A stretch of 64,000 nucleotides of DNA from the NCBI GenBank assembly GCA_024643365.1, contig JAHENC010000001.1, forward strand, positions 62,001 to 126,000, read 5' to 3'. The position numbers and the translations under genes were made by a program. Every line of letters starts with the position of its first letter. Within the stretch, counting starts at the first letter, position 1. Shown in pieces: positions 1 to 64,000 of this stretch. Below the pieces are notes generated by a model. That model saw only the letters and a program-made list of their open reading frames with translations. It had not been told where the DNA came from and searched no databases. This DNA comes from Crocinitomicaceae bacterium (GTDB taxonomy: Bacteria > Bacteroidota > Bacteroidia > Flavobacteriales_D > Crocinitomicaceae).

Positions 1-602
1 TAGACATTGTAGGTGACTTAGCCTTAGTTGGAAAACCGATTAAAGCACACATTTTAGCTGCACGTCCCGGACATTCTGGAAATGTTCGCTTTGCAAAAGT
101 GTTAAAAGAGCAGATTAAAAAACAACAAAGTCAAGGACGCCATTTCGATTTAACAAAAGATCCGGTTTACGACATCAATGATATTGAACGTATTTTACCT
201 CATCGATATCCGTTTTTGATGGTCGATAAGATCATTGAAATACAGGAAAACTCGATCTTAGGTGTGAAAAATATCACGATGAACGAACCTCAATTCACTG
301 GTCACTTCCCTGGGAACCCAGTTTTTCCCGGAGTTTTGCAAATCGAGGCAATGGCGCAAGTTGGCGGTATTTTCGCTTTAACGAAAGTCGAGGATCCACA
401 CCTGTATTCTACGTATTTCATGAAAATCGACAATGTGCGATTTAAACAAAAAGTAATGCCCGGAGATACTGTTGTGTTTGAATTGGTATTGACTTCCCCG
501 ATCCGACGTGGATTAGTGGAAATGAGTGGAAAAGCATTTGTAAATGGAAAAGTTGTTTCTGAAGCAAGTATGCTTGCACAAATTATTAAAGACAAAGAAT
601 AA
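1..602 (+). CDS. lpxC/fabZ: Bifunctional LpxC/FabZ, C-terminal part (cut by left edge)
   Basis: The reading frame is open from base 3, so the true start lies outside the window. The first 30 or so residues are the end of an LpxC deacetylase (UDP-3-O-acyl-N-acetylglucosamine deacetylase, lipid A synthesis). The first visible Asp, in LDIVGDL, matches the third zinc ligand, and the His in GHSGN matches the catalytic His. After a linker comes a complete FabZ dehydratase: LPHRYPF carries the catalytic His (visible residue about 67) and GHFPGNP followed by PGVLQIEAMAQ carries the catalytic Glu. This fusion is the usual arrangement in Bacteroidota. A GTG at 99 is in frame but internal, so it is not a gene start. 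The stop codon directly abuts the lpxA ATG, indicating one operon. The call is secure; only the N-terminal part is missing. Confidence 0.96.
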   Translation, partial: DIVGDLALVGKPIKAHILAARPGHSGNVRFAKVLKEQIKKQQSQGRHFDLTKDPVYDINDIERILPHRYPFLMVDKIIEIQENSILGVKNITMNEPQFTGHFPGNPVFPGVLQIEAMAQVGGIFALTKVEDPHLYSTYFMKIDNVRFKQKVMPGDTVVFELVLTSPIRRGLVEMSGKAFVNGKVVSEASMLAQIIKDKE

Positions 603-1379
603 ATGATTTCATCTTTAGCTTCGGTTTCGAAAGATGCCCAGATTGGACAAAACGTCCGAATAGATCCATTCGCTGTCATTCACGAGGACGTGATCATTGG
701 AAATGGAACGAGAATTCATTCGAATGTTGCTTTGTATCCCGGTACGCGAATTGGTGAGGATTGTGAAGTTTTCCCCGGAGCAGTTGTCGGTGTTATCCCA
801 CAGGATTTAAAATTCGACAATGAATACACAACCGTTGAAATTGGTAACAACACAAAAATTCGTGAATGCGTAACCATTCACCGTGGCACAAGTGATAAAA
901 TGAAAACCTCCGTTGGGGACAATTGTCTTTTGATGACCTACGTACACATTGCACATGATTGTCAAATTGGAAACAACGTTATTTTAGCGAGTTACACCGG
1001 ACTTTCTGGACATGTCATTATCGATGATTTTGCCATTCTTGAAGGAAAAGTAGCTGCACAACAATTTGCACACATTGGAAAACACGCTTTTATTGGTGGA
1101 GCATCACTCATTCGTAAAGATGTTCCTCCTTACATCAAAGCTGCTCGAGAACCACTAACTTTTGCAGGTGTAAATTCGGTAGGATTGAGAAGAAGAGGGT
1201 ATTCTGATGAGCAAGTACGCGAAATCGAAGATATCTACCGCACGATTTATGTGCAAAACAGTAACTTATCCAAAGGCATCGATGCGGTGCTCCAAACTAT
1301 GGATAAAACACCTTTACGAGATGAAATCGTTGGATTTATACAAGCTTCTGATAAAGGCGTAATTCGAGGAATGATCTAA
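603..1379 (+). CDS. lpxA: UDP-N-acetylglucosamine acyltransferase LpxA
   Basis: First enzyme of lipid A synthesis; it transfers a 3-hydroxyacyl chain from ACP to UDP-GlcNAc in the cytoplasm. The 258-residue length is normal for the family. The N-terminal two thirds are hexapeptide repeats (for example IGNGTRI, IGEDCEV, IGNNTKI) forming a left-handed beta-helix. The HIAHDC motif at about 115-120 contains the catalytic His (H118, equivalent to E. coli H125). The ATG follows the fabZ stop with no gap, which fits translational coupling in an lpxC/fabZ-lpxA unit that places LpxC and LpxA together. No oddities seen. Confidence 0.97.
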   Translation: MISSLASVSKDAQIGQNVRIDPFAVIHEDVIIGNGTRIHSNVALYPGTRIGEDCEVFPGAVVGVIPQDLKFDNEYTTVEIGNNTKIRECVTIHRGTSDKMKTSVGDNCLLMTYVHIAHDCQIGNNVILASYTGLSGHVIIDDFAILEGKVAAQQFAHIGKHAFIGGASLIRKDVPPYIKAAREPLTFAGVNSVGLRRRGYSDEQVREIEDIYRTIYVQNSNLSKGIDAVLQTMDKTPLRDEIVGFIQASDKGVIRGMI

Positions 1380-1380
1380 G

Positions 1381-2808
1381 ATGAAAAGAGGAGATGAAAT
1401 TTCCGTTGAAATTACGGACTATGCTTTTGGTGGAAGAGGGATTGCGAAGTTAGAAACAGAACATGGTCAATTTGTTGTTTTCGTGGATAACACCTTCCCT
1501 GGTCAAACCGTACGTGTTCGCATTGAAACGAAGCGAAAAAACTACGCAGAAGCGAAATTAATCGAAGTAGAAAAACGATCGGAATTTGAGACTGAACAAC
1601 GCTTTCAAGAAATATCCGGCGGACCCTACATCCATGTTCCAGTAGAAAAACAAGAAGAAGTTAAACGCGAATCTACACTGACGACGTTTGAACGTCTCAG
1701 TGGAATCAAAGAAGTACGCGAACGTTTCGACTCTTTTATTTCTTCACCGAAACATTATTTCTATAGAAATAAAATGGAATACAGTTTCTCCTGTATTGAA
1801 CATGATTTAGAAACGAATCAAGAGTTAGACGATGCATTCGCTTTAGGATTTAAACGAAGAGGAACCTGGTGGAAAGTAGAAAGCTTAAATAAGGCTTCTG
1901 GTATGTTTGATGAAGAATGGGAAACCAAACTTCGTGAAATTCGATTATACTTAAAAGCTACGAATCTTCCCGCTTGGCATCCACCAAAAAAAGTTGGATT
2001 CTTTCGCCATATTGTTGTCAGAAAATCCTTTCACACGAATCAAATCCTACTGAATTTAGTGACTTCTTCGGATGTTGATAAGCAATTTGATGCGACTAAA
2101 TTTGGAGAATTTCTACAAAATTTACTTCCTGGTAGAATTGCTGGATTATGGCATACCGAAAATGACAATGTTGCGGACCGTGCAAAGATTGAAAACGGGA
2201 CATCTAAACTGATTTTTGGACAAGAAGTGATTGAGGAAGTTCTTTCCGGTTTGACCTTTCAAATCTCGATGGAAAGTTTCTTTCAAACAAATCCATCTTG
2301 CGCAGAATTACTCTACGCAAAAGCACTTGATTACGTTTTTGAGGAAGAAATTCCAGCTGAAAAAGTCGTTATGGATTTATTTTGTGGAACAGGGACAATT
2401 GGACAACTATTAGCGAAACGAAATCCAAACGTTAAAATCGTTGGTGTCGACATCATTGAGAAAGCGATTGAAGATGCTCGTGAAAACGCGAAAAAAAATG
2501 GGATTCACAGCATCGATTTCTACGCTGCGGATGTAGGTAAATTCCTTAAAGAATATCCACATTATCAAGGAAATATCTCCTGTATTGTCTTGGACCCCCC
2601 AAGAGCCGGTATTGCTCCTAAGACACTTCAGAAAGTCATTGATTTAGGCGCTCAACACATTGTGTATATTTCGTGTAATCCATCCACACAAGCGAGGGAT
2701 GCAAACACCTTGAATGAAGCGGGATATGTACTAGAGAAATATGCATTAGCTGATCAATTTCCACATACAGGCCACATCGAATCCATTGCTAAATTCGTTC
2801 GAAAATGA
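1381..2808 (+). CDS. rlmD: RlmD/TrmA-family 23S rRNA uracil-C5 methyltransferase without Fe-S cysteines
   Basis: Class I SAM-dependent RNA m5U methyltransferase, 475 residues. Residues 1-62 form a TRAM RNA-binding domain (GGRGIAK). The C-terminal half carries the SAM motif LFCGTGTIGQ, then DPPRAG, then YISCNP with the catalytic Cys at about 432, and HTGHIES with the general base Glu at about 467. In E. coli RlmD four Cys hold a [4Fe-4S] cluster. Here the equivalent stretch (residues 74-83, QEISGGPY in place of C-x5-CGGC) has no Cys, and there is none at all before about residue 138. The catalytic core is intact, so the enzyme is probably active without the cluster. The exact target (U1939, U747 or both) cannot be told from sequence. 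One base separates it from lpxA, and its stop overlaps the cinA start as ATGA. Confidence 0.85.
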   Translation: MKRGDEISVEITDYAFGGRGIAKLETEHGQFVVFVDNTFPGQTVRVRIETKRKNYAEAKLIEVEKRSEFETEQRFQEISGGPYIHVPVEKQEEVKRESTLTTFERLSGIKEVRERFDSFISSPKHYFYRNKMEYSFSCIEHDLETNQELDDAFALGFKRRGTWWKVESLNKASGMFDEEWETKLREIRLYLKATNLPAWHPPKKVGFFRHIVVRKSFHTNQILLNLVTSSDVDKQFDATKFGEFLQNLLPGRIAGLWHTENDNVADRAKIENGTSKLIFGQEVIEEVLSGLTFQISMESFFQTNPSCAELLYAKALDYVFEEEIPAEKVVMDLFCGTGTIGQLLAKRNPNVKIVGVDIIEKAIEDARENAKKNGIHSIDFYAADVGKFLKEYPHYQGNISCIVLDPPRAGIAPKTLQKVIDLGAQHIVYISCNPSTQARDANTLNEAGYVLEKYALADQFPHTGHIESIAKFVRK

Positions 2809-4043
2809 ACATTGAAATACTAGCCATCGGCGATGAATTGTTGATTGGTCAAACGATCAATACAAACGCTTCGTGGCTAGGACAAGAATTATCAAAAATT
2901 GGTGCTCGTGTAACGCGTTCACTAGTTGTTGCCGATGATAAGAACCGCATTTTAGAGGCGATCGATCAATGTTATCCAGAGACAAATTGTGTAATTATTA
3001 CCGGCGGACTAGGTCCAACGAAGGATGACATCACTAAACACACGTTGTGTGAATATTTTGGAACAACACTAGAAATACATCAACCAACATTAGCGAAAAT
3101 TGAAGCATATTTCGCCTCACGAAATCGTCCAATGTTGGAATCGAATATTCAACAAGCAGCCTTACCTATCGATTGTGAAATATTGACAAACAACTATGGT
3201 ACAGCCGCAGGAATGATGTTTGAGAAAAATGGACGCTATTGTGTTTCCTTACCAGGTGTTCCCTACGAGATGAAAGGCATCGTCATGGAAGAATTAATTC
3301 CTCGATTAATGCAACGCTTCCAACTAAAAGCAATGTATCATTACACAGCGCTAACCCAAGGAATTGGTGAATCTTTTCTTGCTGAACAGATTTGCGATTG
3401 GGAAGACCGAATTCGAGAAAGGGGATTTGGTTTAGCCTATCTACCTTCTCCAGGACTTGTCAAATTGCGCATAACCTCCTACGAAGGAAAAGTAGATCAA
3501 GCTGAAATCATGGAGTTTTTCCAGGAATTAGCAAATCGCCTTCCACAAGCAGTTTTTGGTTATGAAAATGACACCTTGCCCGATGTGATTGGATCATTAC
3601 TGAAAACCAAAGGTAAAACAATTGGTACAGTGGAAAGCCTTACAAGCGGACTCCTAGCTCAGCAAATAACGAGTATTTCTGGAGCGTCCGATTATTTTAT
3701 GGGCTCACTTCTCACCTACTCCAACGATTTGAAACATCGTCTTTGTGATGTTTCTGTGAATGCAATACTTACCGATGGCGCCGTGAGTGAAAAAGTTGCT
3801 ATCGAAATGGCTGAAAATGGCGCAAAAAAATTAGGCGTGGATGTATGTATTTCCACCACAGGAATTGCTGGTCCATCAGGTGGCTCGATTGATAAACCAG
3901 TTGGTTTGGTTTGGATTGGATTGTGTATTTCCGGGAAAACGATTGCGCGCAAATTTCAATTCGGTGACAACCGTGAAAGAAACATTCAAATGACCGTTTT
4001 AAGTGCTTTAAATTGGCTGCGGTTTGAATTGAACCAAAGATAA
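2805..4043 (+). CDS. cinA: CinA-family protein (nicotinamide-nucleotide amidase)
   Basis: 412 residues with the usual two parts. The N-terminal molybdopterin-binding-like domain (about 1-170) has the ITGGLGPTKDD motif, associated in CinA proteins with ADP-ribose pyrophosphatase activity. The C-terminal CinA amidase domain (about 255-412) has TVESLTSGLLA, YSNDLK and TTGIAGPSGG. Family function is pyridine-nucleotide salvage: deamidation of NMN to nicotinate mononucleotide. The ESLTSGLL motif differs from the more usual ESCTGGLL; the key Ser/Thr pattern is kept. The start overlaps the rlmD stop by four bases. It is the last gene of the lpxC/fabZ run; no clear terminator hairpin follows. Confidence 0.92.
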   Translation: MNIEILAIGDELLIGQTINTNASWLGQELSKIGARVTRSLVVADDKNRILEAIDQCYPETNCVIITGGLGPTKDDITKHTLCEYFGTTLEIHQPTLAKIEAYFASRNRPMLESNIQQAALPIDCEILTNNYGTAAGMMFEKNGRYCVSLPGVPYEMKGIVMEELIPRLMQRFQLKAMYHYTALTQGIGESFLAEQICDWEDRIRERGFGLAYLPSPGLVKLRITSYEGKVDQAEIMEFFQELANRLPQAVFGYENDTLPDVIGSLLKTKGKTIGTVESLTSGLLAQQITSISGASDYFMGSLLTYSNDLKHRLCDVSVNAILTDGAVSEKVAIEMAENGAKKLGVDVCISTTGIAGPSGGSIDKPVGLVWIGLCISGKTIARKFQFGDNRERNIQMTVLSALNWLRFELNQR

Positions 4044-4253
4044 GCACTACTATCAAATAAGAAAACTCCTTAAAATCGAAGTTATTTCTTGCATAAAAAA
4101 GAACTAATTTTTAGATAACTTTAGTGAGTTTAATTTACGTACCTTCTTGTATAAATCTCCATGTCAAATGAAACATGTACGATTTGAAGAACATCGGTAA
4201 TTAGAACTTAAAAAGCACCAAAAATAACACGTAGAATTGCTTAACTTTGCCTT
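4044..4253. other. Intergenic region between cinA and queE
   Basis: About 210 bases of AT-rich sequence without a convincing ORF, hairpin terminator or riboswitch. The only clear signal is the promoter box right before queE (4242-4249). Confidence 0.6.
4242..4249 (+). promoter_or_regulatory. Promoter -7 box of queE, four bases before ATG
   Basis: TAACTTTG is a perfect match to the Bacteroidota -7 consensus TAnnTTTG. Only CCTT separates it from the queE ATG, so transcription would begin at or within a base or two of the start codon (leaderless). No TTG is seen at the expected -33 position. Confidence 0.7.
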
Positions 4254-4877
4254 ATGTCAAACCATCGATCTACTTCAAACACTCAGCTACCAATTATGGA
4301 ACATTTCTTCACTATACAAGGTGAAGGTTTTCATACTGGACGAGCAGCCTATTTCATTCGTACAGCAGGGTGTGATGTTGGTTGTGTGTGGTGTGACGTA
4401 AAAGAAAGCTGGACAAGTACTCCTGATCAGTTGATGACATTGGATGCCATTTTAGCTGAAGTATTATCTGTTAATGCTCGATTTGTTGTGATCACAGGCG
4501 GTGAACCAACAATGCATTCATTGTTGGAATTAGTGAATTGTTTGCACGAACATAACATTGAAGTTGCCATTGAAACGGCAGGTGTTCACAACCTTGATGC
4601 ACCCATCGATTGGTATTGTTTTTCTCCGAAGAAATTCATGAAACCAATTGAGGAAGCATACGAAAAAGCCAAAGAATTAAAGGTGGTTATTAATCATGTC
4701 TCTGATTTTACTTGGGCAGAAGAACACGCAGAAAAAGTATCTTCCTCTTGTCATTTATACTTGCAACCAGAATGGGAAAAACAGGAAAAATTACTCCCAC
4801 TCATTATCGATTATGTGAAAGGTAACCAAAAATGGAAGATTTCGTTACAAACTCATAAATTCATGAACATTCCTTAA
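4254..4877 (+). CDS. queE: 7-carboxy-7-deazaguanine synthase QueE (radical SAM)
   Basis: 207-residue radical SAM enzyme converting 6-carboxytetrahydropterin to 7-carboxy-7-deazaguanine in queuosine precursor synthesis. Cys40, Cys44 and Cys47 (AGCDVGCVWCD) are the cluster ligands. FFTIQGEGFHTGR near the N-terminus and ITGGEPTMH at about 80-90 are typical QueE motifs. The ATG lies four bases after a -7 box. No other queuosine gene is in the window. The stop abuts the next ATG, so it heads the queE-PorE-like-ubiA-maf run. Confidence 0.92.
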   Translation: MSNHRSTSNTQLPIMEHFFTIQGEGFHTGRAAYFIRTAGCDVGCVWCDVKESWTSTPDQLMTLDAILAEVLSVNARFVVITGGEPTMHSLLELVNCLHEHNIEVAIETAGVHNLDAPIDWYCFSPKKFMKPIEEAYEKAKELKVVINHVSDFTWAEEHAEKVSSSCHLYLQPEWEKQEKLLPLIIDYVKGNQKWKISLQTHKFMNIP

Positions 4878-6893
4878 ATGAGAAACGCGCTACTATTACC
4901 TATCTTTATCCTATTCTTTTACGGTTGTTCAACAGCGCAATTTCCTTATTCAAGCTCCAATAAAAAGGCGATTCATTATTTTGAATTGGCCGAGAAAGCA
5001 CCCAAGGAAGGAATGAATCCAATGACGGGTGCCTACGACTTTAAAAGTGGACTAGAACTCCTAGACAAATCCTTAGAAAAGGACTCTAATTTTTGGGAAG
5101 CACATTTGTTGAGTGCGGAATTCAATGAAATTCTACGAAATTACAAGCTAGCGATTTTTCACTACACACGTGCTTTGGAGATTGATCCAAACCACAGCAT
5201 AAGTGGATCCACCGTTTACCATTTAGCGACTTGCCAAATGGCTACGGCTGATTACAATGGGGCCATTATAAGTTGTTCGCGATATTTGAAAAATCCAAAT
5301 GCCAAAGAAGAGAATTTAGGAACCGTTCGTCGCATGCAAGACTGTGCAAACTTCGCCATTCAAGCCATGAAAAACCCAAAGCCCTTCGAACCAAAGAATA
5401 TTGGTCCATCGGTCAACACTAATTTCTCTGAATACTATCCAACCATTACCGTTGACGGAAATACCATGCTTTTCACCCGAAGACTTGTTGAATTCCAGGG
5501 CGAAAACAAACGAGAACAAGAAGATTTTTACATGACACATCAAATCGACAAAGTCTGGAGTAGATCTTATCCAATGCCTCGAAATGTCAACACACCCTAC
5601 AATGAAGGCGCTCCAAGCATTTCGCCAGATGGAAAGAAGTTGATCTTCGTGGCGTGTACAGATGAAAGTGGCGTAGATTATGGCGCTAATCGTCAAGGAA
5701 AAGGAAGTTGTGACTTATTCGTTACCGAGCAAATTGGTAAATTGTGGAGTAACCCAGTGAATCTACCGGGAAAAGTGAATTCCACGCACTGGGAAACACA
5801 ACCCTCTCTTTCTGCGGATGGAAAAACGCTTTACTTCATTCGAGGATTGCGAAGTAGAGATGGTAAAAAAGACTCTGATATTTATGTTTCGCGTCTCTTA
5901 AATGATGGAACCTGGAGTATTGCAGAACCATTACCTCCACATATTAATTCGAATCAAAACGAAGAATCTGTACTCATCCATCCCGATGGGAAAACCTTGT
6001 ATTTTGCATCGAGAGGACATGTGGGCATGGGAGGTTCTGACCTTTATGTTTCCCGAATGGATGTAAAAGGAAATTGGGGACTCCCACAGAATTTAGGGTA
6101 TCCAATTAACACACTCTCAGATGAAAATTCGCTGATGGTTTCCCCAGAAGGCGACATTGCCTATTTTGCATCTGATCGTCCCGGAGGATATGGTCTGATG
6201 GACATCTATTATTTCGAATTACCGAAAGAAGATCAACCAATCAGAACGCTTTATTTCGATGGATTCGTATTTGATGCAAAAACGAAAAAGTCACTAGGAG
6301 CTAGCTTCCAATTGACCAATCTATCCACAGGTCAAGTTGTGATACAATCGAAAGCAGATGCCGCAGATGGAACGTTTATGGTGCCATTGCCGATTAATAC
6401 GGATTATGCTATCGAAGTTAATTATCCCGGTTACCTACCCTATTCCTTGAATTTCAATATGACCTTGAAGGAAAACGAACAAAGTTACCACCTTCAAATC
6501 CCGTTGAATCCAGAAAATTCCTCCACGGAAAATGTTCTTACGAATGTTTTCTTTGATTTAAATCAAGCCAAATTGCGCCCAGAATCCATTGTGGAATTAA
6601 CTTCCTTTGCAAATTACCTGAAAGCACATCCAAACTTAAAAATTGAAATTGGTGGACACACCGATTCACGTGGTAATGCACAAGATAATTTACTCTTATC
6701 GACCAATCGTGCGAAAGCGGTGAAAGATTTCCTTACAAGTAAAGGAATCCCCGAAACTCAGTTGAGCTACAAAGGATACGGCTCAACGACTCCGATCATG
6801 TCGGATGCAGCAATTAACGCCATTAGTGATGTGAACGAAAAAGAAAAAGCCCATCAAAAAAATCGTCGAACGACATACACCTTGAAACCATGA
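4878..6893 (+). CDS. PorE-like OmpA-family lipoprotein (TPR, PD40 propeller, CRD, OmpA)
   Basis: 671 residues. The N-terminus is a lipoprotein signal with lipobox-like FFYGC (Cys at about 17). Domains in order: TPR-like helices about 30-165, WD40/PD40 beta-propeller repeats about 170-410 (repeated ISPDGKKL, LSADGKTLYF, IHPDGKTLYF, SPEGDIAYF), a carboxypeptidase-regulatory-like beta domain about 412-500, and an OmpA C-terminal peptidoglycan-binding domain about 540-671 (GGHTDSRGNAQDN). This is the architecture of PorE, the lipoprotein that links the type IX secretion system to peptidoglycan in Porphyromonas. Many Bacteroidota carry several paralogues of this architecture, so a strict PorE assignment is inference. 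T9SS cargo elsewhere in the window agrees with a functional system. It overlaps the next start as ATGA. Confidence 0.85.
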   Translation: MRNALLLPIFILFFYGCSTAQFPYSSSNKKAIHYFELAEKAPKEGMNPMTGAYDFKSGLELLDKSLEKDSNFWEAHLLSAEFNEILRNYKLAIFHYTRALEIDPNHSISGSTVYHLATCQMATADYNGAIISCSRYLKNPNAKEENLGTVRRMQDCANFAIQAMKNPKPFEPKNIGPSVNTNFSEYYPTITVDGNTMLFTRRLVEFQGENKREQEDFYMTHQIDKVWSRSYPMPRNVNTPYNEGAPSISPDGKKLIFVACTDESGVDYGANRQGKGSCDLFVTEQIGKLWSNPVNLPGKVNSTHWETQPSLSADGKTLYFIRGLRSRDGKKDSDIYVSRLLNDGTWSIAEPLPPHINSNQNEESVLIHPDGKTLYFASRGHVGMGGSDLYVSRMDVKGNWGLPQNLGYPINTLSDENSLMVSPEGDIAYFASDRPGGYGLMDIYYFELPKEDQPIRTLYFDGFVFDAKTKKSLGASFQLTNLSTGQVVIQSKADAADGTFMVPLPINTDYAIEVNYPGYLPYSLNFNMTLKENEQSYHLQIPLNPENSSTENVLTNVFFDLNQAKLRPESIVELTSFANYLKAHPNLKIEIGGHTDSRGNAQDNLLLSTNRAKAVKDFLTSKGIPETQLSYKGYGSTTPIMSDAAINAISDVNEKEKAHQKNRRTTYTLKP

Positions 6894-7819
6894 AGTACTT
6901 TTTAAAACTTATTCGAGCGAAAAACCTCCTCATTATTGTGATGACCATGATTGGGGTAGCGTTTTACCTCATGAAAAGCAATAGTTATCAAAAAGTAGAT
7001 TTTCATTATTTAGATTACTTCCTACTCATCTTTTCAACGATGATCATTGCCGCAGCCGGAAATGTAATCAACGATTACTTCGATGTAAAAGCCGATCGAA
7101 TCAATAAACCCGAGAAAGTAATTATCTCTAAATTCATGAAGTCGAGATGGGCCATTTTGTGGCATTGGAGTTTAAATCTTATTGCATTTTTAATTGCTGT
7201 GTATTTATCGGTTAAATACGCCACATTGATCTTTGTTTTCGTTCACTTACTTTCCATTAATTTACTTTGGTTCTACAGTGTTCAATTGAAACGTAAACTC
7301 ATCATAAGCAACCTAATTATTGCTTTTTTAACTGCACTTGTTCCATTACTTTCTGTATGGTTCTTCAAAGTTCTGAACGAAAGCTCCATTCCTTTTTCTC
7401 CCTACCGAGAGGAGACCTGGTCTACTTTCCTCGATTATTCCTTCATTTATTTCCTCGCTATTTGTGCATTCATTCAAAATTTTGCCCGTGAAATCAATAA
7501 AGACATTCACGACATTCAAGGAGATTTAGTCGCTCGTGTTGAATCTTTACCAATGAAAATTGGAAAGGAGAAAGCGGCATATTTGACAATTATATTGATA
7601 CAAATTCCATTGATTCTTTTCATCTTCGGATATTACCTGTTCGACTGGTTTCAGGTCAACAAGGTGACAATGATTCTCTTATTGCTGTCCGGAGCGGTGA
7701 ATTTCACGAGTGCATTGTTGTATATCATCGAGAAGGAATCTACATTAACTTGGATAAATCACCTTATGAAATGGTCTATGTTCTTTGGATTAATCTGTTT
7801 ATTCTCCAATAGTTTATGA
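6890..7819 (+). CDS. UbiA-family prenyltransferase
   Basis: 309 residues, about eight or nine hydrophobic segments, inner membrane. The first Asp-rich motif is NDYFDVKADR (61-70) and the second is in the region REINKDIHDIQGD (about 203-215); both bind Mg-prenyl diphosphate in the UbiA superfamily. In Bacteroidota close relatives are usually annotated as geranylgeranylglycerol-phosphate geranylgeranyltransferase, but quinone prenylation is also possible; the sequence does not decide. Overlaps its upstream neighbour and maf by four bases each. Confidence 0.85.
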   Translation: MKYFLKLIRAKNLLIIVMTMIGVAFYLMKSNSYQKVDFHYLDYFLLIFSTMIIAAAGNVINDYFDVKADRINKPEKVIISKFMKSRWAILWHWSLNLIAFLIAVYLSVKYATLIFVFVHLLSINLLWFYSVQLKRKLIISNLIIAFLTALVPLLSVWFFKVLNESSIPFSPYREETWSTFLDYSFIYFLAICAFIQNFAREINKDIHDIQGDLVARVESLPMKIGKEKAAYLTIILIQIPLILFIFGYYLFDWFQVNKVTMILLLLSGAVNFTSALLYIIEKESTLTWINHLMKWSMFFGLICLFSNSL

Positions 7820-8379
7820 AAATTGTTTTAGGTTCTGCCTCTCCAAGGCGAAGTGAGTTATTGCGTCAAATGGGATTTGAATTCCGAATTTTAAAAGCCG
7901 ATTGTTCTGAGGAATTTGACGAGTCAGAGACTCCTGAACAAATTGTTCTTTCCATTGCACAGCAGAAAGCCAATGCTCTTCAAAACGACTTGGATTCAAA
8001 TGAACTATTGATTTGCGCGGACACAATCGTCTATTTAGCGAATGAGGTGATCGGAAAACCGACAGATGAAAAAGATGCCATTCGATTATTAAATAAACTA
8101 TCTGGAAAGAAGCACGATGTCTACACAGGGGTAGTCCTCTCTTTGAATGGGATTTCAACTTCCTTTTCCGTTAAAACCTCCGTTCATTTTCGCACTTTAA
8201 CTTCTAGTGAAATAGCTCACTATGTAACGAACTATAAACCATTTGACAAAGCTGGCTCATACGGAATTCAAGATTGGATTGGATTCATAGGTGTGGAAAA
8301 AATTGAAGGTTCGTATACCAATGTGATGGGACTTCCAACCCAAGAACTTTACCTTGCTTTACAAGAACTCAAAGCATAA
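7816..8379 (+). CDS. maf: Maf-family nucleotide pyrophosphatase
   Basis: 187 residues, normal for the family. The N-terminal SASPRRSELL motif binds phosphate, CADTIV carries the catalytic acidic residue, and KAGSYGIQ is the conserved C-terminal motif. Maf/YhdE enzymes hydrolyse dTTP/UTP or modified nucleotides to monophosphates to sanitise the nucleotide pool. The start overlaps the prenyltransferase stop (ATGA). A hairpin terminator follows the stop directly. Confidence 0.95.
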   Translation: MKIVLGSASPRRSELLRQMGFEFRILKADCSEEFDESETPEQIVLSIAQQKANALQNDLDSNELLICADTIVYLANEVIGKPTDEKDAIRLLNKLSGKKHDVYTGVVLSLNGISTSFSVKTSVHFRTLTSSEIAHYVTNYKPFDKAGSYGIQDWIGFIGVEKIEGSYTNVMGLPTQELYLALQELKA

Positions 8380-8407
8380 AAAAAGCCATCTGACGATGGC
8401 TTTTTAT
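8380..8407. terminator. Bidirectional intrinsic terminator between maf and the OmpA gene
   Basis: Perfect stem AAAAAGCCATC / GATGGCTTTTT with loop TGAC. A runs on one side and T runs on the other allow termination of both converging transcripts. Confidence 0.9.
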
Positions 8408-8423
8408 TTATCTTAAGTATTTA

Positions 8424-9671
8424 TTACATTTTCACTCTAAACTCTACTCGACGACATTTTGCGTCTTTCACGTCTTGTTCATCATCCTCAACGATTTCAG
8501 AACTTGGTGAAGATGTTCCTTTGTACGTTTTGATGATTCGTTCTTCTGCAATTCCTTGAGCAACAAAGTACTTCACGGCAATCGCCACACGTTTTCTATC
8601 TAAATCAAGGTATTCTTCGTTTTCTTTACTTGCTTTCACTTCAAGTTCATCATTATTACCAGAGATTTCGATTTTCATTGCTGGATTTGCATTCATTTGC
8701 TCGATTACGAAGTTCATGTTTTCCTTCGCATTCTCCGTTAACGATGCTTTACCTTGACGGAAGTAAATTGAATGTGCCTCAATTTTCTTGTCCACAGTCA
8801 TTTTATCTGTTACCTCAGGAGCCTTGTCGTAAATCAAGGTAGAGAATGCATCTTCGATTTTCGGTGGACGCGCATTGAAACAAGCACATTCTGAAACATT
8901 ATCAACCAAACGGATAACTACGTTATCGATGTAGTAATAAGCATGAGCAATTGGATCAGCTTCACTTTCTTTCGGTTTTTTAACTGCTTCAAATCTTGTA
9001 GTCTCATTTCGGTCAAAATTACCAATAGTGATGTACTTCTCATCTCCTTTTGCAATGTATGTGTTACATACTTTCTCCCATCCAAAGAAACCGTTATGAA
9101 CCTTATTCATTTGTCCTTTTAAGACGTGATCTGTAGCAACATAAATCGCTCCCGGCTCTCCTGTTCCTGGATTTTCTTTAGAAAAGTAAGCTGCCATGTT
9201 GTTACATGCAAACTTCGAAGACTCACTTAAAGACAAAGAGTATTCCACACAATATGTTAATCCTTTTTTCAAGGTAACAGGTGAATCATTTTTCATCAAC
9301 TGAATCGTCACGTATGAACGCTCACCAGCTGTCTTACCAGGCTTATAGGCTACGATTCCAGCGTAAACCTCTCCACCATTTTCTGTTGTTGGATCTTCTT
9401 TACCATAAACATTCGTTGGAATAGCTACATCTCCTGATCCAGATTTGTGGAAAATATCTGCTTTCAATTCCGTTGGTGATGTCACTCCCTTCCCAACAAT
9501 ATCAATATTGTTTAGTTCCGTTACATCTTCACCTTTCACATTTTCAAAGGTCATGTTGAGAATTTCCTTCTCATTTGTTTTTTTACTTTTCTGAGCAAAG
9601 CTCGTTGAAACAGACATGATCGCCGCAAATGAAAGGGCAACACATCCAAAAGTTCTTTGATTAAATTTCAT
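8424..9671 (-). CDS. OmpA-family outer-membrane protein
   Basis: 415 residues with an N-terminal signal peptide (about 1-26, ending SFAQ). Residues 35-260 form a beta-rich domain of unknown type with several Cys (FACNN, KVCNTY, ECACF), resembling jelly-roll domains seen before OmpA domains in Bacteroidota. The C-terminal OmpA domain (about 295-415: [43 protein letters not shown]) binds peptidoglycan; the usual GHTD is changed to GNNDE, so binding may differ. Lys/Glu-rich linkers are abundant. The start overlaps the hemE 3' end by 11 bases, so it is probably the last gene of the purT-to-hemE run. Exact role unknown. Confidence 0.8.
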
Positions 9672-10692
9672 AACTTTTCACTGTATTTATAAAAACTTTT
9701 ACTTTTTCTGGGTCAATATCGGGATACACCCCGTGACCCAAATTTACAATATGTCTTTGACTTTTAAATGATTTTAACAATTTTCTTGTTTCCTTTTCAA
9801 TTAAATCGTTCGAGCCATACAACACACACGGATCTAAATTGCCTTGTAATGTCTTTGTTTCCTGAACCAAAGTTCGTGCCACATCAACGGACATGTTCCA
9901 ATCTAAACCAAGAGTTGTACATGGAAGGGTCGCTAAACTTGGTAAAGAACTAATTGCTCCTTTTGAAAACACTGTAAATGGAACGTTGGAAATCGCTTCA
10001 GTAATTTGACGAATGTACTTAATTCCAAATTCTTCGTATTGTTCATCGCCAAGAATTCCAGCCCAAGAATCGAATAATTGGAGGGCATCGGCACCGGCTT
10101 CGATTTGTGCCTTCAAATAAGCGATGGTGACATTGGTGATTTCTTGTAGCAACTCATGAGCTAAATCAGGTTGCGTGTAAAGCATTTTGCGGGACTCTGA
10201 AAAAGTTTTAGAACCCTTTCCTTCCACCATGTAGCAAAGGATGGTCCAAGGTGCACCAGCAAAACCAATTAATGGAACGCGTCCAGCTAAGTCACGCTTC
10301 GTTAAACGAATCGCTTCCAGCACGTAGGACAAACGATCCTGAACATCAATGTTGCGATCGATGAATGATAATTGCTCGCGAGAACGAATGGTTTTCTCAA
10401 ACCAAGGCCCTTTCTGCTCAATCATTTCATACGTTAATCCCATTGCCTCTGGAACCACTAAAATATCGGAAAAAATAATGGCTGCATCAACCCCGAGTAA
10501 GTCTACAGGTTGAATCGTGACCTCTGAAGCAAATTCAGGTGTCTCCACTAGTTCTTTGAATCCAGATAATTTAGCTCTAACGGCTCTATATTCTGGTAAA
10601 ATTCTTCCAGCTTGTCGCATTAACCAAACGGGATAACGTTCGATTTGCTCTCCTCTCGCTGCTCTTAAAAATAAATCGTTCTGTAATTTCAT
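9661..10692 (-). CDS. hemE: Uroporphyrinogen decarboxylase
   Basis: 343 residues. It converts uroporphyrinogen III to coproporphyrinogen III in haem synthesis. The [10 protein letters not shown] motif near the N-terminus and [12 protein letters not shown] at about 75-86 carry the substrate-binding Arg and Asp; GFAGAPWT and NLGHGV are also conserved. I chose the ATG at 10692 because it gives the standard [11 protein letters not shown] start and lies six bases after a -7 box; the GTG at 10728 would overlap ung and the promoter. Downstream of ung, it has its own promoter but probably also receives read-through. Confidence 0.96.
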
Positions 10693-10698
10693 CGCGTG

Positions 10699-10706
10699 CA
10701 AAGTTA
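10699..10706 (-). promoter_or_regulatory. Promoter -7 box of hemE, six bases before ATG
   Basis: Reads TAACTTTG on the minus strand, perfect to TAnnTTTG, with six bases to the hemE ATG; predicts a leaderless or nearly leaderless transcript. It lies just past the ung stop. No clear -33 TTG. Confidence 0.6.
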
Positions 10707-10711
10707 GGGAA

Positions 10712-11383
10712 TTACCATTGAATTTCACTTTGATCCATCATGCGCAAGAATTCATTTGTTTTACTGAAATGCTTACAGCCAAAAAATCCACGGTGTGCGG
10801 ACAATGGCGACGGATGCACAGACTTCAAAATGAGGTGCTTTGAATGATCAATGAAGGTTTCCTTTGAAATGGCTTTCGCTCCCCATAAAATGAAAACAAT
10901 TCCTGTTTTTTGTTCATTAATTGTTTGAATCACCGCATCTGTGAACTTTTCCCAACCAAATCCTTTGTGCGAATCGGGTTTTCCTTCTTCTACAGTTAGA
11001 GATGAATTTAATAGCAAAACTCCTTGCTCTGCCCAACGAGCGAGATTGCCATTATCGGGCATTGGGATACCCAGATCCAATTGAATTTCTTTGAAAATAT
11101 TCAATAAACTCTTTGGAAATGGCTTCACCTCGGGTTCCACTGAAAAACAGAGACCGTGCGCATGCCCTTTTGTTGGATATGGATCTTGTCCTAAAATCAC
11201 GACTTTCAGTTGATTAAATGGACACAAATCAAAGGCACGAAAAATTTGAGATCCTTTTGGGAAAACACTTCCTTTATGTTCGATATATGCCAAGCGAACT
11301 TGCTCAGTTAGGTGAGAAAAGTACGGTTTTTGAAACTCACTTTCCAACACTACTTTCCATGAATCATGTATGGCAATACTCAT
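10712..11383 (-). CDS. ung: Uracil-DNA glycosylase family 1
   Basis: 223 residues. It removes uracil from DNA in base excision repair. The motif [13 protein letters not shown] (Asp67 is the catalytic residue that activates water) and the C-terminal [10 protein letters not shown] loop are both intact, as is LLLNSSLTV. Its ATG overlaps the stop of the upstream Asp-box gene as ATGA, which indicates translational coupling. Confidence 0.97.
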
Positions 11384-12684
11384 TGTTTTTTATCTGGGTT
11401 TTGTTGGTCGATGATGGCAGTCCAAAGTGTAATTTTTCCTTCATCCATGCGCGGCCAAATTGGACGAACACGACCATTGATTGCAGAAACACCCAAATAA
11501 TCACCAAAGAATACTTTTTTGTCTGGAGTAAATGGCTTTTCTGAAATGGTTTCTTCCTTGAAACTTGTTCCTCCATCGGTACTAGTTGCCCAAACGACAT
11601 CTGTTGAATTACCCTTGTATTTTCGACGGTCGTAATAAACGAAATGTAAATTTCCGTTCGTTTGATCGATTCCCATTGTCGTCAAAAACTGATGGGTTTT
11701 GGTTTGATCTTGATTAACTTTTATCGGCTCCGACCAAGATTGACCTCCATCCGTTGACTTCAGTAACCAAACATCCGTATTGTCGTCGCCATTTCGTTGG
11801 TCACACCAATTCAAATAAAGGTTGCCGCGATTTGGACCCTTACTCATATCCGACATTAAAAAGGGCAATCCATTGGCACGGTAGAATCCGGGTATCTGCA
11901 AATCCCATCCTCCAACTTGCTTCGATAAGTGTTTCTCTTCACTCAACCATGTTTTTCCACCATCCAAGGATTTTTGGAACATCAGTCCTCTTGGACCGGT
12001 CCAAGTAACATAAATTTCTCCATTAGGACCCAATGCCGGTACAGCTCCTTCCACGGTATTGTCTCCATCTAAGCAGTCACCCCCAAATTTGGAAATGCGC
12101 TTCGGAGTTGTCCATGATTTTCCACGGTCTAGTGATTTCGAAAAAACAATGATTGATGTGTCCTTTGGGTCTGCTGAATCATACGCATCAAATTGGGTCC
12201 AAGTCATGTAAAGTACATTCGTTTTTGGATCAATGACTACCCAATGTTTGTCTTGAACTTTGGTTCCATTTGGAGCAGGAAATGTTCCAGAAGTAAATTT
12301 CCCTGAAATTGTATTGGACGTTTGACAAACGATACGATCTAGATGTGTTCCTTTCGAATAATCCGATAAATGAAAGTAATACAGGCGTCCTAATTGGTCA
12401 AATTGCAAAACTGGATCACCATAAACACCATACGTACTTGACATTTTTTTACTTGTCCAAGTTAAGCCACCATCAACTGAGTAGTGGTAACCTTTTAGAA
12501 CTGATCCAGCAGCAATTTCGTTGGTGTTACTCGGATTGATCGCAATGGAGGGTTCACATTCGTTAAACGCATATTTCGAATTAACAGGAGGAATCTGAAC
12601 ATTCTTAAAAGGACTTTGTCCAAATGAAAAAGTGAAACTAAGTATCCAAAAATTAACGAAGCCAATAATGAAGGCGTTTTTCAT
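11380..12684 (-). CDS. Secreted Asp-box (BNR) beta-propeller protein
   Basis: 434 residues with an N-terminal signal peptide (about 1-22, ending SFGQ). At least five Asp boxes of the S-x-D-x-G-x-x-W/F form are visible (SVDGGLTW, SLDRGKSW, SLDGGKTW, STDGGQSW, STDGGTSF), the hallmark of sialidase-like propellers. I did not find the Arg triad or FRIP motif of true sialidases, so enzymatic sialidase activity should not be assumed; many such proteins are binding proteins or other hydrolases. No T9SS sorting domain at the C-terminus. It overlaps the M61 gene by 32 bases and ung by four. Confidence 0.8.
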   Translation of the reverse strand: MKNAFIIGFVNFWILSFTFSFGQSPFKNVQIPPVNSKYAFNECEPSIAINPSNTNEIAAGSVLKGYHYSVDGGLTWTSKKMSSTYGVYGDPVLQFDQLGRLYYFHLSDYSKGTHLDRIVCQTSNTISGKFTSGTFPAPNGTKVQDKHWVVIDPKTNVLYMTWTQFDAYDSADPKDTSIIVFSKSLDRGKSWTTPKRISKFGGDCLDGDNTVEGAVPALGPNGEIYVTWTGPRGLMFQKSLDGGKTWLSEEKHLSKQVGGWDLQIPGFYRANGLPFLMSDMSKGPNRGNLYLNWCDQRNGDDNTDVWLLKSTDGGQSWSEPIKVNQDQTKTHQFLTTMGIDQTNGNLHFVYYDRRKYKGNSTDVVWATSTDGGTSFKEETISEKPFTPDKKVFFGDYLGVSAINGRVRPIWPRMDEGKITLWTAIIDQQNPDKKQ

Positions 12685-14416
12685 TCGATGTCGATTTAGT
12701 CAATAAAAATTGTGGCTTTTTGTATGGATGAATAGTTACATGAACAGAAAATAACTTTTCCTCTCTTGCAATCAATAAATCACAACTTTCCATGTTTCCC
12801 ATTCCGTTCATCATTCCTTCTAACATAGCCTGATCAACACGGTAGGCGTTGCAGCCAACGATTTCGTCTCCTACACTGATTCCTGCCTCTTCTGCACTCG
12901 AACCAAATCGAACGGATTTCACCATTACCTTTCCTCCTTCTTCTCGCACATTCGCACCAAAAGATGGATTATTTGTCGTGATGTCCTGAACGTTTAATCC
13001 AACAGGTGCATAAAATTCTTTGTAAGGAATAATCTCCGTTCCATCCACATATTTAGCAAAGAAATCGTCCATGTTTTTGCCAACAAATTTGGACAATTCC
13101 GCCTTAAATTCCACTTCCGAAAATCCTCGCTTTAGTCCTTCGTAATATGTCGCATATAACTGTTGCATGAAATGGTCTAAGCATTTTTTTCCATCGGAAT
13201 CAGCTACAATCATCGCGTCAATCACAGAGGCAAGTACTGAACCACGAGAATAATAGGTCATACTTGTATTTGAACTGTTTTCATTTGGACGATACGCTTT
13301 CACCCATGCATCAAAACTTGCATGTGCAACCGGCTGAACACGCGATCCAGGTGATCCTTCCACATAATTAATCGAAGATTGTAATTTTGCCAGGAACTCA
13401 TCTTCTGTGTAAAAGCCCGTTCGACGAAGAATCAATTCATCGTAATAGGATGTAAATCCTTCCATGACCCAAAGCAGTGAGGTATAATTCTCCTCATCGT
13501 AATTGAACGGACCCAACTCAATTGGACGGATGCGTTTTACATTCCATAAATGGAAATATTCATGAGCGACTAAATTCAGAAAGTCCACATATTGTTTTCC
13601 AGCGTAGGTCCAGCGATTGACGCTCAACACTGTCGAATTCATGTGTTCAAGTCCACCTTGACCATCAACAACATTATGCACAATAAACGTATAATTTTTA
13701 TTCGGATTTTTTCCAATCACCGCTGTTTCTGCCTCGACAATTTTCGCCATATCCTTTTTTAGCTGCTCTACGTTGTAATTCGCATCACCGTACAACGCAA
13801 CCGTATGTAGAACACCCGCCGCAGAAAACTCAAAGATTTCTTGATTTCCAATCTCCATCGGACAATCCACCAATTGATCATAGTTTTCGAAGGTGAATCG
13901 TTGACCAATACCTTTTAACGTTTGATCTAAAGGCAATGAAGTAGAAATTCGTTTAAACGATTCATGTGGGAATACGGTAACTGATCCCGACTGATTTTTC
14001 GCTTTTTCCACATACATAAATACACCAGAACCACTCACAAATCCATGACTTAAATCTAAAAAAGGTGTTCGGACAGAAACTTCAAACGAATACACTTCAT
14101 ATTTCACTTGAATATTCTTTTCATTTCCGGCATCAATCAACCATGCATTTTTAGATTTTTTGGTAACCTTCAGAACTTTTCCGTCTTTAGTAAATGCCTT
14201 CACTAAATTGATGTTTTTGGAAAACTCTCGCACTAAGTAAGATCCTGGAGTCCAAACAGGTAATTTCACTTCGATTTGTTTATCGTCGTTATCAGCAATA
14301 TTCATTTGCACCTCGAAATAGTGATTTTGAGGTTTTGGCATTCGCAATTCATACGAAATGGACATTCCCAATGAACTTAAGGGAATACATATTAAAAGGA
14401 GGAAGAAAATTTTCAT
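12653..14416 (-). CDS. M61-family glycyl aminopeptidase with PDZ domain
   Basis: 587 residues. Signal peptide about 1-18. An N-terminal beta domain ([15 protein letters not shown]) typical of M61 is followed by the zinc site HEYFH at 285-289 (with LWNVKRIRP) and the third ligand Glu in WVMEG at about 319. A PDZ domain lies near the C-terminus (about 480-560, [15 protein letters not shown]). Family members are periplasmic metalloaminopeptidases. The start overlaps the purT stop by about four bases. The call is strong; the substrate is unknown. Confidence 0.92.
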
Positions 14417-15573
14417 TTTACTTGGATTTTAGCAGCTGTTAACTTTGCTTTTTCGACTAAGTCTTCAACAGATTCTGTGCCAAAAGCGAGGGCAACAGCC
14501 ATTCGTCGATAAGGTCTTGTACTTGGTTTACCAAAGATGCGTATTTCCGTGTTTTCTACGGATAATGCATCTTCAAGTCCAACAAAATGAGGTGCTTGAT
14601 CAGAAGACTCAGAAGTCAAAACAACAGCACTAGCGCCATTTTGTAAATGTTCAATTTTTGGAATTGGCAATCCTAAAATAGCTCTTGCATGCAATTCGAA
14701 TTCAGATAGGTTTTGAGTTCCTGCTAGTGTCACCATTCCAGTGTCGTGTGGACGAGGAGATAATTCTGAGAAATACGCTCCTTCTTTTGTGATAAAAAAT
14801 TCCACGCCCCAAATTCCAGCTCCACCTAAAGCAGAAGTTACTTTTGCAGCCATTTCTTGCGCTTCAGCAAGGTGTTCCTGATTCATTGGCATTGGTTGCC
14901 AGCTTTCTTGGTAATCACCACGCTCTTGACGGTGTCCAATTGGTGGACAAAACAAGGTTTCGCCATTTTTCTGCGTCACTGTTAACAGTGTGATTTCATA
15001 ATCGAAATCAATAAATCCTTCAACGATGACCTCTTTCAAATCTCCTCGAGAACCTTCCATGGCATAGTCCCATGCCTTTTGAATATCTTCCTCAGATTTT
15101 ATTACCGATTGACCTTTTCCAGAACTGGACATTAAAGGCTTTACCACACATGGAATTCCACATACCTCAACACCTGCCGCAAGCTCTTCAAAACTAGTCG
15201 CATAACGATACGTCGCCGTACGTACTCCCACATCTTTCGATGCTAAATCGCGAATAGCTTTTCGATTCATCGTGAAATTAGCTGCTTTCGCGCTAGGAAC
15301 AACTTGAATTCCTTGTTGCTCGTAGTCATAAAAACGCTCTGTTCGAATGGCTTCAATTTCAGGAACGATGAGGTCCGGATGATGTTTTGCAACGATGCGA
15401 TCAAGTTCTGCACCGTCCAACATGTTGATGACTTCGAAGTCATCCGCTACTTGCATTGCTGGAGCGCCAGCATAACTATCGACAGCAACTACGTGTTGTC
15501 CATAACGTTGACAAGCAATAACAAATTCTTTTCCGAGTTCACCAGAACCCAATAGTAGGATCTTTTTATTCAT
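14413..15573 (-). CDS. purT: Formate-dependent phosphoribosylglycinamide formyltransferase
   Basis: 386 residues, close to the 392 of E. coli PurT. ATP-grasp enzyme making formyl-GAR from GAR, formate and ATP (purine synthesis step 3). The N-terminal [11 protein letters not shown] nucleotide-fold motif, the ATP-grasp segment [15 protein letters not shown] and [15 protein letters not shown] near the metal site are all present. The ATG at 15573 is preferred over upstream alternatives because it gives the family N-terminus and sits four bases after a -7 box. It heads a run of overlapping genes going down to the OmpA gene. Confidence 0.95.
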
Positions 15574-15577
15574 AGAA

Positions 15578-15608
15578 CAAAAGTAGTGAAACATGAAAAA
15601 CTTTTCAA
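15578..15608 (-). promoter_or_regulatory. Promoter of purT (TTG-N20-TACTTTTG), leaderless type
   Basis: On the minus strand TTG (15608-15606), 20 bases, then TACTTTTG (15585-15578), then four bases TTCT and the purT ATG. Both Bacteroidota promoter elements are present at normal spacing, making this one of the better promoters in the window. Confidence 0.75.
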
Positions 15609-15669
15609 TGAAGAAACAAGTATTCCTGACATTAGACATCCAAGTCTAGGAAAGGAAAACAAATTTTGT

Positions 15670-15677
15670 TAACTTTG
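15670..15677 (+). promoter_or_regulatory. Promoter -7 box of the VTC/DUF4956 pair
   Basis: TAACTTTG, 11 bases before the ATG at 15689; predicts a leader of about 5-7 bases. Divergent from the purT promoter about 90 bases away. Confidence 0.6.
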
Positions 15678-15688
15678 GCTTAACATCT

Positions 15689-16447
15689 ATGAACGAAATC
15701 AAGGAATTACTAGACCCATTTGAACCCATCACTTTGCAAGAAATGGATCGTGTAAAGTTGATGAATCGAATGGATACCAAATTTGCTTTCCGTTTCAGTG
15801 ACCTCAACACACTTCTTCCTTTGCTCACGTTAAACTACCGTGTTCTAACCATCGAAGGAACGAATACCCCTCATTACGAAAGTCTATATTTCGATGACGA
15901 ACGTTTTTCGTTTTTTAGAGATCATCACAATGGAAAAGGAGATCGTTTCAAGGTGCGCATTCGAAAATATGTCGAATCAAATTTGTTTTTTTTAGAGATA
16001 AAACACAAGATAAAGGGACGTACGGACAAAAAAAGAATTGTTACTGATCAATTTAATGAAGTACTACCCGAAAGTGACCTCGCTTTTGTGCACAAGGAAC
16101 TACAGGCCAATAAAAATTTGGTGCCAACAATGTGGAATTCCTTTCAACGAATTACCTTAGTTTCAAAAACAGAGAACGAACGATTAACACTTGACTTTAA
16201 CATTCTTTTTGAAAAAGACGGAGTAAAGAAAACATTCAAACAACTCGTTATCGCCGAATTAAAGCAAGAGGACCTCAATCGAAATTCCGTTTTCTATCAA
16301 TTAATGAAAGAACAACGAATTCGTCCATATCGTTTAAGCAAATATTGCCTTGGATCTGTAGAAATTTACGGCGAGGACAAATTAAAATTCAATCGTTTCA
16401 AGAAAAAATTACTTTATTTAAAGAAAATAAACCATGATGCTATTTAA
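15689..16447 (+). CDS. VTC-domain polyphosphate polymerase-like protein
   Basis: 252 residues, no signal peptide or membrane span. The fold is that of the VTC/CYTH triphosphate tunnel superfamily: RMDTKFAF near 27-34, FKVRIRKY at about 89-96, LEIKHKIKGRTDKKR around 103-117, and LDFNILFE later give alternating basic and acidic residues of the tunnel. In yeast Vtc4 this domain makes polyphosphate from ATP. In bacteria a VTC gene next to a DUF4956 membrane gene is a recurring pair, and the pair is seen here with a 14-base overlap. Polyphosphate synthesis is inference. Confidence 0.85.
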   Translation: MNEIKELLDPFEPITLQEMDRVKLMNRMDTKFAFRFSDLNTLLPLLTLNYRVLTIEGTNTPHYESLYFDDERFSFFRDHHNGKGDRFKVRIRKYVESNLFFLEIKHKIKGRTDKKRIVTDQFNEVLPESDLAFVHKELQANKNLVPTMWNSFQRITLVSKTENERLTLDFNILFEKDGVKKTFKQLVIAELKQEDLNRNSVFYQLMKEQRIRPYRLSKYCLGSVEIYGEDKLKFNRFKKKLLYLKKINHDAI

Positions 16448-17108
16448 TTCCCTACTTCTTCCATTAAAAAAAGCTGCATTAAGCAGTTCAACTCTGACAT
16501 GGTTTAGTGATGACTTTTATGTGTTGCTTGTCCGCCTTGGTATTAACTTACTGTTTTTAACCATCTTAATTCGTTTTTTGTATTACCCAAAAACGCAACG
16601 TAAGGATTACCTTTTCACCTATTACCTCATCGGAACCATCACCTTTTTCCTCTGTTTTGGATTGATGCAAATGGACATTGATACGGGTATGGGACTTGGA
16701 TTATTCGCTATTTTCGGTATTATTCGTTATCGAACCGATGCCATTGAAATCAAGGAGATGACCTACTTGTTCATGATCATCGGAATTAGTGTCGTAAATG
16801 CACTTGCATCAAATGAATTAAGTGTTTCAGAGGTAGCCGTAATCAATGTATCGGTTATTTTATTAACCTTCATTTTGGAGAATCTTTGGTTGATGAAACA
16901 CGAAACGCGTAAGACAATCAACTACGAACGTATCGATTTGATTACACCCGACAAATACGAGGAAATGAAAGCAGATTTGGAAAAACGAACAGGCCTATCC
17001 ATCAACCGTGTAGAGATTGGCAAGATTGACTTTTTAAACGACACTGCCTTAATTCGCATTTATTATTTTGCCAACGATCAAGCTTTTTCGGACTACAACA
17101 ACCAATAA
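16434..17108 (+). CDS. DUF4956 membrane protein, partner of the VTC protein
   Basis: 224 residues. The N-terminal part has about four hydrophobic segments (about 25-45, 60-80, 85-105, 110-155), including FAIFGIIRYRTDAIEIKEM, the conserved DUF4956 motif. The C-terminal 70 residues form a soluble tail. The start lies inside the end of the VTC gene (14-base overlap), so expression is coupled. It could act as a membrane platform or channel for the VTC polymerase; function is not established. Confidence 0.85.
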   Translation: MMLFNSLLLPLKKAALSSSTLTWFSDDFYVLLVRLGINLLFLTILIRFLYYPKTQRKDYLFTYYLIGTITFFLCFGLMQMDIDTGMGLGLFAIFGIIRYRTDAIEIKEMTYLFMIIGISVVNALASNELSVSEVAVINVSVILLTFILENLWLMKHETRKTINYERIDLITPDKYEEMKADLEKRTGLSINRVEIGKIDFLNDTALIRIYYFANDQAFSDYNNQ

Positions 17109-17112
17109 AGCG

Positions 17113-17120
17113 TATCTTTG
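17113..17120 (+). promoter_or_regulatory. Promoter -7 box of lpxK, three bases before ATG
   Basis: TATCTTTG followed by AGG and the lpxK ATG; predicts transcription from about the A of ATG. It overlaps the end of the DUF4956 intergenic gap, so lpxK starts a new unit. A weak TTCG lies near the -33 position. Confidence 0.6.
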
Positions 17121-17123
17121 AGG

Positions 17124-18140
17124 ATGAGAAAAATCGGACTACTTCCCTTTACGATTTTATATTGGCTCATCACTTCTACTCGGAATATCCTCTTTGATGT
17201 GGGCATTCTGAAATCAACTATTATTCCAGGTAAATCAATTTCGGTAGGGAATCTATCCGTTGGTGGAACTGGTAAAACACCAATGGTCATTTACTTGACT
17301 TCCCTACTACAAAAAGAATATTCCATTCAAATTCTTAGTCGCGGTTATGGTCGTAAAACGAAGGGCTATCGACACCTTAACAGCACAGATGATGCCTCAA
17401 CAGTAGGTGATGAACCACTTTCCTACTTTCAGAAATTTGCTCCTGAAACGGATGTGTTTGTGTGCGAAAAACGTCAACAAGCGATTGTCCAAATGAAAGA
17501 AATTAATGCGGCAGCAACTATTATTTTGGACGATGCTTTTCAGCACCGATATGTCGTGCCCGGACTTCAATTATTGTTAACTCCTTTTCACGAGCAATTC
17601 CTTAGCGATTGGCACTTACCATCAGGTAACCTTCGAGAATCGAAACAAGGTGCTCATCGTGCAGATGCCATCATTTTGACGAAATGCCCGAATCTAACAG
17701 ATGACGAGATGACGTTCCATCGAAAACGCTATGCAGATTATGAAAAACCAGTTTTTTTCTCAAGAATCGAATACGCTAGTTTTCAAGCAATAGGTACAAC
17801 TGTCGAGCAAATGAAATCAGTGTTATTGGTAACTGGAATCTCTTCGTCGATATCCTTGAAAAATCACTTGTTGGAATCCTATGAAGTGAAGGAACTTAAA
17901 TTTGGTGATCATCACTCTTTTACACTAGGAGATATCCAAGAAATTCACAGAAAATTTGATACCTTTGCAAGCAAGGAAATGGCCATCATCACAACAGAAA
18001 AAGACTTAGTGAAAATCCAAGGACTTCTATCTGAACATGATCGACAAACCTATCCTTGGTATGTTCTTCCAATTACTGTGAAAATGGAGAACGAAGAAGC
18101 GTTTAATTCGATGATAAAAGATTATGTTAGAAGCAATTAA
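17124..18140 (+). CDS. lpxK: Tetraacyldisaccharide 4'-kinase LpxK
   Basis: 338 residues. It phosphorylates the lipid A precursor at the 4' position at the inner membrane. A hydrophobic N-terminal segment (about 5-20) anchors it. The P-loop SVGGTGKTPM is at about 45-55, followed by ILSRGYGRK, VGDEPL and ILDDAFQHR, all LpxK signatures. The ATG at 17124 is chosen because the TTG at 17118 lies within the promoter box. It overlaps punA by 17 bases and heads a long run to 25585 that also contains lpxH. Confidence 0.96.
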   Translation: MRKIGLLPFTILYWLITSTRNILFDVGILKSTIIPGKSISVGNLSVGGTGKTPMVIYLTSLLQKEYSIQILSRGYGRKTKGYRHLNSTDDASTVGDEPLSYFQKFAPETDVFVCEKRQQAIVQMKEINAAATIILDDAFQHRYVVPGLQLLLTPFHEQFLSDWHLPSGNLRESKQGAHRADAIILTKCPNLTDDEMTFHRKRYADYEKPVFFSRIEYASFQAIGTTVEQMKSVLLVTGISSSISLKNHLLESYEVKELKFGDHHSFTLGDIQEIHRKFDTFASKEMAIITTEKDLVKIQGLLSEHDRQTYPWYVLPITVKMENEEAFNSMIKDYVRSN

Positions 18141-18936
18141 AGAAACAGCGGCATTTATTCAAGCCAAAACAAGTATTGAGCCAACGATTGGAATTATTTT
18201 AGGAACTGGTCTAGGTGGACTCGTGAAAGAAATCGAAATCGTGGACGAAATTCCTTACGAAACCATCCCTAATTTTCCTGTGTCAACAGTGGAAAGTCAC
18301 TCTGGAAAACTCATTTTTGGTCGCCTTGGCGGAAAAAATGTTGTTGCGATGCAAGGACGTTTTCACTATTACGAGGGATATGATTTACAACAAGTAACTT
18401 TCCCGGTTCGCGTCATGAAATTATTAGGTATTGAGCGACTTTTTGTGAGCAATGCTTCAGGTGGTGTGAATCCAGATTTCGCTGTAGGTGAAATCATGAT
18501 TATGAACGACCACATCAATTTATTCCCGGGAAATCCATTGATTGGTAAAAACATCGACGAATTAGGACCACGTTTTCCCGATATGAGCGATCCATACGAT
18601 GAATCGATGATTCAAATGGCCAAAACAATTGCCGAAGAAATGTCAATCAAAGTATCTGTTGGTTGTTACGCTGGACTTACCGGTCCAACATTGGAAACGC
18701 CATCAGAATACAAATACGTTCGCGTAATTGGGGCTGATGCTGTTGGAATGTCAACTGTTCCTGAAGTAATCGTTGCTCGACATATGAGTATTCCTTGTTT
18801 TGCTATTTCCATCATCACAGATTTAGGAGTACCTGGGAAAATCAAAAAAGTGAGCGTTCAAGACGTTATTGAAGTGGCTAGTCGTCAAGAGCCGAAAATG
18901 ACTCAAATCATGAAAGAACTAATCTCCCGCATCTAA
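18124..18936 (+). CDS. punA: Purine nucleoside phosphorylase I
   Basis: 270 residues, trimeric PNP class. It phosphorolyses inosine/guanosine to base and ribose-1-phosphate. Motifs: LGTGLGGL (phosphate loop), VESHSGKL, GRFHYYEGY, SNASGGVNPDF, and VGMSTVPEVI with ARHM near the base site. The start overlaps lpxK by 17 bases. No anomaly. Confidence 0.96.
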   Translation: MLEAIKETAAFIQAKTSIEPTIGIILGTGLGGLVKEIEIVDEIPYETIPNFPVSTVESHSGKLIFGRLGGKNVVAMQGRFHYYEGYDLQQVTFPVRVMKLLGIERLFVSNASGGVNPDFAVGEIMIMNDHINLFPGNPLIGKNIDELGPRFPDMSDPYDESMIQMAKTIAEEMSIKVSVGCYAGLTGPTLETPSEYKYVRVIGADAVGMSTVPEVIVARHMSIPCFAISIITDLGVPGKIKKVSVQDVIEVASRQEPKMTQIMKELISRI

Positions 18937-18942
18937 AAAATT

Positions 18943-20397
18943 ATGGAAGCATCCATTCGCGATAAATACGAAGTTGTAATCGGACTTGAAGTCCATGCAC
19001 AAATGTTGACCAAAACCAAAGCGTATTCAAATGACGTTAATGAATACGGTTCCGCACCAAATTCAAACATTAGCGTGGTGACTCTTGGACATCCAGGTAC
19101 ATTACCAGTGATGAACAAGAAAACGATTGAATTCGCCATAAAACTAGGACTTGCTTGCGATGCACATATTGCTCCAGCTCAGCATTTTGCAAGAAAAAAT
19201 TATTTCTATCCCGATTTACCGAAAGGATACCAAATCACACAGGATACAACACCAATTTGTACAGGTGGAAGTATTGTCATTCGAACGGATGATGGGACAG
19301 AGAAATCCATTGGATTGACACGTATTCACATGGAAGAAGATGCTGGTAAAAGTATTCACGATGTGGATGTTTACGATACATTGGTGGACTTAAATCGTGC
19401 AGGGACTCCCCTACTTGAAATCGTTTCTGAACCGGACATGCGTTCATCCATGGAAGCTTACCATTACTTGACAGAAGTGCGTAAACTTGTTCGCTACCTA
19501 GATATTTGTGATGGAAACATGGAAGAAGGATCCTTACGATGCGATGCGAATGTTTCTGTACGACTTGTGGGTGTTTCTGAGTTTGGAACGAAGGTAGAAG
19601 TGAAAAATATGAACTCCATTCGAAATGTTCAACGCGCTATTGAATTTGAAATTCTTCGTCAAATTGAAGTTTTGGAAGCCGGTGGATCACTTTCACAAGA
19701 AACAAGAGCATTTGATGCACTCAAAGGAATTACAATTTCCATGCGTTCTAAAGAAGCGGCAAATGACTACCGTTATTTTCCAGAACCAGATCTACCACCA
19801 ATTACCATTACCAAAGAACAAATTGAATCCGTTGCACAAGAGATGCCAGCATTACCACGCGCCTTGTTTCAACGCTATACAAAAGAATATGGCCTGTCGG
19901 AATACGACGCCTATAACATTACGGACAATAAAGGAATTGCTCTTTATTACGAATCCATTCTAGCACATACAAAAAACTATAAGTCCGCTGCCAATTGGTT
20001 AATGGGAGACATCAAATCCTATTTAAATGAATACGGCGTTGACATGGAGAAATTCCCTTTAAAACCGCTTGTGATTGCAGAACTAATTCACTTAGTGGAA
20101 GAAGGAAAAGTTTCCAGTACTGTCGCTTCACAAAACATTTTCCCAGCCTTGTTCTCAACGGAAGAATCACCATTACAGGTGGCAGAACGTTTGAATTTGA
20201 TTCAAAACTCAGATGAAGATGCTTTGAAAGGATTCATCTTGAAAGTATTCGAATTAAATCCAGACGAAGTAGCTCGATACAAAGGTGGAGAAAAACAATT
20301 GACAGGATTCTTTATGGGACAATTGATGAAAGTGTCGCAAGGAAAAGCGGATCCGAAATTAGCGAATGGATTATTACGTCAACTTCTCGATGCATGA
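18943..20397 (+). CDS. gatB: Asp-tRNA(Asn)/Glu-tRNA(Gln) amidotransferase subunit B
   Basis: 484 residues. Subunit B of GatCAB, which amidates misacylated Asp-tRNA or Glu-tRNA; it binds the tRNA and contains the kinase site. The N-terminus has VVIGLEVHAQ; then GHPGTLPV, KNYFYPDLPKGYQIT, HMEEDAGKS and CDANVSVR, with a C-terminal YqeY-like tail. The Cys residues found in some GatB proteins around residues 26-52 are absent, as in several other lineages. gatA and gatC are not in the window. Six bases after punA. Confidence 0.97.
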   Translation: MEASIRDKYEVVIGLEVHAQMLTKTKAYSNDVNEYGSAPNSNISVVTLGHPGTLPVMNKKTIEFAIKLGLACDAHIAPAQHFARKNYFYPDLPKGYQITQDTTPICTGGSIVIRTDDGTEKSIGLTRIHMEEDAGKSIHDVDVYDTLVDLNRAGTPLLEIVSEPDMRSSMEAYHYLTEVRKLVRYLDICDGNMEEGSLRCDANVSVRLVGVSEFGTKVEVKNMNSIRNVQRAIEFEILRQIEVLEAGGSLSQETRAFDALKGITISMRSKEAANDYRYFPEPDLPPITITKEQIESVAQEMPALPRALFQRYTKEYGLSEYDAYNITDNKGIALYYESILAHTKNYKSAANWLMGDIKSYLNEYGVDMEKFPLKPLVIAELIHLVEEGKVSSTVASQNIFPALFSTEESPLQVAERLNLIQNSDEDALKGFILKVFELNPDEVARYKGGEKQLTGFFMGQLMKVSQGKADPKLANGLLRQLLDA

Positions 20398-21590
20398 AAG
20401 ATTGGATGATCAAAAATAAAACCTGGGTAATCCTTGTGGCAATTGTCGCGCTGGTTGGGGGAATTATTTGGTACAATAAATACCAAAAAGACCTAGCAGA
20501 AACCGGTGGACTTGAAGCAAATTTCGAAATATCAGGAAAAATTACAGGTGTCCCCGGTTTGACTTTGTTTATCGAAGCTCCAAGTGACAAAGGAACGATT
20601 CCGGTTGCGGAGGGACAAATCAATGAGGATGGAAGTTTTAGCATTAGCGGAAATATTCCAGGATTGGGCTATTATTTCTTGAGACTGAGCGATGAAAAAA
20701 ATAGTTTAATTCCAATCACTTTAATTCCAGGAGATCATTTAACGATCAATACTTCCGTAAATTCCTTCGTATCCAAACCGAATGCAGGTGGGACAAGTTG
20801 GAGCAAAACCATGAATCGCTATTTAGGTGAATTCGATGCGTTTCAACAAACACAAGCTCGCTTGCAGTTAAATGCAGAAAACCGAAGTAAGGAAGAAGTT
20901 TCCAAACTTTTTCTTCAAGCCAAAAGTAAAATGGAATCTTTTTCCAGAACACAAATGCTAAAAGACCCAAGCAATGCATACAACATCATTCTCTCCATGG
21001 ACTTGTTACCAAGCGTTAGTTTTGATGATTGGGACGCAACAAATTTGGAAGCACTGAAAAAGGTAACTGAAGCGTTTGAAGATAAATATGCAGGACAACC
21101 AGCGGCAGAAACGTTCAGAAATCAATATGCACAAATTGAAAATGCCTATTTTGAATTCGCGTCATCAGTAAATGGTACCGTTCCAGCTCCCGAAATTTCC
21201 TTACCGAATACATCCGGAAAAATCTTGAAACTATCAGACCTCAAAGGAAAGGTTGTTCTTGTGGATTTCTGGGCTTCGTGGTGTGGTCCATGTCGAGCAG
21301 AGAACCCAAACGTTGTGAAAATGTATGAAAAATTTAAGGATAAAGGATTCACGATTTACTCTGTTTCCTTGGATGAAGATGCTGCGAAATGGAAAGAAGC
21401 AATTGTAAAGGATAAACTTACTTGGGCAAACCATGTGAGTGATTTGAAAGGATGGAAATCCTCCGTTGTAGCAAACTTTGGCATAGAAGGGATTCCATAT
21501 ACCGTTCTCTTGAACAAAGAAGGAAAGATCATTGGTAAAAACCTTCGTGGTGAAAAATTAGAAGAAACCTTAAACGAACTTTTAAAATGA
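20394..21590 (+). CDS. TlpA-like thioredoxin with DUF4369, membrane anchored
   Basis: 398 residues. A single membrane span at about 9-26 (VILVAIVALVGGIIWY) anchors it, with the rest in the periplasm. Residues about 40-130 match the DUF4369 beta domain (ISGKITGV, LIPGDHLTI), residues 135-255 are helical, and residues about 260-398 are a thioredoxin fold with FWASWCGPCRAEN (CGPC active site) and a cis-Pro in EGIPYTVLL. Likely a periplasmic thiol reductase, for example for cytochrome maturation. The next gene encodes a paralogue, suggesting tandem duplication. The start overlaps the gatB stop as ATGA. Confidence 0.88.
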   Translation: MKDWMIKNKTWVILVAIVALVGGIIWYNKYQKDLAETGGLEANFEISGKITGVPGLTLFIEAPSDKGTIPVAEGQINEDGSFSISGNIPGLGYYFLRLSDEKNSLIPITLIPGDHLTINTSVNSFVSKPNAGGTSWSKTMNRYLGEFDAFQQTQARLQLNAENRSKEEVSKLFLQAKSKMESFSRTQMLKDPSNAYNIILSMDLLPSVSFDDWDATNLEALKKVTEAFEDKYAGQPAAETFRNQYAQIENAYFEFASSVNGTVPAPEISLPNTSGKILKLSDLKGKVVLVDFWASWCGPCRAENPNVVKMYEKFKDKGFTIYSVSLDEDAAKWKEAIVKDKLTWANHVSDLKGWKSSVVANFGIEGIPYTVLLNKEGKIIGKNLRGEKLEETLNELLK

Positions 21591-22699
21591 AAAACTTAGG
21601 AATTATACTTTTAGCCTTTTTTCCGTTTGGAATATTTGGTCAAAATACCATTAAAGTGACTGTTTCAGGCATGATCTTTAACGCTAACGTAGATTCTGTT
21701 CGAATTTCTCAAAACTTCGGGAATGTCTACAAAGACTATGGATCAGCCGTTATGGATAAAAAAGGGAATTTCAAACTTTCCCTCGAATTACCGAATCCAG
21801 ATTACTATTACCTACGTGTTGGAAATGATAACATTCACCTTATTTTAAAAAGCAACAGTGATATCAAAGTATACGGTGACGGAAAAAAGCTGAAGGACTT
21901 TTGTAATTTCGTTGGCTCAGATGAATCGAAAGCAATGAATGACTTTTCCCATGTTGCAGAAAAATGGACTGCAAAAAGTGATTCTGCATTAACAGCGATC
22001 AAAGCTGACCCTTCACGCGAGCAGGCTGTTAATGACTATATGACCCAAGAGTTTTATAAATTCAATAGTGAACTTCAAGGTTTTATCGGTGCTAACGCAA
22101 ATTCACCCGCGTTAATCCTTGCATTGGCGAATATGAATGCTGAACAGGACATGGCATCTTACGAAAACGTTCTGAATCAATTACATTCTGTTTTTAATGA
22201 AAGTCCGACAGTGCAATCATTCTACAATCATTTCTCCCAAATTAAAAAACGCATCGATGATGCTAACTTTTTAGCACCTGGAAAAATCGCTCCAGATTTT
22301 ACCGAGCTAAAAACGGATGGAAAAAAGACCTTTACTCTTTCTTCATTGCATGGTCAAATAGTACTCATTGATTTTTGGGCTTCTTGGTGTGGACCATGTC
22401 GTAGAGAAAACCCAAATGTGGTACAGACATATGAAAAATATAAAAAAGATGGATTTACCATCGTTAGTGTTTCTCTAGATACGGACGCTCAAAAATGGAA
22501 AAACGCCATTGAACAAGATCAATTATCATGGCCAAATCACGTAAGTGATTTAGGAGGATGGAACAGTAAGGTTGCGCAGCAATACAAAGTTTCAAGTGTA
22601 CCTTTTACGGTACTCATCGACCGCGAGGGACATGTGATCAAAACGAATTTAAGAGGTCCAGCTTTGGAAGAAGAGTTAAAACGCATTTTTGGACATTAA
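21587..22699 (+). CDS. TlpA-like thioredoxin with DUF4369, exported paralogue
   Basis: 370 residues, same domain order as the previous gene: a cleavable signal peptide (about 1-18, ending GIFGQ) instead of a membrane anchor, DUF4369-like about 22-110, helical middle, thioredoxin domain about 235-370 with FWASWCGPCRREN and SVPFTVLI. The two proteins are clearly homologous throughout the C-terminal domain (shared VSLD, WPNHVSDL / WANHVSDL and LRG blocks). Probably a soluble periplasmic partner of the anchored protein. Start overlaps the previous stop by four bases; the stop overlaps lpxH as TAATG. Confidence 0.87.
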   Translation: MKNLGIILLAFFPFGIFGQNTIKVTVSGMIFNANVDSVRISQNFGNVYKDYGSAVMDKKGNFKLSLELPNPDYYYLRVGNDNIHLILKSNSDIKVYGDGKKLKDFCNFVGSDESKAMNDFSHVAEKWTAKSDSALTAIKADPSREQAVNDYMTQEFYKFNSELQGFIGANANSPALILALANMNAEQDMASYENVLNQLHSVFNESPTVQSFYNHFSQIKKRIDDANFLAPGKIAPDFTELKTDGKKTFTLSSLHGQIVLIDFWASWCGPCRRENPNVVQTYEKYKKDGFTIVSVSLDTDAQKWKNAIEQDQLSWPNHVSDLGGWNSKVAQQYKVSSVPFTVLIDREGHVIKTNLRGPALEEELKRIFGH

Positions 22700-23487
22700 T
22701 GGACGTTTCGGCTAAATACACCTATTTTGCATCTGATTTTCATCTGGGCACTCCTGATTTAGCCAGTAGCCGCCAACGTGAGTCAGTAATAGTTGCTTGG
22801 CTAGATTGCATTGAAAAAGATGCCGAAGAAATTTTTTTAATTGGTGATATCTTTGATTTTTGGTTTGAATACAAAACCGTTATACCAAAAGGATTTGTCC
22901 GTTTGCAGGCAAAAATCGCAGAACTAGTTGACAAAGGTATTCCTGTGCATTTCTTCAAAGGAAACCACGACATGTGGATGTTTCACTACTTCCAAGAAGA
23001 ATTAGGAGTTCAATTACATGCTGATGAATATTGCTTTGAGAAAAATGGAAAACGTTTTTTTGTCGCTCACGGTGATGGATTAGGTCCAGGCGATTATAAA
23101 TACAAGTTCATCAAACGTGTTTTTAGAAATCCATTGTGTCAATGGGCTTTTGCCCGTATTCATCCGAATTTCGGAATTTCATTAGCGAATTATTTCTCCC
23201 GTAGCAGCCGCAAAAGTGGAATGGCGAAGGATATGATTTATTCGGGAAAAGAAAAGGAATGGCTATATCACTTCGCTGTTGAACATCAAAAAACAAATCC
23301 GCAAGACTTCTATATTTTTGGTCACCGACATTTACCATTAGAATTGAATATAGACCAGTCTGTTTACCTCAATACCGGTGAATGGTTGTACGCTCAAACA
23401 TTTGCTCGATTCGATGGAAAACAAGTGGAAATGTGTTCATGGAAAAATGGAATAATAGAATCCTACGATGCAAAAAGACCAAACTAA
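22699..23487 (+). CDS. lpxH: UDP-2,3-diacylglucosamine diphosphatase LpxH-type
   Basis: 262 residues. Calcineurin-like metallophosphoesterase that cleaves UDP-2,3-diacylglucosamine to lipid X and UMP. Metal ligands in order: SDFHLG (D13, H15), GDIFDFW (D50), GNHD (N89, H90), VAHGDG (about 118) and FGHRHLP (about 213-219). The FDFW and N-terminal spacing fit the LpxH/LpxH2-like family. It shares the run with lpxK, consistent with lipid A synthesis. Overlaps tsaE by 20 bases. Confidence 0.88.
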   Translation: MDVSAKYTYFASDFHLGTPDLASSRQRESVIVAWLDCIEKDAEEIFLIGDIFDFWFEYKTVIPKGFVRLQAKIAELVDKGIPVHFFKGNHDMWMFHYFQEELGVQLHADEYCFEKNGKRFFVAHGDGLGPGDYKYKFIKRVFRNPLCQWAFARIHPNFGISLANYFSRSSRKSGMAKDMIYSGKEKEWLYHFAVEHQKTNPQDFYIFGHRHLPLELNIDQSVYLNTGEWLYAQTFARFDGKQVEMCSWKNGIIESYDAKRPN

Positions 23488-23911
23488 ACATTGGGAACAT
23501 GTTCCGTTGGAATCTCTCTCCATGGTCGCAACTGAACTTATAACACTCATTTCCAATCCAAGCTTTATCGCCATTCAAGGCGAAATGGGTGCTGGAAAAA
23601 CAACATTTGTTCAGACTTTACTTCGGGAATTAGGAATCGAACATCTTGATGGATCCCCGACGTATGCAATTATTCACGAATATGTGACAAAATCAGAAAC
23701 AAAAGCCTATCACCTAGACTGCTATCGCATTGAAAATGAACGTGATCTTGCCCAACTTGGATTAGATGAATTGTTTGAAGAAAATGCTTATTTCTTTGTG
23801 GAGTGGCCAGATAAAATTGAAAATATTCTTCCAGAACACGCGAATTGGCTGTATATTCGTTGTGAACCAGAAGGTGAACTAAGAGAAATCGTCCTGAATT
23901 ATGATAACTGA
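23468..23911 (+). CDS. tsaE: tRNA threonylcarbamoyladenosine ATPase TsaE
   Basis: 147 residues. P-loop ATPase needed, with TsaB and TsaD, for the t6A37 modification of tRNA. Walker A GEMGAGKTT (38-46), then SPTYAIIHEY and HLDCYRIE and FVEWPDK, all TsaE signatures. The start overlaps lpxH by 20 bases; the stop overlaps ald by 11 bases, so it is a coupled part of the run. Confidence 0.96.
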   Translation: MQKDQTKHWEHVPLESLSMVATELITLISNPSFIAIQGEMGAGKTTFVQTLLRELGIEHLDGSPTYAIIHEYVTKSETKAYHLDCYRIENERDLAQLGLDELFEENAYFFVEWPDKIENILPEHANWLYIRCEPEGELREIVLNYDN

Positions 23912-25121
23912 TCCTGAATTATTAAAAACACTTATTCAAAAAGGTAGTCTTCTTCCGAAAGAGGAAATGCTAGAAGTGCGCAAGAAAAAAGGAAACTTGT
24001 TTATCGGTATTCCAAAGGAAACTTCCTTTCAAGAGAGACGCGTAGCCTTGGTTCCTGAAGCGGTAACCTTACTTGTTTCAAATGGACACCAAGTTTTAAT
24101 GGAAACAAATGCGGGAGAAGGATCAAATTTCACGGATAACGAATACAGCGAAGCAGGAGCACAAATTGTTTACGACCGAAAATCCATTTATAGTTGTGAC
24201 ATTATCTTGAAAGTCGCTCCTCCTTCTGAAGAAGAAGTAGAGATGATGATTGGTAATCAAACATTTATTTCTGCACTTCAAATTTCAACACAACCGAAAG
24301 AAATACTCCAAAAATTAACGGCAAAAAAAATCACTGCTATCGCTTGGGACTATATTCAAGATGAAGAAGGTGTATTCTCCATTGTTCGTACTATGGGTGA
24401 AATTGCTGGAACAACGTCCATTTTAGTCGCAGGTGAATTGCTGTCATCTTTCTCAAAAGGAAAAGGATTGATGCTGGGAGGAATAGCCGGTGTACAACCT
24501 GCCGAAGTGGTGGTAATTGGCGCTGGAACCGTTGGTGAATTTGCAACGAGAGCGGCACTAGGACTTGGTGCTTCCGTGAAAGTATTCGACAATTCATTGA
24601 CACGCTTACGACGCTTACAAAACGACTTAAGCTTACGCGTTTATACATCCATCATTCAGCCTAAAGTTTTAGCAAAAGCCATTCGTCGTGCGGATGTTGT
24701 AATTGGAGCATTGCGTTCACCTATTGGTAGAACTCCGTGTGTGGTGAGTGAAGAAATGATTCAAGAAATGAAATCTGGCTCTGTGTTAGTCGATGTCAGT
24801 ATTGATCAAGGTGGTTGTTTTGAAACTTCACGCGTAACGAATCACAATGACCCAACCTTCATAAAACATGGTGTCGTTCATTATTGTGTGCCAAACATTG
24901 CCTCACGTGTTTCTCGAACAGCTTCCTTCGCATTGTCGAATACCTTCTCCCCGATGATACTCGAAATGGGTGAAAAAGGTGGTGTTGTTGATTTGATCAG
25001 AACACATAGTGGATTCCGTAACGGTGTGTATATGTATAAAGGTATTTTAACAAATGAAGTACTTGGAAAGGTATTTGATTTAAAATACAAGGACATTCAC
25101 CTCCTACTTCCGGGCATGTAA
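23901..25121 (+). CDS. ald: Alanine dehydrogenase
   Basis: 406 residues. NAD-dependent oxidative deamination of alanine to pyruvate and ammonia. The core matches the AlaDH/PNT family: IGIPKETSFQERRVAL (with KE and R of the pyruvate site), VVIGAGTVGEFATRAALGLGA (dinucleotide-binding glycine pattern), DVSIDQGGCFETSR and HYCVPNIASRVSRTAS. There is an N-terminal extension of about 30 residues before the family start, common in Bacteroidota. The stop overlaps the next gene as TAATG. Confidence 0.93.
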   Translation: MITDPELLKTLIQKGSLLPKEEMLEVRKKKGNLFIGIPKETSFQERRVALVPEAVTLLVSNGHQVLMETNAGEGSNFTDNEYSEAGAQIVYDRKSIYSCDIILKVAPPSEEEVEMMIGNQTFISALQISTQPKEILQKLTAKKITAIAWDYIQDEEGVFSIVRTMGEIAGTTSILVAGELLSSFSKGKGLMLGGIAGVQPAEVVVIGAGTVGEFATRAALGLGASVKVFDNSLTRLRRLQNDLSLRVYTSIIQPKVLAKAIRRADVVIGALRSPIGRTPCVVSEEMIQEMKSGSVLVDVSIDQGGCFETSRVTNHNDPTFIKHGVVHYCVPNIASRVSRTASFALSNTFSPMILEMGEKGGVVDLIRTHSGFRNGVYMYKGILTNEVLGKVFDLKYKDIHLLLPGM

Positions 25122-25585
25122 TGAGTTCTATTATTCCTTTAAATCTTCCAAAAACTTCCCTTCAATTGAGTCGGAAAGATGAGGAGATTTACGTGCAATG
25201 TCTTATTCGAAGAAAAAAAATAAAATTGACACCAGAAGAATGGGTCCGTCAACACTTTATTGCCTACCTCCATCAGGAACACCACTTCCCTCTTTCACGA
25301 ATAGCTGTAGAAAAATCGATTCAATATGCAGGATTAACCAAACGTTGGGACATCGTTGTATATGACCCAGATTTTCTTCCGTTTGTATTAGTAGAATGCA
25401 AGGCCCCTCATGTTCCAATTTCAATGGACACTTTGTACCAAGCGTTAACGTATCAGAAAGAAATGCAAGGAAAGTTTATCGCACTGAGTAACGGATTAAC
25501 CCATGCTTTCTATGAAGTTGATGTAGAAAATAAACGTTTGACTGTCTTAGAAAAACTACCGATTGACAGTTCCTCAATTATTTAA
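25121..25585 (+). CDS. HsdR N-terminal-like (PD-(D/E)xK) single-domain protein
   Basis: 154 residues. It resembles the HSDR_N_2 domain: WVRQHFIAYL, then KRWDIVVYDP (Asp) and LVECKAPHVPI (E-x-K), the nuclease-fold catalytic signature, then YQALTYQ. There is no helicase, specificity or methylase subunit nearby, so it is not a type I restriction system. Single-domain proteins of this kind are widespread in Bacteroidota chromosomes; their role is not established. It is coupled to ald and converges with the DUF4924 gene, overlapping it by 12 bases. Confidence 0.82.
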   Translation: MSSIIPLNLPKTSLQLSRKDEEIYVQCLIRRKKIKLTPEEWVRQHFIAYLHQEHHFPLSRIAVEKSIQYAGLTKRWDIVVYDPDFLPFVLVECKAPHVPISMDTLYQALTYQKEMQGKFIALSNGLTHAFYEVDVENKRLTVLEKLPIDSSSII

Positions 25586-26125
25586 ATAATCCCAATCACC
25601 TGATTTCATGCGTTGGTATTCTCGTGCAAGATAAGCTAGTTGAATACGCATTAGATCGAACGCCGCTTCCGTTTCCGCACTGATTTCCTTTTGACGCATT
25701 TTTAATTGCAGTTTCATAAACATGGCATGCATCAAAATTTCTACATCTTGACGTTGAGCCATATTAGACTTTTGCTTAAATTCTTCTAACGCTTCGTGAG
25801 CATTTTCACATAAAGTTTTATACTTTGCATCGTTCATGATGGTCAATAAACTATTGTGTAAATAGGTCAACTCAACCAAGATCTCTTGAACTTCATCAAT
25901 ATGTCCCTCCTTTTCGAGTCCCTTCATGTTCATTTCACGCACCAAGTTTTGATACCATGTAATTTGCTCATTCAATTGGAATTCGTCGCGAATTGCAGGC
26001 TCCAACACCTTAGATTTTATCAATTCTATATCCAAATTCAGGGATCGAACTAAATCTTCAATTTGAAATAAATACAAAATGTATTCAGCTACGTTCTCTA
26101 CTTTTTTTGATTCTGTTGGACGCAT
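25574..26125 (-). CDS. DUF4924 family protein
   Basis: 183 residues, almost fully alpha-helical, no signal or membrane segment. The N-terminal block ENVAEYILYLFQIEDLVRS and AYLAREYQRMKSGDW at the end match the DUF4924 family known from Bacteroidota. The function is unknown. It lies one base after the Skp-like gene and was probably co-transcribed with it. Its 3' end overlaps the convergent HsdR-N-like gene. Confidence 0.8.
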   Translation of the reverse strand: MRPTESKKVENVAEYILYLFQIEDLVRSLNLDIELIKSKVLEPAIRDEFQLNEQITWYQNLVREMNMKGLEKEGHIDEVQEILVELTYLHNSLLTIMNDAKYKTLCENAHEALEEFKQKSNMAQRQDVEILMHAMFMKLQLKMRQKEISAETEAAFDLMRIQLAYLAREYQRMKSGDWDYLNN

Positions 26126-26126
26126 G

Positions 26127-26723
26127 TTAGTTTAGTTCCTTTTCGATTTGTGCCTGATTTTCATTTAAGAAGTTCACGAATTCAGTCGTTACATCCATTC
26201 GATCATTGATGTAATTAATTTGACCACCTGCACCATGCATTAACAAAATATCAATCTGGTGTTTATCACAGTACTTTTTACCCAAAGCTTCAATTTTTTT
26301 ATTCACCGTCTCTAGGGATTTCATTGCAAGCTCTTCAATTTTAGCACCTTCCGTTTGTTGGTACTGCATGATTTGGTTTTGCATTTCTTGTGCGCGTTGT
26401 TGAACTTGTGCAATCTCGTTCTGCGACAAAAGTCCGCCACGAGCTTCCGCATCCTTTTTAGTGATAAATGCTTCGTAGGCTTTTGTTCTTCGTTCCACTT
26501 CGGATTCAAAGGCCTTTTGTTTTTTCTTGATGATTCCCTCCTCTTTCACGAAGTAGGCAAAATTTGCTTTAATGCTATCATTTGAATAGTAAGCAATTTT
26601 TAGTCCACCTAAAGAACGAACGGCTACTTTTGGTGTCGTGTCCTTTTTGGGAGCGGGTTTATCACCACAAGATGTGAATAGTGAAATTCCAATAATGGAA
26701 GCTGAAACGATCAGTGATTTCAT
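26127..26723 (-). CDS. Skp/OmpH-like lipoprotein
   Basis: 198 residues. N-terminal signal peptide with lipobox SLFTSC (Cys at about 19), so a lipoprotein rather than the usual soluble periplasmic Skp. Residues about 40-190 follow the OmpH/Skp pattern: a short beta strand (LKIAYYSNDSI), a long coiled coil rich in Lys/Glu/Gln (about 60-150), then DILLMHGAGGQINYI. Skp holds unfolded outer-membrane proteins. The lipoprotein anchor would keep it at a membrane. It lies directly upstream of DUF4924. Confidence 0.85.
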   Translation of the reverse strand: MKSLIVSASIIGISLFTSCGDKPAPKKDTTPKVAVRSLGGLKIAYYSNDSIKANFAYFVKEEGIIKKKQKAFESEVERRTKAYEAFITKKDAEARGGLLSQNEIAQVQQRAQEMQNQIMQYQQTEGAKIEELAMKSLETVNKKIEALGKKYCDKHQIDILLMHGAGGQINYINDRMDVTTEFVNFLNENQAQIEKELN

Positions 26724-26724
26724 A

Positions 26725-26967
26725 TTATGATTTTAAGTGTAGTATTTCCATCCAATCGGCTCTCATCTCGATAAAGCGTTGAATGCATTTTGTTAAAAAG
26801 GTACCTTGAATGAGTGACTCCAGTTGTTCAACTTGAGGAAAATCTGTTTCCGAAACTTTAAATGATTGTTCGTATTGATCCAATGAAATCGTTAAAATGA
26901 ATTTTCCATTGTATGAATGTAACTGAATCAGAAATCGTTCGTGAGGAATTTGTTTAATTAAACGCAT
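26725..26967 (-). CDS. Small conserved-looking protein of unknown function
   Basis: 80 residues from the ATG at 26967, no signal peptide or membrane span. Not recognised. I chose this ATG over the one eight codons upstream (26991) because it sits three bases after a TATTTTTG promoter box that overlaps the longer start. Ends one base before the Skp-like gene. The reading frame is free of stops and follows the local style, but support for it being a gene is mainly position and the promoter. Confidence 0.55.
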   Translation of the reverse strand: MRLIKQIPHERFLIQLHSYNGKFILTISLDQYEQSFKVSETDFPQVEQLESLIQGTFLTKCIQRFIEMRADWMEILHLKS

Positions 26968-26970
26968 GTA

Positions 26971-26978
26971 CAAAAATA
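26971..26978 (-). promoter_or_regulatory. Promoter -7 box, three bases before the ATG at 26967
   Basis: TATTTTTG on the minus strand, then TAC and ATG; a leaderless-type start for the unknown-Skp-DUF4924 run. No -33 TTG found. Confidence 0.5.
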
Positions 26979-27002
26979 GCAATTTTCGCACTGACGTCCG
27001 AA

Positions 27003-27392
27003 TTATCCGAGTGGAAAAGGTTTCAGGACATCGAATTCAAAACCAATCTGAGTGAGTTGCTCCATATCTTTACCGAGTTCCAGCATATCTAAGTCATTTT
27101 CCTCATAATTCCAATGAACTCGTACTTCGTTCCCTTCTTTCATCATTTCTTTCAATAAGTAAAGAACTTCTACCAAGGCAGTAGATGAACTTGTATCCAA
27201 AGATTCGATGAATAAATTCAAACAGGTTTTAGTGGATGGTTTCAGACTGTATGTTTTCACCCAAGAAACAACTGGACTCCAAAATTCTTGAGAATCTTCA
27301 TCGATCGATTTTCCACTAATTTCCATCAATCCATTTGAAAGAAAAGAGACAAGCGGTGTTTGTTCTGTTTGAGCAATAACTAAATGGTCCAT
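27003..27392 (-). CDS. SiaC-family (DUF1987) regulatory phosphoprotein
   Basis: 129 residues. The start MDHLVIAQTEQTPLVSF and the ISGKSIDEDSQEFWSP block match SiaC/DUF1987 proteins, which in Pseudomonas are phosphorylated by a kinase (SiaB) and dephosphorylated by a PP2C phosphatase (SiaA) to control a diguanylate cyclase. The partner genes are not in this window. The ATG at 27392 gives the family N-terminus; the longer frame to 27494 crosses the promoter box. Function here is inference from the family. Confidence 0.8.
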   Translation of the reverse strand: MDHLVIAQTEQTPLVSFLSNGLMEISGKSIDEDSQEFWSPVVSWVKTYSLKPSTKTCLNLFIESLDTSSSTALVEVLYLLKEMMKEGNEVRVHWNYEENDLDMLELGKDMEQLTQIGFEFDVLKPFPLG

Positions 27393-27742
27393 ATCTTGGT
27401 AAAGAGGGTCAAAATTAGGGAAACGAAGATAATTCTTAAAATTTTTAATGCGTGAAATGAATATATTTTTCGAATGAAGCACATAACTCAACACTATTTA
27501 TCTGTTTACGTGATAGTTAAGTTCAAATAAATTATTAAATACAAACCATTATTATCCAAAATACCCTGCAACAAACACTGATTTTACTCGGTTTTGTAGT
27601 GATTAATTGTCCTTAATTCGTCTGTTTACAAAAAGAAAAACATCTTTTTCACTAAAGAATGATGTGCTTTTAAATATTTATCCTAATTTCGAAGAGTTAA
27701 AACCTAGTAAACACAAGTAAAACCCTTGCTTTTTAAACATTT
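27393..27742. other. Intergenic region between the SiaC-like gene and the RRM gene
   Basis: About 350 bases, very AT-rich. Contains the promoter box of the SiaC-like gene (TAATTTTG at 27417-27410 on the minus strand, 17 bases from its ATG) and a weaker box TAATTTCG at 27684-27691 that could start the RRM transcript with a leader of about 45 bases. No hairpin terminator or RNA gene that I could support. Confidence 0.5.
27410..27417 (-). promoter_or_regulatory. Promoter -7 box of the SiaC-like gene
   Basis: TAATTTTG on the minus strand, 17 bases before the ATG at 27392. No clear TTG at -33. Confidence 0.5.
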
Positions 27743-28348
27743 ATGACCAGTATTTTTGTTGCCAAATTAGATTTTGGAGTGACCAATGAGCAATTAAGAC
27801 AATTGTTCGAACAACATGGTAGCGTAATCAAAGTGAATGTCGCTACTGACAGAGAAACAGGTAAATCTAGGGGCTTTGCCTTCGTTGAGATGGCCAATCG
27901 AGAGGAAGCCATGAACGCAATCAATTCCTTAAATGGACATATGATCAACGGTCGTGATATCGCCGTAAAAGAAGCAGAGCAACGTGGAGATACTCGTCCA
28001 AACAACAATCCTCGCTCAGGAAATGATTTCCAACGAACGTCTTCTCCAAGAAGCGATGACCGTAGACCAAGTTCTCCGCTAGGATCAGACGCTCCGATCA
28101 TTACTCCTCCTATTGAATCACTCAAAATGGAGCCGAGAAAAAAAGTCAATAAGGATAAAAAACCAGGAGATTCAGATTCTGACAATCGCTCTAAAAAACC
28201 AAAAATGGATGCCTACAAAAAAAGTGGTAAGGCTAACAGATTTTTTGACGATGATGACGATGATGATTTCGAAGGAGACCTGTTTTCGTTCCATAAAAAT
28301 GATGACGAAGATGATTTCGACGAGGAAGACGACGAGGATTTAGCATAG
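27743..28348 (+). CDS. RRM RNA-binding protein with long acidic tail
   Basis: 201 residues. Residues 1-80 are a single RNA-recognition motif: RNP2 IFVAKL at 4-9 and RNP1 SRGFAFVEM at about 43-51. Residues 85-170 are a disordered, Ser/Pro/Lys/Arg-rich linker. The last 35 residues are dominated by Asp and Glu, starting with seven consecutive Asp. Bacterial RRM proteins of this type are often cold-induced RNA chaperones. The acid tail after a basic linker is unusual for that family and could self-inhibit RNA binding (inference). It stands alone between two promoters. Confidence 0.9.
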   Translation: MTSIFVAKLDFGVTNEQLRQLFEQHGSVIKVNVATDRETGKSRGFAFVEMANREEAMNAINSLNGHMINGRDIAVKEAEQRGDTRPNNNPRSGNDFQRTSSPRSDDRRPSSPLGSDAPIITPPIESLKMEPRKKVNKDKKPGDSDSDNRSKKPKMDAYKKSGKANRFFDDDDDDDFEGDLFSFHKNDDEDDFDEEDDEDLA

Positions 28349-28376
28349 CAAATAACGCTATTCGGTTCTTTCGTTG

Positions 28377-28384
28377 TACCTTTG
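28377..28384 (+). promoter_or_regulatory. Promoter -7 box of the CCA/poly(A) polymerase gene
   Basis: TACCTTTG, then CGCCCC and ATG at 28391. Six-base gap predicts a leaderless or nearly leaderless mRNA. No -33 TTG. Confidence 0.6.
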
Positions 28385-28390
28385 CGCCCC

Positions 28391-29827
28391 ATGTCATCGA
28401 ATTACGCAGAAAAATTAAAACACCCCGTTTTTAAAGTTGTATCGCAGTATGCGACGGAACATGGCATTGACGCATATGTTATCGGAGGATTCGTTCGTGA
28501 CCTTGTCATGGAACGTCCTTCCAAAGATATTGACATCCTCGTCCTTGGAGATGGTCCTGAATTCGCGGAAGCCATCGCCAAAATACTTCGGGTTAAAAAA
28601 GTAAGCGTATTTAAGAACTTTGGGACCGCTCATTTCCGCTACAAAGATTTAGATGTTGAATTTGTTGGTGCACGAAAAGAATCTTACTCACGTGACTCCC
28701 GAAAACCGATAACGGAAAAGGGCACTCTTCAGGACGATCAAAATCGAAGAGACTTTACCATCAACACACTTGCAATCAAACTCAACACCGCATCTTTTGG
28801 AGAACTTGTTGATCCATTTGGTGGCGTCGAGGATATCGAGAAAGGAATCATTCGTACACCTTTAGAGCCGGAAATCACCTTCAGTGACGATCCATTACGT
28901 ATGTTGAGAGCCATTCGATTTGCTACACGTTTTGATTTTCAAATCGAACGAACATGTTTGGAGGCGATGAAAAAACAAGCCGATCGACTGGAAATCATTT
29001 CTCAAGAACGAATCACAGAAGAACTCAATAAAATCATCCTTACAGAAACCCCATCTCGCGGATTCAAATTATTGAATTCGACAGATTTATTACACCAGTT
29101 TTTTCCGGAGATGATTGCCTTACACGGCATTGAAACACGTAACGGAAAAGCTCACAAAGACAACTTCTATCACACCTTGGAAGTACTCGATAATCTTGCT
29201 CAAAATAGCGACTCATTATGGCTCCGATGGGCTGCAATACTTCACGATATTGCAAAACCACCTACTAAACGATTCGACACTGTTGCAGGCTGGACCTTTC
29301 ACGGACATGAAGAATTAGGTGCCAAGATGGTTCCCAGAATTTTTACACGTTTGCGCTTGCCATTGGACCATAAAATGAAGTACGTTCAAAAATTGGTGCG
29401 ATTACATTTACGTCCAATTTCCCTCGTAAAAGGTTCCGTAACTGATTCAGCTGTTCGACGCTTACTCAACGAAGCAGGTGACGATGTGGAAGACTTGATG
29501 TTGCTATGTAATGCAGATATCACCTCGAAAAATGAATTCAAAGTAAAACGCTACAAGAAAAACTTCGAGCTTGTTTCAGAGAAATTAAAATTAGTAGAAG
29601 AAAAAGACCGCATTCGAAATTTTCAGCCGCCTGTAAGTGGTGAGTTGATTATGCAAACATTTGAGTTAGGTCCTTGCGCCGAAATCGGTATCATCAAAGC
29701 ACATATTAAAGAAGCAATTTTGGAAGGAGCAATTGAGAATTCATACAAAGAAGCCGTATCAGAAATGCTGAGACTTGGAAAAGAATTAGGATTAACGGTG
29801 GCAAGAACTCCCCATTTGGATAAATAA
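28391..29827 (+). CDS. CCA tRNA nucleotidyltransferase / poly(A) polymerase family with HD domain
   Basis: 478 residues. Nucleotidyltransferase head with GGFVRDLVMERPSKDIDILV (the D-x-D metal site), RRDFTINTLA (nucleotide selection) and FSDDPLRMLRAIRFA. A C-terminal HD domain has HDIAKPPT. This combination is typical of the CCA-adding/PcnB superfamily; in Bacteroidota it is the likely tRNA CCA-adding enzyme, but poly(A) polymerase cannot be excluded by eye. The TTG at 28382 lies inside the promoter box, so the ATG at 28391 is used. One tRNA-Glu copy in this window lacks an encoded CCA, which agrees with a need for this enzyme. Confidence 0.9.
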   Translation: MSSNYAEKLKHPVFKVVSQYATEHGIDAYVIGGFVRDLVMERPSKDIDILVLGDGPEFAEAIAKILRVKKVSVFKNFGTAHFRYKDLDVEFVGARKESYSRDSRKPITEKGTLQDDQNRRDFTINTLAIKLNTASFGELVDPFGGVEDIEKGIIRTPLEPEITFSDDPLRMLRAIRFATRFDFQIERTCLEAMKKQADRLEIISQERITEELNKIILTETPSRGFKLLNSTDLLHQFFPEMIALHGIETRNGKAHKDNFYHTLEVLDNLAQNSDSLWLRWAAILHDIAKPPTKRFDTVAGWTFHGHEELGAKMVPRIFTRLRLPLDHKMKYVQKLVRLHLRPISLVKGSVTDSAVRRLLNEAGDDVEDLMLLCNADITSKNEFKVKRYKKNFELVSEKLKLVEEKDRIRNFQPPVSGELIMQTFELGPCAEIGIIKAHIKEAILEGAIENSYKEAVSEMLRLGKELGLTVARTPHLDK

Positions 29828-29830
29828 TAC

Positions 29831-29838
29831 TAACTTTA
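29831..29838 (+). promoter_or_regulatory. Possible promoter box of the pRiA4b ORF-3-like gene
   Basis: TAACTTTA, one mismatch to TAnnTTTG, 23 bases before the ATG at 29862. Confidence 0.4.
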
Positions 29839-29861
29839 CCTAACGTGTAAAATCAGTTAAA

Positions 29862-30422
29862 ATGCCAGGCTTAAAATTCAGAGTTTTATTGGATTCAGAT
29901 AAAAATGAAGAGGTTTTTAGAGACGTCTTGATTAGCGACGCCAGCGACTTTGAAACGTTTTATCATGCAATTATGAAATCTTTTGATTTCAAAGGAGATC
30001 AAATGGCTAGTTTTTACGTTTCCAATGAGGATTGGGACAAAGGTCATGAAATCAGTTTATTGGACATGTCTTACGACGATGATTCCATTGACTCTCCAGC
30101 AACTGTCATGAAGAATGCCGTCATCAAAGATTTCCTTGACGAACCAGATCAACGTTTTATCTTGGTATATGACTTCATGAAAATGTGGATTTTTCTCGTC
30201 GAATTGATTGGATACGATCGGAACGAACCAGAAAGTCCAGAAATGCTCCTCGCAATTGGTCATTCACCAAAAGAAGAATCAAGAGAAGCGCTTGACGAAG
30301 ATTTATTACACGAAAGTGAATCTCTATCCACTGATGATGAAGAGGACGATTTTGGCTTTGATGAATTTGATGATGACTATTCTGATGACGATTTAAGCGA
30401 CTACAACGAGTACGAATATTAG
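29862..30422 (+). CDS. pRiA4b ORF-3 fold (IS1096 passenger TnpR-like) protein with acidic tail
   Basis: 186 residues. The N-terminal 120 residues (FRVLLDSDKNEEVFRDVLI, FETFYHAIMKSFDF, FYVSNEDWDKG, FILVYDFMKMWIFLVELI) follow the plasmid pRiA4b ORF-3 fold. The family name refers to a protein carried on some transposons, but it is a common chromosomal protein in Bacteroidota and no transposon is seen here. The last 50 residues are Asp/Glu/Ser rich, like the RRM protein 1.5 kb upstream. Function unknown. One base separates it from the methyltransferase. Confidence 0.78.
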   Translation: MPGLKFRVLLDSDKNEEVFRDVLISDASDFETFYHAIMKSFDFKGDQMASFYVSNEDWDKGHEISLLDMSYDDDSIDSPATVMKNAVIKDFLDEPDQRFILVYDFMKMWIFLVELIGYDRNEPESPEMLLAIGHSPKEESREALDEDLLHESESLSTDDEEDDFGFDEFDDDYSDDDLSDYNEYEY

Positions 30423-30423
30423 T

Positions 30424-31137
30424 ATGAAAGCAGCAGAACAAGATCCAATTGGTCAAGCCATTTTGGACTACCACAAAACAAAAAAACCATTTGACATCGT
30501 CGTTTCCTCGGATTTATGTGACGATGATATTATTCCAATTGAGGTGCTATTTCGCTCCTACAACGACATGCCTGAATTAGAGAAATTGGCGATCAAACTT
30601 TGCAAAGGACAGGTACTAGATGCTGGTGCTGGAGCAGGAGTTCATGCCAATGAGCTCATCAAACGTGGACATACCGTATTTGCCATCGATTCGTCAGAAG
30701 GAGCTGTTGAATACATGAAAAGCCAAGGGATTTCAGCAAAACAAATCGACTTTGAATCGTACAATCCACCCGCAAAATTCGATACCATTTTATTATTGAT
30801 GAACGGTATTGGAATCGCTAAAAAGAAATCAAACCTATTGAGTTTCTTAAAAAATGCTGGTGAAAAATTAACCAAAGGAGGACAAATCATCTGTGATTCT
30901 TCGGATGTCAAATATTTATATGAGGATGAAGATGGATCGTATTGGATGGACTTAAATTCTGAATACTACGGTAATTTCAAATTCCAAATGCATTATAAAA
31001 AAATTAGTGGTCCAGAATTTCCTTGGTTATATGTTGATTACGATACCTTGCATGAAATTGCAAGTGAAGCAGGATTCAAATGTCAGCGGGTTTTTGATCT
31101 AGACGCGCATTTCCTTGCTCAATTAACAAAAATCTAA
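30424..31137 (+). CDS. Class I SAM-dependent methyltransferase
   Basis: 237 residues. Motif I is VLDAGAGAGVHANEL at about 65-80, followed by FAIDSSEGAVEYM (acidic residue at the end of the second strand) and FDTILLLMNGIGI. The substrate is unknown; the Cys-poor, cytoplasmic protein looks like a small-molecule or protein methyltransferase. It directly follows the pRiA4b-like gene, which suggests co-transcription. Confidence 0.88.
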   Translation: MKAAEQDPIGQAILDYHKTKKPFDIVVSSDLCDDDIIPIEVLFRSYNDMPELEKLAIKLCKGQVLDAGAGAGVHANELIKRGHTVFAIDSSEGAVEYMKSQGISAKQIDFESYNPPAKFDTILLLMNGIGIAKKKSNLLSFLKNAGEKLTKGGQIICDSSDVKYLYEDEDGSYWMDLNSEYYGNFKFQMHYKKISGPEFPWLYVDYDTLHEIASEAGFKCQRVFDLDAHFLAQLTKI

Positions 31138-31155
31138 GCTGCATTTTAATACGAA

Positions 31156-31602
31156 ATGAAAGCGATTTACATATTATCCCTCTCCCTATTCTGTGTGCTT
31201 GGCGCATGCAGTTATTCAGAAGAACAACTAACTGAATTTGATCAACGAATCGAAAAATTTACCGAAGGGAAATCTTTCCATTTAGTAAAATCAGAAAGTG
31301 GACTATACACAGAAATCTTAGAGGAAGGTACAGGACGTGAAATCCATTTAACAGATAGTATTGGCGTAAGTTATATAGGAACATTACTTTCCGGTAAAAA
31401 GTTTGATGAACAAAAAAAAACCATCTACTTACCATTACGAGGGGTAATTGACGGATGGAAAGAAGCCCTAATTGGACAAAAACAAGGAGTTAAATTAAGA
31501 ATAATTGTTCCGCCACAATTGGGATACGGCGCAGGTGGCATGGATAAAGTTCCAGCAAATGCGCCCTTGTATTTCGAATTGCGCGTTAATGACGTGAAAT
31601 AA
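31156..31602 (+). CDS. FKBP-type peptidyl-prolyl isomerase lipoprotein
   Basis: 148 residues. N-terminal lipoprotein signal with lipobox VLGAC (Cys at about 17). The FKBP domain covers about 55-148: DSIGVSYIGTLLSGKKFD, the IDGWKEALIGQKQG turn and VPPQLGYGAGG. Likely a periplasmic or outer-membrane proline isomerase assisting protein folding. One of three FKBP-containing proteins in the window. Confidence 0.92.
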   Translation: MKAIYILSLSLFCVLGACSYSEEQLTEFDQRIEKFTEGKSFHLVKSESGLYTEILEEGTGREIHLTDSIGVSYIGTLLSGKKFDEQKKTIYLPLRGVIDGWKEALIGQKQGVKLRIIVPPQLGYGAGGMDKVPANAPLYFELRVNDVK

Positions 31603-31614
31603 ATGCCGTTTTAC

Positions 31615-31644
31615 TTGTCATTATCGCCACATTGATTAATTTTG
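31615..31644 (+). promoter_or_regulatory. Promoter of sucD (TTG-N19-TAATTTTG)
   Basis: TTG at 31615-31617, 19 bases, TAATTTTG at 31637-31644. Both elements at consensus spacing. The leader to the ATG at 31670 is about 20 bases. Confidence 0.75.
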
Positions 31645-31669
31645 ACCACGCAAAAATAGAAGTAGCCTT

Positions 31670-32545
31670 ATGAGTGTTTTAGTAAATAAAAATTCCAGAG
31701 TCATTGTTCAAGGATTTACCGGTAGTGAAGGTACATTCCACGCAAGCCAAATGATCGAGTACGGAACAAATGTTGTTGGTGGTGTAACACCAGGAAAAGG
31801 TGGAAACACCCATTTGGATCGTCCAGTATTTAACACAGTTGCTGATGCTGTTTCAAGCACGCAAGCAGACACTTCCATTATCTTCGTTCCACCTGCATTT
31901 GCAGCTGACGCAATTATGGAAGCTGCAGAAGCTGGAATCAAAGTGATCGTTTGTATTACAGAAGGAATTCCTGTAAATGACATGATTAAAGCGAAAGAAT
32001 ACATTCAAGGATTCGACACACGTTTAATTGGTCCAAATTGCCCAGGGGTAATTACTGCTGGTGAGGCGAAAGTAGGTATCATGCCTGGATTCGTTTTCAA
32101 ACAAGGTAAAATTGGTATCGTCTCTAAGTCTGGTACATTAACATACGAAGCAGCGGATCAAGTTGCTAAAGCTGGAATGGGAATCACTACAGCAATCGGA
32201 ATCGGTGGAGATCCAATCATTGGAACAACTACACGCGAAGCTGTTGAGCTTTTGATGAATGACCCAGAAACAGAAGGAATCGTTATGATTGGTGAGATTG
32301 GTGGAAACCTTGAAGCAATCGCTGCGAAATGGATCAAAGAACATGGTACGAAACCAGTAGTTGGATTCATCGCGGGTGAAACTGCTCCAAAAGGAAGAAC
32401 TATGGGTCACGCAGGTGCAATTGTTGGTGGAAGCGATGATACAGCAGAAGCGAAGAAACAAATCATGCGCGAATGTGGAATTCACGTGGTAGACTCACCA
32501 GCTCAAATTGGAGCGAAAATGGCAGAAGTAATGGCAAACAAATAA
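31670..32545 (+). CDS. sucD: Succinyl-CoA synthetase subunit alpha
   Basis: 291 residues. TCA-cycle enzyme interconverting succinyl-CoA and succinate with ATP/GTP formation. [11 protein letters not shown] binds CoA; the phosphorylated His is H247 in [14 protein letters not shown] is also conserved. sucC is not adjacent, so the alpha subunit is a single-gene unit here, with its own good promoter and terminator. Confidence 0.97.
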
Positions 32546-32566
32546 TTGCTAAGCCACTAAATATGT

Positions 32567-32590
32567 AAAGCGCCTTAGGGCGCTTTTTTT
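32567..32590 (+). terminator. Intrinsic terminator of sucD
   Basis: Stem AAAGCGCC / GGCGCTTT, loop TTAG, followed by a run of T. Lies between sucD and the convergent porin-like gene. Confidence 0.9.
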
Positions 32591-32614
32591 ATGCCTTAAA
32601 TTTTATGAACTGAA

Positions 32615-34354
32615 TTAATTCCAAAAATCCCAAGTTAATCCAATTTTGATTTGCATGCTAGGGAAAGCATAGTTCGAAACAAACGCTGTTGTTGGCGGAA
32701 TCCAGAAACTACCAATGTTATCTACCCTTACAAAGAAACGAAACGTTTCCACTTCTAACGCTGTTGTAAAGGAAAGATTCAAGAAGCCATTAACGATTGT
32801 TGAATTGCTTTGAAGTAGATCAAATACTCCCATTTGAGGAATGAAAAGCATTTGTTGAAAAGAACTTAGGTACTGCACATCCGTTGCAAATAACATACGC
32901 AACTTTTTGGCTTTGAACACTCCGCCCTTCCAATGAACATGAAGCGAACTTTGATGCTGTGGCTGAAAATTCAAACCAGTAGAAAAATGTACCCAACGAT
33001 AGGCTGGTTTAATTTGAAGTCCTTTGTAAGTCCAAGATGCTGAAAACTGAAGGCTTTGCCCATTTCCTTCACTCGCAATCTGGTCATTTCTCCAGTTACC
33101 AGCAACGGCGTCAAAAACATACACTTTCCGAAATTGTAATGCTTGATATGCTGCTTCAAGTTGAATTGATCCAATCTTCTTTACGGCCGATACGAGAATC
33201 GAATGATTCCATTGGTTTTCAACTGTATTCAATTGATATTGCACATTATTACTCAGGTAATTTCGCTGCATTAATTCCGGTAAAGTAGAATTTATTTGAT
33301 GTTCTACATGGAGGTCTAAAAAGGAAAAAGGCAATATAAATTTACTGAAAGAAGTAAATCCTTTTGACGCCCCAAGGACATTAATGGCATCGCGGTGTAC
33401 TAACTGAAATTTGGATGCATGAAATGAAAAGTCGTTTCGCCACCATAACTCTGTCGTGTCATGGTATAAAAGGTTGTCGTGCCAATTTCGAATGCGGTAA
33501 CTCACTACACTCTGCAAATTCATCCGATTTTTATCTAGGAAGATCCCCGCTTCATTCGTTAAACTACGCTCTCGAAATCGATCCTGTGTAGAATCAACAT
33601 CCCAAAAGACATTTTGATACAAGAGTGCTAAACTGTCGAATTCCTGATAGTCCCTTTTGGACTCATAGAACTCGTGTCGTGCAAGTAATCCAAATCCATT
33701 GATGGAATCCTGATTAAAATCTAAACGATGCTGTAAACGAACAGAAGAGAGCAATTGGTCCGAATGTGCATTTTGTTTTTGAACAGACTGCAAGTTCAAG
33801 TCAATACCGAGTATTGGGACTGGACTTATTAATCCATTCGACCATGAACGAGAAACTACTTCTTTACCTGTTTGAAGATCGGCCGAATAACGTTCGCCTG
33901 TCCGTAGCATGCGTGCATTAAATTGCTGAAAGGAAAAATCATCGTTTCGTAAAAACCCGCTTCCTTTTGATTTATCAAAGTTTAGATTAACTAAAATTCC
34001 GTGTTTAAAAGCTTCTTGAAAATCAACTTTCAATCGCTGCGCACCTTGTGCACCAAAGGCATAGCTGAAGCCAAGATGAGGAAGTGCTGAGAATAGTAAT
34101 GGAATTTCCTTAACTTTTAACGCATTAAGCGTACTTCCATTCGCTGTATAAAGTTGAAAAGGAGAAAGAATCGTGGAAGAAGGGGAAATGAAAAAGGCTG
34201 ATTGAAATGCTTGAGTTGAATTCGAAATAGTATCGAGTAGTCCACCCGATCGATGAAAACTTTTTACCGTATCAACATCTTGATTGAACGCCGTTTGTCC
34301 ATAAGCAAGCATGGAAACCAATAGGAACAAACCGCACAGAAAACCTTTTTTCAT
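32615..34354 (-). CDS. Putative outer-membrane porin (Porin_10-like)
   Basis: 579 residues from the ATG at 34354, which gives a clean signal peptide (MKKGFLCGLFLLVSM, ending LAYGQ). The remaining protein is beta-rich with alternating aromatic residues and ends in an aromatic strand (GLTWDFWN), as expected for an outer-membrane barrel. Blocks such as PHLGFSYAFGAQGAQ and HGILVNLNFDKS resemble the Bacteroidota putative porin family. A longer frame to 34414 is rejected because it crosses the rpsT terminator and the promoter box. Transported substrate unknown. Confidence 0.75.
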   Translation of the reverse strand: MKKGFLCGLFLLVSMLAYGQTAFNQDVDTVKSFHRSGGLLDTISNSTQAFQSAFFISPSSTILSPFQLYTANGSTLNALKVKEIPLLFSALPHLGFSYAFGAQGAQRLKVDFQEAFKHGILVNLNFDKSKGSGFLRNDDFSFQQFNARMLRTGERYSADLQTGKEVVSRSWSNGLISPVPILGIDLNLQSVQKQNAHSDQLLSSVRLQHRLDFNQDSINGFGLLARHEFYESKRDYQEFDSLALLYQNVFWDVDSTQDRFRERSLTNEAGIFLDKNRMNLQSVVSYRIRNWHDNLLYHDTTELWWRNDFSFHASKFQLVHRDAINVLGASKGFTSFSKFILPFSFLDLHVEHQINSTLPELMQRNYLSNNVQYQLNTVENQWNHSILVSAVKKIGSIQLEAAYQALQFRKVYVFDAVAGNWRNDQIASEGNGQSLQFSASWTYKGLQIKPAYRWVHFSTGLNFQPQHQSSLHVHWKGGVFKAKKLRMLFATDVQYLSSFQQMLFIPQMGVFDLLQSNSTIVNGFLNLSFTTALEVETFRFFVRVDNIGSFWIPPTTAFVSNYAFPSMQIKIGLTWDFWN

Positions 34355-34359
34355 AAAAG

Positions 34360-34367
34360 CAAACATA
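34360..34367 (-). promoter_or_regulatory. Promoter -7 box of the porin-like gene, five bases before ATG
   Basis: TATGTTTG on the minus strand, then CTTTT and ATG. Just downstream of the rpsT terminator, so the porin gene has an independent, leaderless-type start. Confidence 0.6.
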
Positions 34368-34369
34368 AC

Positions 34370-34393
34370 AAAAAAAGGGGCTCGAGGCCCCTT
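34370..34393 (-). terminator. Intrinsic terminator of the tRNA-Glu/rpsT unit
   Basis: On the minus strand the stem AAGGGGC / GCCCCTT with a five-base loop is followed by seven T. About 20 bases after the rpsT stop. Confidence 0.9.
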
Positions 34394-34414
34394 AACAATT
34401 GGATATTTCTGCAA

Positions 34415-34666
34415 TTACATTGCGTTCACACGAACTTGCAATCCTGATTTCAAGTTTGCAGCTTTGTTCTTGTGAATAATGTTTCTTTTCGCTAATTTAT
34501 CTAACATCGTTACAACTTTTGGCAACATCGCCATTGCTTCGTTACGGTCTTTCGATTCACGTAATTTGCGTAATGCGTTACGAGTTGTTTTGTGTTGGTA
34601 TTTGTTCAATACGCGTTTTGCATCGTTTGAACGAATACGTTTGATTGCTGATTTATGGTTTGCCAT
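34415..34666 (-). CDS. rpsT: 30S ribosomal protein S20
   Basis: 83 residues, Lys/Arg rich, normal length. MANHKSAIKRIRSN is the standard S20 start, and the helical repeats (TRNALRKLRE, KNKAANLKSGL) follow. S20 binds 16S rRNA near the 5' domain. It is downstream of two tRNA-Glu genes on the same strand with about 50 bases between, no promoter box in the gap, and a shared strong terminator, so it is probably in one transcript with the tRNAs. Confidence 0.97.
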   Translation of the reverse strand: MANHKSAIKRIRSNDAKRVLNKYQHKTTRNALRKLRESKDRNEAMAMLPKVVTMLDKLAKRNIIHKNKAANLKSGLQVRVNAM

Positions 34667-34714
34667 AACTTAATTGTTAATTAAAAACGTTCTAAATTCT
34701 TTTAAAATCCTTCG

Positions 34715-34786
34715 TAGCCCATAGGAGAATCGAACTCCTGTTTCCAGGATGAAAACCTGGCGTCCTAACCACTAGACGAATGGGCC
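34715..34786 (-). tRNA. tRNA-Glu (anticodon TTC), copy 2, no encoded CCA
   Basis: 72 bases. Acceptor GGCCCAT pairs with ATGGGCT (first pair G-T), anticodon stem CCAGG/CCTGG with loop TTTTCAT (anticodon TTC), T stem AGGAG/CTCCT with loop TTCGATT. The discriminator A is followed by CGAAG, not CCA. Identical in the 72 bases to the other copy. Confidence 0.95.
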
Positions 34787-34808
34787 AAAAATTGGTCCAA
34801 AAATTTGG

Positions 34809-34880
34809 TAGCCCATAGGAGAATCGAACTCCTGTTTCCAGGATGAAAACCTGGCGTCCTAACCACTAGACGAATGGGCC
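34809..34880 (-). tRNA. tRNA-Glu (anticodon TTC), copy 1, CCA encoded
   Basis: 72 bases, same structure and sequence as copy 2, 22 bases upstream of it in transcription direction. Here the discriminator A is followed by CCAAA, so CCA is encoded by the genome. Confidence 0.95.
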
Positions 34881-34911
34881 ATAAACTAGGTTTTCCTAAT
34901 TTTTGGGATTG

Positions 34912-34941
34912 CAAATATAGTCAGAAATTCTTGAAGCGCAA
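34912..34941 (-). promoter_or_regulatory. Promoter of the tRNA-Glu/rpsT unit (TTG-N19-TATATTTG)
   Basis: On the minus strand TTG at 34941-34939, 19 bases, TATATTTG at 34919-34912. Both elements match; the start site would be about 25-30 bases before the first tRNA. Confidence 0.8.
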
Positions 34942-34958
34942 GGGCTCCTTTATTTTTT

Positions 34959-35657
34959 TTAATAATTTTCTGATTCCTCCTCGTGTTTCATTTTAAATCC
35001 AAGCCTTTTCGCCGTTTGTAATTTCAAACTTTCTCCCATCATTTGTATCTGAGCTACAGAGATTTCACTTAAATATTCAAAGGGTGGAATGTATAAATCA
35101 AACTCTAAAGCATGTGCGAAGGAAAGCTGAACAATTAATTGCAGCGCTTCGTCGCTCAACACCATATTTTGAGGATCTCTAAACATGAATCCAAGAGTTC
35201 CTTTGCCTTCAATCAAGAAATGATTTTCATGATTTAAGAACAGTCGTCCGATTAAATACCCAGCATCATCCATGCGATTTTGCAACAAAGACTCCGCTAA
35301 GAAATTGAAAATGTGGATTGTAGAAAAATAGCCATTGTTTTGATTTTGTTTGAAATATGCCGTTCCCCAAAGTGGATTATGATCAGGAAGACGAAAAACA
35401 TTTTGATGCAGATTAAAAACAAGTACATCACTACCAACATAGGCATGAATCTCAAATTTGCCTTTGTCCTGATAACTTAAGCGAATTCTTGGATCCGTAA
35501 TCGATTTTTTTAACTCGTTAATTTCCGAAATAATAATCGTTTTGAGTCGCTCAAACACCTTTTCACTATCGTCTGCGATATCTTGTTTCAATGCCGATTT
35601 GTGCATGAGTAAGTCTACTAATTGAGCACGATTTTTTTCAATTGGATCTTTTGCCAT
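34959..35657 (-). CDS. Uncharacterised cytoplasmic protein
   Basis: 232 residues from the ATG at 35657, preceded by a TAAATTTG box 17 bases away (35682-35675). No signal peptide or membrane segment. The N-terminal half has a helical stretch (KVFERLKTIIISEINELKK) followed by beta-rich blocks (GKFEIHAYVGSDVLVFNLHQ, HFLIEGKGTLGFMF). Not recognised as a known family by eye. The longer frame to 35738 would cover the promoter box. It stands alone downstream of a divergent lipid kinase gene. Confidence 0.75.
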   Translation of the reverse strand: MAKDPIEKNRAQLVDLLMHKSALKQDIADDSEKVFERLKTIIISEINELKKSITDPRIRLSYQDKGKFEIHAYVGSDVLVFNLHQNVFRLPDHNPLWGTAYFKQNQNNGYFSTIHIFNFLAESLLQNRMDDAGYLIGRLFLNHENHFLIEGKGTLGFMFRDPQNMVLSDEALQLIVQLSFAHALEFDLYIPPFEYLSEISVAQIQMMGESLKLQTAKRLGFKMKHEEESENY

Positions 35658-35674
35658 TTTCTTGGTATTTTTCT

Positions 35675-35682
35675 CAAATTTA
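35675..35682 (-). promoter_or_regulatory. Promoter -7 box of the uncharacterised gene
   Basis: TAAATTTG on the minus strand, 17 bases before the ATG at 35657. Confidence 0.5.
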
Positions 35683-35799
35683 CGCTTAATGGCATTATTT
35701 TTGAAGCTTGCGTTCAAGAAATTTTGGGTAGTTTCCAAAAAAATGACGATATTTGAACATAAGCGTATCCTGTATACACTTAATCAATGACAACAAAAC

Positions 35800-36678
35800 A
35801 TGAAAAAAACCATCTGGTTTATTGTGAATCCAATTTCTGGAGTACGTCGAAAAGACGATATTCCCGGGTTGATTCATGCCCATTTGGATCATGAATTATT
35901 TGACTACGAGATTCGAAACACAAGTCATAAGGGGCATGCGATTGACATTGCCTTGGAAGCCGTAAAACAACAAATAGATGTGGTTTGCGCTGTTGGTGGA
36001 GATGGATCCGTTCACGAAGTTGGAACAGCACTCATTGGTTCTCAAACGCGATTAGCGGTATTACCTATTGGCTCTGGAAACGGACTTGCTCGACATATGC
36101 TCATCCCTAGAGATGTGCGTAAGGCCATTCAATGTATTAATGAGATGAATGATATTCAAATGGATACCGTTCTTGTTAATGACAAACCTTTTTTAGGTGT
36201 TGGAGGGTATGGACTCGATGCAGTCATCGCAAAGAAATTTGACGAGGATAAAAAACGTGGATTTCTTACGTACGTTAAACATGTCTTTAAAGAATTTTTC
36301 AAATACAATCCGATGAATATCTCCATTGATATGAACGGACAAGTGAAAAAAATGCCTGTCGTACTTTGCACCATTGCAAATACCTCTGAATTCGGTAATG
36401 GATTTGTGGTTTCTCCGAAATCTGACGCAACCGATGGGAAAATAGAATTATTTATATTGAAACCTTTTTCAGCTTGGGGAATTCCAAGAATCATTTACCA
36501 GTTTTTCACAAAACGCTCAGATCAGTCGATCTACACGGAAGTGATTTCCTTTGAAAAAGCCAAAATTTCTTTATCTAAAGGAATCGCACATTATGACGGA
36601 GAGCCCGTTGCTGTGCGTAAAGAATTAAATGTGCAAGTCGTTCCAAAAAGCCTGCACATTCTTGTAGGAAAAAAATAA
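35800..36678 (+). CDS. Diacylglycerol/lipid kinase family protein
   Basis: 292 residues. N-terminal catalytic domain with FIVNPISGVRRKD, GGDGSVHEVG (nucleotide loop, about 66-75) and PIGSGNGLARHM; C-terminal beta-sandwich typical of DgkB/YegS proteins (DGEPVAV). Likely phosphorylates diacylglycerol or another lipid at the membrane face. Not a sphingosine kinase by necessity. One base before the DUF1569 gene. Confidence 0.92.
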   Translation: MKKTIWFIVNPISGVRRKDDIPGLIHAHLDHELFDYEIRNTSHKGHAIDIALEAVKQQIDVVCAVGGDGSVHEVGTALIGSQTRLAVLPIGSGNGLARHMLIPRDVRKAIQCINEMNDIQMDTVLVNDKPFLGVGGYGLDAVIAKKFDEDKKRGFLTYVKHVFKEFFKYNPMNISIDMNGQVKKMPVVLCTIANTSEFGNGFVVSPKSDATDGKIELFILKPFSAWGIPRIIYQFFTKRSDQSIYTEVISFEKAKISLSKGIAHYDGEPVAVRKELNVQVVPKSLHILVGKK

Positions 36679-36679
36679 G

Positions 36680-37135
36680 ATGCAAACTTTCGAATTTGAA
36701 TTAGAATACCTCCTAACAAAATTGGAGTCACTAGAAACAACAACAACTCCTTCATGGGGAGAAATGTCCGCACAACGAATGGTTGAACACCTTTGCGATG
36801 CTTTGTATATGTCCTGCGGTATAGGTGCATTTGAACTGGAAGTCCCAGAAGACCGCCTAGAGAAAATGCAGCTTTTTCTTGCATCGGATAAACCAATGGC
36901 ACAAAACATCCGTGTTTCCTTTGCTAAAGCAGATACACCTCTTAGAAATGACGACATGGAATTTGCTTTGGATGAGTTCGCTACAGCATTTGTAGACTTC
37001 ATGGAGAAATATGAAGAGAATCCATCTTTCACAGCCCTACATCCGTATTATGGGAATTTAGACTTTGAAAAATGGAATCAATTACATGCGAAACACTTCG
37101 CTCATCACTTTAAACAATTCGGTTTAATTGACTAA
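36680..37135 (+). CDS. DinB-like DUF1569 protein
   Basis: 151 residues, helical bundle. Conserved His at SAQRMVEHLCDAL and HPYYGNLDFEKWNQLHAKHFAHHF resemble DinB/DUF1569 metal sites (His-x3-His type near the C-terminus). Family members often bind a metal and may be thiol-dependent transferases; function unknown. The stop overlaps the small membrane ORF downstream by eight bases. Confidence 0.75.
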   Translation: MQTFEFELEYLLTKLESLETTTTPSWGEMSAQRMVEHLCDALYMSCGIGAFELEVPEDRLEKMQLFLASDKPMAQNIRVSFAKADTPLRNDDMEFALDEFATAFVDFMEKYEENPSFTALHPYYGNLDFEKWNQLHAKHFAHHFKQFGLID

Positions 37136-37289
37136 AGTATTGCTTTACTCCTTGCTGATTGGCGTATCAATTGGCACCATCACATACCTGTACAATCGTC
37201 AGAATGGACATAAAGGCATCTCTCAATGGTACCTCAGTGTTATGGCGTTTTTTGCACTTGCCTTTCTTATCCTCAAATACTTAGTTTGA
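37128..37289 (+). CDS. Small two-helix membrane protein (53 aa, TTG start)
   Basis: An open frame from TTG at 37128 to TGA at 37289. A TAA stop lies directly upstream, so the TTG is the only plausible start. The protein (TKVLLYSLLIGVS at its start, FALAFLILKYLV at its end) has two hydrophobic segments (about 3-23 and 34-53) joined by a basic, Asn/Gln-rich loop. It overlaps the DUF1569 gene by eight bases and the convergent DUF1295 gene by nine. The tight coupling and hydrophobic pattern favour a real gene, but there is no homology that I can name. Confidence 0.55.
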   Translation: MTKVLLYSLLIGVSIGTITYLYNRQNGHKGISQWYLSVMAFFALAFLILKYLV

Positions 37290-38210
37290 CTTTCTCTTCG
37301 TAAAGGGGATAAAACGAGGTACACTCGCTTGGTATTCTTTATAAGCTGGATATTTTCCCGCAGACAATTCCTCTGAAAAATCGGAACTTCCTTTGAAAAG
37401 GATAATCAACAAGGCACAACCTCCGATGGACCAATTGATCCATTGTCCTGTAGCATTCACACTGAACAAATAGAATACAACCCAAATCGTTTGTTCCATC
37501 GCATAATTCGGATGACGAACAATTGACCAAAGTCCTGTTGACACAAATCCTTTACTGTAGTCTCCTAGCTCCTCACCTGCTTTTAAGCGACGGTGTTTTT
37601 CCGTTTGAAAATCATACTGCTGTTGATCTGCAATGTATTCAATCACCACACAAGAAAGGTACACAAGTGCTAAAAGATAATCGATCCAATTTAAGGAATG
37701 ATTCACACCGTCACCCAGAGATGTCAAAATAGGAAGTGTGAACAAGAAAATCAACACACTTTGATAACCACTGATGAAAAATAAATTGAAGATCATCCAA
37801 ACAAACTTATTGTTAAATCCAGGTCTACTGCGTAAAACTTCCCAACGGTAATCTTCCTCTCCAGCCCAGAATTTCCACTGATAAGCTCCTCTTCGTGCGA
37901 AATTGTAGGTCAAACGAATACCCCAAATCGTTACAAGAATAGACATGAGAATCATACGAGGATCCCATCCACCCATAATAGTCATGTGCCAAACGTAATA
38001 AATTGGTATAATGCTCCAAATTTTATCTACCTGGGAATTATTTTTAGCTATTTCACCAACAAAAAAACAATAAGCAATCACAATTCCAACTGAAAAAGTC
38101 ATTTGATACAAGATGGCATCTTGCACATCGTTAGGGTTTAATCCATAAGAAATACATACGTAAGGAACGATAATTACGGTGAAAATCAAAAGTAGAATAG
38201 TAATAAGCAT
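37281..38210 (-). CDS. DUF1295 (steroid 5-alpha-reductase-like) membrane protein
   Basis: 309 residues, about seven hydrophobic segments. The C-terminal half holds the DUF1295/isoprenylcysteine-methyltransferase-like pattern: LKAGEELGDYSKGFVSTGLWSIVRHPNYAMEQ and KYPAYKEYQ. The SIVRHPNY motif contacts a cofactor in relatives. Substrate unknown; lipid reductase or methyltransferase are both possible. Same strand as the thioesterase with a small gap. Confidence 0.88.
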   Translation of the reverse strand: MLITILLLIFTVIIVPYVCISYGLNPNDVQDAILYQMTFSVGIVIAYCFFVGEIAKNNSQVDKIWSIIPIYYVWHMTIMGGWDPRMILMSILVTIWGIRLTYNFARRGAYQWKFWAGEEDYRWEVLRSRPGFNNKFVWMIFNLFFISGYQSVLIFLFTLPILTSLGDGVNHSLNWIDYLLALVYLSCVVIEYIADQQQYDFQTEKHRRLKAGEELGDYSKGFVSTGLWSIVRHPNYAMEQTIWVVFYLFSVNATGQWINWSIGGCALLIILFKGSSDFSEELSAGKYPAYKEYQASVPRFIPFTKRKSN

Positions 38211-38233
38211 GGGGCAATAATTTATTGTTTAGG

Positions 38234-38650
38234 TTAATATCCGGCAACGTTTGCCGCAACAGAAACAAAAGTACCGTTCGCATGAGCGACGAGCTGTTTG
38301 TCTTGGTTGAGTACATCCGCTTGCATAAAAATAAGTTTTTTTCCTTTTTTCAAGCACTTTGAATAAGAAATTAATTGATCAGTACATTTCACTCCTGCTA
38401 AAAATTGAATGGACAAATCTACGGTTGAGACCACTTTTTGTTCATCTGCAACCAATGACAAAGCACCAACCCCAAGAGTTGCATCTAGTAAACTCGCAAT
38501 ACATCCACCATGGACATGCATCGGAGTTGCCAAATGTTTTTCTTGAATATCTAGTCGATAGGCAACAATTCCAGGCTCAAGAATCTCAAAGGACATTCCT
38601 AACCATTCACCAAAACGATTTTTATCAATATATGCTTGAATGATATCCAT
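38234..38650 (-). CDS. PaaI-like hotdog thioesterase
   Basis: 138 residues. Hotdog fold with HVHGGCIASLLDATLGVGAL (catalytic region; a conserved acidic residue in LLDAT) and TVDLSIQFLAG. Family members hydrolyse acyl-CoA (for example phenylacetyl- or fatty acyl-CoA). Cytoplasmic. Three bases after the MscS gene stop, likely co-transcribed. Confidence 0.9.
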   Translation of the reverse strand: MDIIQAYIDKNRFGEWLGMSFEILEPGIVAYRLDIQEKHLATPMHVHGGCIASLLDATLGVGALSLVADEQKVVSTVDLSIQFLAGVKCTDQLISYSKCLKKGKKLIFMQADVLNQDKQLVAHANGTFVSVAANVAGY

Positions 38651-38653
38651 ATC

Positions 38654-39457
38654 CTAGGACTTAGCAAACTGAATATTCGCTTGCGCAAAAGAAACAGCAG
38701 CTTGCGCATTGACATCAAAGTAAACTTGTGAGAAATCTGCCGTCTTTACCCACGCTCTCACCTTGATATGCATTCCTTGTTCAGTGATTTGATCCAAACC
38801 AACGACTACAGGAGTCTTCGTTTGAATGCGGTTATCCCCAGACAAGAAGCCTAAGATCGTTTCTTTAACTTCTGGGAAGGAGGCATCATGCGAAAGCACG
38901 AAGGTCCATTCCACTCGACGCGTCTTCTCCTTAGTGAAGTTAACAATGTTGCCATTTGCCAGCGGACCATTCGGAAAAATAACCACTTTATTATCCGGAG
39001 TTGTCAAAAAAGTATTGAAGATTTGAATCTCACTCACTCTACCCTGCTCGCCCAACGCCTTAATTTCATCACCGAGTTTAAACGGCTTCAAAACAAGAAT
39101 CATTATTCCACCTGCAAAATTGGATAAAGTACCAGAAATTGCCATACCAACGGCGATTCCAGCAGCTCCGATTAAAGTAAGGAACGAGGTCATTGGGATA
39201 CCTAATTGAGTGATCGCACTAATAACCACCATAATTTTCAAAGCCATGGACAAGAAACTACCTAAAAAAGATACCAATCCCGGATCCGTTTCACTTTTCT
39301 TGAGCACGCGGGTAATGAAGCGTGTTAAAATTCCCGTGAGCCAGAAGCCAACTACCGCAATAACAAGCGCAAAAACGATGTTCGTTAGTAACGAAAATAT
39401 CACAGCATTTAAATAATTAGGATCCACCCCAAAAAGGTTTTCAATCACATCCAACAT
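38654..39457 (-). CDS. Small-conductance mechanosensitive channel, MscS family
   Basis: 267 residues, close to E. coli MscS (286). Three N-terminal membrane segments (about 18-40, 60-80, 85-110); the third carries the Gly/Ala-rich pore pattern IGAAGIAVGMAISGTLSNFAGG. A beta domain follows (FKLGDEIKALGEQGRVSEI and VIFPNGPLANGNIVN). It relieves osmotic downshock. A TATTTTTG box at 39487-39480 on the minus strand is about 22 bases upstream. Confidence 0.94.
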   Translation of the reverse strand: MLDVIENLFGVDPNYLNAVIFSLLTNIVFALVIAVVGFWLTGILTRFITRVLKKSETDPGLVSFLGSFLSMALKIMVVISAITQLGIPMTSFLTLIGAAGIAVGMAISGTLSNFAGGIMILVLKPFKLGDEIKALGEQGRVSEIQIFNTFLTTPDNKVVIFPNGPLANGNIVNFTKEKTRRVEWTFVLSHDASFPEVKETILGFLSGDNRIQTKTPVVVGLDQITEQGMHIKVRAWVKTADFSQVYFDVNAQAAVSFAQANIQFAKS

Positions 39458-39605
39458 AGAAACAAGTTTGAAATTTCAACAAAAATAAAAATACTTCGCA
39501 CATTAGACCTGATTCGGCTTTAATATCATCACTTTCGAAAGAACACACATCAAAACGAGCAATAAAATCCGCGTTAAAATGGATTCAATCACGAGAAGGA
39601 ATGCT

Positions 39606-39613
39606 TAACTTCG
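39606..39613 (+). promoter_or_regulatory. Promoter -7 box of ribD, four bases before ATG
   Basis: TAACTTCG, one mismatch to TAnnTTTG, then CTGT and the ribD ATG. No FMN riboswitch seen in the 160-base gap upstream. Confidence 0.5.
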
Positions 39614-39617
39614 CTGT

Positions 39618-40649
39618 ATGAAGCACGAAGATTACATGCAACGTTGCCTAGACCTTGCACAACTGGGATCCAGTTGGGTAGCTCCAAATCCTATGGTTGG
39701 CTGCGTAATTGTCAAAGATGGGAAAATCATCGGAGAAGGTTTTCATCAACGTTATGGTGAAGCTCATGCTGAAGTAAATGCTATTGCATCCGTCAAAGAT
39801 CAAAGTCAACTCGAAGGTGCAACCGTTTATGTCAACTTGGAACCGTGTTCACATCATGGCAAAACTCCTCCGTGCTCCGATTTACTTGTTTCGTCGAAAG
39901 TCGCGGAAGTCATTATCGGATGTCGGGACAGCAATAAACTCGTTTCTGGTAAAGGGATTGAAAAGTTAATGCGTGCAGGAATCCAAGTTCAAGAAGGAAT
40001 TTTGGAAGATGTATGCCGCTTATTAAACAAACGATTCTTCAATTTTCATGAAAAAGGACGACCATACGTCATTTTGAAATGGGCACAAACAAAAGATGGA
40101 TACTTAGATCGAATTCGATCCAATGAGGAAAAAGGAATCAATTGGATATCCTGTGAGGAAACAAAAGCACTCGTTCACAAATGGCGAAGTCAAGAACATG
40201 GAATTCTCGTTGGCAAACATACTGCCATGAATGATAATCCAACACTAACTGTTCGTGAATTTACTGGTAGAAATCCTATCCGCATCCTCATCGATAGTCA
40301 ATTGCAAGTAAAGGAAAACATCAATCTTTACTCCGATGATGCCCCTACGATTATTTTCAATAGACTGAAGGACGAGAAAAAGGATAACATCGAATGGGTA
40401 AAAATCAAAGAGACATCCACCAAAGTAATCTTGGAAGAATTATACAAACGACAAATCACCTCGATCATGGTCGAAGGCGGAAGTCGAACATTGCAATACT
40501 TTATCATCGATAACGTTTGGGACGAAGCATATGTCATAGTAGGCGATGTCCATTTTATCGAGGGTGTCAAAGCTCCTATTTTAAACCGAGTTCCAACAAG
40601 GTCGCATTCATTCGGAACTGATACCATTTATTACTATAAACGTCGATAA
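39618..40649 (+). CDS. ribD: Riboflavin biosynthesis protein RibD
   Basis: 343 residues, bifunctional. Deaminase domain about 1-145 with the zinc site HAEVNAI and PCSHHGKTPPC, then the reductase domain about 150-343 (VILKWAQTKDGY, VEGGSRTLQYF). It makes 5-amino-6-ribitylamino-uracil phosphate in two steps. Start overlaps no upstream gene; the EamA transporter start overlaps its stop as TAATG. Confidence 0.96.
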   Translation: MKHEDYMQRCLDLAQLGSSWVAPNPMVGCVIVKDGKIIGEGFHQRYGEAHAEVNAIASVKDQSQLEGATVYVNLEPCSHHGKTPPCSDLLVSSKVAEVIIGCRDSNKLVSGKGIEKLMRAGIQVQEGILEDVCRLLNKRFFNFHEKGRPYVILKWAQTKDGYLDRIRSNEEKGINWISCEETKALVHKWRSQEHGILVGKHTAMNDNPTLTVREFTGRNPIRILIDSQLQVKENINLYSDDAPTIIFNRLKDEKKDNIEWVKIKETSTKVILEELYKRQITSIMVEGGSRTLQYFIIDNVWDEAYVIVGDVHFIEGVKAPILNRVPTRSHSFGTDTIYYYKRR

Positions 40650-41512
40650 TGGAACTACTATTTGCCATCTTATTCTCTAGTTTCATCTTTGTTCTTTTCA
40701 AATTATTCCCACGCTTTCAAATCGACACCTTTCAAGCGATTGTCGTGAATTATTTCGTAGCGTTCTTATGTGGCTACCTCTTTTTTCCATTTCATTTAAG
40801 CAAATTAGTTTCTGTCGACCTATTTTGGTTTATGAACACGGTTAGTGCCAGTATACTGTTCATTGGCTTGTTTTTAATTATGGGTATTAGTTCACAGCGA
40901 AATGGACTTTCTAGCACTTCAGTGGCAGTGAAGATGAGCATGGCTTTATCCGTACTTGGAATGATGATTAGTTATTCAGAAGAAATTCAATGGGTGAAAA
41001 TTGCAGGAATTGTATTGGCAATAGCAGGTGTCATTGGCATGACCATTCAACCAACTTCTCAAAAGAATGAAGTTTCTTCTGCATGGATGCTCATTGTTTT
41101 ATTCGCTGGAAGTGGCTTACTTGATTTTCTATTGAATTATATTCAACACCATGTTCTAATTGAAAATGAAACGGCCTTTTTTACTGCCTTTGCATTCGGA
41201 ATGGCTGGAGTAATTGGCGTCTGCATCGCCTTGTTTTTATGGATACAAGGAAAACTAAAACCATCCCTAAGAAACCTTCTCGCGGGAATTTTATTAGGAG
41301 TTCCCAATTTCTTTTCCATTTACTTCTTAATGAAGGCATACCACGTCCTTCCCTGGAGCGGAAGTAGTATTCTTGCCGTCATCAATGTGAGCATTGTCGT
41401 GATTGCTTCAATTATTGGTCTTTTCTTCTTTCAAGAAAAATGGACAAAAACCAAAATAATCGGATTCATTTCCGCGATCATTTCCATCTTGTTTTTATAT
41501 CTTGCAGCATGA
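40649..41512 (+). CDS. EamA-family (DMT superfamily) transporter
   Basis: 287 residues with ten or so hydrophobic segments and no signal peptide, the classic two-repeat EamA fold (two copies of a five-helix unit, for example AVKMSMALSVLGMM and ILAVINVSIVVIASIIGLFFF). Inner membrane exporter or uptake system of unknown substrate. Coupled to ribD by a TAATG overlap and to the DUF4159 gene by ATGA. Confidence 0.9.
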   Translation: MELLFAILFSSFIFVLFKLFPRFQIDTFQAIVVNYFVAFLCGYLFFPFHLSKLVSVDLFWFMNTVSASILFIGLFLIMGISSQRNGLSSTSVAVKMSMALSVLGMMISYSEEIQWVKIAGIVLAIAGVIGMTIQPTSQKNEVSSAWMLIVLFAGSGLLDFLLNYIQHHVLIENETAFFTAFAFGMAGVIGVCIALFLWIQGKLKPSLRNLLAGILLGVPNFFSIYFLMKAYHVLPWSGSSILAVINVSIVVIASIIGLFFFQEKWTKTKIIGFISAIISILFLYLAA

Positions 41513-42165
41513 TTACGAAAGCGCTACCCTTTTTTATTTTTACGTTTTTTTTCAATGTACTAAGTTGGACACAATCGAATTTTCAACTGGCAGTTTTAAA
41601 GTACAATGGAGGAGGTGACTACTATGCCAATCCCACAGCCTTGCCAAACTTGATACAATTTTGCAACCAAAATTTGGGAACGAGCATTTCCAAAGATGTA
41701 CCTTATGTGGACGTAGGGAGCAAGGATCTTTTTCGCTATCCCTTCATTCACATGACCGGACATGGCAACGTTGTTTTTTCGAAATCCGAAGTGGAGAACT
41801 TGCGTACTTATTTGCTCGCGGGTGGATTCTTACACATCGATGATAATTACGGAATGGACGAATTTATCAGGGTAGAATTAAAGAAAATCTTTCCTTCAAG
41901 TGAGTTAACTGAAATACCTAGTAATCATCCTATTTACTCACAAAAATACAAACTAAACGGCTTGCCAAAAATCCATGAACACGACGGGAAACGCCCTCAA
42001 GCATTTGGCATTTTCATCGATGGCAGGCTTGTTTGTCTTTACACTTATGAAACAGATTTAAGTGATGGGTGGGAAGACCCTCAGGTTCACAACGATAGCC
42101 CGGAAAAAAGGAAGCAAGCTTTACAAATGGGCGCTAATATTATCACCTATGTCTTTTTAAATTAA
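41509..42165 (+). CDS. Exported DUF4159 protein
   Basis: 218 residues. The N-terminal hydrophobic segment (about 5-20, ending SWTQS) is a signal peptide or anchor. FPFIHMTGHGNVVFS and GGFLHIDDNYGMDEFIRVELKKIFP match the DUF4159 family (glutamine-amidotransferase-like fold without a known activity). The ATG at 41509 overlaps the EamA stop; a longer frame inside the EamA gene is not used. Function unknown. Confidence 0.85.
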   Translation: MITKALPFFIFTFFFNVLSWTQSNFQLAVLKYNGGGDYYANPTALPNLIQFCNQNLGTSISKDVPYVDVGSKDLFRYPFIHMTGHGNVVFSKSEVENLRTYLLAGGFLHIDDNYGMDEFIRVELKKIFPSSELTEIPSNHPIYSQKYKLNGLPKIHEHDGKRPQAFGIFIDGRLVCLYTYETDLSDGWEDPQVHNDSPEKRKQALQMGANIITYVFLN

Positions 42166-42170
42166 AGCAG

Positions 42171-43073
42171 ATGAAAATCACACTAACTCTTGCAACACTA
42201 TTTGCGGCATTCAATATGTACGCCCAGCTATCAACTTTTTCGGGTATTTTCCCTTTGGATGAATGCGATTTTTCTGACACCTGCGAATACGTTGAGATCC
42301 CTAATTCATCCTCTAATATGTGGGTGCGTGGCGATTCGCAAAAATCCATTTTAACGAGTACCGGAGGTGTGATGATTACCGACAGCGTAAATAACTACCC
42401 AAACGAAACGAACGCGTCATTTGAAGTTCACTGGCCAGCCTGGAATCAGTATCCACTAAGTTTGATAATGAGCTTTCACCACTCCATGGATTCCGATAGT
42501 TTATTGGATGGGGGTATAATCGAGGTGTCGAGAGACTATGGCGCAACATGGACAAATGTGATTGAAGATCAATCAAACATGCTCTTCCTTAGCAACGAAC
42601 TATACACTAGTTCAGACACTTTATTTACGGGTGAAAAAGGATTTTCAGGTACGTTTGTTGACCGCTACACGGAAATAGAATGGGTTTGGATGTTCCCCAT
42701 AAAGGAATTTCCTACTGATACCATGTATTACCGTTTTCGATTTATCAGCGATACGATCAATAACCAAAAAGAAGGCTGGATGATTTCGGATATTGCTTTT
42801 TCCTATGCCGACTTAGGGACAGGCTTAGAGGAACGAGTGCTTTTCGACTTTTCCATAGCGCCTAATCCATCTAATGGTTTGATTGAGGTTAGTAGCCCAT
42901 CCGAAGTGGAAAAAGCGATTCTACGCGATTTAAATGGAAATACTGTACAAGTAGAATTATTGGGAAATAAAAAAGTCCTGAATTACTCAGGACTTTCAAA
43001 AGGAATTTATTTTCTTCAACTGCAAACTTCTGACGATCGTTTGAGCCAAGTAAAGCGTTTAATCATCGATTAA
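42171..43073 (+). CDS. T9SS cargo protein with C-terminal type A sorting domain
   Basis: 300 residues. Signal peptide about 1-19 (ending MYAQL). The middle (about 25-215) is a beta-rich domain, with [14 protein letters not shown] as an Asp-box-like turn, plausible for a cell-surface adhesin or jelly roll. The last 80 residues form a type IX sorting domain: [14 protein letters not shown], then [23 protein letters not shown]. It is secreted across the outer membrane by T9SS. The 3' end of this gene contains an intrinsic terminator for the opposite strand (42965-42996), and its stop shares TTAA with the stop of the convergent gene. Confidence 0.88.
42965..42996 (-). terminator. Intrinsic terminator of the cyclophilin-FKBP gene, inside the convergent T9SS gene
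   Basis: Perfect 10-base stem AAAGTCCTGA / TCAGGACTTT with five-base loop. On the minus strand it is followed by TTTATTT, the normal arrangement for a terminator of the gene ending at 43070. On the plus strand the T tract is short. Confidence 0.85.
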
Positions 43074-44194
43074 TGTTGATGACCGTCGTGATCGTGACCA
43101 TCATGATCATGACCATCGTGATTCTCAGCCGCTGGCGCTTCGATATTCACCATCTCAATTTCAAACACTAAATCGGAGTATGGAGGAATTGCACCTGGAC
43201 GTCCATTTTTACCGTAAGCCTTGAAGTACGGAATGTAAATGGTGATTTTACCACCTTTACCAATCATAGCGATTCCTTCCTCGAATCCAGGAATCATTTT
43301 CTGGTCAATGTAATTGAAATCTAATGTTTGATTGCGATCCTTTGATGAATCAAATTTCTTTCCATCAGCACGAAACGTACCCGTATAATGCAAAGATACC
43401 TTTGAACCCTTCACTACACGATCTTTCGAACCATTTTCCGAAATAATGTAAACCAATCCACTTTCCGTCATTTTAGCTTTCTTGTTCACTTTTTTGATTT
43501 CGTCAAACATGAATTGCTTGTATTGATCTTCGGACATCGCTTCAATTTTTGCAAAGGCTTCTTTTTGCTTGTTCAACTCTACTTGTTTTGCTAAGTAAAC
43601 TTGATCAAATGCTTCTTGCGCATTCCATTTCATCGCATCTTTACCAATACGTCTAATCTCAACAGAAGTCATGATATCACCCTGCTTAATGGAATCTACC
43701 ACATTTTGACCACTTGTCACATGACCAAAAACAGTGTGTTTACCATCTAACCATGGTGTTTCTTTATGCGTAATGAAAAATTGACTCCCATTTGTTCCAG
43801 GTCCAGAATTGGCCATGGACAAAATTCCAGGACCCGTATGCTTCAAATTCGCATTGATTTCATCGTCGAATTTATACCCAGGATCTCCTGTTCCTGTACC
43901 AAGTGGACAGCCACCTTGAATCATAAAATCCTTAATGACACGATGAAAAGTTAAACCATTAAAATACGGTTTGCTAATAACTACATTGTTTACTTTGAAA
44001 TCTTTACCTTCCGCTAATCCAACGAAATTCGCTACAGTCATGGGAGTTAATTTATATTCCAATTGACAAACAATCACCCCTTTGGTCGTATTAAAAACTG
44101 CATACATTCCATCTGCAACCTCAGTCGCAACTTGACCGAATGAAGTGAAAATCACAGAGGCTACTAATCCCAAACTTAAAATTACTTTTCTCAT
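43070..44194 (-). CDS. Cyclophilin-FKBP fusion peptidyl-prolyl isomerase with His-rich tail
   Basis: 374 residues. Signal peptide about 1-20. Cyclophilin domain about 25-190 ([44 protein letters not shown]). FKBP domain about 245-350 ([35 protein letters not shown]). The last 20 residues alternate His and Asp/Gly (repeats of HDGHD), a possible divalent-metal binder, similar in idea to the tail of SlyD but on a periplasmic fusion. Two isomerase types in one protein may widen substrate range. It is read after the FKBP gene on the same strand, two bases apart. Confidence 0.93.
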
Positions 44195-44195
44195 C

Positions 44196-44867
44196 TTACT
44201 TTTCTATTTCAATTAATTCTACTTCAAATACTAATGGCATGTAGGCCTTGATTGTTGGTGAAGGCGAACTTGGTCCATAAGCTAATTCCTGAGGGATGTA
44301 AAAGCGGTATTTAGCACCAACTTTCATTAATTGAACACCTTCTGTCCAACCTTTGATTACTTGATCTAATCCAAAGGAAATTGGTTCTCCTCTTTCAACG
44401 GAGCTATCAAACACAACACCTTCTGGAGTTGTTCCATGGTAATGCACTTTTACTTTTGATGTAGCAACAGGATGCTCTCCTTTTCCTTCTTTTAATACTT
44501 CATATTGTAAACCAGAAGCAGTAACGACTACTCCTTTTCTTTTTGCGTTTTTCGCTAAAAACTCTTCCCCAATTGACTTATATGCCATATTGTTCATTTC
44601 TTCTTGCGCCTGCATCGCTTGCTGCTTTTGTTGAAAGAAATTATTCAACATGGCATTTCCAGGATCTGAACACATCGGCGTTTGTTTCGTCATGGCATCC
44701 TGCAATCCTTTTATCAACAAGGATACATTTGCCTCACTAAAATCCTTCATAATACTAGCTCCAATATTCATCCCTACCAAGTAGCTTACGGAGTCCACTT
44801 TTGTTAATTGCGCATTAGCAGTAATGCTAAACATCAATGCGGCGATCGCCAAGGTTTTTTTCATCAT
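44196..44867 (-). CDS. FKBP-type peptidyl-prolyl isomerase, periplasmic
   Basis: 223 residues from the ATG at 44867 (an in-frame ATG lies at 44864). Signal peptide about 1-19 (ending ANAQ). A helical FkpA-like N-terminal domain (about 20-110; [16 protein letters not shown]) is followed by the FKBP domain (about 115-223; [18 protein letters not shown] and IPQELAYG). Resembles FkpA/Mip, periplasmic chaperone-isomerases. The longer upstream frame overlaps nadK and is not used. Confidence 0.92.
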
Positions 44868-44880
44868 TTTTTTGTTTTTA

Positions 44881-45759
44881 TTAATTACGGGTATCGATTC
44901 CCCAAAGCATTTTATTTCTAATCGTATCAAGGAAATTATTATCCTCAAATTTAATAACATTAATCATAAATTCCGCCTTCGTGACGATGACATCTTCACC
45001 TTGTTTGATGTGTTTCGAAACACCATCTAAACTCAGTAAATAACTACGATCTCTTCCTTCTACACTCAAGGTAATTGGCATGTGATCAGGAACAACAACC
45101 GGACGAACATTTAGATTATGAGGCGCGATTGGTGTCAATATATGTACTTGGCAACCAGGGGTTATGATTGGCCCACCGCAACTAAGACTATAAGCAGTGG
45201 AACCTGTTGGTGTTGCAACAATGAGTCCATCAGCCCAATAAGAATTCAAGAATTTCTTATCCAAATAGGCATGAACTGTGACCATCGAAGACGTGTCTTT
45301 TTTCTGTAGGGTAAGCTCATTCAAAGCAAAATTATCTTCTCCAAAAACGTCATCCACCGTCGAAACGCGTAAAAGTGAACGTTTTTGAAATTCGAATTGC
45401 TTGTCCCTAACCTGGGCTAATTTGTCGTAAATATGGTCCTTTGAGATATTGGATAAGAATCCGAGTCTTCCCGTATTAATTCCCATAATTGGAACACCGG
45501 AATCACGAATAAATGAAACCGCCCTTAAAAAGGTACCATCTCCTCCTAGACTGATCAATAAATCGAGTCCAGCATGGAAATCTTTGTGATTATTGAAGGT
45601 TTCATACGTTGTGGAAACACCTGCTTTAGCGACCAATTGTTCCTTCAACTCCTCTTCCAAAACTGCTTTCCAACCAAAATCATCAATGTGCTTCAATACT
45701 TCGAGGAAGAAGGCACTTGATTGCTTATTTATTTTTCTACCATAGATGGCAACTCTCAT
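44881..45759 (-). CDS. nadK: NAD kinase
   Basis: 292 residues. Makes NADP from NAD and ATP. LISLGGDGTFLRAVSF is the GGDGT motif; ADGLIVATPTGSTAYSLSCGGP is the NE/D substrate loop. Normal length. Two bases after the CBS protein gene, with the FKBP gene starting shortly after its stop. Confidence 0.97.
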   Translation of the reverse strand: MRVAIYGRKINKQSSAFFLEVLKHIDDFGWKAVLEEELKEQLVAKAGVSTTYETFNNHKDFHAGLDLLISLGGDGTFLRAVSFIRDSGVPIMGINTGRLGFLSNISKDHIYDKLAQVRDKQFEFQKRSLLRVSTVDDVFGEDNFALNELTLQKKDTSSMVTVHAYLDKKFLNSYWADGLIVATPTGSTAYSLSCGGPIITPGCQVHILTPIAPHNLNVRPVVVPDHMPITLSVEGRDRSYLLSLDGVSKHIKQGEDVIVTKAEFMINVIKFEDNNFLDTIRNKMLWGIDTRN

Positions 45760-45761
45760 GC

Positions 45762-46424
45762 TTACAATTTTAGGTATTGCATTAATGTATCATATCTCCA
45801 TTGCATGTCTTCATCACCATGTCCATCACGGAACGATGCTTTCACTAGGTAATCGTAGCGTTCAAAGGTTCGGATGATGCTGCTTAAATCGTAGCTATTT
45901 ACTTTTAGCGTCACATCTATTTTTGTTGAATCTAAATGTGAGGTCATGAAAACGCTTAAAATCCGAGCATTGTTGCTTTCTACGATTTGGGCAATTTGAG
46001 ACAATGTGTAATCACTGGCATTCATTTCCAAAACGAGTATCCCTCCATTTTCTTTGATACTTCCTGTATTCGCTAAAAGCGTCATCACATGGTAAACACT
46101 GCAGCATCCGAGGTAATTTTCTTGTTGATCTAAAATGGGAATGACACTTAATTTAAACTCTGCCATTTTGGCTATGACATCGTACATATGCGCTTGACCA
46201 AAGATGAACGGGCGTGGCAAATGCTGAAATAGGTGATCTAAATTTTCATCTAAATTGAGGTGATCGAGAATATCTGATTCCGAAACAACTCCAACGAAGT
46301 TGCCGTTTTTAAGCACTGGAAGGTGGGAAACCTTAAATTCCTCCATCCAACTCAAGGCCTTTTCCCCTGAATCCGTATGGATTAGAGGTGGTATTTCGTC
46401 TGTTATTAAATCAATTGCTCTCAT
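45762..46424 (-). CDS. CBS-domain protein
   Basis: 220 residues. Two N-terminal CBS motifs (about 1-55: [22 protein letters not shown], and 60-115: [20 protein letters not shown]) form a nucleotide-binding pair. The C-terminal half looks like an ACT-type or similar small-molecule-binding domain ([23 protein letters not shown]). Such proteins sense adenine nucleotides; the target is unknown. The ATG at 46424 is chosen because the TTG upstream is unsupported. Coupled to nadK by a two-base gap. Confidence 0.85.
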
Positions 46425-46461
46425 ACGCGTCGCCAAAGTAGTAAAATCCTTTCAGAGTTCT

Positions 46462-46469
46462 TACTTTTG
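46462..46469 (+). promoter_or_regulatory. Promoter -7 box of pdxJ
   Basis: TACTTTTG, 18 bases before the ATG at 46488. The TTG at 46467 overlaps the box and is therefore not the start. Confidence 0.55.
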
Positions 46470-46487
46470 TGTGTCAAAATTTGTGCC

Positions 46488-47204
46488 ATGACAAGACTAA
46501 GTGTGAACATCAATAAAATTGCTACGCTTCGAAACGCTCGAGGCGGACAAATGCCTAATGTCGTTCAATTCGCTATCGATTGTGAGCGATTTGGAGCACA
46601 AGGAATTACGGTTCACCCTCGTCCGGACGAACGTCACATTACCACACAGGACACTTATGATTTGGCACAAGTGGTAAAAAGTGAATACAACATCGAAGGA
46701 TACCCGGATAACCGTTATTTGACGCTCATTTCTGATATACGTCCAGCTCAAGCCACTTTGGTACCTGACGGACCGGATGTTCTTACGTCAAATGCAGGAT
46801 GGGACACAGATAGGCATCAATCCTTTTTAAATGAAACACTCCAAGAAATTTCAGCACATGGAGTCCGCACTTCTCTTTTTATCGAGCCTAACAAACATTG
46901 GATAGAGCTCGCAAAAAAAGCAGGAGCTGATCGCATTGAATTGTATACAGGTCCATATGCTGAGTCATTTGGAAAGAATCCAGCAACTGCAATCAAAGAA
47001 TATATCGACGCCATTGAGTTTGCAGTTTCGATTGGACTAGAGATTAATGCCGGACACGATTTAAGCCAAGAAAACCTTAGGTATTTCAAACAGTCTGTTT
47101 GTCAATTGGATGAAGTTTCCATCGGACATGCACTCATTTCAGATGCGTTATACCTTGGAATTGAGAATACAATCCAACGTTATTTACACTTGTTGCGCGA
47201 CTAG
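46488..47204 (+). CDS. pdxJ: Pyridoxine 5'-phosphate synthase
   Basis: 238 residues. It condenses 1-deoxyxylulose-5-phosphate with 3-amino-2-oxopropyl phosphate in vitamin B6 synthesis. [20 protein letters not shown] is the family start, followed by [13 protein letters not shown] and [12 protein letters not shown], which hold the phosphate and the catalytic Glu/His residues. The ATG at 46488 fits this N-terminus. Converges with the MscS gene with no gap. Confidence 0.97.
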
Positions 47205-48314
47205 TTAAATCTGTTTGATTGTGCGGTGCGGATACGGAATATTTATATTGTATTCCCTGAAAAGTCTGTCAATTTCAAAACGAATTTCCGATTTATAGAT
47301 ATCAATATCCCAACTATGGTCTGCCCAGAAAATCAATTCCAATCCTAAGCCATTTTCGCCAAAATCAGCTAAACTGACGAATACAGGATGGTTTTTCTTC
47401 ACTTTCGGATGAGCCATTGCTGCTTGTATTAACAAACGCTTAATTATTTCTGTGTCCGAACCAAAATCGACTGTCACGTTAATTTTAAATCGAGTTAATT
47501 CGGAACCATGGCTCCAGTTTTCGATTTGCTCTTGAGTTAACCTAGTGTTTGGAATGATGAGTACATTTCCTTCTCGGGTTTGAATTTGAGTTGTACGAAC
47601 ACTAATTTTCAGGATTTTTGCCACGATGGCGTCTGAAGATTTCTGAGAGCTTTTCGATGATCCTTGAATCTCTACGATGTCCCCTACTCTCAAATTACCT
47701 TCCACTAATAAAACCACTCCACCGATCATATCCTTAAACACATCCTGTAACCCCAATCCAATTCCAACTAAGAGTCCAACTGAACTCGTAAGGATGATGA
47801 CAAGGTCAATACGGAGTAATTGAAAGCAAAATAAGATGGAAAATACATAAATAACGTATTTTGCAATTTGAATGTAAACATATTCCGATGCCGGATCATA
47901 ATTCGTATTTCGTTTGAATTTCCGACCGATGTAGAGTTTACTCAAATTGACAAGTATACGCGCTCCAAAGAATACTGAAACAATAATTAATAAATCAGCG
48001 AAGTCAATTTTTATCGCACCTAGATCAATAAATTTATAGGTTAGGAATTTCTTGAATGTCACATTCTGATTATTAAACTTAAAGCTTAAAACCGCAACGT
48101 AAATCGCTAATAAATATACACTTTGACTCAACAACTTCAACCATGCAAGTTGTCTTCCCTCGAGGTTGATTTGAGCAGTCTTCACATAACGTTTCAACAT
48201 GCGATGAACAAGGCGACGTAAAATTGCAGCCACCAGGAATATCAGTGTCAAAAACACCAAATTCCAAAAGCAAATTTTGTACGGACCAATATGAAAAAGT
48301 GTTGTGCTCAGCAT
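47205..48314 (-). CDS. MscS-family mechanosensitive channel, 369 aa
   Basis: About five hydrophobic segments (about 15-35, 55-75, 90-115, 140-160, 165-190); the last includes LTSSVGLLVGIGLGLQDVFKDMIGGVVLLVEG, the pore-like Gly/Ala helix of MscS. The beta domain (IRVGDIVEIQGSSKSSQKSSD) carries a Ser/Lys-rich insert not seen in the smaller MscS at 38654. C-terminal domain follows. Two bases after dnaG's stop. Likely a second, distinct osmotic channel. Confidence 0.92.
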   Translation of the reverse strand: MLSTTLFHIGPYKICFWNLVFLTLIFLVAAILRRLVHRMLKRYVKTAQINLEGRQLAWLKLLSQSVYLLAIYVAVLSFKFNNQNVTFKKFLTYKFIDLGAIKIDFADLLIIVSVFFGARILVNLSKLYIGRKFKRNTNYDPASEYVYIQIAKYVIYVFSILFCFQLLRIDLVIILTSSVGLLVGIGLGLQDVFKDMIGGVVLLVEGNLRVGDIVEIQGSSKSSQKSSDAIVAKILKISVRTTQIQTREGNVLIIPNTRLTQEQIENWSHGSELTRFKINVTVDFGSDTEIIKRLLIQAAMAHPKVKKNHPVFVSLADFGENGLGLELIFWADHSWDIDIYKSEIRFEIDRLFREYNINIPYPHRTIKQI

Positions 48315-48315
48315 A

Positions 48316-50289
48316 CTACCTTGTGATAATTCTCCCTAATTTTTCTGAAAACTCTTTTCTAACCTTGGCATACACCATTTGTTCCGACAACAACAAGATT
48401 AAATCTTCTCCTTGAGGATTTTTCTCCTTCAATTCACGTTGCAATCCTTGAATATGCTGCTCTACTTTGATAAGTTTGAAGTGATAAATGGCATTCATCA
48501 CTGATTCATATAAATTATCTGCTTCAGATTTCGTGTGGATATTGTATTTCCCCACCCAATTATGACTTAAATCTTGATCATCGCTTTCAAGATCACTCAC
48601 AAACGCGACAATGTCTTGATTTTCTAGTCGTTTTAGGTACGAAGCAGATAAAAGTGTATTGTCCTTTACGCCATCCATAAACAGACCATAGATTTCTCGG
48701 TACAATGGTTGTTCGATACGCAAATCATCACTTTCAATTTCTTGAATAATCAGCTCGATAACACTCGTTGATTTATCTTCACTTCCAATCTCTTTGATAA
48801 GTACCTCACGTGTACCATATTTAATCATCAATCGAATGATTTCATCTTCGTGCTTTACCTCAAGAGGTGTTTCCCCTGCCTCTTTTCCTTGGATAGTCAG
48901 TTCATCTTGAAGGAGATGCGTACTTTCCTTAGGAAGTTGTATCTCGTTCATCATTGGCTCTTGCAATTGCTTAGCCATAGTAGACTTTCGCAGTCGCATG
49001 AGTTCATTATTGACAATGGACTCGGAAATTTCAAACTGACGAGCGATTTCTTGAATATAAACGCTTCGTGTTATTTGGTCTGGAATCAATGAAACGGAAT
49101 GAACAATTTCCTTGATTAATTCGGACTTACGAATCGGGTCATTTAATCCATCCGCTAATAAGATCGATGCTTTAAAGGTGATGAAATCTTGTTTATGCGT
49201 TTTGATGTATTCTTCTAATTCACTAGAACTGCGTGTTTTCGAAAACGAATCTGGATCCTCTCCATCTGGAAAAAGAACGACTTTTACATTCAAACCTTCT
49301 TCAAGAATCAAGTCAATACCGCGGAAACTCGCTTTGATTCCAGCTGCATCACCATCATATAAAATGGTCAAGTTTTTGGTGTAGCGTTTCACCAACTTCA
49401 CTTGTTCCTTGGTCAACGACGTACCAGAAGAAGAAACTACGTGTTGCATTCCCGCTTGATGCATACTTATGACATCTGTATATCCCTCACACAACAAACA
49501 CTCGTCATATTTAACGATATCACCTTTAGCAAAGTACAATCCATAAAGGATTTCACTTTTATTGTAGATGATGCTTTCCGGCGAATTGAAATACTTCGCA
49601 ATTTTTTTATCAGCTAGTAATGTACGTCCACCGAATCCTAAAACGCGGCCAGAAATACTATGAATTGGAAAGATAACTCGTCCTCGAAAGAAATCGAAGG
49701 AACGATCATCTTTGGTTTTAACAAGTCCAACTTTTTCCAGGTAATCTAACTTATAGCCCTTTTCGAGTGCTTTTTTCGTGAAATCATCACCTTTATTGAG
49801 GCAATATCCAAGTTGAAAACGTTCGATGATATCTTTACGGAATCCACGCTCTTCGAAATAAGAAAGTCCAATCGCCTTCCCTTCATCAGTTCCGTGCATA
49901 TTCTCCGAAAAGGTATTTTTCGCAAATTCATTGATGATGTAAAAGCTCTCGCGTTCATTTAATTCAGCTAATTCCTCCGCGGTAGGTTGTGCCGACTCAG
50001 GAATTTGAACACCGTAACGATCTGCCAACCAACGAAGTGCTTCAGGATAGGAGAAATGTTCTTTTTCCATTAGGAAGGAGACAACTGTTCCACCTTTTCC
50101 AGTTGAAAAGCATTTAAAAATCTGTTTCGCCGGTGATACAACGAATGAAGGAGTTTTTTCATCCGTGAATGGACTGAGTCCTTTCAAATTTGATCCAGCA
50201 CGTTTTAATTGCACATAATCACCAATCACTTCCTCAATTCGAGAAACTTGCATGATTTCATCAATGATATGTGGTGGGATTTTACTCAC
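48316..50289 (-). CDS. dnaG: DNA primase with degenerate zinc-binding motif
   Basis: 657 residues. Makes RNA primers on the lagging strand. The TOPRIM catalytic core has LLCEGYTDVISMHQAG (Glu) and LYDGDAAGIKAS (Asp-x-Asp), followed by the RNA polymerase domain and the DnaB-binding C-terminus. The N-terminal zinc ribbon is altered: the canonical C-x2-H-x17-C-x2-C becomes S39, T42, C60, T63, so only one ligand is left. The rest of the fold (SPFTDEKTPSF, STGKGGTVVSF) is kept. This substitution is known to me as a tendency in Flavobacteriia, so it may be lineage-wide. Its start overlaps the MORN lipoprotein gene by eight bases. Confidence 0.95.
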   Translation of the reverse strand: MSKIPPHIIDEIMQVSRIEEVIGDYVQLKRAGSNLKGLSPFTDEKTPSFVVSPAKQIFKCFSTGKGGTVVSFLMEKEHFSYPEALRWLADRYGVQIPESAQPTAEELAELNERESFYIINEFAKNTFSENMHGTDEGKAIGLSYFEERGFRKDIIERFQLGYCLNKGDDFTKKALEKGYKLDYLEKVGLVKTKDDRSFDFFRGRVIFPIHSISGRVLGFGGRTLLADKKIAKYFNSPESIIYNKSEILYGLYFAKGDIVKYDECLLCEGYTDVISMHQAGMQHVVSSSGTSLTKEQVKLVKRYTKNLTILYDGDAAGIKASFRGIDLILEEGLNVKVVLFPDGEDPDSFSKTRSSSELEEYIKTHKQDFITFKASILLADGLNDPIRKSELIKEIVHSVSLIPDQITRSVYIQEIARQFEISESIVNNELMRLRKSTMAKQLQEPMMNEIQLPKESTHLLQDELTIQGKEAGETPLEVKHEDEIIRLMIKYGTREVLIKEIGSEDKSTSVIELIIQEIESDDLRIEQPLYREIYGLFMDGVKDNTLLSASYLKRLENQDIVAFVSDLESDDQDLSHNWVGKYNIHTKSEADNLYESVMNAIYHFKLIKVEQHIQGLQRELKEKNPQGEDLILLLSEQMVYAKVRKEFSEKLGRIITR

Positions 50290-50701
50290 TTTCCGGTTGA
50301 CCGTAATCTTTTACTTGCTTGTTTTTACCTTTTTGGTCGTAGGTAGTCCAAACTCCAACCATTTCATCATTTCGGTACTCACCATGGTAGTGAATTCGTC
50401 CGTTTGGATGTTTAACTACAGAATAACCATCTCTTTTACCGTGATTATAGAACGTAAATGACAGCATATTTCCTTTTTCTGAATAAAAGGTCCATTTACC
50501 ATCTCTATTACCTTTCACGTCTAAGTCTCCTTCAAATTTCACTTGTTTTTTTCCAGCATACCATTCGGTAAAGTGACCATCTTTTATTTGAAAAAGGACT
50601 TCTTTTTTCGCTAGTTGCCCTTCCTTTTTAGAAGAGGAATCCGAACATGCGTTGAATGTAAATAATGCCACTAAGGCGATAAGTAATGTATTTTTTATCA
50701 T
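50282..50701 (-). CDS. MORN-repeat lipoprotein
   Basis: 139 residues. Lipoprotein signal with lipobox FTFNAC (Cys at about 19). Four or so MORN/YwqK-like repeats follow (KQVKFEGDLDVKGNRDGKWTF, MLSFTFYNHGKRDGY, IHYHGEYRNDEMVGVWTTY). Such repeats are often labelled YwqK-family antitoxin, but no toxin is nearby; a lipoprotein of unknown role is a safer name. It lies between the prenyl synthase gene and dnaG, overlapping both slightly. Confidence 0.85.
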   Translation of the reverse strand: MIKNTLLIALVALFTFNACSDSSSKKEGQLAKKEVLFQIKDGHFTEWYAGKKQVKFEGDLDVKGNRDGKWTFYSEKGNMLSFTFYNHGKRDGYSVVKHPNGRIHYHGEYRNDEMVGVWTTYDQKGKNKQVKDYGQPESE

Positions 50702-51672
50702 TTCTCTCTATTCATTGTGTAATGTACCAATCCTATTAACGATTTTTTTGCGTCGTTGTCGGGGAAAGACTCCAATAATTCGAGTGCTTCCTTGGCAATT
50801 GTTTCCATTTTTTGCGTGGCGAATTGAATTCCACCATATTGAATGACCAATTGAATGGCGCGTTTAATTCGTGCTGATACGTCGAATTCATTCTTCATGA
50901 TGTACATTAATTCCTTGCGGATTTCACTTGGAGAATGATTCATCACGTAGATCAGCGGTAAAGTCATTTTTTGTTCACGGATATCAATTCCGGTTGGCTT
51001 TCCGATGTGCTCACCTGTTCCATAGTCAAAAATATCGTCTTTGATTTGAAAGGCAAGTCCGATTAGCTCACCGAATTTTCTCATTTTCTCTTGTTGATCT
51101 GCGTTCGCATGGACACTTATTGCCCCAGCCTCGCAACAAGTTGCAATGAGCGATGCCGTCTTTTTGCGAATGACTTCGAAATACGTTTCTTCGTCAATAT
51201 TGAGATCACGTGCTTTTTCAATTTGAAGAAGTTCTCCCTCGCTCATTTCACGAACGGCACGAGCAACGACTTCCAATAAGGCTATGTTTTCTTTCTCAAT
51301 GGAAAGTAAAAGAATGCGTGACAGCATGTAATCACCAACAAGGACCGCAATTTTATTTTTCCAGAGTGCATTCACCGAGAAGAAGCCTCTTCGTTCGTTG
51401 GCATCATCCACAACATCATCATGTACGAGAGTTGCTGTGTGTAATAGTTCTACTAATGTAGTTGCATCGTAGGTAACCTGATTGATTTCGCCCAACATTT
51501 TCGCTGTAAGAAAAACGAACATCGGACGCATTTGCTTTCCTTTTCGCTTCACCACATACTGAGTGACTTTATCCAGCAAGGCCACGTCAGACCTCATTGA
51601 CTCTTTAAAATAAGCTTCAAATGTTGTCAATTCTGACTGAATTGGCGCCATGATGTCCTCAACCTTCTGCAT
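50698..51672 (-). CDS. Polyprenyl diphosphate synthase
   Basis: 324 residues. Trans-isoprenyl synthase. First Asp-rich motif DDVVDDANERRG at 85-96, second IKDDIFDYG at about 210-218, and GKQMRPMF near the N-terminus. Chain length (octaprenyl or other, likely for quinones) cannot be read directly. The ATG at 51672 lies four bases after a TATATTTG box. Stop overlaps the MORN gene by four bases. Confidence 0.95.
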   Translation of the reverse strand: MQKVEDIMAPIQSELTTFEAYFKESMRSDVALLDKVTQYVVKRKGKQMRPMFVFLTAKMLGEINQVTYDATTLVELLHTATLVHDDVVDDANERRGFFSVNALWKNKIAVLVGDYMLSRILLLSIEKENIALLEVVARAVREMSEGELLQIEKARDLNIDEETYFEVIRKKTASLIATCCEAGAISVHANADQQEKMRKFGELIGLAFQIKDDIFDYGTGEHIGKPTGIDIREQKMTLPLIYVMNHSPSEIRKELMYIMKNEFDVSARIKRAIQLVIQYGGIQFATQKMETIAKEALELLESFPDNDAKKSLIGLVHYTMNREK

Positions 51673-51676
51673 ATGA

Positions 51677-51684
51677 CAAATATA
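51677..51684 (-). promoter_or_regulatory. Promoter -7 box of the polyprenyl synthase gene, four bases before ATG
   Basis: TATATTTG on the minus strand, then TCAT and ATG; leaderless type. No TTG at -33. Confidence 0.6.
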
Positions 51685-51723
51685 CAGAATCCCAAATGGT
51701 ATTTGACTTCTTCGTTAAGGAAA

Positions 51724-54540
51724 TTAACGAGAAAGGTGCATATTTCTTTCCGAATAGATTTTTGTAAAGAACGGATCTTTCAAGTCCTTGATAAAGCGGA
51801 TTGCCTCACCTGTTGATTTCATTTCAGGTCCAAGTTCTTTTTTTACGTCCGGGAATTTCTCGTAAGAGAATACAGGGATTTTAATGGCATATCCTTCTTT
51901 TCTAGGTTGGAAATTAAAATCTGTTACTTTTTTCTCACCTAACATCACTTTGGTTGCATAATTCACGTAAGGCTCATCATAGGCTTTCGCAATAAATGGA
52001 ACCGTACGAGAAGCACGAGGATTCGCTTCAATCACATATACTTTATCGTCTTTGATTGCAAATTGGATATTTAATAATCCCACCGTTTTCAATTCGATGG
52101 CAATTTTCTTTGTGATGTCTTCGATTTGTGTCATGACGAAATCACCTAAGTTGTATGGAGGCAATACCGCATATGAATCTCCTGAGTGAATTCCAGCTGG
52201 CTCGATGTGCTGCATGATGCCGATGATGTAAACATTCTCTCCATCGCAAATAGCATCTGCTTCCGCTTCAATTGCTCCACCTAAAAAGTGATCCAATAGA
52301 ATTTGATTATTCCCCATTTCATTGATAATATCAACGACATGATGCTCTAATTCTTCTTTATTGATGACAATTTTCATTTTTTGTCCACCTAACACATAAG
52401 AAGGACGCACCAACAACGGAAACCCTAATTTATCGGATAATTCCAGTGCTTGTTCCGCGCTTTCCACAACCCCATATTCAGGGAAAGGTACATTGTTCGC
52501 TTCTAGTAATTTAGAGAAACGTCCACGATCTTCTGCTAAATCAAGTGCTTCATAACTCGTTCCTAGAATACGGATTCCATATCGCTGAAGTTTCTCTGCT
52601 AATTTCAATGCCGTTTGTCCACCAAGTTGAACGATTACCCCTACTGGATTCTCGTGCATAATGATGTCGTAAATATGTTCCCAGAAAACGGGTTCAAAGT
52701 ATAATTTATCCGCCGTGTCAAAATCCGTAGAAACCGTCTCCGGGTTACAGTTGATCATGATGGTTTCGTAACCACATTCTTTTGCTGCCAATACACCATG
52801 CACACATGAATAATCAAATTCGATTCCTTGTCCAATTCGATTAGGACCAGAACCTAAAACGATCACTTTTTTACGATCTGAAACAACACTTTCGTTTTCA
52901 TATTCAAAGGTTGAATAGTAATAAGGTGTTTTTGCTTCAAATTCCGCTGCACAAGTATCTACCAATTTGTACACACGTTTGATGCCCATATCGGTACGCT
53001 TCGTATATACTTCAGATTCCAAACAACGCAATAAATGCGCAACTTGACGATCGGCATATCCTTTTTGTTTCGCTTCGAACAATAATTCCTTTGGAATACT
53101 GCCCAAATGGAACTTTTCAATTCTACGTTCTAATTTGATCAGGTCTTCGATTTGTTTCAAGAACCAAATATCGATTTTTGTTTTTTCAACGATTTTTTTA
53201 AACGGAATCCCCAATTTAATCGCATCGTAAATATGGAACAAACGATTCCAGCTCGCAAATTCTAGGGAATGAAGAATTTCATCCTGATTGGTCAATTCTT
53301 TTCCATCCGCACCTAATCCGTTGCGATTAATCTCCAAGGATTGACATGCTTTTTGCAATGCTTCTTGGAAAGAGCGCCCGATTCCCATCACCTCTCCTAC
53401 CGACTTCATTTGTAGTCCTAGTTGACGATTTGTACCTGGGAATTTATTAAAGTTCCAACGTGGTATTTTTACGATAACGTAGTCCAACGTTGGTTCAAAT
53501 AAAGCCGATGTTGTTTTTGTAATTTGATTTTGCAATTCATCCAAATGGTAACCAATCGCCAATTTCGAAGCAATCTTTGCAATCGGATAACCCGTTGCTT
53601 TAGATGCTAATGCTGACGAACGCGAAACACGTGGATTGATTTCAATCGCAATAATGTCCTCTGCATCATCCGGAGAAACAGCAAACTGAACGTTACATCC
53701 ACCTGCAAAATTTCCGATCGAGCGCATCATTTTGATGGACATATCGCGCATTTTTTGGAAAGTCGTATCCGACAAGGTCATTGCTGGTGCAACAGTAATT
53801 GAATCTCCTGTGTGAATTCCCATCGGATCAAAATTTTCAATCGAACAGATAATCACGACGTTATCATTGGCATCACGAAGTAATTCCAATTCATATTCTT
53901 TCCAACCTAAAAGCGCCTTGTCGATCATGACTTCATGAATCGGAGATAGTTGTAGTCCACGCTCTAACAGGTTGTCAAATTCTTTTGGGTCATGTAAGAT
54001 GGAAGCACCTGATCCACCTAAAGTATACGAAGGACGAATACACAATGGGAATCCAAATTCCTGTGCGATTTCTTTTCCTTCTAAAAATGATTTTGCCGTT
54101 TTTTGCGGCGCCATTGGCACATCAATTTTCAACATCAATTCACGGAAAGCCTCACGATTCTCCGTAATTTCAATTGCTTCGATATCCACCCCAATCAAAC
54201 GAACGCCATGTTTTTCCCAGATACCTAATTCATCACATTGGATACATAAGTTTAACGCTGTTTGTCCACCCATAGTTGGAAGAACCGCATCGATTTTGTG
54301 ATTTTTCAAAATCTCAAGGATACTTTCTGGTTCCAAGGGTTGCAAATAGACATTATCTGCCACCACTTTATCCGTCATAATTGTTGCTGGATTCGAGTTA
54401 ATCAGTGTTACTTCAATTCCTTCTTCTCTCAATGAACGAGCGGCTTGTGATCCTGCGTAGTCAAACTCACAGGCTTGTCCGATAACAATTGGTCCGCTTC
54501 CGATAATCAGAACCGATTTGATGGATAAGTCTTTTGGCAT
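51724..54540 (-). CDS. carB: Carbamoyl-phosphate synthase large chain without MGS domain
   Basis: 938 residues. Two ATP-grasp synthetase halves: half one has CEFDYAGSQAARSLREEG, LPTMGGQTALNL and EINPRVSRSSALASKATGYP; half two has GIEFDYSCVHGV, VQLGGQTALKLAE and EANPRASRTVPFIAKA. It forms carbamoyl phosphate for pyrimidines and arginine. It stops where the second synthetase half ends, so the MGS-like allosteric domain (about 137 residues in E. coli CarB, 1073 in all) is missing. UMP/ornithine control as in E. coli is therefore unlikely. A TAAATTTG box at 54600-54593 could drive it, with a leader of about 50 bases. carA is not in the window. Confidence 0.95.
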   Translation of the reverse strand: MPKDLSIKSVLIIGSGPIVIGQACEFDYAGSQAARSLREEGIEVTLINSNPATIMTDKVVADNVYLQPLEPESILEILKNHKIDAVLPTMGGQTALNLCIQCDELGIWEKHGVRLIGVDIEAIEITENREAFRELMLKIDVPMAPQKTAKSFLEGKEIAQEFGFPLCIRPSYTLGGSGASILHDPKEFDNLLERGLQLSPIHEVMIDKALLGWKEYELELLRDANDNVVIICSIENFDPMGIHTGDSITVAPAMTLSDTTFQKMRDMSIKMMRSIGNFAGGCNVQFAVSPDDAEDIIAIEINPRVSRSSALASKATGYPIAKIASKLAIGYHLDELQNQITKTTSALFEPTLDYVIVKIPRWNFNKFPGTNRQLGLQMKSVGEVMGIGRSFQEALQKACQSLEINRNGLGADGKELTNQDEILHSLEFASWNRLFHIYDAIKLGIPFKKIVEKTKIDIWFLKQIEDLIKLERRIEKFHLGSIPKELLFEAKQKGYADRQVAHLLRCLESEVYTKRTDMGIKRVYKLVDTCAAEFEAKTPYYYSTFEYENESVVSDRKKVIVLGSGPNRIGQGIEFDYSCVHGVLAAKECGYETIMINCNPETVSTDFDTADKLYFEPVFWEHIYDIIMHENPVGVIVQLGGQTALKLAEKLQRYGIRILGTSYEALDLAEDRGRFSKLLEANNVPFPEYGVVESAEQALELSDKLGFPLLVRPSYVLGGQKMKIVINKEELEHHVVDIINEMGNNQILLDHFLGGAIEAEADAICDGENVYIIGIMQHIEPAGIHSGDSYAVLPPYNLGDFVMTQIEDITKKIAIELKTVGLLNIQFAIKDDKVYVIEANPRASRTVPFIAKAYDEPYVNYATKVMLGEKKVTDFNFQPRKEGYAIKIPVFSYEKFPDVKKELGPEMKSTGEAIRFIKDLKDPFFTKIYSERNMHLSR

Positions 54541-54592
54541 AGGGATTTCAATTTACTTTTCTTCGAAGCGGATGTTCGCTGCAAATTGAGCA

Positions 54593-54600
54593 CAAATTTA
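54593..54600 (-). promoter_or_regulatory. Possible promoter -7 box of carB
   Basis: TAAATTTG on the minus strand, 52 bases before the carB ATG at 54540. No pyrimidine-attenuation hairpin recognised between them. Confidence 0.45.
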
Positions 54601-54678
54601 GTTCAAATCTATGAAGGTGCGTTCTTTTTGGCGAAGTGTTTTTTAACAAAATGAATTCAAATTGTTAATAGGTGCTTT

Positions 54679-55455
54679 TCAAGCGGAAACTTGATCAATA
54701 AATTTCAAACTTAAGTCGTTGAAGGTTTCTGCTTGTTCGTAGTTGACTACATGACCGCAATTCGGTACAATGCTCAAATTTAAACGTGGATTTTGAGCCA
54801 CTAATTCCTTTACAGGTGTCAAAAACAAATGGTCCTCCTCCCCCATAATAAACAAGGTTGGCGTTTTGTCTGTTTGTTTTTCTAATTCAATTAAATAGAG
54901 CGCCAAACGAGAAGTTAATTTGAACCAACGATTAAATTCTTTATGAACGATTTTACGTGCTTCTGTAATAAATAATTCACGAGAGGAAGCATGGTTTTTC
55001 TTAGGCATCATAATGCGCGCGAACAACTGATATAATCCCATTTGAGGAATCATTCGATTCAAGATGCGTCCACCTTTTAAGAGTAAACGTGACTTAAAAT
55101 TCAAGCGTGTAATTGCTCCGGCGAAAATCATGGACTTCACTAAAGTTGGTTCCAATAACTGGATTTGTTTAATGACAATGGACCCCAAAGAAACGCCAAC
55201 AAAATGTGCACGTTCAATCCCTTGTGCGTGCATCACTTCGATCACATCTTGCGCAATCAGTCTAAAGGAGTAACGTTTCTTTTTTGTTTCAATCTGACTT
55301 TTACCGTGTCCACGAAGATCAATGAGGAGCAGGTTGTATTTTTCTGAAAAAGTTTTGATTTGCTTATGCCAAATACTCGAACTACCTCCGGCACCATGGA
55401 TGAAGACCACCCACTCTTTACTATTGGCATTTTCAAGTTTTTTGGAATATAGCAT
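54679..55455 (-). CDS. Alpha/beta-fold hydrolase
   Basis: 258 residues, no signal peptide. Oxyanion motif HGAGGSSSIWH, nucleophile elbow HFVGVSLGS (Ser in G-x-S-x-G), Asp in GEEDHLF and His in NCGHVVNYEQ complete the catalytic triad. The substrate is unknown; esterase or lipase-like. Divided from dnaK by a bidirectional hairpin terminator. Confidence 0.92.
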   Translation of the reverse strand: MLYSKKLENANSKEWVVFIHGAGGSSSIWHKQIKTFSEKYNLLLIDLRGHGKSQIETKKKRYSFRLIAQDVIEVMHAQGIERAHFVGVSLGSIVIKQIQLLEPTLVKSMIFAGAITRLNFKSRLLLKGGRILNRMIPQMGLYQLFARIMMPKKNHASSRELFITEARKIVHKEFNRWFKLTSRLALYLIELEKQTDKTPTLFIMGEEDHLFLTPVKELVAQNPRLNLSIVPNCGHVVNYEQAETFNDLSLKFIDQVSA

Positions 55456-55467
55456 AGGTCAAAAATA

Positions 55468-55499
55468 AAAACACTCGCCGAATAATCAGCGAGTGTTTT
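55468..55499. terminator. Bidirectional intrinsic terminator between dnaK and the hydrolase
   Basis: Stem AAAACACTCGC / GCGAGTGTTTT, ten-base loop. Minus-strand transcripts from dnaK meet a T run after it. Confidence 0.85.
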
Positions 55500-55523
55500 G
55501 AAATTGTTTCAAATAATTTGAAA

Positions 55524-57428
55524 TTATTTGTCTTTCACTTCTTCGAAATCAACATCAGTCACCTCATCATTAGGGTTACCTGTTGATTGATCTGCTCCTG
55601 CATCACCAGCGTTTCCACCATCAGCATTTGCTGCATTGTACATATCTTGAGAAGCTGCTTGGAAAACATTATTTAATTTCTCCATTGCTGGCTCAAGGTT
55701 TTGAATGTTGCGTGCTTCGAATTCCGCTTTCAACTCAGTTAACGCTTCTTCGATACCTTGTTTTTTATCCGCTGGGATTTTATCGCCATATTCTTTCATT
55801 TGACGCTCCGTTTGGAAAATTAAGGAATCAGCTTTGTTGATTGTTTCAACTTCTTCACGTTTTTTGTTATCTGACTCAGCATTTGCTTCTGCTTCAGCTT
55901 TCATTCGTTGGATTTCCTCGTCAGACAAACCTGAAGACGCTTCGATTTTAATCGATTGTTGTTTTCCTGTTCCTTTGTCTTTCGCAGAAATATTCATAAT
56001 TCCGTTCGCATCGATGTCGAATGTCACCTCAATTTGAGGAACTCCTCTTTGTGCTGGTGGAATGTCTGTCAATTGGAAACGACCCAATGTTTTGTTATCC
56101 GTTGCCATTGGACGCTCACCTTGAAGTACGTGAATGTCTACAGATGGTTGATTGTCAGATGCCGTAGAGAATACTTCTGATTTTTTCGTTGGAATCGTTG
56201 TGTTTGCTTCGATTAATTTTGTCAAAACACCACCCATTGTTTCGATACCTAAAGATAAAGGAATTACGTCTAATAAAAGAACGTCTTTCACTTCACCTGT
56301 CAATACTCCACCTTGGATTGCTGCACCTACTGCTACTACCTCATCTGGATTCACTCCTTTTGATGGCGCTTTTCCGAAGAAACGTTCAACCGCATCTTGG
56401 ATGATTGGAATACGTGTAGATCCACCTACTAGGATTACTTCGTTGATATCACTTGGTGACAATCCTGCATTTTTCAAGGCAGAACGACAAGGAGCAATCG
56501 TACGCTCAACGATTTCAGAAATCAATTGCTCGAATTTTGCACGTTGCAATGTTCTTACTAAGTGTTTTGGAACGCCATCAACTGGCATGATGTACGGAAG
56601 ATTGATTTCCGATGAATTTGTTGAAGATAATTCGATTTTCGCTTTCTCCGCCGCTTCTTTCAAACGTTGAAGTGCCATTGGATCTTTACGCAAATCTAAT
56701 CCTTCGTCTTTTTTGAACTCTTCAGATAACCAAACAATGATTGCCTCATCCACGTCGTCACCACCTAAGTGTGTATCACCGTCTGTTGCCAATACTTCAA
56801 ATACGCCATCTCCTAATTCAAGTACCGAAACGTCATGCGTTCCACCACCGAAATCGAATACTACGATTTTTTGGTCAATTCCTTTTTTATCTAATCCATA
56901 AGCCAAAGCTGCTGCTGTCGGCTCGTTGATGATTCTTTTGATTGTTAAACCAGCGATCTCTCCTGCTTCTTTTGTTGCTTGACGTTGCGCATCGTTAAAG
57001 TATGCCGGAACAGTAACAACTGCTTCTGTTACTTCTTGTCCAAGGTAATCCTCTGCTGTTTTCTTCATTTTCTGAAGGATAATAGCAGAAATTTCTTGTG
57101 GAGAATACAAACGGTCGTCAATGTTCACGCGAGGTGTATTGTTGTCACCTTTTACTACTTGATAAGGTACACGAGCTACTTCTTTGCTACATTCATCGAA
57201 GCTAGACCCCATGAATCGTTTAATCGAAGAAATTGTTTTTGTTGGATTCGTGATTGCTTGACGCTTTGCAGGATCTCCTACTTTACGCTCTCCACCTTCC
57301 ACAAATGCAACAACAGATGGTGTTGTTCTTTTTCCTTCTGAGTTCGCAATAACTACTGGCTCATTTCCTTCCATGACAGAAACACACGAGTTTGTTGTTC
57401 CTAAGTCAATTCCAATTATTTTTCCCAT
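55524..57428 (-). CDS. dnaK: Chaperone DnaK (Hsp70)
   Basis: 634 residues from the ATG at 57428. ATPase domain with [24 protein letters not shown] and [11 protein letters not shown]; then substrate-binding domain and a Gly/Asn/Ala-rich C-terminal tail ending in VDFEEVKDK. Folds nascent and stress-denatured proteins with DnaJ and GrpE, which are not in the window. No CIRCE-type inverted repeat or clear TAnnTTTG box was found upstream, so control is not visible. A longer start at 57461 is not supported by the family N-terminus. Confidence 0.97.
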
Positions 57429-57611
57429 TCTAAATATATTTTCATTTTGATGTTTTTGCAATTCTCAATTTGTATGCCATCAGTTATTCTGCACTATCCA
57501 ATGACAAAATGAAAGATTCCACACACAAAACAGTGTCGTTTTGTCACAAATCATGTCAGATGAATCCTTAATTTCGGACAAAACATGATTTTCGTCAAGT
57601 TCTCGATTTTA

Positions 57612-57625
57612 GTAACATCTGTTAC
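57612..57625. promoter_or_regulatory. Palindromic operator GTAAC-N4-GTTAC (Crp/Fnr type)
   Basis: GTAACATCTGTTAC, two six-base arms with a two-base spacer, or five-base arms with four between as in Crp/Fnr sites. Centre at 57618.5, about 42 bases upstream of the predicted start near 57660. A Crp/Fnr regulator gene lies in the run it would control (58043), so autoregulation is likely. Confidence 0.55.
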
Positions 57626-57647
57626 ACACTTACGCGCCTAAATCATG

Positions 57648-57655
57648 TACTTTTG
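57648..57655 (+). promoter_or_regulatory. Promoter -7 box of the DUF983-Crp/Fnr run
   Basis: TACTTTTG, 20 bases before the ATG at 57676. At the expected -33 place there is ACA, no TTG, which fits a promoter that needs an activator. Confidence 0.6.
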
Positions 57656-57675
57656 TCATAGAATATTTTGAAGCT

Positions 57676-58062
57676 ATGATAAAAAAAGGATCCAAATTAT
57701 ACAGTATTGCACACATGACTTGTCCGCAATGTCACGAAGGTCAATTCCTTGTTTCTACTGTATATGACCTAAAAAAACTTGGAGATGTCAGACATGAGTG
57801 TGACGTTTGCCACCTAAAATACGAACGTGAACCTGGATTTTACTATGGCGCAATGTATGTGTCTTATGCTTTAGGGGTAGCTCTATTTGTGACTATTTGG
57901 ACGTCTTGTAAATTATGGTTTCCGAGTTTTGGTGCCTGGACACAAATTGGATTAGTGACCTTTTTTACTATTGTTTTAGCCCCCTATTTATTTGCTTTAT
58001 CAAAAATCATTTGGGCTAATTTCTTCATTTCGTACAAAGCAGATGCTAAGCCAGCAAAATAA
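57676..58062 (+). CDS. DUF983 zinc-finger membrane protein
   Basis: 128 residues. An N-terminal zinc-ribbon-like part with C-x2-C (TCPQCHEG) and C-x2-C (CDVCHLKYE), then two hydrophobic segments (about 60-80, 90-115). The GFYYGAMYVSYALG block is typical of DUF983. Function is not known. Overlaps the start of the Crp/Fnr gene, so both are co-transcribed from the promoter above. Confidence 0.88.
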   Translation: MIKKGSKLYSIAHMTCPQCHEGQFLVSTVYDLKKLGDVRHECDVCHLKYEREPGFYYGAMYVSYALGVALFVTIWTSCKLWFPSFGAWTQIGLVTFFTIVLAPYLFALSKIIWANFFISYKADAKPAK

Positions 58063-58693
58063 GGAGCTCATGCTCCAAGCTCAATTAGGTTACGTACTAG
58101 AGCCCGAGTTAATTACAGAAATGGCGAAACTTGCCAAAGTTCGCGAAACCACAACGGATGAAATCATTGTCCATGTGGGTGATCGTTTACAGTTAATTCC
58201 TATCGTAATCGAAGGATCCATTAAAGTTTCTCGCGAAAATGAAAACGGCGAAGAACTACTGCTTTATTATATTGAAGGAGGGGATACGTGCGCAATGTCC
58301 TTGCAATGTTGCACAAAAAAAATCGATAGTCAAATCAAAGCAACAGCAATGGAGCCATCGCTCCTACTTATGATTCCAGCCGAATATATGGAGATTTGGA
58401 TGGACCAATATAAAAGTTGGCGAACCTATATCATCAGCAATTACCACACACGCATGATGGAATTAATGGAGTCCATTGATGCGATCGCCTTCATGAATTT
58501 AGATCAACGTTTACTCAAATACCTTCGCGATCAAGCTAAATTACTTGGTTCGCTTGAGATTTTGCACACGCATCAGCAAGTCGCAGACGATTTACACTCC
58601 TCTAGAGTGGTGATTTCAAGATTGTTAAAGCAATTAGAAATCAAAGGGGAAATCACCTTGCACCGTAATAAAATCATCTTGAAAACAATTTAG
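58043..58693 (+). CDS. Crp/Fnr-family transcriptional regulator
   Basis: 216 residues from the ATG at 58043 (overlap 20 bases with DUF983). A later in-frame ATG at 58070, three bases after AAGGAG, would give 207 residues; either is possible. N-terminal cyclic-nucleotide-binding-like domain about 20-140 (EIIVHVGDRLQLIPIVIEGSIK, GEELLLYYIEGGDTCAMSLQCC) and C-terminal helix-turn-helix about 170-216 (HTHQQVADDLHSSRVVISRLLKQLE). Close pairs of Cys (SLQCCTKK) might ligate a cluster or sense redox, but this is inference. It is the likely binder of the palindrome at 57612. Confidence 0.92.
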   Translation: MLSQQNKELMLQAQLGYVLEPELITEMAKLAKVRETTTDEIIVHVGDRLQLIPIVIEGSIKVSRENENGEELLLYYIEGGDTCAMSLQCCTKKIDSQIKATAMEPSLLLMIPAEYMEIWMDQYKSWRTYIISNYHTRMMELMESIDAIAFMNLDQRLLKYLRDQAKLLGSLEILHTHQQVADDLHSSRVVISRLLKQLEIKGEITLHRNKIILKTI

Positions 58694-58728
58694 TTTTCAG
58701 CCTTTCCTCTCGTCCTGTTGATTATTGT

Positions 58729-58736
58729 TATTTTTG
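58729..58736 (+). promoter_or_regulatory. Promoter -7 box of the sulfotransferase/AP-TPR pair
   Basis: TATTTTTG, 22 bases before the GTG at 58759. No -33 TTG at normal spacing. Confidence 0.5.
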
Positions 58737-58758
58737 ATTAACCTTATCAAAAAAGACT

Positions 58759-59310
58759 GTGATTACACTTATAACTGGCATTCCCCGTTCAGGAACTTCC
58801 TTGATGATGCAACTTTTCAAAGCAGCAAACGCTGAAATCGCAACGGATGCTATTCGAACGGAGGACGAAAATAATCCGAAGGGATATTATGAACTAGAAG
58901 CGGTGAAGGGAATTGTGAAGAACAATCAATTCTTGAAGGAACTTGATGGGAAAACCATCAAAATTGTGGCACCATTGGTTTCGTTTATTGACCTTTCTCT
59001 TGATTACAGAGTTGTTTTCATGCTGCGCGATTTAGACGAAGTGGTTCAATCTCAAGAAAAAATGGTCGGAAAAGACCAACAAGATCAGAAGGAAAAGTTT
59101 AAAACAATGTACACTTTGCACATTGAAAAAAGCCGTCAATTTTTACTTAGTAATCACATCCCTTTCATAGAAATTCAACACCGAGAATTACTTCAAGAAT
59201 CAGAAACTACCTTGCAACACTTGATTGATTTCTGTCAATGGGAAACATCAATAGATGAATTGAAATCCGTGATTGACCAATCACTTTACCGCAATAGAAA
59301 AAACGCATGA
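58759..59310 (+). CDS. Sulfotransferase-family protein (short)
   Basis: 183 residues starting at GTG (no closer ATG). The P-loop-like PAPS motif GIPRSGTS is at residues 7-14, and VFMLRDLDEVVQSQ (R-D-x6-S pattern) is the second, 3'-phosphate-binding motif. This matches the sulfotransferase superfamily but the protein is short, ending after about the third strand helix. No signal peptide: cytoplasmic, as expected for a PAPS user. It overlaps the next gene by four bases (ATGA). The acceptor is unknown. Confidence 0.85.
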   Translation: MITLITGIPRSGTSLMMQLFKAANAEIATDAIRTEDENNPKGYYELEAVKGIVKNNQFLKELDGKTIKIVAPLVSFIDLSLDYRVVFMLRDLDEVVQSQEKMVGKDQQDQKEKFKTMYTLHIEKSRQFLLSNHIPFIEIQHRELLQESETTLQHLIDFCQWETSIDELKSVIDQSLYRNRKNA

Positions 59311-61784
59311 GTTCAAAAAAGAAAGTACTCGTCATCGGTTGGGATGCGGCCGAATGGAAAGTCATCATGCCCCTGATTCAACAAGGTAAAATGCCCGCAC
59401 TTTCTCGATTAATGTCTCGTGGAGTTCACGGCAAACTTCAAACCTTAGACCCGCCGCTTTCTCCTATGTTATGGACAAGCATTGCAACTGGATTCCGGGC
59501 AGACACCCATGGAATTGGTGGATTCATTGAACCGACACCAGACGGAGAAAACCTTCGTCCAGTTACTTCAACTTCACGAAAAGTCAAAGCGATCTGGAAC
59601 ATCTTGAATCAAGAAGGATACAAAAGTAATGTCGTGGCATGGTGGCCAAGTAATCCAGCGGAACCCATCAATGGAGTCATGGTATCCAACTTATATCAAA
59701 TTGCGACGAAACCATTGAACGAAGAATGGGAAATGCCGAAAGGAACTATACATCCAGAAGCGCTGACCGAAAAAATGAAGGAGTTTCGCATCCACCCGCA
59801 TCAAATCAACATGGAGCAGGCTCAAGCCTTCCTTCCGAATATCAAAACAGATGAAGCTTTGCGTTCCGATCCACGAACAGCTAGTGTTTTGCGAACCATG
59901 GCCAATGCAGGCACTATTCACAGTGCTACTTGTCATTTACTCGAAAACACGGAATGGGACTTTACCGCAGTTTACCACGATGCTATCGATCACTTCTCGC
60001 ACATCGCTATGCGTTATTTCCCACCGAGAAGACCCGAAATTCCTGAAAAAGACTTTGAGGATTACAAGGATGTAGTCGAAGCAGCATACTTGTTTCATGA
60101 CCGCATGTTGGCAAGGATGATGAGCCTTATTGATGAAGAAAATACAACGGTTTTATTAATCTCCGATCATGGATTTCATTGTGACCATCAGCGTCCGTTG
60201 TATATACCAAAAGAACCGTCCGGACCCGCAGTTGAACATAGTCCGTTTGGCGTTTTTGTCATGGCTGGACCTGGAATCAAAAAAGATGGACGTCAAATTT
60301 CAGGATTAAGCGTTTTAGACATCACTCCTACTCTACTTCACCACATGGATTTACCCGTTGGTAGCGACATGGAAGGAAAAGTCGCATATGCGTGTTTTGA
60401 AGAAGCTCGAGAAACACATTTTATTGATTCATGGGAATCCGTACCGGGAGAGTCTGGTATGCACGATTCGCTGCTTCGCGAAGATCCATGGGCAGCACAA
60501 GAAGCATTGCAACAACTTGTTGAACTTGGTTACATCGATGCATTGGATGACGATAAATTGTTGCAAGTTGAAAAATCGAAACGCGAAAACGAATATTACA
60601 TCGCTCGAAATTTACTGAATGCCGGGAAATTTGCCCCGGCCATTGAAATTTTAGATCGAATTTATACCGAAAGTAAGATTCAACGATACGGACAACGATT
60701 AGCTTTCGCTTATTTAACGAAACGACAGTACCGAAAGTCAATGATGATTCTGGAGGAACTCAGCGAACAAAACAAACAAAGTCAAACAGCGGAAGATGCC
60801 TATGATAAATTAGGCATGGAACAACCCCTGTATTTGGAATATTTGGAGGGACTCATTCTTTTGGCCATGAACAAACCGCATTTGTCTCTACCGAAACTTT
60901 TAAAGATTCAAGAAAAGAATCCATACAATTATCAATTAGCATTGAACATTGCACAGATTTTCCTTCAACGAAAAAAATATGACTTAGCTGAAATTCAGTT
61001 TATTCGCGCCTTGAACATCGACGATTCACATGCGAGAGCCCACCATGGACTTGGACTTGCCTTTTTACGTAGGGGGAATTTGAATGCCGCTATTGAAGAA
61101 TTTCTCATTGCCGTAGACTACGATTTTTTCTTCCACCGTGCACATTATCACCTAGGGGAAGCGTTGATTCGACAGGGATTATTTGAGGATGCCATTCAAG
61201 CATTTGAAGTTAATCTGAGGATTGCTTCAAACAATGTAAAGTCACATAAATGGTTATATGAAATTTACAGAGATCACCTAAAAGACAGCTCCAAAGCGGA
61301 ATATCATGCACAGCAACTTGAAAAATCCATAAAAGGAGAACGTATAATCTGTACTGAAGCAGTAGCGCAAGATCAAGAGAAGGTTTTAGCCTTTATCGAA
61401 TCATTAGGGCATTCCATTTGTCAAGATAAGAAGGTATTGGAGAAAGCTGCGAATCTTTTCCAAGACGCATCTTGGTTGGAAGATGTTGTAGATCAAATAA
61501 TCTATATACCAAGTCACTCTTTATCCTTCCTGCCTGATCATTTTAACTACAAATTATTATATGTTCAAAGTCAAGTTGATTTTAGTCCAAAAAACAAAAA
61601 AGGGGAAACCTTGTCAACTATTTTATCTACCAAGAAATTAGCGCATTTCGAACAGGAACAAGCAAAAATTGAGGCCTGGATGGAAAGTCAGGCAAACCTT
61701 TCGGTACTTTACTTAAGCTATCCTGAAATGGAAGAAAACAGAGAAGAACAAGGATTTATACTTGATAATTTTTTGAAGAAGTAA
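59307..61784 (+). CDS. Alkaline-phosphatase-superfamily protein with TPR repeats
   Basis: 825 residues, no signal peptide. The N-terminal domain (about 1-400) is a type I phosphodiesterase/nucleotide pyrophosphatase-like AP fold: GWDAAEW (metal-binding Asp13), PPLSPMLWTSIATG with a likely nucleophile at Ser52, AIDHFSH and LLISDHGFHCDH (metal ligands). Residues about 430-690 form TPR-like helical repeats (FAPAIEILDRIY, YDLAEIQFIRALN, ARAHHGLGLAFLRRGNLNAAIEEF), and the last 130 residues are a separate helical region. It could hydrolyse phosphodiesters or sulfate esters, or transfer such groups, on a scaffolded substrate. Coupled to the sulfotransferase. Confidence 0.85.
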   Translation: MSSKKKVLVIGWDAAEWKVIMPLIQQGKMPALSRLMSRGVHGKLQTLDPPLSPMLWTSIATGFRADTHGIGGFIEPTPDGENLRPVTSTSRKVKAIWNILNQEGYKSNVVAWWPSNPAEPINGVMVSNLYQIATKPLNEEWEMPKGTIHPEALTEKMKEFRIHPHQINMEQAQAFLPNIKTDEALRSDPRTASVLRTMANAGTIHSATCHLLENTEWDFTAVYHDAIDHFSHIAMRYFPPRRPEIPEKDFEDYKDVVEAAYLFHDRMLARMMSLIDEENTTVLLISDHGFHCDHQRPLYIPKEPSGPAVEHSPFGVFVMAGPGIKKDGRQISGLSVLDITPTLLHHMDLPVGSDMEGKVAYACFEEARETHFIDSWESVPGESGMHDSLLREDPWAAQEALQQLVELGYIDALDDDKLLQVEKSKRENEYYIARNLLNAGKFAPAIEILDRIYTESKIQRYGQRLAFAYLTKRQYRKSMMILEELSEQNKQSQTAEDAYDKLGMEQPLYLEYLEGLILLAMNKPHLSLPKLLKIQEKNPYNYQLALNIAQIFLQRKKYDLAEIQFIRALNIDDSHARAHHGLGLAFLRRGNLNAAIEEFLIAVDYDFFFHRAHYHLGEALIRQGLFEDAIQAFEVNLRIASNNVKSHKWLYEIYRDHLKDSSKAEYHAQQLEKSIKGERIICTEAVAQDQEKVLAFIESLGHSICQDKKVLEKAANLFQDASWLEDVVDQIIYIPSHSLSFLPDHFNYKLLYVQSQVDFSPKNKKGETLSTILSTKKLAHFEQEQAKIEAWMESQANLSVLYLSYPEMEENREEQGFILDNFLKK

Positions 61785-61838
61785 CGAAAATTTTAGCTTT
61801 CCATTGAAAATGATTATTTTTAATCCAAAATTTAGAAA

Positions 61839-62729
61839 ATGAAAACATTATCTTCTTCGAATAAAACAAGATTAAAACAATATACGGCAGTTGCTGGAGC
61901 TTTAGTTGCTCAAGGTAATTTACAAGCACAAGTAGTTGCTACTGATTTAAATCCTGATGTTGTAGTTGATTCATTATCTGCTCCATTTATGTTGGATTTC
62001 AATAACGACTCGAATCCAGAATTGAACTTTTTCGTTCAGCACATAAGTGGTGCTTCTTCAACACAGGGTGTTCAATTTACCTATGAAGGTGCTTTAGCTG
62101 CTGCTTTGACAATGAATGGAGTTTCATTAGTTGGGGCTGCCGGAACGGGAAGCTCATCTTCCTCTTTTCAATTAACCGCACTGAACAATGGTGATGCCAT
62201 TTCATCGGCTGCGAACTTCGGAACTTCCTCTTACAACGCATTAGGTGTAGACATTCTTGTTGACGCTGGGATACTCGGACAAATTCCAATTCAGCAAGGG
62301 AATTTCCTAAATCAATCAAACAAATTTTTAGGCGCAAAACTAAGCGCTGGAGCCAATACGTATTACGGATGGGTAGAGCTTTCTGTTAATTCAAACGCCT
62401 CACAAATCACCATTCATGGTTATGGTTATCAAGCAACTGCAAATACACAAATTTTAGCAGGTGAAGGAGCTAATTCAGGATTGGAATTAATTTCATTATC
62501 GGATAAAGTTACGATTGTTGGTACACCAGAACACGTGAATATTAATGTGACACCAGATGTAATCGGTGCAACTGTTTCCTTTGTTTCCATATCCGGACAA
62601 ACGTTGAAAACAGAAAAGTTAACAGATGTAAACAATACGTTATCCTTTGATGAACTTAGTACTGGAATTTACCAAGTTCTTGTTTCCAATGGAACAGAAA
62701 CAACGACACAACGTGTTTATGTAAAATAA
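61839..62729 (+). CDS. T9SS-secreted protein with C-terminal sorting domain
   Basis: 296 residues. The N-terminal part (KQYTAVAGALVAQGN, ending LQAQ) is a Bacteroidota export signal with an unusually polar start before the hydrophobic core. The middle (about 30-205) is beta-rich, Ser/Gly/Asn-rich, with few charges. Residues about 215-296 are a type IX sorting domain (VNINVTPDVIGATVSF, LSTGIYQVLVSNGTETTTQRVYVK). Substrate, adhesion or matrix role unknown. Ends at a strong terminator. Confidence 0.85.
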   Translation: MKTLSSSNKTRLKQYTAVAGALVAQGNLQAQVVATDLNPDVVVDSLSAPFMLDFNNDSNPELNFFVQHISGASSTQGVQFTYEGALAAALTMNGVSLVGAAGTGSSSSSFQLTALNNGDAISSAANFGTSSYNALGVDILVDAGILGQIPIQQGNFLNQSNKFLGAKLSAGANTYYGWVELSVNSNASQITIHGYGYQATANTQILAGEGANSGLELISLSDKVTIVGTPEHVNINVTPDVIGATVSFVSISGQTLKTEKLTDVNNTLSFDELSTGIYQVLVSNGTETTTQRVYVK

Positions 62730-62745
62730 ATAATCATTCATTCAG

Positions 62746-62776
62746 AAAAGGCTGGAATAATCCAGCCTTTTTTTTT
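62746..62776 (+). terminator. Intrinsic terminator after the T9SS protein gene
   Basis: Stem AAAAGGCTGGA / TCCAGCCTTTT with loop ATAA, followed by a T run. Confidence 0.92.
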
Positions 62777-62793
62777 ACCCAATTTGAGCCAAT

Positions 62794-64000
62794 ATGAGAA
62801 AAATTCTTGCTTTTCTGATTCTCTCCATTTGTCATGTAGTAACTGCACAAATAACAATCAACGAGGGCTGTAATAAAAATTACCTATCCTCTACCGACGA
62901 AAATGGCGATGCCAGTGATTGGATTGAATTACATAACGCTGGAACAACCTCTGTCAATCTAGTTGGATATGCTTTATCAGACAAATTGACCGTTCCAAAT
63001 ATGTGGATTTTGCCGAATATCAATATTCCTGCAGGTGGATTCCAACAAATATTTTGTAGCCAGAAAAATCGTTTTGGCTCTACCCCTTTTCAATTTGGTA
63101 TTTCAGAACAAAATTTCACTCCACAAGTCGGATGGAGTCAACATCAGCTTGCAACTCCATTTTATTGGGATGGCGTTTCAAACGTGGTTATCAACGTTTG
63201 TTCTTATAACAATTCACAATACACGGAGAACTCGATCTTTAAACAAACGGCTACTCCCTACATTTCAACGATTGGTAGTTTTATCGATGGGAGTCCGGCA
63301 GCATGCTCTGCCAGCAATGCTTCCACTTATTACCAACGTCCAAACATCAAATTGAATAATGCGGTCATCGGTAACGGAACAATTCAAAATGGGAACACTG
63401 AATATCCAGCTCCTTTTGGGAATTGGTACTGGGGTGCGCGTCATCAAATGCTCATTAGAGCAAGTGAATTAATTTCGTCTGGATTGTCAGCAGGAATGAT
63501 TAATTCCATCGGATTCGAAGTTGCCTGGACTAACGGTGAGAATTACACCTATGTCGATTTTCACCTAAATACCACAAGTTTAACGGAACTCACCAATGAA
63601 TTCATTCCCGTACAAGGAAACCTGATTCACACCAATTTCAAACTAGACGGTAGCGGAGAAACGGTTTATTTATTTGACCCTTCGCAACAATTGGTTTCTA
63701 GTCTAACCGTTGAATCACCAGCAGCGGATATTTCTATTGGACGAACCCCGGATGCTTCATCAACGATCAAATGGATGAACCCGAGTCCTGCGAGTACCAA
63801 TAACAGTAGTTCAGTTTATTCGGATAGCCTATCTCGCCCAATTAGCTCTCGTATTTCTGGAGTGGTAAATTCCAGTTTCTACTTGAAGTTATCCCATAAT
63901 AACACAGTTCCATCTAAACTTGTTTACACAACCAATGGTTCGGAACCGACCTTTACTTCCACAACCTACACGGACTCTATTTTTGTATTTCAAAAAACAG
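62794..64000 (+). CDS. Lamin-tail-domain secreted protein, 5' part (cut by right edge; probable CotH-type)
   Basis: Open frame from ATG at 62794 to the window end (402 codons, no stop). Signal peptide about 1-19 (ending VTAQ). Residues about 20-110 fit a lamin-tail (LTD) domain: ITINEGCNKNYLS, DWIELHNAG, NLVGYALSDK, GGFQQIFC. The last visible part (KLVYTTNGSEPTFTS) looks like a chitobiase/hexosaminidase C-terminal-like repeat. In Bacteroidota such proteins commonly continue into a CotH kinase domain and a T9SS sorting domain; that part is outside the window and is inference. Starts about 18 bases after the terminator above. Confidence 0.8.
   Translation, partial: MRKILAFLILSICHVVTAQITINEGCNKNYLSSTDENGDASDWIELHNAGTTSVNLVGYALSDKLTVPNMWILPNINIPAGGFQQIFCSQKNRFGSTPFQFGISEQNFTPQVGWSQHQLATPFYWDGVSNVVINVCSYNNSQYTENSIFKQTATPYISTIGSFIDGSPAACSASNASTYYQRPNIKLNNAVIGNGTIQNGNTEYPAPFGNWYWGARHQMLIRASELISSGLSAGMINSIGFEVAWTNGENYTYVDFHLNTTSLTELTNEFIPVQGNLIHTNFKLDGSGETVYLFDPSQQLVSSLTVESPAADISIGRTPDASSTIKWMNPSPASTNNSSSVYSDSLSRPISSRISGVVNSSFYLKLSHNNTVPSKLVYTTNGSEPTFTSTTYTDSIFVFQKT

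Follow-up and report, generated by a model that had tools for sequence, protein, structure and literature searches.

A sulfotransferase and an AP-TPR protein encoded beside an exported partner: a candidate module for protein modification before export

Three consecutive genes and their domains

The window (the whole 64,000-nucleotide stretch of Crocinitomicaceae DNA that was analysed) carries three consecutive genes on the (+) strand. The first, ST, encodes a stand-alone sulfotransferase of 183 aa with a GTG start (58759..59310), assigned from its Sulfotransfer_3 match and its co-occurrence with AP-TPR. It is followed by AP-TPR (59307..61784; 825 aa, ATG start), for which Pfam, a structure model and fold comparison delineate an NPP-like AP domain, a TPR array and a C-terminal domain resembling a decayed ST, and then by the gene for the YGW protein (61839..62729; 296 aa), a secreted partner and proposed client whose homologues adjoin AP-TPR. 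An earlier note on this DNA had described an ATGA overlap of ST and AP-TPR and a Crp/Fnr neighbour; both reading frames are present and overlap in this way, and the gene upstream of ST (57992-58693) matches cNMP_binding and HTH_Crp_2 in Pfam. The promoter that the note assigned to the pair was not recovered, as a sigma-70-like scan of 58600-58800 gave a single site, on the (−) strand only. A TAnnTTTG element, the Bacteroidota -7 consensus, lies at 58729-58736, and such elements are not clearly enriched in the window (75 against a shuffle mean of 67.6).

ST matched Sulfotransfer_3 (PF13469) with 38.4 bits, above the cut-off of 27. In its 5'-PSB/P-loop, GIPRSGTS (residues 7-14; 58777..58800, (+) strand), G7, P9, R10, G12, T13 and S14 are invariant across 13 STs, as are R90 and S98 in its 3'-phosphate site (R90 to S98; 59026..59052, (+) strand), so that both PAPS-site signatures, GxPRxGTS and R90/S98, are present. 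The role of the Arg and Ser in the 3'-phosphate-binding signature is described in the consulted part of PMC6637879. That these signatures are kept supports the proposal in the earlier note that ST is a PAPS enzyme. The closest solved sequences to the ST profile were TPST2 and the SULTs, both weak and tied with each other (E 4.1e-4 and 4.3e-4). ST shares the P-loop GxPRSGT with TPST2, but differs from TPST2 and the SULTs in being bacterial, only 183 aa long and, as its sequence suggests, cytoplasmic, and the matches are partial.

AP-TPR matched Phosphodiest PF01663 (94.5 bits against a cut-off of 23) and several TPR models, in agreement with its original description as an AP-fold protein with TPRs, and its structure was predicted with a mean pLDDT of 86.8. 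The AP (type I phosphodiesterase-like) domain spans about residues 1-400 (59307..60506, (+) strand), and D13, S52, D228, H232, D287, H288 and H311 are invariant across 19 aligned sequences. The metal ligands and Ser nucleophile stand in AP order, presumably corresponding to the D, nucleophile, D/H, DH, H set of NPP residues, and the catalytic site, for which loss of metal ligands had been a concern, looks intact in the alignment. A sequence search with the window's AP domain alone returned no solved relatives at E<=0.01, while the fold search did match; ENPP3 (Z 27.9, 3.0 A, 286 residues) and Xac NPP (Z 27.3) led the fold comparison. By this modelling the AP domain is nearest the NPP/ENPP phosphodiesterases (Xac NPP, ENPP1, ENPP3), in fold and in conserved residue set, rather than the sulfatases. 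It differs from them in its fusion to TPRs and an ST(-like) domain, in having no apparent export signal, and in its Ser nucleophile, the usual NPP nucleophile being Thr. Sulfatases of the formylglycine type carry C/S-x-P-x-R at the nucleophile, and the context of S52, LSPMLW, has no following R. A cycle of sulfate addition and removal by the pair, as first proposed, was therefore set aside as the leading model.

The predicted TPR helices occupy residues 417-674 (60555..61328, (+) strand), supported by TPR models and by helix pairs in the predicted structure. A catalytic domain on a TPR superhelix recalls O-GlcNAc transferase and SPINDLY, whose TPRs are among the best matches of AP-TPR, but the catalytic domains are others and the resemblance is limited to the TPRs; a Pfam scan found no glycosyltransferase domain in AP-TPR, the domains being Phosphodiest, TPR and the decayed ST. 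This last domain (residues 677-825; 61335..61781, (+) strand) has lost its P-loop, and the ST profile matches residues 712-823. The C-terminus of AP-TPR thus appears from the profile match to be a decayed ST domain, and two relatives (L048 and L051) retain PRSGTS in it. In other genomes AP-TPR-ST is a single fused protein, and these fusions together with the decayed domain in the window tie ST and AP-TPR to each other. Neither protein has an export signal apparent on reading its sequence, and both look cytoplasmic.

An exported partner with an unusual N-terminus

The YGW protein is predicted to be all-beta and ends in a T9SS type A C-terminal sorting domain (62481..62726, (+) strand), which scored 24.3 bits against a cut-off of 23 for TIGR04183 and fell below the Pfam cut-off (25.7 against 27 bits). 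The tail has the CTD fold (NucA CTD, Z 9.9, 2.1 A, 73 residues). For the fold of the YGW core, Foldseek returned no match at E<=0.001, and the VIA-align rows mainly cover the CTD. The only models hit by the window's YGW protein lie on its tail. Tails follow lineage, with T9SS in Bacteroidota and PEP-CTERM or dockerin in Planctomycetota/Verrucomicrobiota. YGW proteins thereby resemble the cargo of PEP-CTERM/exosortase and T9SS sorting, and differ in that the tail varies by lineage and that an N-terminal tag and cytoplasmic enzymes are added. The consulted part of PMC1569441 has no mention of sulfotransferase, phosphodiesterase or alkaline phosphatase, and that of PMC4452313, on secondary SecA proteins, none of sulfotransferase, phosphodiesterase or PEP-CTERM.

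Residues 11-21 of YGW form a tag, RLKQYTAVAGA (61869..61901, (+) strand), inside a weakly hydrophobic signal peptide. In genomes with AP-TPR, most YGW signal peptides are weakly hydrophobic and an RLxxY(S/T)xxAGA-like tag is usual in them, whereas those of relatives in genomes without AP-TPR are mostly ordinary. The best 11-residue hydropathy was 1.27-1.91 for 15 YGW proteins from AP-TPR genomes and 2.38-3.44 for 10 from genomes without, a comparison that excluded six weaker or lipoprotein-like rows (L137-L142). Over all rows the ranges overlap (0.67-2.6 against 0.97-3.44; 68 against 17 rows, p=4.7e-6 with relatedness ignored). Few of these contrasts are phylogenetically independent: on the starred branches only two are, giving a sign test p=1, and both the cut-off of 2.3 in hydropathy and the motif patterns were chosen after inspection of the data. 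Two AP-TPR genomes (G030 and G021) also encode an unlinked, untagged YGW paralogue with an ordinary signal peptide. In one genome (G559) a tagged YGW is present and a search found no AP-TPR, and in another (G121) the neighbour of AP-TPR is a YGW of very remote similarity (E about 7e-6), whose signal peptide is ordinary.

Two tyrosines were considered as proven acceptors and rejected. For the tag tyrosine, motif A is missing in 20 of 68 rows, and a modification on the signal peptide would vanish at cleavage. By eye, 17 of these 20 instead show a tyrosine close to where cleavage is expected (AYA-, AYG- or CYA-like), one (L168) is a near miss, and two (L044 and L172) show neither motif nor tyrosine. 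For the Tyr of the YGW motif, its column holds Tyr in 55 of the 71 tagged rows, as it does in 8 of 18 untagged ones, with G and W conserved in both, so it too was rejected; the YGW motif may be structural.

Linkage and co-occurrence across three phyla

AP-TPR was found in 12 of 60 genomes, its own included, and ST in the same 12, a coincidence beyond chance, so the pair is kept together elsewhere, as the proposed pairing implied. A strong YGW homologue (E<=1e-50) is present in 12/12 AP-TPR genomes and 0/48 others. One genome (G003) has AP-TPR, ST and YGW on three separate contigs. An APS kinase is encoded in the organism's own genome and in 11 of the 12 genomes with the trio of AP-TPR, ST and strong YGW, against 25 of 48 others; a search found none in the trio genome G030. 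YGW adjoins AP-TPR at 31 of 42 close AP-TPR loci in three phyla, a count whose profile was built partly from the same loci, and at 1 of 11 more distant ones; at 11 of the 42 it was not detected. A further search of 18 AP-TPR-negative genomes with YGW-like genes again found no AP-TPR. The linkage spans Bacteroidota, Planctomycetota and Verrucomicrobiota, with differing gene orders and sorting tails, and we regard linkage of the three genes as well supported. Agreement between the trees of AP-TPR and YGW (r=0.88, 17 pairs, 0/2000 permutations) was not taken as evidence of interaction, since shared history alone predicts it.

A proposed route for modification before export

We propose, at a probability of roughly 0.4, that ST, AP-TPR and YGW form one functional module in which tagged pre-proteins are modified ahead of export, probably by sulfation, by a cytoplasmic, TPR-scaffolded enzyme. 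This reading rests on the sharing of the same 12 of 60 genomes by AP-TPR, ST and strong YGW, including one where they are unlinked, on the adjacency of YGW to close rather than distant AP-TPR loci, on the invariance of the AP and PAPS-site residues, on the AP-TPR-ST fusions and the decayed ST domain, on the differing YGW signal peptides with AP-TPR presence (15 against 10, and the two paralogues), on the 18 genomes in which a further search again found no AP-TPR, and on the APS kinase counts. Against it weigh the 11 close loci at which YGW was not detected, the genomes G559 and G121, the rows that lack motif A, the trio genome G030 in which no APS kinase was found, the overlap of the hydropathy ranges over all rows with its two independent contrasts, and the weak, tied matches of ST. 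YGW, a third conserved partner that the first reading overlooked, is the likeliest acceptor or client. In the cytoplasm, the YGW pre-protein would be bound by the TPR superhelix of AP-TPR, and AP-TPR would recognise its poorly hydrophobic, tagged signal peptide, for which we infer the tag to be the recognition element. The attached or partner sulfotransferase would then act on the pre-protein, the likeliest reaction being O-sulfation of a tyrosine or another hydroxyl with PAPS as donor. The NPP-type AP domain may carry out a further step coupled to this one, either on that client or on the by-product nucleotide. Export would come next, the client being released or anchored through its lineage's own sorting tail. 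A wider version is doubtful. In it, AP-TPR-ST, in at least three phyla, would recognise N-terminal tags of a new class in weakly hydrophobic signal peptides and modify its clients in two steps, by sulfation and by an NPP-type phosphodiester/nucleotide reaction, whichever sorting route (T9SS, exosortase or other) then brings them to the surface.

Many sulfotransferases and NPPs use glycans, lipids or nucleotides, and ST and AP-TPR might synthesise or alter a glycan, lipid or small molecule that is sulfated or phosphodiester-linked, with exported YGW as its binder or carrier outside the cell, not the acceptor. The all-beta YGW model, a shape common among binding proteins, fits this idea, which we nevertheless consider unlikely: it leaves the enzyme's long TPR array and the change in YGW signal peptides with AP-TPR unexplained, and in an unsystematic look no glycosyltransferase or lipid gene stood out as an invariable neighbour. 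It is still less likely that AP-TPR serves chiefly as a chaperone dedicated to the targeting of pre-proteins whose signal peptides are weak, its AP and ST activities being regulatory or secondary; the TPR scaffold and the association of weakly hydrophobic signal peptides with AP-TPR suit such a role, but the invariant AP residues (seven, in 19 sequences) and PAPS-site residues (13 STs) point to catalysis. The add-and-remove or relay pair of the earlier note, acting through sulfate on a cytoplasmic small molecule, accords with two co-inherited enzymes that both look cytoplasmic, and is quite improbable given that the AP domain resembles NPPs rather than sulfatases and that the exported YGW partner is left out. 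Adjacency through shared history or chance, without common function, would suit the agreement of the trees and the origin of many Bacteroidota loci in one genus-level group, but is highly improbable in view of the linkage in three phyla despite differing gene orders and sorting tails, the tandem modules at two loci (L107 and L108), co-occurrence without linkage in G003, and the single YGW at distant AP-TPR-like loci.

That secreted proteins can be sulfated is well established for animals and plants. For bacteria, the example in the literature consulted is RaxST/RaxX of Xanthomonas, in which, according to the consulted part of PMC6637879, the gene for a dedicated cytoplasmic PAPS-type sulfotransferase adjoins that of an exported client sulfated before secretion. 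ST is likewise encoded beside an exported client, in the window and in relatives. The RaxX precursor, however, has 60 residues and a double-glycine leader and leaves the cell through a type I system (PMC6637879, same part), whereas YGW, a beta protein of 296 aa, has an N-terminus resembling a signal peptide and, across lineages, a T9SS, PEP-CTERM or dockerin tail; the enzyme here, unlike RaxST, carries AP and TPR domains, and its sulfation activity is inferred only. Our literature search, as far as it reached, found no description of such a module, and the adjacency of the enzyme pair, in three phyla, to a gene whose exported product bears an unusual tag suggests that a protein is modified before export by a system not yet described. 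If the proposed module is real, it would open modification before export in environmental bacteria to direct tests: the enzyme is defined, a client has been proposed, and in Bacteroidota, Planctomycetota and Verrucomicrobiota the tag mostly occurs where the enzyme does. A function would also be gained for a branch of the AP superfamily that is cytoplasmic and for one family of surface proteins.

The sulfotransferase and AP-TPR pair

On the plus strand, a stand-alone sulfotransferase (ST; 58759-59310, 183 aa, GTG start; Sulfotransfer_3 38.4 bits, cut-off 27) is joined by an ATGA overlap to AP-TPR (59307-61784, 825 aa), which matches Phosphodiest (94.5 bits, cut-off 23) and several TPR models. 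Domain models identify the gene upstream of ST as a Crp/Fnr-type regulator. ORFs and Pfam-type matches place the two overlapping genes downstream of a Crp/Fnr gene, as the earlier note had described; the promoter of its own that it gave the pair was not borne out. The closest named database records to the window module bear Crocinitomicaceae or Flavobacteriales titles. A record titled Chryseobacterium gleum (L033, a MAG whose title may be wrong) carries a module 81% identical and in the same gene order.

A sample of 60 genomes (the window's own and others from its genus and order) has 12 with AP-TPR, and those 12 are also the ones with ST; the pair proposed from the window is real and kept together elsewhere. 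By coordinates, ten of the 12 have the two genes adjacent or fused; in G005 approximately 1.1 kb separates them, and in G003 they fall on different contigs. The DUF983 and Crp/Fnr genes (57676-58693) lie upstream of ST in many relatives, and also in G003. AP-TPR is rare across the phylum (2/395 sampled Bacteroidota, one being the window's own genome). At the E-value limits used, it occurred in 10/149 Planctomycetota and 7/145 Verrucomicrobiota genomes, each count including the sample's centre genome; the names of these two phyla are taken from the titles of records L046 and L052.

Both active sites look intact from sequence. Seven AP-TPR residues (D13, S52, D228, H232, D287, H288 and H311) are invariant among 19 aligned AP-TPRs and follow the order of the NPP metal ligands and nucleophile, and the metal ligands whose loss would have counted against the pair appear to be kept. 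The predicted AP-TPR structure (mean pLDDT 86.8) best matches ENPP1/ENPP3 (Z 27.9; ENPP3 at 3.0 A over 286 residues) and Xac NPP (Z 27.3, 2.5 A, 272 residues), followed by PafA (Z 26.4, 3.4 A, 323 residues) and then the sulfatases (Z 25.0 or less). For the PAPS site, 13 STs show no variation at the P-loop residues of GxPRxGTS or at the R90/S98 pair; the nearest solved chains, TPST2 (E 4.1e-4) and SULTs (4.3e-4), tie at weak E-values.

The stand-alone-ST profile also matches the AP-TPR C-terminus (window residues 712-823, iE ~1e-5, P-loop absent). Since the AP-TPRs of L048, L051 and G055 (L016) carry a full-length fused ST match, and that of L015 an intermediate one, the window's AP-TPR holds a decayed ST copy, the separate ST being the intact one. 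We infer that AP-TPR and ST work as a single unit. In L086 (7484-11401, G121) an AP-TPR-ST fusion from another Bacteroidota family adjoins a 400-aa protein, distant and T9SS-like, whose signal peptide is ordinary. In L052 (1196-3860) one ORF of 354 aa holds the AP part and another of 225 aa the TPR part, upstream of an ST ORF; the separation is either genuine or due to a broken frame.

An exported partner, YGW

The next gene after AP-TPR encodes the YGW protein (61839-62729, plus strand), whose homologues adjoin AP-TPR elsewhere, downstream in Bacteroidota and usually upstream in Planctomycetota and Verrucomicrobiota. A YGW gene (E<1e-5) stands on the same strand within 1.5 kb at 31 of 42 close AP-TPR loci (profile E<1e-150, with duplicates removed by their first 60 residues). 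The 42 include several near relatives, and some loci served to train the YGW profile; no reversed-sequence decoy scored better than 0.0011. The 31 include L086, despite its very weak match (7e-6). No YGW neighbour was found at the other 11 close loci: L043, L049, L050, L052, L088, L089, L090 (4e-6 with the first profile only), L091 (which starts at a contig end), L095, L104 and L180 (where the PEP-CTERM-like gene next door has the segment LTRYSALVGA and goes undetected by the profile). The genomes of L095 (G534) and L104 (G003) carry YGW elsewhere. Of 21 distant AP-TPR rows (E 1e-60 to 1e-150), ten were dropped as same-gene fragments cut by locus ends, and one of the remaining 11 had a YGW neighbour (L100, which a contig end truncates). 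The module is duplicated in tandem in L107 (6531-15322, G009) and L108 (7016-14512, G045): there a YGW gene follows each of the two AP-TPR genes, and a single separate ST gene is present; G009 has three YGW genes. Beyond YGW, at 62794-63999, a gene that looks exported and matches Lamin Tail Domain runs past the window end.

With a profile lacking the tails, YGW was found at E<=1e-50 in 12/12 AP-TPR genomes and 0/48 others of the 60; weaker relatives (best 1e-31) occur in 16 of the 48. Re-searching these 16 and Planctomycetota G493 and G559, both with YGW, for AP-TPR gave matches to the TPR part only, except in G493, where two brief AP segments also matched. YGW is present in 5/149 Planctomycetota genomes: 3/10 AP-TPR-positive (G452, G534 and G537, the first two being the ones with AP-TPR at E<1e-150) and 2/139 negative (G493 and G559). 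Most of the 12 YGW matches in G452 (L145, L150, L154, L157, L159-L166) have a second, AAGTxxYA-like signal-peptide subtype.

YGW tails are of the T9SS type A, PEP-CTERM or dockerin type; that of the window has a CTD fold and scores 24.3 against 23 bits for TIGR04183. In AP-TPR genomes the signal peptide is mostly weakly hydrophobic and usually carries [RK]LxxY[ST]xxAGA. The best 11-residue hydropathy was 1.27-1.91 (n=15) in these genomes vs 2.38-3.44 (n=10) in those without AP-TPR, with six rows left out; the ranges overlap once all rows are included. Motif A, the tag, was found in 48/68 rows (G559's included) vs 0/15 untagged rows, with five loci excluded together with the rows starting late in the profile. 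In a fitted form it occurs within the first 70 residues of 33 of 1475 ORFs of 120 aa or more, and we read all 33, near-duplicates included, as members of the YGW family. The AP-TPR-negative G493 has an ordinary signal peptide (2.89). Three unlinked YGWs of G055 are tagged, G030 and G021 (AP-TPR genomes) have an unlinked YGW-like paralogue with an ordinary signal peptide, and G559 (L149) has a tagged YGW and no AP-TPR found in its many contigs, which may be an incomplete genome. Tagged and untagged Bacteroidota rows interleave on the tree with only two independent contrasts on starred branches, and the comparison of tag with AP-TPR retains the relatedness of rows.

Proposed action before export

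The earlier pair stands, with AP and PAPS sites that look intact, as part of a larger unit: ST, AP-TPR and the exported YGW very probably form a functionally linked trio. The TPR region of AP-TPR resembles those of OGT and SPINDLY, which hold protein substrates. The ST is of the PAPS type, AP-TPR brings a TPR scaffold, the partner YGW is exported and its tag mostly tracks the enzyme; on these grounds the simplest model is that the trio enzymes would modify the YGW pre-protein in the cytoplasm before export, and we somewhat favor this action on YGW. The NPP-type domain could act on the client in a second step, or clear PAP or PAPS.

APS kinase is present in the window's genome and in 11/12 trio genomes vs 25/48 others (Fisher p=0.019), and within the genus in 9/10 with the trio vs 8/27 without (p=0.002), relatedness being uncorrected in both and three weak matches scored absent; it was not found in trio genome G030. 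That the reaction is sulfation is a tentative reading, a little short of even odds, and for the whole statement (a trio, acting on YGW before export, by sulfation) we put the probability at roughly 0.4. RaxST modifies RaxX in the cytoplasm ahead of export, and the trio may likewise modify its client before export.
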